Part shown: in pieces, positions 1 to 64,000 of the stretch
How positions within the stretch are numbered: position 1 is the first letter of the stretch
Layout of the letters: each line of letters begins with the position of its first letter
Assembly (NCBI GenBank): GCA_963971405.1
Contig: OZ020487.1
Coordinates: 20,197,371 to 20,261,370 of the forward strand
Length of the DNA: 64,000 nucleotides
Source of the DNA: Psococerastis gibbosa
Lineage: Eukaryota; Arthropoda; Insecta; Psocodea; Psocidae
Direction: 5' to 3'
Program-made: the position numbers and the translations under genes
Notes under the pieces: model-generated
What the model saw: the letters and a program-made list of their open reading frames with translations, nothing else
Told to the model about the DNA's origin: nothing
Databases searched by the model: none

Positions 1-147
1 TCTTGTCGAATGAATTTTTAGTAGCTACATTTACACGGATGAACACGCAGGAGCATTTACTCAATGTTAGGTACAATACAGTGAGCCAACATAAGCAAAA
101 TTAAGACACCTGTATCTTATTAAGACCTTAAAAAAAAGAAAATAAGT

Positions 148-159
148 AAATAGCTATTT
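148..159. other. Representative 12-bp palindrome AAATAGCTATTT, present in most monomers
   Basis: AAATAGCTATTT is its own reverse complement. It sits just after the A-run in most monomers (for example 148-159 and 482-493). Common variants break it, such as GTATATAGCTATTT, AAATTGCTATTT and AAATATCTATTT. It is a dyad candidate for protein binding or a small cruciform. No function is shown. Confidence 0.7.
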
Positions 160-1875
160 TTCTGATTCCTGTCGAATGAATTTTTTTTAGCTACATTTAC
201 ACCGATGAACACGTTGAAGCAACAGCTTAATGTTAAGTACAATACAATGAGCCAAAATAAGCAAAATTAAGACACCCATATCATTTCAAGACCTTTAAAA
301 AAAATAAAATAAGGAAATATCTATTTTTCTTATTCTTGTCGAATGAATTTTTTTTAGCTACATTTACACCTATGAACTCGCAGGAGCAATTGCTCAATCT
401 TAAGCACAATACGGTGAGCCACAATAAGCAAAATAAAGACTCCCATATCATAACAAGACCTTTAAAAAAAATAAAATAAGTAAATAGCTATTTTTCTGAT
501 TCTTATCGAATGAATTTTTTTTAGCTACATTTACACCGATGAACATGCAGGAGCAATTGCTCAATGTTAGTGCAATACAATGAGGCAAAATAAGCAAAAT
601 TAAGACACCCATATCATTTCAAGACCTTTAAAAAAAATAAAATAAGGAAATATCTATTTTTCTTATTCTTGTCGAATGAATTTTTTTTAGCTACATTTAC
701 ACCTATGAACTGGCAGGAGCAATTGCTCAATCTTAAGCACAATACGGTGAGCCAAAATAAGCAAAATAAAGACTCCCATATCATAACAAGACCTTTAAAA
801 AAAATAAAATAAGTAAATAGCTATTTTTCTGATTCCTGTCGAATGAATTTTTTGAGCTACATTTACACCGATGAACACGCAGAAGCAACTGCTCAATGTT
901 TAGTACAATACAATGAGCCAAAATAAGCAAAATTAAGACACCTATATCTTTTAAGGACCTTTAAAAAAATAAAATAAGTAAGTAGCTATTTTTCTGATTC
1001 CTGTCGAATGAATTTTTTTTAGCTATATTTACACCTTTGAACACGCAAAAGCAACTGCTCAATGTTACGAACAATACAATGAGCACAAATAAGCAAAATT
1101 AAGACACCCATATCATTTCAAGACCTTTAAAAAAAAAAAATAAGTAAATAGCTATTTTTCTTATTCTTGTCGAATGAATTTCTTAGCTACAATTACACCG
1201 ATGAACACGCAGGAGCAATTGCTTAATGTTAGGTACAATACAATGAGCCAAAATAAGCAAAATTAAGACACCTATATCATTTAAAGACCTTTAAAAAAAT
1301 AAAATAAGTAAATAGCTATTTTTCTGATTCCTGTCGAATGAATTTTTTTTAGCTACATTTACACCTTTGAACACGCAAAAGCAACTGCTCAATGTTAAGA
1401 ACAATACAGTGAGCCAAAATAAGCAAAATTAAGACACCCATATCATTTCAAGACCTTTAAAAAAAAAAAATAAGTAAATAGCTATTTTTCATATTCTTGT
1501 CGAATGAATTTTTATTAGCTACAATTACACCGATGAACACGCAGGAGCAATTGCTTAATGTTAAGTACAATACAATGAGCCGAAATAAGCAAAATTATGA
1601 CACCCATATCATATCAAAACCTTTAAAAAAAATAAAATAAGTATATAGCTATTTTTGGTATTCTTGTCGAATGAATTTTTTTTAGCTACATTTACACCGA
1701 TGAACACGCAGAAGCAATTGGTCAATGTTAAGTACAATACATTGAGCCAAAATAAGAAAAATTAAGACACCCATATCATTTCAAGACCTTTAAAAAAAAA
1801 ATAAGTAAATAGCTATTTTTCTTATTCTTGTCGAATGAATTTTTTTTAGCTACAATTACACCGATGAACACGCAG

Positions 1876-1911
1876 GAGCAATTGCTCAATGTTATGTACA
1901 ATACAATGAGC
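1876..1911. other. Representative composite dyad: GAGCAATTGCTC overlapping a 28-bp inverted repeat
   Basis: GAGCAATTGCTC (1876-1887) is a perfect 12-bp palindrome. Its right half, GCTC, also opens a second inverted repeat: GCTCAATGT (1884-1892), a 10-base spacer, then ACAATGAGC (1903-1911), pairing at 8 of 9 positions. The two stems share GCTC and so could not form together. The arrangement recurs in monomers with the GCAATTGCTC box. Monomers with GCAACTGCTC keep only the second stem. Confidence 0.65.
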
Positions 1912-4900
1912 CGAAATAAGCAAAATTAAGACACCCATATCATTTCAAGACCTTTAAAAAAAATAAAATAAGGAAATATCTATTTTTCTTATTCTTGTCG
2001 AATGAATTTTTTTTAGCTACATTTACACGGATGAACAAGCAGGAGCATTTGCTCAATGTTAGGTACATTACAATGAGCCAAAATTAGCAAAATTAGGACA
2101 CCTATATCTTTTAAAGACCTTTAAAAAAATAAAATAAGTAAATAGCTATTTTTCTGATTCCTGTCGAATGAATTTTTTTTTAGCTACATTTACACCGATG
2201 AACACGCAGAAGCAACTGCTCAATGTTGAGTACTATACAATGAGCCAAAATAAGCAAAATTAAGACACCCATATCATTTCAAGACCTTTAAAAAAAAAAA
2301 TAAGTAAATAGCTATTTTTCTTATTCTTGTCGAATGAATTTTTTTTAGCTACAATTACACCGATGAACACGCAGAAGCAATTGGTCAATGTTAAGTACAA
2401 TACATTGAGCCTAAATAACCAAAATTACGACACCTATATCTTTTTAAGACCTTTAAAAAAAGAAAATAACGAAATAGCTATTTTTCTTATTCTTGTCGAA
2501 TGAATTTTTTGTAGCTAAATTTACACCGACGAACACGCACGAGCAATTGCTCAATGTTAGGTACAATACAGTGAGCCAACATAAGCAAAATTAAGACACC
2601 TATATCTTTTTAAGACCTTTAAAAAAAAAAATTAACTAAATTGCTATTTTTCTTATTCATGTCTTGTGAATTTTTAGTAGCTACATTTACACGGATGAAC
2701 ACGCAGGAGCATTTGCCCAATGTTAGGTACAGTACAATGAGCCAAAATAAGCAAAATTAGGACACCTATATCTTTTAAAGACCTTTAAAAAAATAAAATA
2801 AGTAAATAGCTATTTTTCTGATTCCTGTCGAATGAATTTTTTTTAGCTACATTTACACCGATGAACACGCAGAAGCAACTGCTCAATGTTAAGTACAATA
2901 CAATGAGCCGAAATAAGCCAAATTAAGACACCCATACCATATCAAAACCTTTAAAAAAAATAAAATAAGTATATAGCTATTTTTGGTATTCTTGTCGAAT
3001 GAATTTTTTTTAGCTACATTTACACCGATGAACACGCAGAAGCACTTGCTCAATGTTAAGTACTATACATTGAGCCAAAATAAGCAAAATTAAGACACCC
3101 ATATCATTTCAAGACCTTTAAAAAAATAAAATAAGTAAATAGCTATTTTTCTGATTCCTGTCGAATGAATTTTTTTTAGCTACATTTACACCGATGAACA
3201 CGCAGAAGCAACTGCTCAATGTTTAATACAATACAATGAGCCAAAATAAACAAAACTAAGACACCTTTATCTTTTAAAGACCTTTAAAAAAATAAAATAA
3301 GTAAATAGCTATTTTTCTGATTCCTGTCGAATGAATTTTTTTTAGCTACATTTACACCTTTGAACACGCAAAAGCAACTGCTCAATGTTAAGAACAATAC
3401 AATGAGCCAAAATAAGCAAAATTAAGACACCCATACCATTTCAAGACCTTTAAAAAAAAAAAATAAGTAAATAGCTATTTTTCTTATTCTTGTCGAATGA
3501 ATTTTTTTTAGCTACAATTACACCGATGAACACGCAGGAGCAATTGCTTAATGTTATGTACAATACAATGAGCCGAAGTAAGCAAAATATGACACCCATA
3601 TCATATCAAAACCTTTAAAAAAAATAAAATAAGTATATAGCTATTTTTGGTATTCTTGTCGAATGAATTTTTTTTAGCTACATTTACACCGATGAACACG
3701 CAGAAGCAATTGGTCAATGTTAAGTACAATACGTTGAGCCAAAATAAGAAAAATTAAGACACCCATATCATTTCAAGACCTTTAAAAAAAAATAAGTAAA
3801 TAGCTATTTTTCTTATTCTTGTCGAATGAATTTTTTTTAGCTACAATTACACAGATGAACACGCAGGAGCAATTGCTCAATGTTATGTACAATACAATGA
3901 GCCGAAATAAGCAAAATTATGACACCCATATCATATCAAAACCTTTAAAAAAAATAAAATAAGTATATAGCTATTTTTCTTATTCTTGTCGAATGAATTT
4001 TTTTTAGCTCCACTTACACCGATGAACACGCAGGAGCAATTGGTCAATGTTAAGTACAATACAGTGAGCCTAAATAACCAAAATTAAGACACCTATATCT
4101 TTTTAAGACCTTTAAAAAAAAGAAAATAATGAAATAGCTATTTTTCTTATTCTTGTCGAATAAATTTTATGTAGCTACATTTGCACCGATGAACACGCTG
4201 GAGCAATTGCTGAATGTAAGGTACAATACAGTGAGCCAAAATAAGCAAAACTAGGACACCCATATCTATTCAAGACCTTTAAAAAAAATAAAATAAGTAT
4301 GTAGCTATTTTTCTTATTCTTGTCGAATGAATTTTTAGTAGCTACATTTACACGGATGAACACGCAGGAGCATTTACTCAATGTTAGGTACAATACAATG
4401 AGCCAACATAAGCAAAATTAAGACACCTATATCTTATTAAGACCTTAAAAAAAAGAAAATAAGTAAATAGCTATTTTTCTGATTCCTGTCGAATGAATTT
4501 TTTTTAGCTACATTTACACCGATGAACACGCTGAAGCAACAGCTTAATGTTACGTACAATACAATGAGCCAAAATAAGCAAAATTAAGACACCCATATCA
4601 TTTCAAGACCTTTAAAAAAAATAAAATAAGGAAATATCTATTTTTCTTATTCTTGTCGAATGAATTTTTTTTAGCTACATTTACACCTATGAACTCGCAG
4701 GAGCAATTGCTCAATCTTAAGCACAATACGGTGAGCCAAAATAAGCAAAATAAAGACTCCCATATCATAACAAGACCTTTAAAAAAAATAAAATAAGTAA
4801 ATAGCTATTTTTCTGATTCTTATCGAATGAATTTTTTTTAGCTACATTTACACCGATGAACATGCAGGAGCAATTGCTCAATGTTAGTGCAATACAATGA

Positions 4901-7637
4901 GGCAAAATAGGCAAAATTAAGACACCCACATCATTTCAAGACCTTTAAAAAAAATAAAATAAGGAAATATCTATTTTTCTTATTCTTGTCGAATGAATTT
5001 TTTTTAGCTACATTTACACCTATGAACTCGCAGGAGCAATTGCTCAATCTTAAGCACAATACGGTGAGCCAAAATAAGCAAAATAAAGACTCCCATATCA
5101 TAACAAGACCTTTAAAAAAAATAAAATAAGTAAATAGCTATTTTTCTGATTCCTGTCGAATGAATTTTTTGAGCTACATTTACACCGATGAACACGCAGA
5201 AGCAACTGCTCAATGTTAAGTACAATACAATGAGCCAAAATAAGCAAAATTAAGACACCTATATCTTTTAAGGACCTTTAAAAAAATAATATAAGTAAGT
5301 AGCTATTTTTCTGATTCCTGTCGAATGAATTTTTTTTAGCTATATTTACACCTTTGAACACGCAAAAGCAACTGCTCAATGTTACGAACAATACAATGAG
5401 CACAAATAAGCAAAATTAAGATACCCATATCATTTCAAGACCTTTAAAAAAAAAAATAAGTAAATAGCTATTTTTCTTATTCTTGTCGAATGAATTTTTG
5501 TTAGCTACAATTACACCGATGAACACGCAGGAGCAATTGCTTAATGTTAGGTACAATACAATGAGCCAAAATAAGCAAAATTAAGACACCTATATCATTT
5601 AAAGACCTTTAAAAAAATAAAATAAGTAAATAGCTATTTTTCTGATTCCTGTCGAATGAATTTTTTTTAGCTACATTTACACCTTTGAACACGCAGAAGC
5701 AACTGCTCAATGTTAAGAACAATACAGTGAGCCAAAATAAGCAAAATTAAGACACCCATATCATTTCAAGACCTTTAAAAAAAAAAATAAGTAAATAGCT
5801 ATTTTTCTTATTCTTGTCGAATGAATTTTTTTTAGCTACAATTACACCGATGAACACGCAGGAGCAATTGCTTAATGTTAAGTACAATACAATGAGCCGA
5901 AATAAGCAAAATTATGACACCCATATTATATCAAAACCTTTAAAAAAAATAAAATAAGTATATAGCTATTTTTGGTATTCTTGTCGAATGAATTTTTTTT
6001 AGCTACATTTACACCGATGAACACGCAGAAGCAATTGGTCAATGTTAAGTACAATACATTGAGCCAAAATAAGAAAAATTAAGACACCCATATCATTTCA
6101 AGACCTTTAAAAAAAAAATAAGTAAATAGCTATTTTTCTTATTCTTGTCGAATGAATTTTTTTTAGCTACAATTACACCGATGAACACGCAGGAGCAATT
6201 GCTCAATGTTATGTACAATACAATGAGCCGAAATAAGCAAAATTAAGACACCCATATCATTTCAAGACCTTTAAAAAAAATAAAATAAGGAAATATCTAT
6301 TTTTCTTATTCTTGTCGAATGAATTTTTTTTAGCTACATTTACACCTATGAACTCGCAGGAGCAATTGCTCAATCTTAACCACAATAAGGTGAGCCAAAA
6401 TAAGCAAAATAAAGACTCCCATGTCATATCAAGACCTTTAAAAAAAATAAAATAAGTAAATAGCTATTTTTCTGATTCCTGTCGAATGAATTTTTTTTAG
6501 CTACATTTACACCGATGAACACGCAGAAGCAACTGCTCAATGTTTAGTACAATACAATGAGCCAAAATAAGCAAAATTAAGACCGCTATATCTTTTAAAG
6601 ACCTTTAAAAAAATAAAATAAGTAAATAGCTATTTTTCTGATTCCTGTCGAATGAATTTTTTTTAGCTACATTTACACCTTTGAACACGCAAAAGCAACT
6701 GCTCAATGTTACGAACAATACAATGAGCACAAATAAGCAAAATTAAGACACCCATATCATTTCAAGACCTTTAAAAAAAAAATAAGTAAATAGCTATTTT
6801 TCTTATTCTTGTCGAATGAATTTTTCTTAGCTACAATTACACCGATGAACACGCAGGAGCAATTGCTTAATGTTAGGTACAATACAATGAGCCAAAATAA
6901 GCAAAATTAAGACACCTATATCTTTTAAAGACCTTTAAAAAAATAAAATAAGTAAATAGCTATTTTTCTGATTCCTGTCGAATGAATTTTTTTAGCTACA
7001 TTTACACCTTTGAACACGCAGAAGCAACTGCTCAATGTTAAGAACAATGCAATGAGCCAAAATAAGCAAAATTAAGACACCCATATCATTTCAAGACCTT
7101 TAAAAAAAAAAATAAGTAAATAGCTATTTTTCTTATTCTTGTCGAATGAATTTTTTTTAGCTACAATTACACCGATGAACACGCAGGAGCAATTGCTCAA
7201 TGTTAGTGCAATACAATGAGGCAAAATAAGCAAAATTAAGACACCCATATCATTTCAAGACCTTTAAAAAAAATAAAATAAGGAAATATCTATTTTTCTT
7301 ATTCTTGTCGAATGAATTTTTTTAGCTACATTTACACCTATGAACTCGCAGGAGCAATTGCTCAATCTTAAGCACAATACGGTGAGCCAAAATAAGCAAA
7401 ATAAAGACTCCCATATCATATCAAGACCTTTAAAAAAAAAAAATAAGTAAATAGCTATTTTTCTTATTCTTGTCGAATGAATTTTTCTTAGCTACAATTA
7501 CACCGATGAACACGCAGGAGCAATTGCTTAATGTTAGGTACAATACAATGAGCCAAAATAAGCAAAATTAAGACACCTTTATCTTTTAAAGACCTTTAAA
7601 AAAATAAAATGAGTAAATAGCTATTTTTCTGATTCCT

Positions 7638-7691
7638 GTCGAATGAATTTTTTTTAGCTACATTTACGAAATAGCTATTTTTCTTATTCTT
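7638..7691 (+). repeat. Truncated 54-bp satellite monomer (deletion junction)
   Basis: The spacing between successive GTCGAATGAA landmarks drops to 54 bp here (7638 to 7692). The first part of a monomer runs to CATTTAC at 7661-7667 and then joins GAAATAGCTATTT, which normally lies about 110 bp further on. The usual middle of the monomer is missing. This is the only strongly out-of-register junction I found in the array. The two parental sequences share only a base or two (AC) at the breakpoint, which suggests end joining rather than homologous exchange. Confidence 0.9.
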
Positions 7692-7749
7692 GTCGAATGA
7701 ATTTTTTGTAGCTAAATTTACACCGACGAACACGCACGAGCAATTGCTC

Positions 7750-10700
7750 AATGTTAGGTACAATACAGTGAGCCAACATAAGCAAAATTAAGACACCTAT
7801 ATCTTTTTAAGACCTTTAAAAAAAAAAATTAACTAAATTGCTATTTTTCTTATTCTTGTCTTGTGAATTTTTAGTAGCTACATTTACACGGATGAACACG
7901 CAGGAGCATTTGCCAAATGTTAGGTACAGTACAATGAGCCAAAATAAGCAAAATTAGAACACGTATATCTTTTGAAGACCTTTAAAAAAATAAAATAAGT
8001 AAATAGCTATTTTTCTGATTCCTGTCGAATGAATTTTTTTTAGCTACATTTACACCGATGAACACGCAGAAGCAACTGCTCAATGTTAAGTACAATGCAA
8101 TGAGCCGAAATAAGCCAAATTATGACACCCATACCATATCAAAACCTTTAAAAAAAATAAAATAAGTATATAGCTATTTTTGGTATTCTTGTCGAATGAA
8201 TTTTTTTTAGCTACATTTACACCGATGAACACGCAGAAACACTTGCTCAATGTTAAGTACTATACATTGAGGCAAAATAAGCAAAATTAAGACACCCATA
8301 TCATTTCAAGACCTTTAAAAAAATAAAATAAGTAAATAGCTATTTTTCTGATTCCTGTCGAATGAATTTTTTTTAGCTACATTTACACCGATGAACACGC
8401 AGAAGCAACTGCTCAATGTTTAATACAATACAATGAGCCAAAATAAGCAAAATTAAGACACCTATATCTTTTAAAGACCTTTAAAAAAATAAAATAAGTA
8501 AATAGCTATTTTTCTGATTCCTGTCGAATGAATTTTTTTTAGCTACATTTACACCTTTGAACACGCAAAAGCAACTGCTCAATGTTACGAACAATACAAT
8601 GAGCACAAATAAGCAAAATTAAGATACCCATATCATTTCAAGACCTTTAAAAAAAAAATAAGTAAATAGCTATTTTTCTTATTCTTGTCGAATGAATTTT
8701 TTTTAGCTACAATTACACCGATGAACACGCAGGAGCATTTACTCAATGTTAGGTACAATACAATGAGCCGAAATAAGCAAAATTATGACACCCATATCAT
8801 ATCAAAACCTTTAAAAAAAATAAAATAAGTATATAGCTATTTTTCTTATTCTTGTCGAATGAATTTTTTTTAGCTCCACTTACACCGATGAACACGCAGG
8901 AGCAATTGGTCAATGTTAAGTACAATACAGTGAGCCCAAATAACCAAAATTAAGACACCTATATCTTTTTAAGACCTTTAAAAAAAAGAAAATAATGAAA
9001 TTGCTATTTTTCTTATTCTTGTCGAATAAATTTTATGTAGCTACATTTACACCGATGAACACGCTGGAGCAATTGCTAAATGTAAGGTACAATACAGTGA
9101 GCCATAATAAGCAAAACTAGGACACCCATATCAATTCAAGACCTTTAAAAAAAATAAAATAAGTAAATAGCTATTTTTCTTATTCTTGTCGAGTGAATTT
9201 TTTTAGCTACATTTACACCGATGAACACGCAGGAGCAATTGCTCGATGTTAAGTACAATTTAATGAGCCAAAACGAGCAAAATTAAGACACCCCTATCAT
9301 ATCAAGACCTTTAAAAAAATGAAATAAGTATGTAGCTATTTTTCTTATTCTTGTCGAATGAATTTTTAGTAGCTACATTTACACGGATGAACACGCAGGA
9401 GCATTTACTTAATGTTAGGTACAATACAGTGAGCCAACATAAGCAAAATTAAGACACCTATATCTTTTTAAGACCTTTAAAAAAAAAAATTAACTAAATT
9501 GCTATTTTTCTTATTCTTGTCTTGTGAATTTTTAGTAGCTACATTTACACGGATGAACACGCAGGAGCATTTGCCAAATGTTAGGTACAGTACAATGAGC
9601 CAAAATAAGCAAAATTAGAACACGTATATCTTTTGAAGACCTTTAAAAAAATAAAATAAGTAAATAGCTATTTTTCTGATTCCTGTCGAATGAATTTTTT
9701 TTAGCTACATTTACACCGATGAACACGCAGAAGCAACTGCTCAATGTTAAGTACAATGCAATGAGCCGAAATAAGCCAAATTATGACACCCATACCATAT
9801 CAAAACCTTTAAAAAAAATAAAATAAGTATATAGCTATTTTTGGTATTCTTGTCGAATGAATTTTTTTTAGCTACATTTACACCGATGAACACGCAGAAG
9901 CACTTGCTCAATGTTAAGTACTATACATTGAGGCAAAATAAGCAAAATTAAGACACCCATATCATTTCAAGACCTTTAAAAAAATAAAATAAGTAAATAG
10001 CTATTTTTCTGATTCCTGTCGAATGAATTTTTTTTAGCTACATTTACACCGATGAACACGCAGAAGCAACTGCTCAATGTTTAATACAATACAATGAGCC
10101 AAAATAAGCAAAATTAAGACACCTATATCTTTTAAAGACCTTTAAAAAAATAAAATAAGTAAATAGCTATTTTTCTGATTCCTGTCGAATGAATTTTTTT
10201 TAGCTACATTTACACCTTTGAACACGCAAAAGCAACTGCTCAATGTTACGAACAATACAATGAGCACAAATAAGCAAAATTAAGATACCCATATCATTTC
10301 AAGACCTTTAAAAAAAAAATAAGTAAATAGCTATTTTTCTTATTCTTGTCGAATGAATTTTTTTTAGCTACAATTACACCGATGAACACGCAGGAGCATT
10401 TACTCAATGTTAGGTACAATACAATGAGCCGAAATAAGCAAAATTATGACACCCATATCATATCAAAACCTTTAAAAAAAATAAAATAAGTATATAGCTA
10501 TTTTTCTTATTCTTGTCGAATGAATTTTTTTTAGCTCCACTTACACCGATGAACACGCAGGAGCAATTGGTCAATGTTAAGTACAATACAGTGAGCCCAA
10601 ATAACCAAAATTAAGACACCTATATCTTTTTAAGACCTTTAAAAAAAAGAAAATAATGAAATTGCTATTTTTCTTATTCTTGTCGAATAAATTTTATGTA

Positions 10701-11071
10701 GCTACATTTACACCGATGAACACGCTGGAGCAATTGCTAAATGTAAGGTACAATACAGTGAGCCATAATAAGCAAAACTAGGACACCCATATCAATTCAA
10801 GACCTTTAAAAAAAATAAAATAAGTAAATAGCTATTTTTCTTATTCTTGTCGAGTGAATTTTTTTAGCTACATTTACACCGATGAACACGCAGGAGCAAT
10901 TGCTCGATGTTAAGTACAATTTAATGAGCCAAAACGAGCAAAATTAAGACACCCATATCATATCAAGACCTTTAAAAAAATGAAATAAGTATGTAGCTAT
11001 TTTTCTTATTCTTGTCGAATGAATTTTTAGTAGCTACATTTACACGGATGAACACGCAGGAGCATTTACTT
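7750..11071 (+). repeat. 10-monomer HOR in tandem, 2 x 1661 bp
   Basis: Copy 1 is about 7750-9410 and copy 2 about 9411-11071. Paired landmarks sit 1661 bp apart: TTGTGAATTTTTAG at 7861 and 9522, the rare AGCTCCACTTAC monomer at 8872 and 10533, and the rare GCATTTGCCAAATG and AACACGTATATC variants in both copies. Differences seen by eye are few, for example CCCCTATC near 9291 versus CCCATATC near 10952, and CACAGAAACAC versus CACAGAAGCAC-type changes near 8230. This indicates a recent duplication. Confidence 0.88.
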
Positions 11072-14000
11072 AATGTTAGGTACAATACAATGAGCCAACA
11101 TAAGCAAAATTAAGACACCTATATCTTATTAAGACCTTAAAAAAAAGAAAATAACTAAATAGCTATTTTTCTTATTCTTGTCGAATGAATTTTTAGTAGC
11201 TACATTTACACGGATGAACACGCAGGAGCATTTACTTAATGTTAGGTACAATACAATGAGCCAACATAAGCAAAATTAAGACACCTATATCTTATTAAGA
11301 CCTTAAAAAAAAGAAAATAACTAAATAGCTATTTTTCTTATTCTTGTCGAATGAATTTTTAGTAGCTACATTTACACGGATGAACACGCAGGAGCATTTG
11401 CTCAATGTTAGGTACATTACAATGAGCCAAAATTAGCAAAATTAGGACACCTATATCTTTTAAAGACCTTTAAAAAAATAAAATAAGTAAATAGCTATTT
11501 TTCTGATTCCTGTCGAATGAATTTTTTTTTAGCTACATTTACACCGATGAACACGCAGAAGCAACTGCTTAATGTTGAGTACTATACAATGAGCCAAAAT
11601 AAGCAAAATTAAGACACCCATATCATTTCAAGACCTTTAAAAAAAAAATAAGTAAATAGCTATTTTTCTTATTCTTGTCGAATGAATTTTTTTTAGCTAC
11701 AATTACACCGATGAACACGCAGAAGCAATTGGTCAATGTTAAGTACAATACATTGAGCCTAAATAACCGAAATTAAGACACCTATATCTTTTTAAGACCT
11801 TTAAAAAAAGAAAATAACGAAATAGCTATTTTTCTTATTCTTGTCGAATGAATTTTTCTTAGCTACAATTACACCGATGAACACGCAGGAGCAATTGCTT
11901 AATGTTAGGTACAATACAATGAGCCAAAATAAGCAAAATTAAGACACCTATATCTTTTAAAGACCTTTAAAAAAATAAAATAAGTAAATAGCTATTTTTC
12001 TGATTCCTGTCGAATGAATTTTTTTAGCTACATTTACACCTTTGAACACGCAGAAGCAACTGCTCAATGTTAAGAACAATGCAATGAGGCAAAATAAGCA
12101 AAATTAAGACACCCATATCATTTCAAGACCTTTAAAAAAATAAAATGAGTAAATAGCTATTTTTCTGATTCCTGTCGAATGAATTTTTTTTAGCTACATT
12201 TACACCGATGAACACGCAGAAGCAACTGCTCAATGTTTAATACAATACAATGAGCCAAAATAAGCAAAATTAAGACACCTATATCTTTTAAAGACCTTTA
12301 AAAAAAAAAAATAAGTAAATAGCTATTTTTCTTATTCTTGTCGAATGAATTTTTTTTAGCTACAATTACACCGATGAACACGCAGGAGCAATTGCTTAAT
12401 GTTATGTACAATACAATGAGCCGAAGTAAGCAAAATATGACACCCATATCATTTCAAGACCTTTAAAAAAAAAATAAGTAAATAGCTATTTTTCTTATTC
12501 TTGTCGAATGAATTTTTTTTAGCTACAATTACACCGATGAACACGCAGGAGCATTTACTCAATGTTAGGTACAATACAATGAGCCGAAATAAGCAAAATT
12601 ATGACACCCATATCATATCAAAACCTTTAAAAAAAATAAAATAAGTATATAGCTATTTTTCTTATTCTTGTCGAATGAATTTTTTTTAGCTCCACTTACA
12701 CCGATGAACACGCAGGAGCAATTGGTCAATGTTAAGTACAATACAGTGAGCCTAAATAACCAAAATTAAGACACCTATATCTTTTTAAGACCTTTAAAAA
12801 AAAGAAAATAATGAAATTGCTATTTTTCTTATTCTTGTCGAATAAATTTTATGTAGCTACATTTACACCGATGAACACGCTGGAGCAATTGCTAAATGTA
12901 AGGTACAATACAGTGAGCCATAATAAGCAAAACTAGGACACCCATATCAATTCAAGACCTTTAAAAAAAATAAAATAAGTAAATAGCTGTTTTTCTTATT
13001 CTTGTCGAGTGAATTTTTTTAGCTACATTTACACCGATGAACACGCAGGAGCAATTGCTCGATGTTAAGTACAATTTAATGAGCCAAAACGAGCAAAACT
13101 AAGACACCCATATCATATCAAGACCTTTAAAAAAATGAAATAAGTATGTAGCTATTTTTCTTATTCTTGTCGAATGAATTTTTAGTAGCTACATTTACAC
13201 GGATGAACACGCAGGAGCATTTACTTAATGTTAGGTACAATACAATGAGCCAACATAAGCAAAATTAAGACACCTATATCTTATTAAGACCTTAAAAAAA
13301 AGAAAATAACTAAATAGCTATTTTTCTTATTCTTGTCGAATGAATTTTTAGTAGCTACATTTACACGGATGAACACGCAGGAGCATTTACTTAATGTTAG
13401 GTACAATACAATGAGCCAACATAAGCAAAATTAAGACACCTATATCTTATTAAGACCTTAAAAAAAAGAAAATAACTAAATAGCTATTTTTCTTATTCTT
13501 GTCGAATGAATTTTTAGTAGCTACATTTACACGGATGAACACGCAGGAGCATTTGCTCAATGTTAGGTACATTACAATGAGCCAAAATTAGCAAAATTAG
13601 GACACCTATATCTTTTAAAGACCTTTAAAAAAATAAAATAAGTAAATAGCTATTTTTCTGATTCCTGTCGAATGAATTTTTTTTTAGCTACATTTACACC
13701 GATGAACACGCAGAAGCAACTGCTTAATGTTGAGTACTATACAATGAGCCAAAATAAGCAAAATTAAGACACCCATATCATTTCAAGACCTTTAAAAAAA
13801 AAAATAAGTAAATAGCTATTTTTCTTATTCTTGTCGAATGAATTTTTTTTAGCTACAATTACACCGATGAACACGCAGAAGCAATTGGTCAATGTTAAGT
13901 ACAATACATTGAGCCTAAATAACCGAAATTGAGACACCTATATCTTTTTAAGACCTATAAAAAAAGAAAATAACGAAATAGCTATTTTTCTTATTCCTGT

Positions 14001-17000
14001 CGAATGAATTTTTTTTAGCTACATTTACACCTTTGAACACGCAAAAGCAACTGCTCAATGTTACGAACAATACAATGAGCACAAATAAGCAAAATTAAGA
14101 TACCCATATCATTTCAAGACCTTTAAAAAAAAAATAAGTAAATAGCTATTTTTCTTATTCTTGTCGAATGAATTTTTTTTAGCTACAATTACACCGATGA
14201 ACACGCAGGAGCATTTACTCAATGTTAGGTACAATACAATGAGCCGAAATAAGCAAAATTATGACACCCATATCATATCAAAACCTTTAAAAAAAATAAA
14301 ATAAGTATATAGCTATTTTTCTTATTCTTGTCGAATGAATTTTTTTTAGCTCCACTTACACCGATGAACACGCAGGAGCAATTGGTCAATGTTAAGTACA
14401 ATACAGTGAGCCTAAATAACCAAAATTAAGACACCTATATCTTTTTAAGACCTTTAAAAAAAAGAAAATAATGAAATTGCTATTTTTCTTATTCTTGTCG
14501 AATAAATTTTATGTAGCTACATTTACACCGATGAACACGCTGGAGCAATTGCTAAATGTAAGGTACAATACAGTGAGCCATAATAAGCAAAACTAGGACA
14601 CCCATATCAATTCAAGACCTTTAAAAAAAATAAAATAAGTAAATAGCTATTTTTCTTATTCTTGTCGAGTGAATTTTTTTAGCTACATTTACACCGATGA
14701 ACACGCAGGAGCAATTGCTCGATGTTAAGTACAATTTAATGAGCCAAAACGAGCAAAATTAAGACACCCATATCATATCAAGACCTTTAAAAAAATGAAA
14801 TAAGTATGTAGCTATTTTTCTTATTCTTGTCGAATGAATTTTTAGTAGCTACATTTACACGGATGAACACGCAGGAGCATTTACTTAATGTTAGGTACAA
14901 TACAATGAGCCAACATAAGCAAAATTAAGACACCTATATCTTATTAAGACCTTAAAAAAAAGAAAATAACTAAATAGCTATTTTTCTTATTCTTGTCGAA
15001 TGAATTTTTAGTAGCTACATTTACACGGATGAACACGCAGGAGCATTTACTTAATGTTAGGTACAATACAATGAGCCAACATAAGCAAAATTAAGACACC
15101 TATATCTTATTAAGACCTTAAAAAAAAGAAAATAACTAAATAGCTATTTTTCTTATTCTTGTCGAATGAATTTTTAGTAGCTACATTTACACGGATGAAC
15201 ACGCAGGAGCATTTGCTCAATGTTAGGTACATTACAATGAGCCAAAATTAGCAAAATTAGGACACCTATATCTTTTAAAGACCTTTAAAAAAATAAAATA
15301 AGTAAATAGCTATTTTTCTGATTCCTGTCGAATGAATTTTTTTTTAGCTACATTTACACCGATGAACACGCAGAAGCAACTGCTTAATGTTGAGTACTAT
15401 ACAATGAGCCAAAATAAGCAAAATTAAGACACCCATATCATTTCAAGACCTTTAAAAAAAAAATAAGTAAATAGCTATTTTTCTTATTCTTGTCGAATGA
15501 ATTTTTTTTAGCTACAATTACACCGATGAACACGCAGAAGCAATTGGTCAATGTTAAGTACAATACATTGAGCCTAAATAACCGAAATTAAGACACCTAT
15601 ATCTTTTTAAGACCTTTAAAAAAAGAAAATAACGAAATAGCTATTTTTCTTATTCTTGTCGAATGAATTTTTCTTAGCTACAATTACACCGATGAACACG
15701 CAGGAGCAATTGCTTAATGTTAGGTACAATACAATGAGCCAAAATAAGCAAAATTAAGACACCTATATCTTTTAAAGACCTTTAAAAAAATAAAATAAGT
15801 AAATAGCTATTTTTCTGATTCCTGTCGAATGAATTTTTTTAGCTACATTTACACCTTTGAACACGCAGAAGCAACTGCTCAATGTTAAGAACAATGCAAT
15901 GAGGCAAAATAAGCAAAATTAAGACACCCATATCATTTCAAGACCTTTAAAAAAATAAAATGAGTAAATAGCTATTTTTCTGATTCCTGTCGAATGAATT
16001 TTTTTTAGCTACATTTACACCGATGAACACGCAGAAGCAACTGCTCAATGTTTAATACAATACAATGAGCCAAAATAAGCAAAATTAAGACACCTATATC
16101 TTTTAAAGACCTTTAAAAAAAAAAAATAAGTAAATAGCTATTTTTCTTATTCTTGTCGAATGAATTTTTTTTAGCTACAATTACACCGATGAACACGCAG
16201 GAGCAATTGCTTAATGTTATGTACAATACAATGAGCCGAAGTAAGCAAAATATGACACCCATATCATTTCAAGACCTTTAAAAAAAAAATAAGTAAATAG
16301 CTATTTTTCTTATTCTTGTCGAATGAATTTTTTTTAGCTACAATTACACCGATGAACACGCAGGAGCATTTACTCAATGTTAGGTACAATACAATGAGCC
16401 GAAATAAGCAAAATTATGACACCCATATCATATCAAAACCTTTAAAAAAAATAAAATAAGTATATAGCTATTTTTCTTATTCTTGTCGAATGAATTTTTT
16501 TTAGCTCCACTTACACCGATGAACACGCAGGAGCAATTGGTCAATGTTAAGTACAATACAGTGAGCCTAAATAACCAAAATTAAGACACCTATATCTTTT
16601 TAAGACCTTTAAAAAAAAGAAAATAATGAAATTGCTATTTTTCTTATTCTTGTCGAATAAATTTTATGTAGCTACATTTACACCGATGAACACGCTGGAG
16701 CAATTGCTAAATGTAAGGTACAATACAGTGAGCCATAATAAGCAAAACTAGGACACCCATATCAATTCAAGACCTTTAAAAAAAATAAAATAAGTAAATA
16801 GCTATTTTTCTTATTCTTGTCGAGTGAATTTTTTTAGCTACATTTACACCGATGAACACGCAGGAGCAATTGCTCGATGTTAAGTACAATTTAATGAGCC
16901 AAAACGAGCAAAACTAAGACACCCATATCATATCAAGACCTTTAAAAAAATGAAATAAGTATGTAGCTATTTTTCTTATTCTTGTCGAATGAATTTTTAG

Positions 17001-17807
17001 TAGCTACATTTACACGGATGAACACGCAGGAGCATTTACTTAATGTTAGGTACAATACAATGAGCCAACATAAGCAAAATTAAGACACCTATATCTTATT
17101 AAGACCTTAAAAAAAAGAAAATAACTAAATAGCTATTTTTCTTATTCTTGTCGAATGAATTTTTAGTAGCTACATTTACACGGATGAACACGCAGGAGCA
17201 TTTACTTAATGTTAGGTACAATACAATGAGCCAACATAAGCAAAATTAAGACACCTATATCTTATTAAGACCTTAAAAAAAATAAAATAACTAAATAGCT
17301 ATTTTTCTTATTCTTGTCGAATGAATTTTTAGTAGCTACATTTACACGGATGAACACGCAGGAGCATTTGCTCAATGTTAGGTACATTACAATGAGCCAA
17401 AATTAGCAAAATTAGGACACCTATATCTTTTAAAGACCTTTAAAAAAATAAAATAAGTAAATAGCTATTTTTCTGATTCCTGTCGAATGAATTTTTTTTT
17501 AGCTACATTTACACCGATGAACACGCAGAAGCAACTGCTTAATGTTGAGTACTATACAATGAGCCAAAATAAGCAAAATTAAGACACCCATATCATTTCA
17601 AGACCTTTAAAAAAAAAAATAAGTAAATAGCTATTTTTCTTATTCTTGTCGAATGAATTTTTTTTAGCTACAATTACACCGATGAACACGCAGAAGCAAT
17701 TGGTCAATGTTAAGTACAATACATTGAGCCTAAATAACCGAAATTGAGACACCTATATCTTTTTAAGACCTATAAAAAAAGAAAATAACGAAATAGCTAT
17801 TTTTCTT
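10181..17807 (+). repeat. 23-monomer HOR in tandem, 2 x about 3815 bp
   Basis: Copy 1 is about 10181-13995 and copy 2 about 13996-17807. The AGCTCCAC monomer lies at 8872, 10533, 12688, 14348 and 16503, so intervals alternate 1661, 2155, 1660 and 2155 bp (10, 13, 10 and 13 monomers). The AAATAACCGAAATT landmark recurs at 11761 and 15576, and at 13917 and 17732, each 3815 bp apart. The second landmark of each pair carries TTGAGACACC and the first TTAAGACACC, so the alternation is real. The 23-mer is therefore itself a 13+10 composite made from the 10-mer unit. Ends are approximate. Confidence 0.82.
11014..11345 (+). repeat. Representative satellite monomer doublet (2 x 166 bp)
   Basis: Two adjacent monomers, 11014-11179 and 11180-11345, read as identical by eye over 166 bp, including the length of the A-run. 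Both are the TTTTTAGTAGCTACATTT / CACGGATGAACACGCAGG / CATTTACTTAATG variant. Identity between immediate neighbours, in an array whose typical neighbours differ at many sites, points to a very recent one-monomer duplication. The same doublet is carried in the larger HOR copies near 13.2 kb, 14.85 kb and 17.0 kb, so it was amplified afterwards with its surroundings. Confidence 0.85.
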
Positions 17808-20800
17808 ATTCTTGTCGAATGAATTTTTTGTAGCTAAATTTACACCGACGAACACGCACGAGCAATTGCTCAATGTTAGGTACAATACAGTGAGCCAACA
17901 TAAGCAAAATTAAGACACCTATATCTTTTTAAGACCTTTAAAAAAAAAATTAACTAAATTGCTATTTTTCTTATTCTTGTCTTGTGAATTTTTAGTAGCT
18001 ACATTTACACGGATGAACACGCAGGAGCATTTGCCCAATGTTAGGTACAGTACAATGAGCCAAAATAAGCAAAATTAGGACACCTATATCTTATTAAGAC
18101 CTTAAAAAAAAGAAAATAACTAAATAGCTATTTTTCTGATTCCTGTCGAATGAATTTTTAGTAGCTACATTTACACGGATGAACACGCAGGAGCATTTGC
18201 TCAATGTTAGGTACATTACAATGAGCCAAAATTAGCAAAATTAGGACACCTATATCTTTTAAAGACCTTTAAAAAAATAAAATAAGTAAATAGCTATTTT
18301 TCTGATTCCTGTCGAATGAATTTTTTTTTAGCTACATTTACACCGATGAACACGCAGAAGCAACTGCTTAATGTTGAGTACTATACATTGAGCCAAAATA
18401 AGCAAAATTAAGACACCCATATCATTTCAAGACCTTTAAAAAAAAAAATAAGTAAATAGCTATTTTTCTTATTCTTGTCGAATGAATTTTTTTTAGCTAC
18501 AATTACACCGATGAACACGCAGAAGCAATTGGTCAATGTTAAGTACAATACATTGAGCCTAAATAACCGAAATTAAGACACCTATATCTTTTTAAGACCT
18601 TTAAAAAAAGAAAATAACGAAATAGCTATTTTTCTTATTCTTGTCGAATGAATTTTTTGTAGCTAAATTTACACCGACGAACACGCACGAGCAATTGCTC
18701 AATGTTAGGTACAATACAGTGAGCCAACATAAGCAAAATTAAGACACCTATATCTTTTTAAGACCTTTAAAAAAAAAAATTAACTAAATTGCTATTTTTC
18801 TTATTCTTGTCTTGTGAATTTTTAGTAGCTACATTTACACGGATGAACACGCAGGAGCATTTGCCCAATGTTAGGTACAGTACAATGAGCCAAAATAAGC
18901 AAAATTAGAACACCTATATCTTTTGAAGACCTTTAAAAAAATAAAATAAGTAAATAGCTATTTTTCTGATTCCTGTCGAATGAATTTTTTTTAGCTACAT
19001 TTACACCGATGAACACGCAGAAGCAACTGCTCAATGTTAAGTACAATGCAATGAGCCGAAATAAGCCAAATTAAGACACCCATACCATATCAAAACCTTT
19101 AAAAAAAATAAAATAAGTATATAGCTATTTTTGGTATTCTTGTCGAATGAATTTTTTTTAGCTACATTTACACCGATGAACACGCAGAAGCACTTGCTCA
19201 ATGTTAAGTACTATACATTGAGCCAAAATAAGCAAAATTAAGACACCCATATCATTTCAAGACCTTTAAAAAAATAAAATAAGTAAATAGCTATTTTTCT
19301 GATTCCTGTCGAATGAATTTTTTTTAGCTACATTTACACCGATGAACACGCAGAAGCAACTGCTCAATGTTTAATACAATACAATGAGCCAAAATAAGCA
19401 AAATTAAGACACCTATATCTTTTAAAGACCTTTAAAAAAATAAAATAAGTAAATGGCTATTTTTCTGATTCCTGTCGAATGAATTTTTTTTAGCTACATT
19501 TACACCTTTGAACACGCAAAGGCAACTGCTCAATGTTAAGAACAATACAATGAGCCAAAATAAGCAAAATTAAGACACCCATATCATTTCAAGACCTTTA
19601 AAAAAAAAAAATAAGTAAATAGCTATTTTTCTTATTCTTGTCGAATGAATTTTTTTTAGCTACAATTACACCGATGAACACGCAGGAGCAATTGCTTAAT
19701 GTTATGTACAATACAATGAGCCGAAGTAAGCAAAATATGACACCCATATCGTATCAAAACCTTTAAAAAAAATAAAATAAGTATATAGCTATTTTTGGTA
19801 TTCTTGTCGAATGAATTTTTTTTAGCTACATTTACACCGATGAACACGCAGAAGCAATTGGTCAATGTTAAGTACAATACATTGAGCCAAAATAAGAAAA
19901 ATTAAGACACCCATATCATTTCAAGACCTTTAAAAAAAAAATAAGTAAATAGCTATTTTTCTTATTCTTGTCGAATGAATTTTTTTTAGCTACAATTACA
20001 CCGATGAACACGCAGGAGCATTTACTCAATGTTAGGTACAATACAATGAGCCAACATAAGCAAAATTAAGACACCTATATCTTATTAAGACCTTATAAAA
20101 AAGAAAATAACTAAATAGCTATTTTTCTTATTCTTGTCGAATGAATTTATAGTAGCTACATTTACACGGATGAACACGCTGGAGCAATTGCTAAATGTAA
20201 GGTACAATACAGTGAGCCATAATAAGCAAAACTAGGACACCCATATCAATTCAAGACCTTTAAAAAAAATAAAATAAGTAAATAGCTATTTTTCTTATTC
20301 TTGTCGAGTGAATTTTTTTAGCTACATTTACACCGATGAACACGCAGGAGCAATTGCTCGATGTTAAGTACAATTTAATGAGCCAAAACGAGCAAAATTA
20401 AGACACCCATATCATATCAAGACCTTTAAAAAAATGAAATAAGTATGTAGCTATTTTTCTTATTCTTGTCGAATGAATTTTTAGTAGCTACATTTACACG
20501 GATGAACACGCAGGAGCATTTACTTAATGTTAGGTACAATACAATGAGCCAACATAAGCAAAATTAAGACACCTATATCTTATTAAGACCTTAAAAAAAG
20601 AAAATAACTAAATAGCTATTTTTCTTATTCTTGTCGAATGAATTTTTAGTAGCTACATTTACACGGATGAACACGCAGGAGCATTTGCTCAATGTTAGGT
20701 ACATTACAATGAGCCAAAATTAGCAAAATTAGGACACCTATATCTTTTAAAGACCTTTAAAAAAATAAAATAAGTAAATAGCTATTTTTCTGATTCCTGT

Positions 20801-23800
20801 CGAATGAATTTTTTTTTAGCTACATTTACACCGATGAACACGCAGAAGCAACTGCTTAATGTTGAGTACTATACAATGAGCCAAAATAAGCAAAATTAAG
20901 ACACCCATATCATTTCAAGACCTTTAAAAAAAAAAATAAGTAAATAGCTATTTTTCTTATTCTTGTCGAATGAATTTTTTTTAGCTACAATTACACCGAT
21001 GAACACGCAGAAGCAATTGGTCAATGTTAAGTACAATACATTGAGCCTAAATAACCGAAATTAAGACACCTATATCTTTTTAAGACCTTTAAAAAAAGAA
21101 AATAACGAAATAGCTATTTTTCTTATTCTTGTCGAATGAATTTTTTGTAGCTAAATTTACACCGACGAACACGCACGAGCAATTGCTCAATGTTAGGAAC
21201 AATACAGTGAGCCAACATAAGCAAAATTAAGACACCTATATCTTTTTAAGACCTTTAAAAAAAAAATTAACTAAATTGCTATTTTTCTTATTCTTGTCTT
21301 GTGAATTTTTAGTAGCTACATTTACACGGATGAACACGCAGGAGCATTTGCCCAATGTTAGGTACAGTACAATGAGCCAAAATAAGCAAAATTAGGACAC
21401 CTATATCTTATTAAGACCTTAAAAAAAAGAAAATAACTAAATAGCTATTTTTCTGATTCCTGTCGAATGAATTTTTAGTAGCTACATTTACACGGATGAA
21501 CACGCAGGAGCATTTGCTCAATGTTAGGTACATTACAATGAGCCAAAATTAGCAAAATTAGGACACCTATATCTTTTAAAGACCTTTAAAAAAATAAAAT
21601 AAGTAAATAGCTATTTTTCTGATTCCTGTCGAATGAATTTTTTTTTAGCTACATTTACACCGATGAACACGCAGAAGCAACTGCTTAATGTTGGGTACTA
21701 TACAATGAGCCAAAATAAGCAAAATTAAGACACCCATATCATTTCAAGACCTTTAAAAAAAAAATAAGTAAATAGCTATTTTTCTTATTCTTGTCGAATG
21801 AATTTTTTTTAGCTACAATTACACCGATGAACACGCAGAAGCAATTGGTCAATGTTAAGTACAATACATTGAGCCTAAATAACCGAAATTAAGACACCTA
21901 TATCTTTTTAAGACCTTTAAAAAAAGAAAATAACGAAATAGCTATTTTTCTTATTCTTGTCGAATGAATTTTTTGTAGCTAAATTTACACCGACGAACAC
22001 GCACGAGCAATTGCTCAATGTTAGGTACAATACAGTGAGCCAACATAAGCAAAATTAAGACACCTATATCTTTTTAAGACCTTTAAAAAAAAAATTAACT
22101 AAATTGCTATTTTTCTTATTCTTGTCTTGTGAATTTTTAGTAGCTACATTTACACGGATGAACACGCAGGAGCATTTGCCCAATGTTAGGTACAGTACAA
22201 TGAGCCAAAATAAGCAAAATTAGAACACCTATATCTTTTGAAGACCTTTAAAAAAATAAAATAAGTAAATAGCAATTTTTCTGATTCCTGTCGAATGAAT
22301 TTTTTTTAGCTACATTTACACCGATGAACACGCAGAAGCAACTGCTCAATGTTAAGTACAATGCAATGAGCCGAAATAAGCCAAATTAAGACACCCATAC
22401 CATATCAAAACCTTTAAAAAAAATAAAATAAGTATATAGCTATTTTTGGTATTCTTGTCGAATGAATTTTTTTTAGCTACATTTACACCGATGAACACGC
22501 AGAAGCACTTGCTCAATGTTAAGTACTATACATTGAGCCAAAATAAGCAAAATTAAGACACCCATATCATTTCAAGACCTTTAAAAAAATAAAATAAGTA
22601 AATAGCTATTTTTCTGATTCCTGTCGAATGAATTTTTTTTAGCTACATTTACACCGATGAACACGCAGAAGCAACTGCTCAATGTTTAATACAATACAAT
22701 GAGCCAAAATAAGCAAAATTAAGACACCTATATCTTTTAAAGACCTTTAAAAAAATAAAATAAGTAAATAGCTATTTTTCTGATTCCTGTCGAATGAATT
22801 TTTTTTAGCTACATTTACACCTTTGAACACGCAAAGGCAACTGCTCAATGTTAAGAACAATACAATGAGCCAAAATAAGCAAAATTAAGACACCCATATC
22901 ATTTCAAGACCTTTAAAAAAAAAAAATAAGTAAATAGCTATTTTTCTTATTCTTGTCGAATGAATTTTTTTTAGCTACAATTACACCGATGAACACGCAG
23001 GAGCAATTGCTTAATGTTATGTACAATACAATGAGCCGAAGTAAGCAAAATATGACACCCATATCGTATCAAAACCTTTAAAAAAAATAAAATAAGTATA
23101 TAGCTATTTTTGGTATTCTTGTCGAATGAATTTTTTTTAGCTACATTTACACCGATGAACACGCAGAAGCAATTGGTCAATGTTAAGTACAATACATTGA
23201 GCCAAAATAAGAAAAATTAAGACACCCATATCATTTCAAGACCTTTAAAAAAAAAATAAGTAAATAGCTATTTTTCTTATTCTTGTCGAATGAATTTTTT
23301 TTAGCTACAATTACACCGATGAACACGCAGGAGCATTTACTCAATGTTAGGTACAATACAATGAGCCAACATAAGCAAAATTAAGACACCTATATCTTAT
23401 TAAGACCTTAAAAAAAAGAAAATAACTAAATAGCTATTTTTCTTATTCTTGTCGAATGAATTTTTAGTAGCTACATTTACACGGATGAACACGCAGGAGC
23501 ATTTGCTCAATGTTAGGTACATTACAATGAGCAGAAATTAGCAAAATTAGGACACCTATATCTTTTAAAGACCTTTAAAAAAATAAAATAAGTAAATAGC
23601 TATTTTTCTGATTCCTGTCGAATGAATTTTTTTTTAGCTACATTTACACCGATGAACACGCAGAAGCAACTGCTCAATGTTGAGTACTATACAATGAGCC
23701 AAAATAAGCAAAATTAAGACACCCATGTCATTTCAAGACCTTTAAAAAAAAAAATAAGTAAATAGCTATTTTTCTTATTCTTGTCGAATGAATTTTTTTT

Positions 23801-26800
23801 AGCTACAATTACACCGATGAACACGCAGAAGCAATTGGTCAATGTTAAGTACAATACATTGAGCCTAAATAACCAAAATTACGACACCTATATCTTTTTA
23901 AGACCTTTAAAAAAAGAAAATAACGAAATAGCTATTTTTCTTATTCTTGTCGAATGAATTTTTTGTAGCTAAATTTACACCGACGAACACGCACGAGCAA
24001 TTGCTCAATGTTAGGTACAATACAGTGAGCCAACATAAGCAAAATTAAGACACCTATATCTTTTTAAGACCTTTAAAAAAAAAAATTAACTAAATTGCTA
24101 TTTTTCTTATTCATGTCTTGTGAATTTTTAGTAGCTACATTTACACGGATGAACACGCAGGAGCATTTGCCCAATGTTAGGTACAGTACAATGAGCCAAA
24201 ATAAGCAAAATTAGGACACCTATATCTTTTAAAGACCTTTAAAAAAATAAAATAAGTAAATAGCTATTTTTCTGATTCCTGTCGAATGAATTTTTTTTAG
24301 CTACATTTACACCGATGAACACGCAGAAGCAACTGCTCAATGTTAAGTACAATACAATGAGCCGAAATAAGCCAAATTAAGACACCCATATCATTTCAAG
24401 ACCTTTAAAAAAAAAAATAAGTAAATAGCTATTTTTCTTATTCTTGTCGAATGATTTTTTTTTAGCTACAATTACACCGATGAACACGCAGAAGCAATTG
24501 GTCAATGTTAAGTACAATACATTGAGCCTAAATAACCGAAATTAAGACACCTATATCTTTTTAAGACCTTTAAAAAAAGAAAATAACGAAATAGCTATTT
24601 TTCTTATTCTTGTCGAATGAATTTTTTGTAGCTAAATTTACACCGACGAACACGCACGAGCAATTGCTCAATGTTAGGAACAATACAGTGAGCCAACATA
24701 AGCAAAATTAAGACACCTATATCTTTTTAAGACCTTTAAAAAAAAAATTAACTAAATTGCTATTTTTCTTATTCTTGTCTTGTGAATTTTTAGTAGCTAC
24801 ATTTACACGGATGAACACGCAGGAGCATTTGCCCAATGTTAGGTACAGTACAATGAGCCAAAATAAGCAAAATTAGGACACCTATATCTTATTAAGACCT
24901 TAAAAAAAAGAAAATAACTAAATAGCTATTTTTCTGATTCCTGTCGAATGAATTTTTAGTAGCTACATTTACACGGATGAACACGCAGGAGCATTTGCTC
25001 AATGTTAGGTACATTACAATGAGCCAAAATTAGCAAAATTAGGACACCTATATCTTTTAAAGACCTTTAAAAAAATAAAATAAGTAAATAGCTATTTTTC
25101 TGATTCCTGTCGAATGAATTTTTTTTTAGCTACATTTACACCGATGAACACGCAGAAGCAACTGCTTAATGTTGAGTACTATACAATGAGCCAAAATAAG
25201 CAAAATTAAGACACCCATATCATTTCAAGACCTTTAAAAAAAAAATAAGTAAATAGCTATTTTTCTTATTCTTGTCGAATGAATTTTTTTTAGCTACAAT
25301 TACACCGATGAACACGCAGAAGCAATTGGTCAATGTTAAGTACAATACATTGAGCCTAAATAACCGAAATTAAGACACCTATATCTTTTTAAGACCTTTA
25401 AAAAAAGAAAATAACGAAATAGCTATTTTTCTTATTCTTGTCGAATGAATTTTTTGTAGCTAAATTTACACCGACGAACACGCACGAGCAATTGCTCAAT
25501 GTTAGGTACAATACAGTGAGCCAACATAAGCAAAATTAAGACACCTATATCTTTTTAAGACCTTTAAAAAAAAAATTAACTAAATTGCTATTTTTCTTAT
25601 TCTTGTCTTGTGAATTTTTAGTAGCTACATTTACACGGATGAACACGCAGGAGCATTTGCCCAATGTTAGGTACAGTACAATGAGCCAAAATAAGCAAAA
25701 TTAGAACACCTATATCTTTTGAAGACCTTTAAAAAAATAAAATAAGTAAATAGCAATTTTTCTGATTCCTGTCGAATGAATTTTTTTTAGCTACATTTAC
25801 ACCGATGAACACGCAGAAGCAACTGCTCAATGTTAAGTACAATGCAATGAGCCGAAATAAGCCAAATTAAGACACCCATACCATATCAAAACCTTTAAAA
25901 AAAATAAAATAAGTATATAGCTATTTTTGGTATTCTTGTCGAATGAATTTTTTTTAGCTACATTTACACCGATGAACACGCAGAAGCACTTGCTCAATGT
26001 TAAGTACTATACATTGAGCCAAAATAAGCAAAATTAAGACACCCATATCATTTCAAGACCTTTAAAAAAATAAAATAAGTAAATAGCTATTTTTCTGATT
26101 CCTGTCGAATGAATTTTTTTTAGCTACATTTACACCGATGAACACGCAGAGGCAACTGCTCAATGTTTAATACAATACAATGAGCCAAAATAAGCAAAAT
26201 TAAGACACCTATATCTTTTAAAGACCTTTAAAAAAATAAAATAAGTAAATAGCTATTTTTCTGATTCCTGTCGAATGAATTTTTTTTAGCTACATTTACA
26301 CCTTTGAACACGCAAAGGCAACTGCTCAATGTTAAGAACAATACAATGAGCCAAAATAAGCAAAATTAAGACACCCATATCATTTCAAGACCTTTAAAAA
26401 AAAAAAATAAGTAAATAGCTATTTTTCTTATTCTTGTCGAATGAATTTTTTTTAGCTACAATTACACCGATGAACACGCAGGAGCAATTGCTTAATGTTA
26501 TGTACAATACAATGAGCCGAAGTAAGCAAAATATGACACCCATATCGTATCAAAACCTTTAAAAAAAATAAAATAAGTATATAGCTATTTTTGGTATTCT
26601 TGTCGAATGAATTTTTTTTAGCTACATTTACACCGATGAACACGCAGAAGCAATTGGTCAATGTTAAGTACAATACATTGAGCCAAAATAAGAAAAATTA
26701 AGACACCCATATCATTTCAAGACCTTTAAAAAAAAAATAAGTAAATAGCTATTTTTCTTATTCTTGTCGAATGAATTTTTTTTAGCTACAATTACACCGA

Positions 26801-27132
26801 TGAACACGCAGGAGCATTTACTCAATGTTAGGTACAATACAATGAGCCAACATAAGCAAAATTAAGACACCTATATCTTATTAAGACCTTAAAAAAAAGA
26901 AAATAACTAAATAGCTATTTTTCTTATTCTTGTCGAATGAATTTTTAGTAGCTACATTTACACGGATGAACACGCAGGAGCATTTGCTCAATGTTAGGTA
27001 CATTACAATGAGCAGAAATTAGCAAAATTAGGACACCTATATCTTTTAAAGACCTTTAAAAAAATAAAATAAGTAAATAGCTATTTTTCTGATTCCTGTC
27101 GAATGAATTTTTTTTTAGCTACATTTACACCG
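17808..27132 (+). repeat. 20/21-monomer HOR, three tandem copies of 3.3-3.5 kb
   Basis: The landmark GTCTTGTGAATTTTTAG occurs in pairs five monomers apart: 17979/18809, 21296/22124 and 24777/25605. Pair-to-pair spacing is 3317 and 3481 bp. A second landmark set (the monomer with GCCGAAGTAAGC) recurs at about 19656, 22971 and 26452, with spacing 3315 and 3481 bp. The copies therefore differ by exactly one monomer (20 versus 21). The region between about 23.4 and 24.6 kb carries additional monomers, including a TTCATGTCTTGTG form at 24115. The third copy is cut by the transposon. Confidence 0.82.
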
Positions 27133-27140
27133 ATGAACAC
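27133..27140. repeat. Target-site duplication, left copy (ATGAACAC)
   Basis: The 8 bp ATGAACAC directly precede the element and are repeated directly after it at 30103-30110. They fit the nTnnnnAn preference known for hAT target sites. The uninterrupted satellite carries this 8-mer once per monomer, as at 23652-23659, so the duplication comes from the insertion. Confidence 0.95.
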
Positions 27141-27153
27141 TAGGGTGGAGCGA
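27141..27153 (+). repeat. Terminal inverted repeat, left (13 bp perfect)
   Basis: TAGGGTGGAGCGA is the exact reverse complement of 30090-30102. Similarity continues in patches inward: TATTTAATAGTTA at 27177-27189 mirrors 30042-30054, and GAGGTGCCCCAGGG at 27255-27268 mirrors 29963-29976. The full degenerate inverted repeat therefore extends about 150 bp. Confidence 0.94.
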
Positions 27154-27254
27154 AAAACCTTTATTTTTTATTTTTTTATTTAATAGTTACCAAACGGTGC
27201 GATACCTTACCCGAAGACCACACGTCAATTTTTTTATCATTCAAAAAATTTTAA

Positions 27255-27285
27255 GAGGTGCCCCAGGGTGCCCAAAGTTTTGAAA
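27255..27285 (+). promoter_or_regulatory. Subterminal inverted repeat, left arm (candidate transposase-binding site)
   Basis: GAGGTGCCCCAGGG (27255-27268) followed by an AAAGTTTTGAA box (27274-27284) lies 114 bp from the left tip. The same two boxes occur in inverted orientation near the right tip. hAT elements typically have short subterminal motifs bound by transposase. That this is such a site is an inference from position and conservation. Confidence 0.6.
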
Positions 27286-27444
27286 TTTCTTCAAAAATGG
27301 GCCTTTCTATGAAGTCGAAAAAAATATTCTGGCGCCATTTTTTTGCATACTTAGGTTGGCACTATGTGCAGAACGAATTGTTCTACCTGTACAAGCAAGC
27401 GGTGATCGTCCATATTTGATCATGAAATTAATATTAATTTTAAG

Positions 27445-27604
27445 GTAAGCCTTATTTTTTATTTTAATTTGCATGCATACGGCATATGGTGCGTTAATAG
27501 ATATATTTGTGTAATACAGCTTTATATAATATAGTTAGGCATAATATACCTTAATTACATTTTTTATAATTCAATTATGAAATTCGGGCTAATTTTTGTT
27601 GCAG
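27445..27604 (+). other. Putative 160-nt intron in the transposase 5' UTR
   Basis: The donor TTTTAAG|GTAAGC at 27444/27445 and the acceptor TTTTTGTTGCAG|GC ending at 27604 both match eukaryotic splice consensus well, with a T-rich tract before the acceptor. Splicing would join 27444 to 27605, 15 nt upstream of the transposase ATG. The alternative is that this stretch holds the promoter instead: TTTATATAATATAG at about 27531-27544 could be a TATA box with transcription starting shortly before the ATG. The sequence alone does not decide between them. Confidence 0.5.
27531..27544 (+). promoter_or_regulatory. Possible TATA-like element upstream of the transposase
   Basis: TTTATATAATATAG lies about 76-89 bp before the ATG at 27620. 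In this AT-rich stretch such a motif can occur by chance, and it falls inside the proposed intron, so the two readings compete. Confidence 0.25.
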
Positions 27605-27619
27605 GCTGTTTAACCTAAA

Positions 27620-29308
27620 ATGAACTCAAGGACACGTCAGCAAATTAATTGCCCAGTTTTTGGGTTTCCATGTGAATTGAACCCACTGCAGTTGCCAACA
27701 TATTTTGATGCCATGAAGGGTTATTTGTGGATCAAATATGAACTTAAACCGAAAACGTCATCAAAAGAGCCAACAATTGGGGAAATAGCAGTGAATTTGG
27801 CGGAAAAGATAGAAAAGATTTGGAATAACGCATCTCTGCCCACGGTAACACGCACACGAGTTTTGCAGTTGATTCGTACCTATCACAACAATTATCGGAA
27901 CTTATTAAAGCCGTATAAAACTAGAAAAACCAATAATAATTACTTGAAACGCCTGAATAAATTTACGGACGGTTCACGCAAACTTTTTGATATTTCCTAT
28001 TGCAAATGTGTGTGTTTTGAAAGTTGTTTGTGCCCTAAAGCTTTAAAAGTCCCTAAACCTGAGTGGACGTTTCTTATTGACCAAAGAACAGCCCGAAACA
28101 TGATTATTGGCACAGTAGACATGTCATCCGTCAGATTAGAGAGCCGAAAGAGAAAAAGGTCAACAAGGAAGAGATTAGAATATTCTGAAGAAGAGCTGGA
28201 GTTTACAGGTTCTCCAATCTCATCTCCACTACCATTTCATTCGACTGACGAAGAAAATAATGCAGATTCGTGGGATAATTTCACAGTAAAAAAGCAACGC
28301 TACACAGAAGAAGATAATATTCCTATTCCTAAAACATTGTCATTGCCAAAAGATTTGAGACTTACTATGCCTACGCTCGCAATTACCTGTGACCGTACTG
28401 GCGTTTCCGACAGAACTGCCGCTATGTTAGCATCGGCTGTCTTGCAGGACTTTGGAATTATAACGCCAGGCGATCAGAGCCTAGTGGTTGATCGGTCAAA
28501 AGTTCGACGAGAAAGAGCCAAGATGCGTAGTGACTTGGCTGATGCCAATGGTTCTAATCATATGATAACTGGCTTGTATTTTGATGGTAGAAAAGATAAA
28601 ACTCTTGTTAATGAGAAAATTGAAGGGAAATTCCATAGAAAGACTGTTGCCGAGGAACATTATTCTCTTATTGGTGAACCTGGAGGAATTTATATTGGCC
28701 ATGTTTCTGTAGAATCAAGCAAGGCCGCCAAAGTTGTGTCAAATATTGTTGAATGTCTTCCAGAAAAGACGTGTGGTATGACTTCACTGAAAGCCGTTGG
28801 GTGCGATGGTACCGTAATAAATACAGGCTGCAAAAACGGTGTCATTCGTGGATTGGAGCAAACACTCGGGAAATCATTGCAATGGCTCATTTGCATGCTT
28901 CATGCAAATGAACTTCCGTTGAGGCACTTGCTGCAGCATCTTGACGGCGTCACTACTGGGCCAGAGTGTTTTTCTGGGCCCATTGGGAAGGCACTGCTAT
29001 TTTGCGAAACTCTTCCTGTTGTGGCATTTTTGCCTATTGCGACAACAATGCCAATCATTGACAAAAAAGACCTGAGCACGGACCAAGCCTATCTTCATGA
29101 AATAATTGAAGCTGTGCGCTCAGGTTCTTGCCCCAGCAGTTTGGCTAACAAAAACCCTGGCAGAATGAACCACTCACGGTGGCTTACGACAGCAAATAGA
29201 ATTTTGCGCCTCTACATTGCGGCAATATCGCCATGCCCTAACCTATTCATTTTGGCTGAATTCATAATGAGGGTCTATGGACCCATGTGGTTTACAATAA
29301 AATGTTAG
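27620..29308 (+). CDS. Transposase N-terminal and catalytic-core fragment, 562 aa
   Basis: Domains seen in order are as follows. Residues 1-125 are a helical N-terminal region rich in conserved-looking hydrophobics (IGEIAVNLAEKIEKIW and VLQLIRTYHNNYRNLL). Residues 128-138 hold a Cys cluster, CKCVCFESCLC, possibly metal-binding. Residues 171-187 hold a strongly basic stretch (SRKRKRSTRKR), a likely nuclear localisation signal. An acidic, Ser-rich linker covers about 188-235. An RNase H-like core follows, with YFDGRKDKTL (D322), VGCDGTVINTG (D396), CMLHANEL (C425, H428) and NHSRWLTTANR (R520, W521). The fragment ends at TAG right after MWFTIKC and lacks the C-terminal glutamate. The N-terminus shows no clear BED or THAP finger, which is unusual for hAT and P proteins respectively. 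Proteins of this organisation are common as uncharacterised transposon-derived entries in arthropods (recollection, not a search). Confidence 0.85.
   Translation: MNSRTRQQINCPVFGFPCELNPLQLPTYFDAMKGYLWIKYELKPKTSSKEPTIGEIAVNLAEKIEKIWNNASLPTVTRTRVLQLIRTYHNNYRNLLKPYKTRKTNNNYLKRLNKFTDGSRKLFDISYCKCVCFESCLCPKALKVPKPEWTFLIDQRTARNMIIGTVDMSSVRLESRKRKRSTRKRLEYSEEELEFTGSPISSPLPFHSTDEENNADSWDNFTVKKQRYTEEDNIPIPKTLSLPKDLRLTMPTLAITCDRTGVSDRTAAMLASAVLQDFGIITPGDQSLVVDRSKVRRERAKMRSDLADANGSNHMITGLYFDGRKDKTLVNEKIEGKFHRKTVAEEHYSLIGEPGGIYIGHVSVESSKAAKVVSNIVECLPEKTCGMTSLKAVGCDGTVINTGCKNGVIRGLEQTLGKSLQWLICMLHANELPLRHLLQHLDGVTTGPECFSGPIGKALLFCETLPVVAFLPIATTMPIIDKKDLSTDQAYLHEIIEAVRSGSCPSSLANKNPGRMNHSRWLTTANRILRLYIAAISPCPNLFILAEFIMRVYGPMWFTIKC
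29306..29308 (+). other. In-frame TAG stop disrupting the transposase
   Basis: TAG falls between the codons for C562 and P564 in an otherwise open frame. Single-base origins from AAG, CAG, GAG, TGG, TTG, TCG, TAT or TAC are possible. It is the only nonsense codon in about 750 codons, which implies a young or recently inactivated copy. Confidence 0.9.
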
Positions 29309-29338
29309 CCAAAATGCACAGAAGGTGCCAAACATCTG

Positions 29339-29869
29339 ATGGAGACAATCGTTCGAAGTCGCTATTTAAGTGACGATCTAAAAAAAATTGTTGACCCTGT
29401 AATACAACGAAATGGATATTTTGGGCACCCCGAAAATATTTTGCTTGCAATGCTGGTCGATGACAGAAAAGCTATACGGGAGTTGGCTTACCGGAGAATT
29501 ATTAAAGCACGTACTAACCAAAGGAGCAGGAAAAGAATCAGAGAATTTAAACAACCGAAATTCAATTTTGGTTCTACTGACTACATTAATATGGTATATT
29601 GGCGAGACACTACAGTTACAGAGCCACCACTTTTGAGCAATTGGACGACGGATAAATTACTTCAATCAGTGAATATGAAGGAGAAAGGATTCAAAAAAAT
29701 TCTCCAACTTCCATGTCATACGCAGGCTGTGGAACGATGCGTTAAACTAGTTACTGAAGCATCAGAATCGGTAGTTGGAGAGTCAGCAAGAGATGGCTTC
29801 ATCCGCAGCCGAATTATCTCTCGTCAAAAAATGCCATCCTTTGAAACAAAGAAGGAATACAGTGTCTGA
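29339..29869 (+). CDS. Transposase C-terminal fragment, 176 aa
   Basis: This frame is in register with the upstream fragment. Ten codons separate the TAG from the ATG at 29339, and they are open, so this ATG is probably an internal methionine rather than a true start. The fragment holds the likely last part of the catalytic fold: a helical stretch VDDRKAIRELAYRRIIKA, a basic stretch (SRKRIREFKQPK), and LPCHTQAVERCVKLVTEAS, where the glutamate at fragment residue 132 (full-frame codon about 705) is the best candidate for the final acidic residue. It ends RDGFIRSRIISRQK followed by a short tail. Alone it would not be a functional transposase. An antisense open frame and a +1-frame open stretch (29412-29636) overlap and are shadows. 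Confidence 0.72.
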   Translation: METIVRSRYLSDDLKKIVDPVIQRNGYFGHPENILLAMLVDDRKAIRELAYRRIIKARTNQRSRKRIREFKQPKFNFGSTDYINMVYWRDTTVTEPPLLSNWTTDKLLQSVNMKEKGFKKILQLPCHTQAVERCVKLVTEASESVVGESARDGFIRSRIISRQKMPSFETKKEYSV

Positions 29870-29895
29870 AAAATTTAAGGTTGTTTTTTTACAAA

Positions 29896-29901
29896 AATAA
29901 A
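29896..29901 (+). terminator. Polyadenylation signal AATAAA
   Basis: AATAAA lies 27 bp after the transposase TGA, inside the element. The GT/T-rich stretch TTAAGGTTGTTTTTTT just before it and the A-rich DNA around it make the exact cleavage site unclear. It is the first canonical hexamer after the frame and fits the transcription unit. AATAAAA-type strings further on (about 30065) are alternatives. Confidence 0.5.
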
Positions 29902-29945
29902 AAAAATATGAAAAAACATAGCTAAATTTTTAAAAAAATGACATA

Positions 29946-29976
29946 ATTCAAAACTTTGAGACCCCTGGGGCACCTC
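29946..29976 (-). promoter_or_regulatory. Subterminal inverted repeat, right arm
   Basis: On the minus strand this reads GAGGTGCCCCAGGG (29976 down to 29963), followed by CTCAAAGTTTTGAAT. It is the mirror of the left subterminal block, 126 bp from the right tip. It also lies in the 3' untranslated part of the transposase transcript. Confidence 0.6.
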
Positions 29977-30089
29977 AAAAATTTTTTTTTGAGACTCGAT
30001 ATTTTGCGAGCGTGGTTTTAGCAGCATTTGGCACGTTATTTTAACTATTAAATACAATTTAAAAAATAAAAGTTTTTTCCCTATACCTA

Positions 30090-30102
30090 TCGCTCCACCC
30101 TA
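30090..30102 (-). repeat. Terminal inverted repeat, right (13 bp perfect)
   Basis: TCGCTCCACCCTA is the inverted partner of the left end. It would be a transposase cleavage end. Confidence 0.94.
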
Positions 30103-30110
30103 ATGAACAC
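30103..30110. repeat. Target-site duplication, right copy (ATGAACAC)
   Basis: This is the second copy of the 8-bp target duplication. It is followed by GCAGAAGCAACTGCTC, the expected continuation of the split monomer (compare 23660 onward). Confidence 0.95.
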
Positions 30111-33074
30111 GCAGAAGCAACTGCTCAATGTTGAGTACTATACAATGAGCCAAAATAAGCAAAATTAAGACACCCATGTCATTTCAAGACCTTTAAAAAA
30201 AAAAATAAGTAAATAGCTATTTTTCTTATTCTTGTCGAATGAATTTTTTTTAGCTACAATTACACCGATGAACACGCAGAAGCAATTGGTCAATGTTAAG
30301 TACAATACATTGAGCCTAAATAACCAAAATTACGACACCTATATCTTTTTAAGACCTTTAAAAAAAGAAAATAACGAAATAGCTATTTTTCTTATTCTTG
30401 TCGAATGAATTTTTTGTAGCTAAATTTACACCGACGAACACGCACGAGCAATTGCTCAATGTTAGGTACAATACAGTGAGCCAACATAAGCAAAATTAAG
30501 ACACCTATATCTTTTTAAGACCTTTAAAAAAAAAAATTAACTAAATTGCTATTTTTCTTATTCATGTCTTGTGAATTTTTAGTAGCTACATTTACACGGA
30601 TGAACACGCAGGAGCATTTGCCCAATGTTAGGTACAGTACAATGAGCCAAAATAAGCAAAATTAGGACACCTATATCTTTTAAAGACCTTTAAAAAAATA
30701 AAATAAGTAAATAGCTATTTTTCTGATTCCTGTCGAATGAATTTTTTTTAGCTACATTTACACCGATGAACACGCAGAAGCAACTGCTCAATGTTAAGTA
30801 CAATACAATGAGCCGAAATAAGCCAAATTAAGACACCCATACCATATCAAAACCTTTAAAAAAAATAAAATAAGTATATAGCTATTTTTGGTATTCTTGT
30901 CGAATGAATTTTTTTTAGCTACATTTACACCGATGAACACGCAGAAGCACTTGCTCAATGTTAAGTACAATACAATGAGCCAACATAAGCAAAATTAAGA
31001 CACCTATATCTTATTAAGACCTTAAAAAAAAGAAAATAACTAAATAGCTATTTTTCTTATTCTTGTCGAATGAATTTTTAGTAGCTACATTTACACGGAT
31101 GAACACGCAGGAGCATTTGCTCAATGTTAGGTACATTACAATGAGCAGAAATTAGCAAAATTAGGACACCTATATCTTTTAAAGACCTTTAAAAAAATAA
31201 AATAAGTAAATAGCTATTTTTCTGATTCCTGTCGAATGAATTTTTTTTTAGCTACATTTACACCGATGAACACGCAGAAGCAACTGCTCAATGTTGAGTA
31301 CTATACAATGAGCCAAAATAAGCAAAATTAAGACACCCATGTCATTTCAAGACCATTAAAAAAAAAAATAAGTAAATAGCTATTTTTCTTATTCTTGTCG
31401 AATGAATTTTTTTTAGCTACAATTACACCGATGAACACGCAGAAGCAATTGGTCAATGTTAAGTACAATACATTGAGCCTAAATAACCAAAATTACGACA
31501 CCTATATCTTTTTAAGACCTTTAAAAAAAGAAAATAACGAAATAACTATTTTTCTTATTCTTGTCGAATGAATTTTTTGTAGCTAAATTTACACCGACGA
31601 ACACGCACGAGCAATTGCTCAATGTTAGGTACAATACAGTGAGCCAACATAAGCAAAATTAAGACACCTATATCTTTTTAAGACCTTTAAAAAAAAAAAT
31701 TAACTAAATTGCTATTTTTCTTATTCATGTCTTGTGAATTTTTAGTAGCTACATTTACACGGATGAACACGCAGGAGCATTTGCCCAATGTTAGGTACAG
31801 TACAATGAGCCAAAATAAGCAAAATTAGGACACCTATATCTTTTAAAGACCTTTAAAAAAATAAAATAAGTAAATAGCTATTTTTCTGATTCCTGTCGAA
31901 TGAATTTTTTTTAGCTACAATTACACCGATGAACACGCAGAAGCAACTGCTCAATGTTAAGTACAATACAATGAGCCGAAATAAGCCAAATTAAGACACC
32001 CATACCATATCAAAACCTTTAAAAAAAATAAAATAAGTATATAGCTATTTTTGGTATTCTTGTCGAATGAATTTTTTTTAGCTACATTTACACCGATGAA
32101 CACGCAGAAGCACTTGCTCAATGTTAAGTACTATACATTGAGCCAAAATAAGCAAAATTAAGACACCCATATCATTTCAAGACCTTTAAAAAAATAAAAT
32201 AAGTAAATAGCTATTTTTCTGATTCCTGTCGAATGAATTTTTTTTAGCTACATTTACACCGATGAACACGCAGAAGCAACTGCTCAATGTTTAATACAAT
32301 ACAATGAGCCAAAATAAACAAAATTAAGACACCTATATCTTTTAAAGACCTTTAAAAAAATAAAATAAGTAAATAGCTATTTTTCTGATTCCTGTCGAAT
32401 GAATTTTTTTTAGCTACATTTACACCTTTGAACACGCAAAAGCAACTGCTCAATGTTAAGAACAATACAATGAGCCAAAATAAGCAAAATTAAGACACCC
32501 ATATCATTTCAAGACCTTTAAAAAAAAAAAATAAGTAAATAGCTTTTTTTCTTATTCTTGTCGAATGAATTTTTTTTAGCTACAATTACACCGATGAACA
32601 CGCAGGAGCAATTGCTTAATGTTATGTACAATACAATGAGCCGAAGTAAGCAAAATATGACACCCATATCATATCAAAACCTTTAAAAAAAATAAAATAA
32701 GTATATAGCTATTTTTGGTATTCTTGTCGAATGAATTTTATTTAGCTACATTTACACCGATGAACACGCAGAAGCAATTGGTCAATGTTAAGTACAATAC
32801 ATTGAGCCAAAATAAGAAAAATTAAGACACCCATATCATTTCAAGACCTTTAAAAAAAAAATAAGTAAATAGCTATTTTTCTTATTCTTGTCGAATGAAT
32901 TTTTTTTAGCTACAATTACACAGATGAACACGCAGGAGCAATTGCTCAATGTTATGTACAATACAATGAGCCGAAATAAGGAAAATTATGACACCCATAT
33001 CATATCAAAACCTTTAAAAAAAATAAAATAAGTATATAGCTATTTTTCTTATTCTTGTCGAATGAATTTTTTTT

Positions 33075-36000
33075 AGCTCCACTTACACCGATGAACACGC
33101 AGGAGCAATTGGTCAATGTTAAGTACAATACAGTGAGCCTAAATAACCAAAATTAAGACACCTATATCTTTTTAAGACCTTTAAAAAAAGGAAAATAATG
33201 AAATAGCTATTTTTCTTATTCTTGTCGAATAAATTTTATGTAGCTACATTTGCACCGATGAACACGCTGGAGCAATTGCTAAATGTAAGGTACAATACAG
33301 TGAGCCAAAATAAGCAAAACTAGGACACCCATATCTATTCAAGACCTTTAAAAAAAATAAAATAAGTATGTAGCTATTTTTCTTATTCTTGTCGAATGAA
33401 TTTTTAGTAGCTACATTTACACGGATGAACACGCAGGAGCATTTACTCAATGTTAGGTACAATACAGTGAGCCAACATAAGCAAAATTAAGACACCTATA
33501 TCTTATTAAGATAAAAGAAAATAAGTAAATAGCTATTTTTCTGATTCCTGTCGAATGAATTTTTTTTAGCTACATTTACACCGATGAACACGTTGAAGCA
33601 ACAGCTTAATGTTAAGTACAATACAATGAGCCAAAATAAGCAAAATTAAGACACCCATATCATTTCAAGACCTTTAAAAAAAATAAAATAAGGAAATATC
33701 TATTTTTCTTATTCTTGTCGAATGAATTTTTTTTAGCTACATTTACACCGATGAACATGCAGGAGCAATTGCTCAATGTTAGTGCAATACAATGAGGCAA
33801 AATAAGCAAAATTAAGACACCCATATCATTTCAAGACCTTTAAAAAAAATAAAATAAGGAAATATCTATTTTTCTTATTCTTGTCGAATGAATTTTTTTT
33901 AGCTACATTTACACCTATGAACTCGCAGGAGCAATTGCTCAATCGTAAGCACAATACGGTGAGCCAAAATAAGCAAAATAAAGACTCCCATATCATAACA
34001 AGACCTTTAAAAAAAATAAAATAAGTAAATAGCTATTTTTCTGATTCCTGTCGAATGAATTTTTTGAGCTACATTTACACCGATGAACACGCAGAAGCAA
34101 CTGCTCAATGTTTAGTACAATACAATGAGCCAAAATAAGCAAAATTAAGACACCTATATCTTTTAAGGACCTTTAAAAAAATAAAATAAGTAAGTAGCTA
34201 TTTTTCTGATTCCTGTCGAATGAATTTTTTTTAGCTACATTTACACCTTTGAACACGCAAAAGCAACTGCTCAATGTTACGAACAATACAATGAGCACAA
34301 ATAAGCAAAATTAAGACACCCATATCATTTCAAGACCTTTAAAAAAAAAAATAAGTAAATAGCTATTTTTCTTATTCTTGTCGAATGAATTTTTCTTAGC
34401 TACAATTACACCGATGAACACGCAGGAGCAATTGCTTAATGTTAGGTACAATACAATGAGCCAAAATAAGCAAAATTAAGACACCTATATCATTTAAAGA
34501 CCTTTAAAAAAATAAAATAAGTAAATAGCTATTTTTCTGATTCCTGTCGAATGAATTTTTTTTAGCTACATTTACACCTTTGAACACGCAGAAGCAACTG
34601 CTCAATGTTAAGAACAATACAGTGAGCCAAAATAAGCAAAATTAAGACACCCATATCATTTCAAGACCTTTAAAAAAAAAAAATAAGTAAATAGCTATTT
34701 TTCTTATTCTTGTCGAATGAATTTTTTTTAGCTACAATTACACCGATGAACACGCAGGAGCAATTGCTTAATGTTAAGTACAATACAATGAGCCGAAATA
34801 AGCAAAATTATGACACCCATATCATATCAAAACCTTTAAAAAAAATAAAATAAGTATATAGCTATTTTTGGTATTCTTGTCGAATGAATTTTTTTTAGCT
34901 ACATTTACACCGATGAACACGCAGAAGCAATTGGTCAATGTTAAGTACAATACATTGAGCCAAAATAAGAAAAATTAAGACACCCATATCATTTCAAGAC
35001 CTTTAAAAAAAAAATAAGTAAATAGCTATTTTTCTTATTCTTGTCGAATGAATTTTTTTTAGCTACAATTACACCGATGAACACGCAGGAGCAATTGCTC
35101 AATGTTATGTACAATACAATGAGCCGAAATAAGCAAAATTAAGACACCCATATCATTTCAAGACCTTTAAAAAAAATAAAATAAGGAAATATCTATTTTT
35201 CTTATTCTTGTCGAATGAATTTTTTTTAGCTACATTTACACCTATGAACTCGCAGGAGCAACTGCTCAATCTTAACCACAATAAGGTGAGCCAAAATAAG
35301 CAAAATAAAGACTCCCATGTCATATCAAGACCTTTAAAAAAAATAAAATAAGTAAATAGCTATTTTTCTGATTCCTGTCGAATGAATTTTTTTTAGCTAC
35401 ATTTACACCGATGAACACGCAGAAGCAATTGGTCAATGTTTAGTACAATACAATGAGCCAAAATAAGCAAAATTAAGACCGCTATATCTTTTAAAGACCT
35501 TTAAAAAAATAAAATAAGTAAATAGCTATTTTTCTGATTCCTGTCGAATGAATTTTTTTTAGCTACATTTACACCGATGAACACGCAGAAGCAACTGCTC
35601 AATGTTAAGTACAATGCAATGAGCCGAAATAAGCCAAATTAAGACACCCATACCATATCAAAACCTTTAAAAAAAATAAAATAAGTATATAGCTATTTTT
35701 GGTATTCTTGTCGAATGAATTTTTTTTAGCTACATTTACACCGATGAACACGCAGAAGCACTTGCTCAATGTTAAGTACTATACATTGAGCCAAAATAAG
35801 CAAAATTAAGACACCCATATCATTTCAAGACCTTTAAAAAAATAAAATAAGTAAATAGCTATTTTTCTGATTCCTGTCGAATGAATTTTTTTTAGCTACA
35901 TTTACACCGATGAACACGCAGAAGCAACTGCTCAATGTTTAATACAATACAATGAGCCAAAATAAGCAAAATTAAGACACCTATATCTTTTAAAGACCTT

Positions 36001-38381
36001 TAAAAAAATAAAATAAGTAAATAGCTATTTTTCTGATTCCTGTCGAATGAATTTTTTTTAGCTACATTTACACCTTTGAACACGCAAAGGCAACTGCTCA
36101 ATGTTAAGAACAATACAATGAGCCAAAATAAGCAAAATTAAGACACCCATATCATTTCAAGACCTTTAAAAAAAAAAAATAAGTAAATAGCTATTTTTCT
36201 TATTCTTGTCGAATGAATTTTTTTTAGCTACAATTACACCGATGAACACGCAGGAGCAATTGCTTAATGTTATGTACAATACAATGAGCCGAAGTAAGCA
36301 AAATATGACACCCATATCGTATCAAAACCTTTAAAAAAAATAAAATAAGTATATAGCTATTTTTGGTATTCTTGTCGAATGAATTTTTTTTAGCTACATT
36401 TACACCGATGAACACGCAGAAGCAATTGGTCAATGTTAAGTACAATACATTGAGCCAAAATAAGAAAAATTAAGACACCCATATCATTTCAAGACCTTTA
36501 AAAAAAAAATAAGTAAATAGCTATTTTTCTTATTCTTGTCGAATGAATTTTTTTTAGCTACAATTACACCGATGAACACGCAGGAGCATTTACTCAATGT
36601 TAGGTACAATACAATGAGCCAACATAAGCAAAATTAAGACACCTATATCTTATTAAGACCTTAAAAAAAAGAAAATAACTAAATAGCTATTTTTCTTATT
36701 CTTGTCGAATGAATTTTTAGTAGCTACATTTACACGGATGAACACGCAGGAGCATTTGCTCAATGTTAGGTACATTACAATGAGCAGAAATAAGCAAAAT
36801 TAGGACACCTATATCTTTTAAAGACCTTTAAAAAAATAAAATAAGTAAATAGCTATTTTTCTGATTCCTGTCGAATGAATTTTTTTTTAGCTACATTTAC
36901 ACCGATGAACACGCAGAAGCAACTGCTCAATGTTGAGTACTATACAATGAGCCAAAATAAGCAAAATTAAGACACCCATGTCATTTCAAGACCTTTAAAA
37001 AAAAAAATAAGTAAATAGCTATTTTTCTTATTCTTGTCGAATGAATTTTTTTTAGCTACAATTACACCGATGAACACGCAGAAGCAATTGGTCAATGTTA
37101 AGTACAATACATTGAGCCTAAATAATCAAAATTACGACACCTATATCTTTTTAAGACCTTTAAAAAAAGAAAATAACGAAATAACTATTTTTCTTATTCT
37201 TGTCGAATGAATTTTTTGTAGCTAAATTTACACCGACGAACACGCACGAGCAATTGCTCAATGTTAGGTACAATACAGTGAGCCAACATAAGCAAAATTA
37301 AGACACCTATATCTTTTTAAGACCTTTAAAAAAAAAAATTAACTAAATTGCTATTTTTCTTATTCATGTCTTGTGAATTTTTAGTAGCTACATTTACACG
37401 GATGAACACGCAGGAGCATTTGCCCAATGTTAGGTACAGTACAATGAGCCAAAATAAGCAAAATTAGGACACCTATATCTTTTAAAGACCTTTAAAAAAA
37501 TAAAATAAGTAAATAGCTATTTTTCTGATTCCTGTCGAATGAATTTTTTTTAGCTACATTTACACCGATGAACACGCAGAAGCAACTGCTCAATGTTAAG
37601 TACAATACAATGAGCCGAAATAAGCCAAATTAAGACACCCATACCATATCAAAACCTTTAAAAAAAATAAAATAAGTATATAGCTATTTTTGGTATTCTT
37701 GTCGAATGAATTTTTTTTAGCTACATTTACACCGATGAACACGCAGAAGCACTTGCTCAATGTTAAGTACTATACATTGAGCCAAAATAAGCAAAATTAA
37801 GACACCCATATCATTTCAAGACCTTTAAAAAAATAAAATAAGTAAATAGCTATTTTTCTGATTCCTGTCGAATGAATTTTTTTTAGCTACATTTACACCG
37901 ATGAACACGCAGGAGCAATTGCTTAATGTTATGTACAATACAATGAGCCGAAGTAAGCAAAATATGACACCCATATCATAACAAAACCTTTAAAAAAAAT
38001 AAAATAAGTATATAGCTATTTTTGGTATTCTTGTCGAATGAATTTTATTTAGCTACATTTACACCGATGAACACGCAGAAGCAATTGGTCAATGTTAAGT
38101 ACAATACATTGAGCCAAAATAAGAAAAATTAAGACACCCATATCATTTCAAGACCTTTAAAAAAAAAATAAGTAAATAGCTATTTTTCTTATTCTTGTCG
38201 AATGAATTTTTTTTAGCTACAATTACACAGATGAACACGCAGGAGCAATTGCTCAATGTTATGTACAATACAATGAGCCGAAATAAGGAAAATTATGACA
38301 CCCATATCATATCAAAACCTTTAAAAAAAATAAAATAAGTATATAGCTATTTTTCTTATTCTTGTCGAATGAATTTTTTTT
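33075..38381 (+). repeat. HOR super-unit of the right arm, 32-monomer version (5307 bp)
   Basis: This unit runs from one AGCTCCACTTAC monomer (33075) to the next (38382). It begins with that monomer, then the TTGCACCGATGAACACGCTGG monomer, the AGGAGCATTTACTCAATG monomer and the ACGTTGAAGC monomer. The GCCGAAGTAAGC monomer follows 2980 bp after the TTGCACCG monomer. The same order recurs from 51985 with an offset of 18910 bp. It is a shortened relative of the full cycle of about 6.8 kb (2980 + 3823 bp): the second part here is 2327 bp (14 monomers) instead of 23 monomers. Confidence 0.78.
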
Positions 38382-38999
38382 AGCTCCACTTACACCGATG
38401 AACACGCAGGAGCAATTGGTCAATGTTAAGTACAATACAGTGAGCCTAAATAACCAAAATTAAGACACCTATATCTTTTTAAGACCTTTAAAAAAAAGAA
38501 AATAATGAAATAGCTATTTTTCTTATTCTTGTCGAATAAATTTTATGTAGCTACATTTGCACCGATGAACACGCTGGAGCAATTGCTAAATGTAAGGTAC
38601 AATACAGTGAGCCAAAATAAGCAAAACTAGGACACCCATATCTATTCAAGACCTTTAAAAAAAATAAAATAAGTATGTAGCTATTTTTCTTATTCTTGTC
38701 GAATGAATTTTTAGTAGCTACATTTACACGGATGAACACGCAGGAGCATTTACTCAATGTTAGGTACAATACAGTGAGCCAACATAAGCAAAATTAAGAC
38801 ACCTATATCTTATTAAGATAAAAGAAAATAAGTAAATAGCTATTTTTCTGATTCCTGTCGAATGAATTTTTTTTAGCTACATTTACACCGATGAACACGT
38901 TGAAGCGACAGCTTAATGTTAAGTACAATACAATGAGCCAAAATAAGCAAAATTAAGACACCCATATCATTTCAAGACCTTTAAAAAAAATAAAATAAG

Positions 39000-41900
39000 G
39001 AAATATCTATTTTTCTTATTCTTGTCGAATGAATTTTTTTTAGCTACATTTACACCTATGAACTCGCAGGAGCAATTGCTCAATCTTAAGCACAATACGG
39101 TGAGCCCAAATAAGCAAAATAAAGACTCCCATATCATAACAAGACCTTTAAAAAAAATAAAATAAGTAAATAGCTATTTTTCTGATTCTTATCGAATGAA
39201 TTTTTTTTAGCTACATTTACACCGATGAACATGCAGGAGCAATTGCTCAATGTTAGTGCAATACAATGAGGCAAAATAAGCAAAATTAAGACACCCATAT
39301 CATTTCAAGACCTTTAAAAAAAATAAAATAAGGAAATATCTATTTTTCTTATTCTTGTCGAATGAATTTTTTTTAGCTACATTTACACCTATGAACTCGC
39401 AGGAGCAATTGCTCAATCGTAAGCACAATACGGTGAGCCAAAATAAGCAAAATAAAGACTCCCATATCATAACAAGACCTTTAAAAAAAATAAAATAAGT
39501 AAATAGCTATTTTTCTGATTCCTGTCGAATGAATTTTTTGAGCTACATTTACACCGATGAACACGCAGAAGCAACTGCTCAATGTTTAGTACAATACAAT
39601 GAGCCAAAATAAGCAAAATTAAGACACCTATATCTTATTAAGACCTTAAAAAAAAGAAAATAACTAAATAGCTATTTTTCTTATTCTTGTCGAATGAATT
39701 TTTAGTAGCTACATTTACACGGATGAACACGCAGGAGCATTTGCTCAATGTTAGGTACATTGCAATGAGGAGAAATTAGCAAAATTAGGACACCTATATC
39801 TTTTAAAGACCTTTAAAAAAATAAAATAAGTAAATAGCTATTTTTCTGATTCCTGTCGAATGAATTTTTTTTTAGCTACATTTACACCGATGAACACGCA
39901 GAAGCAACTGCTCAATGTTGAGTACTATACAATGAGCCAAAATAAGCAAAATTAAGACACCCATGTCATTTCAAGACCTTTAAAAAAAAAAATAAGTAAA
40001 TAGCTATTTTTCTTATTCTTGTCGAATGAATTTTTTTTAGCTACAATTACACCGATGAACACGCAGAAGCAATTGGTCAATGTTAAGTACAATACATTGA
40101 GCCTAAATAACCAAAATTACGACACCTATATCTTTTTAAGACCTTTAAAAAAAGAAAATAACGAAATAACTATTTTTCTTATTCTTGTCGAATGAATTTT
40201 TTGTAGCTAAATTTACACCGACGAACACGCACGAGCAATTGCTCAATGTTAGGTACAATACAGTGAGCCAACATAAGCAAAATTAAGACACCTATATCTT
40301 TTTAAGACCTTTAAAAAAAAAAATTAACTAAATTGCTATTTTTCTTATTCATGTCTTGTGAATTTTTAGTAGCTACATTTACACGGATGAACACGCAGGA
40401 GCATTTGCCCAATGTTAGGTACAGTACAATGAGCCAAAATAAGCAAAATTAGGACACCTATATCTTTTAAAGACCTTTAAAAAAATAAAATAAGTAAATA
40501 GCTATTTTTCTGATTCCTGTCGAATGAATTTTTTTTAGCTACATTTACACCGATGAACACGCAGAAGCAACTGCTCAATGTTAAGTACAATACAATGAGC
40601 CGAAATAAGCCAAATTAAGACACCCATACCATATCAAAACCTTTAAAAAAAATAAAATAAGTATATAGCTATTTTTGGTATTCTTGTCGAATGAATTTTT
40701 TTAGCTACATTTACACCGATGAACACGCAGAAGCACTTGCTCAATGTTAAGTACTATACATTGAGCCAAAATAAGCAAAATTAAGACACCCATATCATTT
40801 CAAGACCTTTAAAAAAATAAAATAAGTAAATAGCTATTTTTCTGATTCCTGTCGAATGAATTTTTTTTAGCTACATTTACACCGATGAACACGCAGAAGC
40901 AACTGCTCAATGTTTAATACAATACAATGAGCCAAAATAAACAAAATTAAGACACCTATATCTTTTAAAGACCTTTAAAAAAATAAAATAAGTAAATAGC
41001 TATTTTTCTGATTCCTGTCGAATGAATTTTTTTTAGCTACATTTACACCTTTGAACACGCAAAAGCAACTGCTCAATGTTAAGAACAATACATTGAGCCA
41101 AAATAAGCAAAATTAAGACACCCATATCATTTCAAGACCTTTAAAAAAAAAAAATAAGTAAATAGCTTTTTTTCTTATTCTTGTCGAATGAATTTTTTTT
41201 AGCTACAATTACACCGATGAACACGCAGGAGCAATTGCTTAATGTTATGTACAATACAATGAGCCGAAGTAAGCAAAATATGACACCCATATCATATCAA
41301 AACCTTTAAAAAAAATAAAATAAGTATATAGCTATTTTTGGTATTCTTGTCGAATGAATTTTATTTAGCTACATTTACACCGATGAACACGCAGAAGCAA
41401 TTGGTCAATGTTAAGTACAATACATTGAGCCAAAATAAGAAAAATTAAGACACCCATATCATTTCAAGACCTTTAAAAAAAATAAAATAAGGAAATATCT
41501 ATTTTTCTTATTCTTGTCGAATGAATTTTTTTTAGCTACATTTACACCTATGAACTCGCAGGAGCAATTGCTCAATCTTAAGCACAATACGGTGAGCCCA
41601 AATAAGCAAAATAAAGACTCCCATATCATAACAAGACCTTTAAAAAAAATAAAATAAGTAAATAGCTATTTTTCTGATTCTTATCGAATGAATTTTTTTT
41701 AGCTACATTTACACCGATGAACATGCAGGAGCAATTGCTCAATGTTAGTGCAATACAATGAGGCAAAATAAGCAAAATTAAGACACCCATATCATTTCAA
41801 GACCTTTAAAAAAAATAAAATAAGGAAATATCTATTTTTCTTATTCTTGTCGAATGAATTTTTTTTAGCTACATTTACACCTATGAACTCGCAGGAGCAA

Positions 41901-44900
41901 TTGCTCAATCGTAAGCACAATACGGTGAGCCAAAATAAGCAAAATAAAGACTCCCATATCATAACAAGACCTTTAAAAAAAATAAAATAAGTAAATAGCT
42001 ATTTTTCTGATTCCTGTCGAATGAATTTTTTGAGCTACATTTACACCGATGAACACGCAGAAGCAACTGCTCAATGTTTAGTACAATACAATGAGCCAAA
42101 ATAAGCAAAATTAAGACACCTATATCTTATTAAGACCTTAAAAAAAAGAAAATAACTAAATAGCTATTTTTCTTATTCTTGTCGAATGAATTTTTAGTAG
42201 CTACATTTACACGGATGAACACGCAGGAGCATTTGCTCAATGTTAGGTACATTGCAATGAGGAGAAATTAGCAAAATTAGGACACCTATATCTTTTAAAG
42301 ACCTTTAAAAAAATAAAATAAGTAAATAGCTATTTTTCTGATTCCTGTCGAATGAATTTTTTTTTAGCTACATTTACACCGATGAACACGCAGAAGCAAC
42401 TGCTCAATGTTGAGTACTATACAATGAGCCAAAATAAGCAAAATTAAGACACCCATGTCATTTCAAGACCTTTAAAAAAAAAAATAAGTAAATAGCTATT
42501 TTTCTTATTCTTGTCGAATGAATTTTTTTTAGCTACAATTACACCGATGAACACGCAGAAGCAATTGGTCAATGTTAAGTACAATACATTGAGCCTAAAT
42601 AACCAAAATTACGACACCTATATCTTTTTAAGACCTTTAAAAAAAGAAAATAACGAAATAACTATTTTTCTTATTCTTGTCGAATGAATTTTTTGTAGCT
42701 AAATTTACACCGACGAACACGCACGAGCAATTGCTCAATGTTAGGTACAATACAGTGAGCCAACATAAGCAAAATTAAGACACCTATATCTTTTTAAGAC
42801 CTTTAAAAAAAAAAATTAACTAAATTGCTATTTTTCTTATTCATGTCTTGTGAATTTTTAGTAGCTACATTTACACGGATGAACACGCAGGAGCATTTGC
42901 CCAATGTTAGGTACAGTACAATGAGCCAAAATAAGCAAAATTAGGACACCTATATCTTTTAAAGACCTTTAAAAAAATAAAATAAGTAAATAGCTATTTT
43001 TCTGATTCCTGTCGAATGAATTTTTTTTAGCTACATTTACACCGATGAACACGCAGAAGCAACTGCTCAATGTTAAGTACAATACAATGAGCCGAAATAA
43101 GCCAAATTAAGACACCCATACCATATCAAAACCTTTAAAAAAAATAAAATAAGTATATAGCTATTTTTGGTATTCTTGTCGAATGAATTTTTTTAGCTAC
43201 ATTTACACCGATGAACACGCAGAAGCACTTGCTCAATGTTAAGTACTATACATTGAGCCAAAATAAGCAAAATTAAGACACCCATATCATTTCAAGACCT
43301 TTAAAAAAATAAAATAAGTAAATAGCTATTTTTCTGATTCCTGTCGAATGAATTTTTTTTAGCTACATTTACACCGATGAACACGCAGAAGCAACTGCTC
43401 AATGTTTAATACAATACAATGAGCCAAAATAAACAAAATTAAGACACCTATATCTTTTAAAGACCTTTAAAAAAATAAAATAAGTAAATAGCTATTTTTC
43501 TGATTCCTGTCGAATGAATTTTTTTTAGCTACATTTACACCTTTGAACACGCAAAAGCAACTGCTCAATGTTAAGAACAATACATTGAGCCAAAATAAGC
43601 AAAATTAAGACACCCATATCATTTCAAGACCTTTAAAAAAAAAAAATAAGTAAATAGCTTTTTTTCTTATTCTTGTCGAATGAATTTTTTTTAGCTACAA
43701 TTACACCGATGAACACGCAGGAGCAATTGCTTAATGTTATGTACAATACAATGAGCCGAAGTAAGCAAAATATGACACCCATATCATATCAAAACCTTTA
43801 AAAAAAATAAAATAAGTATATAGCTATTTTTGGTATTCTTGTCGAATGAATTTTATTTAGCTACATTTACACCGATGAACACGCAGAAGCAATTGGTCAA
43901 TGTTAAGTACAATACATTGAGCCAAAATAAGAAAAATTAAGACACCCATATCATTTCAAGACCTTTAAAAAAAAAATAAGTAAATAGCTATTTTTCTTAT
44001 TCTTGTCGAATGAATTTTTAGTAGCTACATTTACACGGATGAACACGCAGGAGCATTAACTCAATGTTAGGTACAATACAGTGAGCCAACATAAGCAAAA
44101 TTAAGACACCTATATCTTATTAAGATAAAAGAAAATAAGTAAATAGCTATTTTTCTGATTCCTGTCGAATGAATTTTTTTTAGCTACATTTACACCGATG
44201 AACACGTTGAAGCAACAGCTTAATGTTAAGTACAATACAATGAGCCAAAATAAGCAAAATTAAGACACCCATATCATTTCAAGACCTTTAAAAAAAATAA
44301 AATAAGGAAATATCTATTTTTCTTATTCTTGTCGAATGAATTTTTTTTAGCTACATTTACACCTATGAACTCGCAGGAGCAATTGCTCAATCTTAAGCAC
44401 AATACGGTGAGCCCAAATAAGCAAAATAAAGACTCCCATATCATAACAAGACCTTTAAAAAAAATAAAATAAGTAAATAGCTATTTTTCTGATTCTTATC
44501 GAATGAATTTTTTTTAGCTACATTTACACCGATGAACATGCAGGAGCAATTGCTCAATGTTAGTGCAATACAATGAGGCAAAATAAGCAAAATTAAGACA
44601 CCCATATCATTTCAAGACCTTTAAAAAAAATAAAATAAGGAAATATCTATTTTTCTTATTCTTGTCGAATGAATTTTTTTTAGCTACATTTACACCTATG
44701 AACTCGCAGGAGCAATTGCTCAATCGTAAGCACAATACGGTGAGCCAAAATAAGCAAAATAAAGACTCCCATATCATAACAAGACCTTTAAAAAAAATAA
44801 AATAAGTAAATAGCTATTTTTCTGATTCCTGTCGAATGAATTTTTTGAGCTACATTTACACCGATGAACACGCAGAAGCAACTGCTCAATGTTTAGTACA

Positions 44901-47600
44901 ATACAATGAGCCAAAATAAGCAAAATTAAGACACCTATATCTTATTAAGACCTTAAAAAAAAGAAAATAACTAAATAGCTATTTTTCTTATTCTTGTCGA
45001 ATGAATTTTTAGTAGCTACATTTACACGGATGAACACGCAGGAGCATTTGCTCAATGTTAGGTACATTACAATGAGCAGAAATTAGCAAAATTAGGACAC
45101 CTATATCTTTTAAAGACCTTTAAAAAAATAAAATAAGTAAATAGCTATTTTTCTGATTCCTGTCGAATGAATTTTTTTTTAGCTACATTTACACCGATGA
45201 ACACGCAGAAGCAACTGCTCAATGTTGAGTACTATACAATGAGCCAAAATAAGCAAAATTAAGACACCCATGTCATTTCAAGACCTTTAAAAAAAAAAAT
45301 AAGTAAATAGCTATTTTTCTTATTCTTGTCGAATGAATTTTTTTTAGCTACAATTACACCGATGAACACGCAGAAGCAATTGTTCAATGTTAAGTACAAT
45401 ACATTGAGCCTAAATAACCAAAATTACGACACCTATATCTTTTTAAGACCTTTAAAAAAAGAAAATAACGAAATAACTATTTTTCTTATTCTTGTCGAAT
45501 GAATTTTTTGTAGCTAAATTTACACCGACGAACACGCACGAGCAATTGCTCAATGTTAGGTACAATACAGTGAGCCAACATAAGCAAAATTAAGACACCT
45601 ATATCTTTTTAAGACCTTTAAAAAAAAAAATTAACTAAATTGCTATTTTTCTTATTCATGTCTTGTGAATTTTTAGTAGCTACATTTACACGGATGAACA
45701 CGCAGGAGCATTTGCCCAATGTTAGGTACAGTACAATGAGCCAAAATAAGCAAAATTAGGACACCTATATCTTTTAAAGACCTTTAAAAAAATAAAATAA
45801 GTAAATAGCTATTTTTCTGATTCCTGTCGAATGAATTTTTTTTAGCTACATTTACACCGATGAACACGCAGAAGCAACTGCTCAATGTTAAGTACAATAC
45901 AATGAGCCGAAATAAGCCAAATTAAGACACCCATACCATATCAAAACCTTTAAAAAAAATAAAATAAGTATATAGCTATTTTTGGTATTCTTGTCGAATG
46001 AATTTTTTTTAGCTACATTTACACCGATGAACACGCAGAAGCACTTGCTCAATGTTAAGTACTATACATTGAGCCAAAATAAGCAAAATTAAGACACCCA
46101 TATCATTTCAAGACCTTTAAAAAAATAAAATAAGTAAATAGCTATTTTTCTGATTCCTGTCGAATGAATTTTTTTTAGCTACATTTACACCGATGAACAC
46201 GCAGAAGCAACTGCTCAATGTTTAATACAATACAATGAGCCAAAATAAACAAAATTAAGACACCTATATCTTTTAAAGACCTTTAAAAAAATAAAATAAG
46301 TAAATAGCTATTTTTCTGATTCCTGTCGAATGAATTTTTTTTAGCTACATTTACACCTTTGAACACGCAAAAGCAACTGCTCAATGTTAAGAACAATACA
46401 TTGAGCCAAAATAAGCAAAATTAAGACACCCATATCATATCAAAACCTTTAAAAAAAATAAAATAAGTATATAGCTATTTTTGGTATTCTTGTCGAATGA
46501 ATTTTATTTAGCTACATTTACACCGATGAACACGCAGAAGCAATTGGTCAATGTTAAGTACAATACATTGAGCCAAAATAAGAAAAATTAAGACACCCAT
46601 ATCATTTCAAGACCTTTAAAAAAAAAATAAGTAAATAGCTATTTTTCTTATTCTTGTCGAATGAATTTTTTTTAGCTACAATTACACAGATGAACACGCA
46701 GGAGCAATTGCTCAATATTATGTACAATACAGTGAGCCGAAATAAGGAAAATTATGACACCCATATCATATCAAAACCTTTAAAAAAAATAAAATAAGTA
46801 TATAGCTATTTTTCTTATTCTTGTCGAATGAATTTTTTTTAGCTCCACTTACACCGATGAACACGCAGGAGCAATTGGTCAATGTTAAGTACAATACAGT
46901 GAGCCTAAATAACCAAAATTAAGACACCTATATCTTTTTAAGACCTTTAAAAAAAAGAAAATAATGAAATAGCTATTTTTCTTATTCTTGTCGAATAAAT
47001 TTTATGTAGCTACATTTGCACCGATGAACACGCTGGAGCAATTGCTAAATGTAAGGTACAATACAGTGAGCCAAAATAAGCAAAACTAGGACACCCATAT
47101 CTATTCAAGACCTTTAAAAAAAATAAAATAAGTATGTAGCTATTTTTCTTATTCTTGTCGAATGAATTTTTAGTAGCTACATTTACACGGATGAACACGC
47201 AGGAGCATTTATTCAATGTTAGGTACAATACAGTGAGCCAACATAAGCAAAATTAAGACACCTATATCTTATTAAGATAAAAGAAAATAAGTAAATAGCT
47301 ATTTTTCTGATTCCTGTCGAATGAATTTTTTTTAGCTACATTTACACCGATGAACACGTTGAAGCAACAGCTTAATGTTAAGTACAATACAATGAGCCAA
47401 AATAAGCAAAATTAAGACACCCATATCATTTCAAGACCTTTAAAAAAAATAAAATAAGGAAATATCTATTTTTCTTATTCTTGTCGAATGAATTTTTTTT
47501 AGCTACATTTACACCTATGAACTCGCAGGAGCAATTGCTCAATCTTAAGCACAATACGGTGAGCCCAAATAAGCAAAATAAAGACTCCCATATCATAACA
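39000..47600 (+). repeat. Tandem HOR blocks of 15, 17 and 19 monomers
   Basis: The diagnostic GGTGAGCCCAAATAAGC (three Cs) occurs at about 39101, 41593, 44408 and 47560. The intervals are 2492, 2815 and 3152 bp, or 15, 17 and 19 monomers. The blocks share the same variant order: ACTCGCAGG, then CTTATCGAATG/ACATGCAGG, then AATCGTAAGCAC, then TTTTTTGAGCTAC, and so on. They differ by whole-monomer gains and losses, mostly in the stretch just before the next block begins. A nonvariant GGTGAGCCAAAATAAGC occupies the equivalent place in copies near 52.7 kb and 62.3 kb. Confidence 0.8.
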
Positions 47601-48710
47601 AGACCTTTAAAAAAAATAAAATAAGTAAATAGCTATTTTTCTGATTCTTATCGAATGAATTTTTTTTAGCTACATTTACACCGATGAACATGCAGGAGCA
47701 ATTGCTCAATGTTAGTGCAATACAATGAGGCAAAATAAGCAAAATTAAGACACCCATATCATTTCAAGACCTTTAAAAAAAATTAAATAAGGAAATATCT
47801 ATTTTTCTTATTCTTGTCGAATGAATTTTTTTTAGCTACATTTACACCTATGAACTCGCAGGAGCAATTGCTCAATCGTAAGCACAATACGGTGAGCCAA
47901 AATAAGCAAAATAAAGACTCCCATATCATAACAAGACCTTTAAAAAAAATAAAATAAGTAAATAGCTATTTTTCTGATTCCTGTCGAATGAATTTTTTGA
48001 GCTACATTTACACCGATGAACACGCAGAAGCAACTGCTCAATGTTTAGTACAATACAATGAGCCAAAATAAGCAAAATTAAGACACCTATATCTTTTAAG
48101 GACCTTTAAAAAAATAAAATAAGTAAGTAGCTATTTTTCTGATTCCTGTCGAATGAATTTTTTTTAGCTACATTTACACCTTTGAACACGCAAAAGCAAC
48201 TGCTCAATGTTACGAACAATACAATGAGCCAAAATAAGCAAAATTAAGACACCCATATCATTTCAAGACCTTTAAAAAAAAAAAATAAGTAAATAGCTAT
48301 TTTTCTTATTCTTGTCGAATGAATTTTTTTTAGCTACAATTACACCGATGAACACGCAGGAGCAATTGCTTAATGTTATGTACAATACAATGAGCCGAAG
48401 TAAGCAAAATATGACACCCATATCGTATCAAAACCTTTAAAAAAAATAAAATAAGTATATAGCTATTTTTGGTATTCTTGTCGAATGAATTTTTTTTAGC
48501 TACATTTACACCGATGAACACGCAGAAGCAATTGGTCAATGTTAAGTACAATACATTGAGCCAAAATAAGAAAAATTAAGACACCCATATCATTTCAAGA
48601 CCTTTAAAAAAAAAATAAGTAAATAGCTATTTTTCTTATTCTTGTCGAATGAATTTTTTTTAGCTACAATTACACCGATGAACACGCAGGAGCATTTACT
48701 CAATGTTAGG

Positions 48711-51036
48711 TACAATACAATGAGCCAACATAAGCAAAATTAAGACACCTATATCTTATTAAGACCTTAAAAAAAAGAAAATAACTAAATAGCTATTTTT
48801 CTTATTCTTGTCGAATGAATTTTTAGTAGCTACATTTACACGGATGAACACGCAGGAGCATTTGCTCAATGTTAGGTACATTACAATGAGCAGAAATTAG
48901 CAAAATTAGGACACCTATATCTTTTAAAGACCTTTAAAAAAATAAAATAAGTAAATAGCTATTTTTCTGATTCCTGTCGAATGAATTTTTTTTTAGCTAC
49001 ATTTACACCGATGAACACGCAGAAGCAACTGCTCAATGTTGAGTACTATACAATGAGCCAAAATAAGCAAAATTAAGACACCCATGTCATTTCAAGACCT
49101 TTAAAAAAAAAAATAAGTAAATAGCTATTTTTCTTATTCTTGTCGAATGAATTTTTTTTAGCTACAATTACACCGATGAACACGCAGAAGCAATTGGTCA
49201 ATGTTAAGTACAATACATTGAGCCTAAATAACCAAAATTACGACACCTATATCTTTTTAAGACCTTTAAAAAAAGAAAATAACGAAATAGCTATTTTTCT
49301 TATTCTTGTCGAATGAATTTTTTGTAGCTAAATTTACACCGACGAACACGCACGAGCAATTGCTCAATGTTAGGTACAATACAGTGAGCCAACATAAGCA
49401 AAATTAAGACACCTATATCTTTTTAAGACCTTTAAAAAAAAAAATTAACTAAATTGCTATTTTTCTTATTCATGTCTTGTGAATTTTTAGTAGCTACATT
49501 TACACGGATGAACACGCAGGAGCATTTGCCCAATGTTAGGTACAGTACAATGAGCCAAAATAAGCAAAATTAGGACACCTATATCTTTTAAAGACCTTTA
49601 AAAAAATAAAATAAGTAAATAGCTATTTTTCTGATTCCTGTCGAATGAATTTTTTTTAGCTACATTTACACCGATGAACACGCAGAAGCAACTGCTCAAT
49701 GTTAAGTACAATACAATGAGCCGAAATAAGCCAAATTAAGACACCCATACCATATCAAAACCTTTAAAAAAAATAAAATAAGTATATAGCTATTTTTGGT
49801 ATTCTTGTCGAATGAATTTTTTTTAGCTACATTTACACCGATGAACACGCAGAAGCACTTGGTCAATGTTAAGTACAATACAATGAGCCAACATAAGCAA
49901 AATTAAGACACCTATATCTTATTAAGACCTTAAAAAAAAGAAAATAACTAAATAGCTATTTTTCTTATTCTTGTCGAATGAATTTTTAGTAGCTACATTT
50001 ACACGGATGAACACGCAGGAGCATTTGCTCAATGTTAGGTACATTACAATGAGCAGAAATTAGCAAAATTAGGACACCTATATCTTTTAAAGACCTTTAA
50101 AAAAATAAAATAAGTAAATAGCTATTTTTCTGATTCCTGTCGAATGAATTTTTTTTTAGCTACATTTACACCGATGAACACGCAGAAGCAACTGCTCAAT
50201 GTTGAGTACTATACAATGAGCCAAAATAAGCAAAATTAAGACACCCATGTCATTTCAAGACCATTAAAAAAAAAAATAAGTAAATAGCTATTTTTCTTAT
50301 TCTTGTCGAATGAATTTTTTTTAGCTACAATTACACCGATGAACACGCAGAAGCAATTGGTCAATGTTAAGTACAATACATTGAGCCTAAATAACCAAAA
50401 TTACGACACCTATATCTTTTTAAGACCTTTAAAAAAAGAAAATAACGAAATAACTATTTTTCTTATTCTTGTCGAATGAATTTTTTGTAGCTAAATTTAC
50501 ACCGACGAACACGCACGAGCAATTGCTCAATGTTAGGTACAATACAGTGAGCCAACATAAGCAAAATTAAGACACCTATATCTTTTTAAGACCTTTAAAA
50601 AAAAAAATTAACTAAATTGCTATTTTTCTTATTCATGTCTTGTGAATTTTTAGTAGCTACATTTACACGGATGAACACGCAGGAGCATTTGCCCAATGTT
50701 AGGTACAGTACAATGAGCCAAAATAAGCAAAATTAGGACACCTATATCTTTTAAAGACCTTTAAAAAAATAAAATAAGTAAATAGCTATTTTTCTGATTC
50801 CTGTCGAATGAATTTTTTTTAGCTACATTTACACCGATGAACACGCAGAAGCAACTGCTCAATGTTAAGTACAATACAATGAGCCGAAATAAGCCAAATT
50901 AAGACACCCATACCATATCAAAACCTTTAAAAAAAATAAAATAAGTATATAGCTATTTTTGGTATTCTTGTCGAATGAATTTTTTTTAGCTACATTTACA
51001 CCGATGAACACGCAGAAGCACTTGCTCAATGTTAAG
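48711..51036 (+). repeat. 7-monomer HOR pair without insertion
   Basis: These two adjacent units of about 1163 bp (about 48711-49873 and 49874-51036) are paralogous to the pair that holds the transposon at 26.8-32.1 kb. The GAGCAGAAAT landmark is at 48888 and 50051. The monomer homologous to the transposon target reads straight through ATGAACACGCAGAAGC in both copies, so both are empty sites. Boundaries depend on where the repeat is phased. Confidence 0.83.
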
Positions 51037-51984
51037 TACTATACATTGAGCCAAAATAAGCAAAATTAAGACACCCATATCATTTCAAGACCTTTAAAAA
51101 AATAAAATAAGTAAATAGCTATTTTTCTGATTCCTGTCGAATGAATTTTTTTTTTAGCTACATTTACACCGATGAACACGCAGAAGCAACTGCTCAATGT
51201 TTAGTACAATACAATGAGCCAAAATAAACAAAATTAAGACACCTATATCTTTTAATGACCTTTAAAAAAATAAAATAAGTAAATAGCTATTTTTCTGATT
51301 CCTGTCGAATGAATTTTTTTTAGCTACATTTACACCTTTGAACACGCAAAAGCAACTGCTCAATGTTAAGAACAATACAATGAGCCAAAATAAGCAAAAT
51401 TAAGACACCCATATCATTTCAAGACCTTTAAAAAAAAAAAATAAGTAAATAGCTTTTTTTCTTATTCTTGTCGAATGAATTTTTTTTAGCTACAATTACA
51501 CCGATGAACACGCAGGAGCAATTGCTTAATGTTATGTACAATACAATGAGCCGAAGTAAGCAAAATATGACACCCATATCATATCAAAACCTTTAAAAAA
51601 AATAAAATAAGTATATAGCTATTTTTGGTATTCTTGTCGAATGAATTTTATTTAGCTACATTTACACCGATGAACACGCAGAAGCAATTGGTCAATGTTA
51701 AGTACAATACATTGAGCCAAAATAAGAAAAATTAAGACACCCATATCATTTCAAGACCTTTAAAAAAAAAATAAGTAAATAGCTATATTTCTTATTCTTG
51801 TCGAATGAATTTTTTTTAGCTACAATTACACAGATGAACACGCAGGAGCAATTGCTCAATGTTATGTACAATACAATGAGCCGAAATAAGGAAAATTATG
51901 ACACCCATATCATATCAAAACCTTTAAAAAAAATAAAATAAGTATATAGCTATTTTTCTTATTCTTGTCGAATGAATTTTTTTT

Positions 51985-54900
51985 AGCTCCACTTACACCG
52001 ATGAACACGCAGGAGCAATTGGTCAATGTTAAGTACAATACAGTGAGCCTAAATAACCAAAATTAAGACACCTATATCTTTTTAAGACCTTTAAAAAAAA
52101 GAAAATAATGAAATAGCTATTTTTCTTATTCTTGTCGAATAAATTTTATGTAGCTACATTTGCACCGATGAACACGCTGGAGCAATTGCTAAATGTAAGG
52201 TACAATACAGTGAGCCAAAATAAGCAAAACTAGGACACCCATATCTATTCAAGACCTTTAAAAAAAATAAAATAAGTATGTAGCTATTTTTCTTATTCTT
52301 GTCGAATGAATTTTTAGTAGCTACATTTACACGGATGAACACGCAGGAGCATTTACTCAATGTTAGGTACAATACAGTGAGCCAACATAAGCAAAATTAA
52401 GACACCTATATCTTATTAAGATAAAAGAAAATAAGTAAATAGCTATTTTTCTGATTCCTGTCGAATGAATTTTTTTTAGCTACATTTACACCGATGAACA
52501 CGTTGAAGCAACAGCTTAATGTTAAGTACAATACAATGAGCCAAAATAAGCAAAATTAAGACACCCATATCATTTCAAGACCTTTAAAAAAAATAAAATA
52601 AGGAAATATCTATTTTTCTTATTCTTGTCGAATGAATTTTTTTTAGCTACATTTACACCTATGAACTCGCAGGAGCAATTGCTCAATCTTAAGCACAATA
52701 CGGTGAGCCAAAATAAGCAAAATAAAGACTCCCATATCATAACAAGACCTTTAAAAAAAATAAAATAAGTAAATAGCTATTTTTCTGATTCTTATCGAAT
52801 GAATTTTTTTTAGCTACATTTACACCGATGAACATGCAGGAGCAATTGCTCAATGTTAGTGCAATACAATGAGGCAAAATAAGCAAAATTAAGACACCCA
52901 TATCATTTCAAGACCTTTAAAAAAAATAAAATAAGGAAATATCTATTTTTCTTATTCTTGTCGAATGAATTTTTTTTAGCTACATTTACACCTATGAACT
53001 CGCAGGAGCAATTGCTCAATCGTAAGCACAATACGGTGAGCCAAAATAAGCAAAATAAAGACTCCCATATCATAACAAGACCTTTAAAAAAAATAAAATA
53101 AGTAAATAGCTATTTTTCTGATTCCTGTCGAATGAATTTTTTGAGCTACATTTACACCGATGAACACGCAGAAGCAACTGCTCAATGTTTAGTACAATAC
53201 AATGAGCCAAAATAAGCAAAATTAAGACACCTATATCTTTTAAGGACCTTTAAAAAAATAAAATAAGTAAGTAGCTATTTTTCTGATTCCTGTCGAATGA
53301 ATTTTTTTTAGCTACATTTACACCTTTGAACACGCAAAAGCAACTGCTCAATGTTACGAACAATACAATGAGCACAAATAAGCAAAATTAAGACACCCAT
53401 GTCATTTCAAGACCTTTAAAAAAAAAAATAAGTAAATAGCTATTTTTCTTATTCTTGTCGAATGAATTTTTCTTAGCTACAATTACACCGATGAACACGC
53501 AGGAGCAATTGCTTAATGTTAGGTACAATACAATGAGCCAAAATAAGCAAAATTAAGACACCTATATCATTTAAAGACCTTTAAAAAAATAAAATAAGTA
53601 AATAGCTATTTTTCTGATTCCTGTCGAATGAATTTTTTTTAGCTACATTTACACCTTTGAACACGCAGAAGCAACTGCTCAATGTTAAGAACAATACAGT
53701 GAGCCAAAATAAGCAAAATTAAGACACCCATATCATTTCAAGACCTTTAAAAAAAAAAAATAAGTAAATAGCTATTTTTCTTATTCTTGTCGAATGAATT
53801 TTTTTTAGCTACAATTACACCGATGAACACGCAGGAGCAATTGCTTAATGTTAAGTACAATACAATGAGCCGAAATAAGCAAAATTATGACACCCATATC
53901 ATATCAAAACCTTTAAAAAAAATAAAATAAGTATATAGCTATTTTTGGTATTCTTGTCGAATGAATTTTTTTTAGCTACATTTACACCGATGAACACGCA
54001 GAAGCAATTGGTCAATGTTAAGTACAATACATTGAGCCAAAATAAGAAAAATTAAGACACCCATATCATTTCAAGACCTTTAAAAAAAAAATAAGTAAAT
54101 AGCTATTTTTCTTATTCTTGTCGAATGAATTTTTTTTAGCTACAATTACACCGATGAACACGCAGGAGCAATTGCTCAATGTTATGTACAATACAATGAG
54201 CCGAAATAAGCAAAATTAAGACACCCATATCATTTCAAGACCTTTAAAAAAAATAAAATAAGTAAATAGCTATTTTTCTGATTCCTGTCGAATGAATTTT
54301 TTTTAGCTACATTTACACCGATGAACACGCAGAAGCAACTGCTCAATGTTTAGTACAATACAATGAGCCAAAATAAGCAAAATTAAGACCGCTATATCTT
54401 TTAAAGACCTTTAAATAAATAAAATAAGTAAATAGCTATTTTTCTGATTCCTGTCGAATGAATTTTTTTTAGCTACATTTACACCGATGAACACGCAGAA
54501 GCAACTGCTCAATGTTAAGTACAATGCAATGAGCCGAAATAAGCCAAATTAAGACACCCATACCATATCAAAACCTTTAAAAAAAATAAAATAAGTATAT
54601 AGCTATTTTTGGTATTCTTGTCGAATGAATTTTTTTTAGCTACATTTACACCGATGAACACGCAGAAGCACTTGCTCAATGTTAAGTACTATACATTGAG
54701 CCAAAATAAGCAAAATTAAGACACCCATATCATTTCAAGACCTTTAAAAAAATAAAATAAGTAAATAGCCATTTTTCTGATTCCTGTCGAATGAATTTTT
54801 TTTAGCTACATTTACACCGATGAACACGCAGAAGCAACTGCTCAATGTTTAATACAATACAATGAGCCAAAATAAGCAAAATTAAGACACCTATATCTTT

Positions 54901-57900
54901 TAAGGACCTTTAAAAAAATAAAATAAGTAAGTAGCTATTTTTCTGATTCCTGTCGAATGAATTTTTTTTAGCTACATTTACACCTTTGAACACGCAAAAG
55001 CAACTGCTCAATGTTACGAACAATACAATGAGCCAAAATAAGCAAAATTAAGACACCCATATCATTTCAAGACCTTTAAAAAAAAAAAATAAGTAAATAG
55101 CTATTTTTCTTATTCTTGTCGAATGAATTTTTTTTAGCTACAATTACACCGATGAACACGCAGGAGCAATTGCTTAATGTTATGTGCAATACAATGAGCC
55201 GAAGTAAGCAAAATATGACACCCATATCGTATCAAAACCTTTAAAAAAAATAAAATAAGTATATAGCTATTTTTGGTATTCTTGTCGAATGAATTTTTTT
55301 TAGCTACATTTACACCGATGAACACGCAGAAGCAATTGGTCAATGTTAAGTACAATACATTGAGCCAAAATAAGAAAAATTAAGACACCCATATCATTTC
55401 AAGACCTTTAAAAAAAAAATAAGTAAATAGCTATTTTTCTTATTCTTGTCGAATGAATTTTTTTTAGCTACAATTACACCGATGAACACGCAGGAGCATT
55501 TACTCAATGTTAGGTACAATACAATGAGCCAACATAAGCAAAATTAAGACACCTATATCTTATTAAGACCTTAAAAAAAAGAAAATAACTAAATAGCTAT
55601 TTTTCTTATTCTTGTCGAATGAATTTTTAGTAGCTACATTTACACGGATGAACACGCAGGAGCATTTGCTCAATGTTAGGTACATTACAATGAGCAGAAA
55701 TTAGCAAAATTAGGACACCTATATCTTTTAAAGACCTTTAAAAAAATAAAATAAGTAAATAGCTATTTTTCTGATTCCTGTCGAATGAATTTTTTTTTAG
55801 CTACATTTACACCGATGAACACGCAGAAGCAACTGCTCAATGTTGGGTACTATACAATGAGCCAAAATAAGCAAAATTAAGACACCCATGTCATTTCAAG
55901 ACCTTTAAAAAAAAAAATAAGTAAATAGCTATTTTTCTTATTCTTGTCGAATGAATTTTTTTTAGCTACAATTACACCGATGAACACGCAGAAGCAATTG
56001 GTCAATGTTAAGTACAATACATTGAGCCTAAATAACCAAAATTACGACACCTATATCTTTTTAAGACCTTTAAAAAAAGAAAATAACGAAATAGCTATTT
56101 TTCTTATTCTTGTCGAATGAATTTTTTGTAGCTAAATTTACACCGACGAACACGCACGAGCAATTGCTCAATGTTAGGTACAATACAGTGAGCCAACATA
56201 AGCAAAATTAAGACACCTATATCTTTTTAAGACCTTTAAAAAAAAAAATTAACTAAATTGCTATTTTTCTTATTCATGTCTTGTGAATTTTTAGTAGCTA
56301 CATTTACACGGATGAACACGCAGGAGCATTTGCCCAATGTTAGGTACAGTACAATGAGCCAAAATAAGCAAAATTAGGACACCTATATCTTTTAAAGACC
56401 TTTAAAAAAATAAAATAAGTAAATAGCTATTTTTCAGATTCCTGTCGAATGAATTTTTTTTAGCTACATTTACACCGATGAACACGCAGAAGCAACTGCT
56501 CAATGTTAAGTACAATACAATGAGCCGAAATAAGCCAAATTAAGACACCCATACCATATCAAAACCTTTAAAAAAAATAAAATAAGTATATAGCTATTTT
56601 TGGTATTCTTGTCGAATGAATTTTTTTTAGCTACATTTACACCGATGAACACGCAGAAGCACTTGCTCAATGTTAAGTACAATACAATGAGCCGAAATAA
56701 GCAAAATTATGACACCCATATCATATCAAAACCTTTAAAAAAAATAAAATAAGTATATAGCTATTTTTGGTATTCTTGTCGAATGAATTTTTTTTAGCTA
56801 CATTTACACCGATGAACACGCAGAAGCAATTGGTCAATGTTAAGTACAATACATTGAGCCAAAATAAGAAAAATTAAGACACCCATATCATTTCAAGACC
56901 TTTAAAAAAAAAATAAGTAAATAGCTATTTTTCTTATTCTTGTCGAATGAATTTTTTTTAGCTACAATTACACCGATGAACACGCAGGAGCAATTGCTCA
57001 ATGTTATGTACAATACAATGAGCCGAAATAAGCAAAATTAAGACACCCATATCATTTCAAGACCTTTAAAAAAAATAAAATAAGTAAATAGCTATTTTTC
57101 TGATTCCTGTCGAATGAATTTTTTTTAGCTACATTTACACCGATGAACACGCAGAAGCAACTGCTCAATGTTTAGTACAATACAATGAGCCAAAATAAGC
57201 AAAATTAAGACCGCTATATCTTTTAAAGACCTTTAAATAAATAAAATAAGTAAATAGCTATTTTTCTGATTCCTGTCGAATGAATTTTTTTTAGCTACAT
57301 TTACACCGATGAACACGCAGAAGCAACTGCTCAATGTTAAGTACAATGCAATGAGCCGAAATAAGCCAAATTAAGACACCCATACCATATCAAAACCTTT
57401 AAAAAAAATAAAATAAGTATATAGCTATTTTTGGTATTCTTGTCGAATGAATTTTTTTTAGCTACATTTACACCGATGAACACGCAGAAGCACTTGCTCA
57501 ATGTTAAGTACTATACATTGAGCCAAAATAAGCAAAATTAAGACACCCATATCATTTCAAGACCTTTAAAAAAATAAAATAAGTAAATAGCTATTTTTCT
57601 GATTCCTGTCGAATGAATTTTTTTTAGCTACATTTACACCGATGAACACGCAGAAGCAACTGCTCAATGTTTAATACAATACAATGAGCCAAAATAAGCA
57701 AAATTAAGACACCTATATCTTTTAAGGACCTTTAAAAAAATAAAATAAGTAAGTAGCTATTTTTCTGATTCCTGTCGAATGAATTTTTTTTAGCTACATT
57801 TACACCTTTGAACACGCAAAAGCAACTGCTCAATGTTACGAACAATACAATGAGCCAAAATAAGCAAAATTAAGACACCCATATCATTTCAAGACCTTTA

Positions 57901-60900
57901 AAAAAAAAAAATAAGTAAATAGCTATTTTTCTTATTCTTGTCGAATGAATTTTTTTTAGCTACAATTACACCGATGAACACGCAGGAGCAATTGCTTAAT
58001 GTTATGTGCAATACAATGAGCCGAAGTAAGCAAAATATGACACCCATATCGTATCAAAACCTTTAAAAAAAATAAAATAAGTATATAGCTATTTTTGGTA
58101 TTCTTGTCGAATGAATTTTTTTTAGCTACATTTACACCGATGAACACGCAGAAGCAATTGGTCAATGTTAAGTACAATACATTGAGCCAAAATAAGAAAA
58201 ATTAAGACACCCATATCATTTCAAGACCTTTAAAAAAAAAATAAGTAAATAGCTATTTTTCTTATTCTTGTCGAATGAATTTTTTTTAGCTACAATTACA
58301 CCGATGAACACGCAGGAGCATTTACTCAATGTTAGGTACAATACAATGAGCCAACATAAGCAAAATTAAGACACCTATATCTTATTAAGACCTTAAAAAA
58401 AAGAAAATAACTAAATAGCTATTTTTCTTATTCTTGTCGAATGAATTTTTAGTAGCTACATTTACACGGATGAACACGCAGGAGCATTTGCTCAATGTTA
58501 GGTACATTACAATGAGCAGAAATTAGCAAAATTAGGACACCTATATCTTTTAAAGACCTTTAAAAAAATAAAATAAGTAAATAGCTATTTTTCTGATTCC
58601 TGTCGAATGAATTTTTTTTTAGCTACATTTACACCGATGAACACGCAGAAGCAACTGCTCAATGTTGAGTACTATACAATGAGCCAAAATAAGCAAAATT
58701 AAGACACCCATGTCATTTCAAGACCTTTAAAAAAAAAAATAAGTAAATAGCTATTTTTCTTATTCTTGTCGAATGAATTTTTTTTAGCTACAATTACACC
58801 GATGAACACGCAGAAGCAATTGGTCAATGTTAAGTACAATACATTGAGCCTAAATAACCAAAATTACGACACCTATATCTTTTTAAGACCTTTAAAAAAA
58901 GAAAATAACGAAATAGCTATTTTTCTTATTCTTGTCGAATGAATTTTTTGTAGCTAAATTTACACCGACGAACACGCACGAGCAATTGCTCAATGTTAGG
59001 TACAATACAGTGAGCCAACATAAGCAAAATTAAGACACCTATATCTTTTTAAGACCTTTAAAAAAAAAAATTAACTAAATTGCTATTTTTCTTATTCATG
59101 TCTTGTGAATTTTTAGTAGCTACATTTACACGGATGAACACGCAGGAGCATTTGCCCAATGTTAGGTACAGTACAATGAGCCAAAATAAGCAAAATTAGG
59201 ACACCTATATCTTTTAAAGACCTTTAAAAAAATAAAATAAGTAAATAGCTATTTTTCAGATTCCTGTCGAATGAATTTTTTTTAGCTACATTTACACCGA
59301 TGAACACGCAGAAGCAACTGCTCAATGTTAAGTACAATACAATGAGCCGAAATAAGCCAAATTAAGACACCCATACCATATCAAAACCTTTAAAAAAAAT
59401 AAAATAAGTATATAGCTATTTTTGGTATTCTTGTCGAATGAATTTTTTTTAGCTACATTTACACCGATGAACACGCAGAAGCACTTGCTCAATGTTAAGT
59501 ACAATACAATGAGCCAACATAAGCAAAATTAAGACACCTATATCTTATTAAGACCTTAAAAAAAAGAAAATAACTAAATAGCTATTTTTCTTATTCTTGT
59601 CGAATGAATTTTTAGTAGCTACATTTACACGGATGAACACGCAGGAGCATTTGCTCAATGTTAGGTACATTACAATGAGCAGAAATTAGCAAAATTAGGA
59701 CACCTATATCTTTTAAAGACCTTTAAAAAAATAAAATAAGTAAATAGCTATTTTTCTGATTCCTGTCGAATGAATTTTTTTTTAGCTACATTTACACCGA
59801 TGAACACGCAGAAGCAACTGCTCAATGTTGAGTACTATACAATGAGCCAAAATAAGCAAAATTAAGACACCCATGTCATTTCAAGACCATTAAAAAAAAA
59901 ATAAGTAAATAGCTATTTTTCTTATTCTTGTCGAATGAATTTTTTTTAGCTACAATTACACCGATGAACACGCAGAAGCAATTGGTCAATGTTAAGTACA
60001 ATACATTGAGCCTAAATAACCAAAATTACGACACCTATATCTTTTTAAGACCTTTAAAAAAAGAAAATAACGAAATAACTATTTTTCTTATTCTTGTCGA
60101 ATGAATTTTTTGTAGCTAAATTTACACCGACGAACACGCACGAGCAATTGCTCAATGTTAGGTACAATACAGTGAGCCAACATAAGCAAAATTAAGACAC
60201 CTATATCTTTTTAAGACCTTTAAAAAAAAAAATTAACTAAATTGCTATTTTTCTTATTCATGTCTTGTGAATTTTTAGTAGCTACATTTACACGGATGAA
60301 CACGCAGGAGCATTTGCCCAATGTTAGGTACAGTACAATGAGCCAAAATAAGCAAAATTAGGACACCTATATCTTTTAAAGACCTTTAAAAAAATAAAAT
60401 AAGTAAATAGCTATTTTTCTGATTCCTGTCGAATGAATTTTTTTTAGCTACATTTACACCGATGAACACGCAGAAGCAACTGCTCAATGTTAAGTACAAT
60501 ACAATGAGCCGAAATAAGCCAAATTAAGACACCCATACCATATCAAAACCTTTAAAAAAAATAAAATAAGTATATAGCTATTTTTGGTATTCTTGTCGAA
60601 TGAATTTTTTTTAGCTACATTTACACCGATGAACACGCAGAAGCACTTGCTCAATGTTAAGTACTATACATTGAGCCAAAATAAGCAAAATTAAGACACC
60701 CATATCATTTCAAGACCTTTAAAAAAATAAAATAAGTAAATAGCTATTTTTCTGATTCCTGTCGAATGAATTTTTTTTTTAGCTACATTTACACCGATGA
60801 ACACGCAGAAGCAACTGCTCAATGTTTAATACAATACAATGAGCCAAAATAAACAAAATTAAGACACCTATATCTTTTAAAGACCTTTAAAAAAATAAAA

Positions 60901-61609
60901 TAAGTAAATAGCTATTTTTCTGATTCCTGTCGAATGAATTTTTTTTAGCTACATTTTACCCTTTGAACACGCAAAAGCAACTGCTCAATGTTAAGAACAA
61001 TACAATGAGCCAAAATAAGCAAAATTAAGACACCCATATCATTTCAAGACCTTTAAAAAAAAAAAATAAGTAAATAGCTTTTTTTCTTATTCTTGTCGAA
61101 TGAATTTTTTTTAGCTACAATTACACCGATGAACACGCAAAAGCAATTGCTTAATGTTATGTACAATACAATGAGCCGAAGTAAGCAAAATATGACACCC
61201 ATATCATATCAAAACCTTTAAAAAAAATAAAATAATTATATAGCTATTTTTGGTATTCTTGTCGAATGAATTTTATTTAGCTACATTTACACCGATGAAC
61301 ACGCAGAAGCAATTGGTCAATGTTAAGTACAATACATTGAGCCAAAATAAGAAAAATTAAGACACCCATATCATTTCAAGACCTTTAAAAAAAAAATAAG
61401 TAAATAGCTATTTTTCTTATTCTTGTCGAATGAATTTTTTTTAGCTACAATTACACAGATGAACACGCAGGAGCAATTGCTCAATGTTATGTACAATACA
61501 ATGAGCCGAAATAAGGAAAATTATGACACCCATATCATATCAAAACCTTTAAAAAAAATAAAATAAGTATATAGCTATTTTTCTTATTCTTGTCGAATGA
61601 ATTTTTTTT
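51985..61609 (+). repeat. HOR super-unit of the right arm, long version (58 monomers, 9625 bp)
   Basis: The interval between AGCTCCACTTAC monomers at 51985 and 61610 is 9625 bp. It contains the 2980-bp segment (TTGCACCG monomer at 52154 to GCCGAAGTAAGC monomer at 55134), then a tandem extra 2822-bp (17-monomer) segment between GCCGAAGTAAGC monomers at 55134 and 57956, then the standard segment of about 3823 bp to 61779. Removing the extra 2822 bp gives about 6803 bp (41 monomers), which I take as the basic cycle. Confidence 0.76.
58337..60662 (+). repeat. 7-monomer HOR pair without insertion (second paralog)
   Basis: This is the third occurrence of the 1163-bp doublet, with the GAGCAGAAAT landmark at 58514 and 59677. 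It sits at the same distance (558 bp) downstream of the GCCGAAGTAAGC monomer as the other two. It has no insertion at the homologous site. Small differences include the CCATTAAAA change near 59888, which is shared with the second copies at 31.3 kb and 50.3 kb. Confidence 0.83.
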
Positions 61610-64000
61610 AGCTCCACTTACACCGATGAACACGCAGGAGCAATTGGTCAATGTTAAGTACAATACAGTGAGCCTAAATAACCAAAATTAAGACACCTAT
61701 ATCTTTTTAAGACCTTTAAAAAAAAGAAAATAATGAAATAGCTATTTTTCTTATTCTTGTCGAATAAATTTTATGTAGCTACATTTGCACCGATGAACAC
61801 GCTGGAGCAATTGCTAAATGTAAGGTACAATACAGTGAGCCAAAATAAGCAAAACTAGGACACCCATATCTATTCAAGACCTTTAAAAAAAATAAAATAA
61901 GTATGTAGCTATTTTTCTTATTCTTGTCGAATGAATTTTTAGTAGCTACATTTACACGGATGAACACGCAGGAGCATTTACTCAATGTTAGGTACAATAC
62001 AGTGAGCCAACATAAGCAAAATTAAGACACCTATATCTTATTAAGATAAAAGAAAATAAGTAAATAGCTATTTTTCTGATTCCTGTCGAATGAATTTTTT
62101 TTAGCTACATTTACACCGATGAACACGTTGAAGCAACAGCTTAATGTTAAGTACAATACAATGAGCCAAAATAAGCAAAATTAAGACACCCATATCATTT
62201 CAAGACCTTTAAAAAAAATAAAATAAGGAAATATCTATTTTTCTTATTCTTGTCGAATGAATTTTTTTTAGCTACATTTACACCTATGAACTCGCAGGAG
62301 CAATTGCTCAATCTTAAGCACAATACGGTGAGCCAAAATAAGCAAAATAAAGACTCCCATATCATAACAAGACCTTTAAAAAAAATAAAATAAGTAAATA
62401 GCTATTTTTCTGATTCTTATCGAATGAATTTTTTTTAGCTACATTTACACCGATGAACATGCAGGAGCAATTGCTCAATGTTAGTGCAATACAATGAGGC
62501 AAAATAAGCAAAATTAAGACACCCATATCATTTCAAGACCTTTAAAAAAAATAAAATAAGGAAATATCTATTTTTCTTATTCATGTCGAATGAATTTTTT
62601 TTAGCTACATTTACACCTATGAACTCGCAGGAGCAATTGCTCAATCGTAAGCACAATACGGTGAGCCAAAATAAGCAAAATAAAGACTCCCATATCATAA
62701 CAAGACCTTTAAAAAAAATAAAATAAGTAAATAGCTATTTTTCTGATTCCTGTCGAATGAATTTTTTGAGCTACATTTACACCGATGAACACGCAGAAGC
62801 AACTGCTCAATGTTTAGTACAATACAATGAGCCAAAATAAGCAAAATTAAGACACCTATATCTTTTAAGGACCTTTAAAAAAATAAAATAAGTAAGTAGC
62901 TATTTTTCTGATTCCTGTCGAATGAATTTTTTTTAGCTACATTTACACCTTTGAACACGCAAAAGCAACTGCTCAATGTTACGAACAATACAATGAGCAC
63001 AAATAAGCAAAATTAAGACACCCATGTCATTTCAAGACCTTTAAAAAAAAAAATAAGTAAATAGCTATTTTTCTTATTCTTGTCGAATGAATTTTTCTTA
63101 GCTACAATTACACCGATGAACACGCAGGAGCAATTGCTTAATGTTAGGTACAATACAATGAGCCAAAATAAGCAAAATTAAGACACCTATATCATTTAAA
63201 GACCTTTAAAAAAATAAAATAAGTAAATAGCTATTTTTCTGATTCCTGTCGAATGAATTTTTTTTAGCTACATTTACACCTTTGAACACGCAGAAGCAAC
63301 TGCTCAATGTTAAGAACAATACAGTGAGCCAAAATAAGCAAAATTAAGACACCCATATCATTTCAAGACCTTTAAAAAAAAAAAATAAGTAAATAGCTAT
63401 TTTTCTTATTCTTGTCGAATGAATTTTTTTTAGCTACAATTACACCGATGAACACGCAGGAGCAATTGCTTAATGTTAAGTACAATACAATGAGCCGAAA
63501 TAAGCAAAATTATGACACCCATATCATATCAAAACCTTTAAAAAAAATAAAATAAGTATATAGCTATTTTTGGTATTCTTGTCGAATGAATTTTTTTTAG
63601 CTACATTTACACCGATGAACACGCAGAAGCAATTGGTCAATGTTAAGTACAATACATTGAGCCAAAATAAGAAAAATTAAGACACCCATATCATTTCAAG
63701 ACCTTTAAAAAAAAAATAAGTAAATAGCTATTTTTCTTATTCTTGTCGAATGAATTTTTTTTAGCTACAATTACACCGATGAACACGCAGGAGCAATTGC
63801 TCAATGTTATGTACAATACAATGAGCCGAAATAAGCAAAATTAAGACACCCATATCATTTCAAGACCTTTAAAAAAAATAAAATAAGGAAATATCTATTT
63901 TTCTTATTCTTGTCGAATGAATTTTTTTTAGCTACATTTACACCTATGAACTCGCAGGAGCAACTGCTCAATCTTAACCACAATAAGGTGAGCCAAAATA
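61610..64000 (+). repeat. Start of a further HOR super-unit, cut by the window end
   Basis: This begins again with the AGCTCCACTTAC monomer and follows the order seen from 33075 and 51985: the TTGCACCG monomer (61785), the ACGTTGAAGC monomer (about 62124), ACTCGCAGG, CTTATCGAATG, AATCGTAAGC and TTTTTTGAGCTAC. It ends in the AATCTTAACCACAATAAGG monomer, which also appears near 6375 and 35271. The unit is incomplete because the window stops. Confidence 0.8.

Follow-up and report, generated by a model that had tools for sequence, protein, structure and literature searches.

The window, that is, the whole 64,000-nt stretch of Psococerastis gibbosa DNA analysed here, consists of a host satellite array with a monomer of about 166 bp (positions 1-64000) that flanks a single transposon on both sides. 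The transposon occupies positions 27141-30102 (2,962 bp, with its coding orientation on the plus strand) within one satellite monomer, ends in 13-bp perfect inverted tips (TAGGGTGGAGCGA on the left and TCGCTCCACCCTA on the right), and is bordered by an 8-bp target site duplication (TSD), ATGAACAC, at 27133-27140 and 30103-30110. These bounds, the duplication and both tips had been proposed in a sequence-only reading, and they proved correct to the base; 14 further copies, each in one locus, have identical ends. Both ends start with TAGGG, which agrees with the hAT tip pattern [T/C]A[A/G]NG (YARNG) given in the available part of PMC6027215, and the duplication conforms to the target rule nTnnnnAn, which excerpts of PMC10368747 and PMC8961557 describe for Hermes and for hobo/Ac, respectively. 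Beyond the perfect tips, the inverted similarity extends over 158 bp on the left (27141-27298, plus strand) and 177 bp on the right (29926-30102, minus strand), with 125 identities, 24 mismatches and 37 gap columns, and its local score was reached by 0 of 1000 dinucleotide shuffles whether the 13-bp tips were included or excluded. The terminal inverted repeats (TIRs) of this element are thus 13 bp when perfect and about 158/177 bp with their significant imperfect part, compared with 10-25 bp in usual hAT elements. The Rfam search gave no match at the gathering score.

Removing the element and one copy of the TSD leaves a single 61,030-bp satellite array of 369 segments, as delimited by wrap-around alignment. 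Its 367 full monomers are 87-98% identical to the consensus (a range that excludes the two end fragments), and only one monomer, of 220 bp at 7503-7722, is irregular. The word ATGAACAC occurs at the equivalent position in 286 of the 367 monomers, and 133 of them start with CCGATGAACACGCAGAAGC, including the rejoined insertion monomer and the monomers at 23649 and 31263, two of the places where it had been said to read through. The earlier claim that satellite paralogs supply empty target sites holds more strongly than it was made, since direct extension from the rejoined site identified three empty paralogs without a mismatch across 1,249-1,720 bp. The paralog at 23652-23659 is exact over 1,720 bp, that at 49011-49018 over 1,648 bp and that at 58637-58644 over 1,249 bp; the blocks in which they lie comprise 22, 28 and 30 monomers and show 11 substitutions in 3,647 bp, 12 in 4,643 bp and 12 in 4,974 bp, respectively. 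As for excision scars, the rejoined array of the window contains no ATGAACAC doublet spaced by 0-8 bases. The satellite word is absent from the viral and prokaryote contig collections, and the flanks of 14 other copies, compared on both strands, gave no match to the L011 flanks. The element is the only non-satellite sequence in the 64 kb, as had been noted, but it is not the rare non-repetitive anchor that it was taken for, because it has 16 near-identical sisters; only its two satellite junctions and its private variants are specific to the locus.

The putative transposase frame (27620-29869, plus strand) comprises 749 codons and a TGA, with one internal TAG at codon 563 (29306-29308) that is private to the window copy among the 15 aligned copies. 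In 11 of these 15 copies the longest stop-free stretch is 751 codons, compared with at most 154 codons in 500 shuffles of the element. There is no reason to invoke a nonstandard genetic code, as the window copy has this single TAG and no further internal stop, and the other 14 copies have a sense codon there. Upstream, two signals, a GTAAG and a CAG, mark 27445-27604 (plus strand) as a possible 5′-UTR intron. Motif inspection of the protein identified a candidate first catalytic aspartate, D322 (28583-28585), a candidate second one, D396 (28805-28807), a CxxH motif, C425-H428 (28892-28903), interpreted after the available text of PMC9587614, an RW pair, R520-W521 (29177-29182), as the candidate counterpart of Hermes R318-W319 (PMC6027215, in part), and a candidate catalytic glutamate, E705 (29732-29734), all on the plus strand. 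The order D-D-CxxH-RW-E and spacings close to those of a control hAT from the same genome were obtained with residues assigned by eye. Of 5000 shuffled proteins, 26 contained the motif string, which was chosen after viewing the sequence; when CxxH was dropped from it, the number rose to 1291. A cysteine-rich stretch, YCKCVCFESCLC, starts at residue 127. The internal TAG lies upstream of the presumed catalytic glutamate, and the window copy is probably dead.

No Pfam model reached its cut-off for the transposase. The top model, hAT-like_RNase-H, scored 13.8 bits against a cut-off of 27 (E 0.069) with the whole protein, and with the N-terminal piece alone it gave E 0.01 at a misplaced position (residues ~30-75). 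The hAT C-terminal dimerisation region (PF05699) was not matched even at E up to 10, whereas the control hAT matched it at 1.4e-4, above its cut-off; likewise, zf-BED, the N-terminal finger, had no match in the transposase and matched the control at 5.6e-6. Nor did any THAP, P-element or MULE model match within the limit of E 10. The PDB sequence search yielded no significant match for the transposase, while the control hAT was recognised by both Pfam and PDB, and BLASTP of the transposase against the control found nothing (lowest E 1.2). No relative was detected when the whole protein, two back-translated motif patterns and two conserved fragments were compared with viral and prokaryote contigs, or by tblastn on phages and plasmids. 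A literature search with tip and monomer words, judged mostly by title, found nothing related; one of the papers found (PMC2872659) describes, according to the portion available, a piggyBac-type MITE. The best match to a non-hAT superfamily that would have told against the sequence-only reading did not appear in Pfam or PDB, nor did any significant match. The hAT-like reading is supported by the ends and the target choice.

The host assembly (409 Mb) contains 17 near-identical copies, including that of the window. A protein search, in which 21 of 21 candidates were scored, gave 20 matches with 97-100% identity that correspond to these 17, and a search with the 5′ end of the element returned the same 17. 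The protein search found no older relic and no relative below 97% identity in the host genome, and the 5′ end search found no miniature. As a control, a true hAT in the same protein search gave 67 matches, down to 23% identity and some with stops. The comparison used the 15 copies whose two tips lie in the same locus, selected by exact 13-bp tips; each differs from their majority by 0-7 substitutions, the window copy has three private substitutions, and L014 equals L015 over all 2,962 bp although their sites differ. Flanking 8-mers are identical in 13 of the 15, and all 13 have T2 and A7 (nTnnnnAn), a pattern with a chance probability of about 1e-12 at frequencies of 0.35 each for A and T; the hAT-type target choice first read from one copy is thus confirmed on these 13. 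In L021 the 8-mers differ by one mismatch and keep T2 and A7 in both. In L017 they do not match, nor do they in the C21 copy. By manual count, a central TA (positions 4-5) is present in 3 of the 13 target sites (L016, L018 and L024); the rule of the Buster group is nnnTAnnn in the available part of PMC3517528. Distinct coding substitutions among the copies are 2 synonymous, 23 non-synonymous and 1 nonsense, with the synonymous share below the 28% expected, and by this measure the copies show no sign of selection on the transposase protein. The family is a very young burst and perhaps a recent arrival, because no older relic or miniature was found while the true-hAT control search did find diverged relatives. 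We give roughly even chances to its having reached the host genome recently from outside.

We conclude that the element is very probably a young DNA transposon of the cut-and-paste kind, with ends of the hAT type, which a single insertion event at ATGAACAC placed in one satellite monomer. A full-length sister copy may have supplied the transposase, a presumed DDE enzyme that would have excised the element and ligated it to a target cut with an 8-bp stagger, the repair of which would have produced the ATGAACAC duplication. The element would then have remained at its site, and duplication or homogenisation of neighbouring blocks would have gone on without including it. Its transposase is likely a divergent hAT, and we name the element hAT-like; this name rests on the ends and the targets, and neither Pfam nor PDB recognises the protein. 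An assembly join might be suspected, because satellite arrays pose assembly problems and the element exists in several copies. A join, however, would not yield an exact 8-bp target duplication between inverted tips; the satellite on the two sides belongs to one block and stays in register, the same arrangement recurs at other targets in 12 further copies, and the window copy has three private substitutions of its own. This explanation has an almost negligible probability.

It is quite improbable that the element is a member of P or of some other non-hAT DDE superfamily in the C/DxxH group and resembles hAT at the ends only. P also makes 8-bp duplications, which counts for this alternative, as does the failure to recognise the protein as hAT. 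The TIRs, which exceed the 10-25 bp usual for hAT in the available part of PMC3942097, point the same way; however, the THAP, P-element and MULE models are unmatched, the tips and the T2/A7 rule are those given for hAT in the excerpts cited, and the RW pair and an ER near the C-terminus fit hAT. A separate, undescribed superfamily that shares hAT-type tips and the target rule is very improbable. It would account for the lack of a significant match in Pfam, PDB, phages, plasmids and viral or prokaryote contigs and of a host relative below 97% identity, but the collections searched include no eukaryotic repeat or proteome library, so that this absence says little, and the ends, the target rule and the motif order all fit hAT. 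Other arthropods and cnidarians probably have similar proteins, which would also count against it. As to dates, the divergence between block paralogs is 0.24-0.30% (two lineages) and the private change of the element is 0.10% (one lineage). We consider it rather unlikely that the transposase represents a lineage of its own beyond the hAT groups described so far, with hAT-type tips and target rule, long TIRs and no recognisable hAT domains, that a single element of this lineage entered the genome recently from outside and multiplied to 17 copies in a burst, and that its one landing in a satellite array dates array turnover.

The window element is an essentially ordinary mobile element and a clean example with a built-in clock. 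A single insertion in near-identical satellite blocks provides an independent clock for homogenisation that needs no outgroup, and the family, being young, mostly open-framed and seemingly without host relatives, is well suited to testing for recent horizontal transfer. In addition, the protein would show how far hAT transposases drift before profile searches miss them. None of these uses requires a new mechanism.

Among known systems, the P superfamily (P and Galileo) shares membership of the C/DxxH group, and Galileo has long TIRs as the window element does; in contrast, the tips of P differ from those of the window element, the target rule differs, and the window protein matches no THAP or P-element model. 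The control hAT, a 2,859-bp element that lies inside the C21 sister copy (L031:1573-4431), resembles the window element in its 8-bp duplication (ACGGTAAC), tips that start with TAG and the D-D-CxxH-RW-E order. It has BED and hAT C-terminal matches in Pfam and Hermes matches in PDB as features of its own, its single duplication breaks T2, and its protein has no detectable similarity to that of the window. Compared with the hAT Ac group (Hermes, hobo and Ac), the window transposase is missed by the Pfam hAT models and the PDB search, no BED finger was found in it, and the TIR is imperfect over ~160-180 bp rather than 10-25 bp. The distance from the second aspartate to the RW pair is 125 in the window protein, beyond the 71 of Hermes and the 97 of Ac (to W; PMC6027215, in part) but near the 132 of the control hAT. 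As far as the excerpts of the cited papers describe it, the Ac group shares with the window element the 8-bp duplication, the nTnnnnAn rule and the TAGGG tip; the order of the candidate key residues D, D, R, W and E is also alike, and the length of 2,962 bp falls within the 2.5-5 kb given for hAT elements in the available part of PMC3942097.

The window (C12:20197371-20261370 of a 409-Mb, 68-contig genome) is an array of a ~166-bp satellite monomer broken once, by the hAT-like element at 27141-30102, and a scan of the window revealed no other foreign sequence. The element is 2,962 bp long, has perfect 13-bp inverted tips and is flanked by an exact 8-bp duplication, ATGAACAC (27133-27140 and 30103-30110), which confirms the bounds proposed by the sequence-only reading. 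That reading had also held that the satellite supplies paralogous empty sites, and this was borne out: after rejoining (removal of the element and one copy of the duplication), the three best paralogs were exactly identical through the site over 1,720, 1,648 and 1,249 bp, at least seven other monomers were identical to the rejoined insertion monomer, and ATGAACAC stood at the corresponding place in 286 of 367 monomers. The insertion block was compared in register with empty blocks, each comparison stopping once a pair of monomers showed more than six differences; there were 11 substitutions in 3,647 bp, 12 in 4,643 bp, 12 in 4,974 bp and 4 in 2,158 bp, and shorter blocks had 9 in 2,158 bp, 3 in 996 bp and 2 in 997 bp. 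Since the substitutions are so few, the element entered one of a set of recently duplicated or homogenised blocks.

The rejoined array spans 61,030 bp in 369 segments, including 367 full monomers (wrap-around alignment) with 87-98% identity to the consensus. The consensus carries two perfect 12-bp palindromes, GAGCAATTGCTC and AAATAGCTATTT, and the single irregular monomer (220 bp, 7503-7722) owes its length to the internal duplication of about 54 bp of satellite. Higher-order structure is irregular: the 367 monomers comprise 142 distinct sequences and form 34 clusters at 97.5%, the same types recur in long repeated runs, and 294 monomers have an identical aligned partner. The 19-mer CCGATGAACACGCAGAAGC occurs 3123 times on the plus strand of the genome and 816 times on the minus strand; among the first of these sites, on contigs C12, C2, C3, C4, C5 and C9, are some on C12 from 18.79 Mb onward and some on C2 between 0.36 and 1.41 Mb.

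Searching the genome with the transposase (tblastn) gave 20 matches, all with 97-100% identity, which represent 17 copies, since three copies are each matched in two pieces. With the 200 bp at the 5′ end of the element as query, there were 19 matches to the same 17 copies (one copy in two pieces, and one weak match to the C1 copy at its other end), and this 5′ search found no miniature derivatives. Both exact tips were present within one locus in 15 copies, each of them 0-7 substitutions away from the majority sequence (3.2 on average, indels counted apart); L014 and L015 are identical. Matching 8-mers lie on both flanks in 13 of these 15. In L021 the flanking 8-mers are one mismatch apart, and both obey the target rule. 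L017 (C2:49605096-49610342) is a complete element between unlike 8-mers, GCACAATT and GAGCACAT, perhaps because an end was rearranged or altered. The C21 copy, split by another element, also has unlike flanking 8-mers. The C14 copy (C14:6922000-6931900) is split around element base 736-738 by roughly 5.3 kb of sequence containing a 200-N assembly gap, and its element match ends at base 2960. Two sister copies, C3:11671997 and C3:11684929, lie in opposite orientation about 10 kb apart.

Over its 2,962 bp the window copy carries three private substitutions (0.10%; Poisson 95% range roughly 0.02-0.30%), an upper estimate since some may predate insertion. In the three longest comparisons, paralogous satellite blocks are 0.24-0.30% divergent, or 0.12-0.15% per lineage assuming equal change on both sides. 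Since these figures are indistinguishable, we infer that the element inserted at about the same time as the last large block exchanges took place, and it could serve as a clock for satellite turnover. The protein search of the genome, heuristic in its first step of candidate selection, found no relative of the family below 97% identity (21 of 21 candidates scored). This single young age class, without relatives in its own genome, suggests a recent arrival.

As a control, the same search was made with a true hAT of 2,859 bp that is nested in the C21 copy (L031:1573-4431), has its own 8-bp duplication, ACGGTAAC, and is younger than its host copy. There were 67 matches (136 candidates, 67 scored): 33 were full-length at 100%, and among the others were a second family with about 39% identity and remnants with 23-44%, of which some contain stops. 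Since 33 of the 67 are full-length and identical in protein, this hAT looks very recently active.

The element had been called the only non-satellite sequence in the window and a rare non-repetitive anchor; the former stands and the latter does not, given 16 nearly identical sisters. Mapping should rely on the junctions and the three private variants. An exact satellite word in the flanks of the window copy is absent from those of 13 other copies (plus strand), and its flanks matched no others among the 15 two-tipped copies on either strand. Of these copies (all but those on C21 and C14), no other lies in this satellite.

Stop-free runs reach at most 751 codons in 11 of the 15 copies, 770 in L024, 748 in L022, 467 in L027 and 564 in the window copy, whose private substitutions are two missense and one nonsense. 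The latter is a TAG at codon 563, a sense codon in the other 14, and since it precedes E705, the presumed catalytic glutamate, the window copy very likely would not make the full enzyme. Of the distinct changes over the 15 copies, 19 are non-coding, and the coding ones are 2 synonymous, 23 missense and 1 nonsense; there is no sign of selection among copies, as expected after insertion.

The window transposase had no Pfam match reaching the cut-off, no significant match in a PDB sequence search and no BLASTP similarity to the control hAT. In contrast, the control (656-aa open stretch) matched zf-BED (5.6e-6) and the hAT dimerisation region (1.4e-4) in Pfam, and Hermes in PDB (1.1e-6). Candidate motifs assigned by eye, post hoc, are D322, D396, C425xxH428, R520-W521 and E705; the full string was reached by 26 of 5000 protein shuffles, and the string without CxxH by 1291 of 5000. 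Spacings in the window transposase and the control are as follows: D1-D2 74 versus 63, D2-C 29 versus 19, D2-W 125 versus 132, D2-E 309 versus 380 and E-to-end 44 versus 36. Since the ends and target rule fit and the protein lacks a significant Pfam or PDB match, that the element works like a hAT is well supported, and that it is one is likely. The tips agree with [T/C]A[A/G]NG, given for hATs in PMC6027215, and the duplication, as first read, fits nTnnnnAn, the second base being T and the seventh A in 13 of 13 copies with identical flanking 8-mers. This is the rule given for Hermes (PMC10368747) and hobo/Ac (PMC8961557) and differs from the nnnTAnnn of Buster (PMC3517528).
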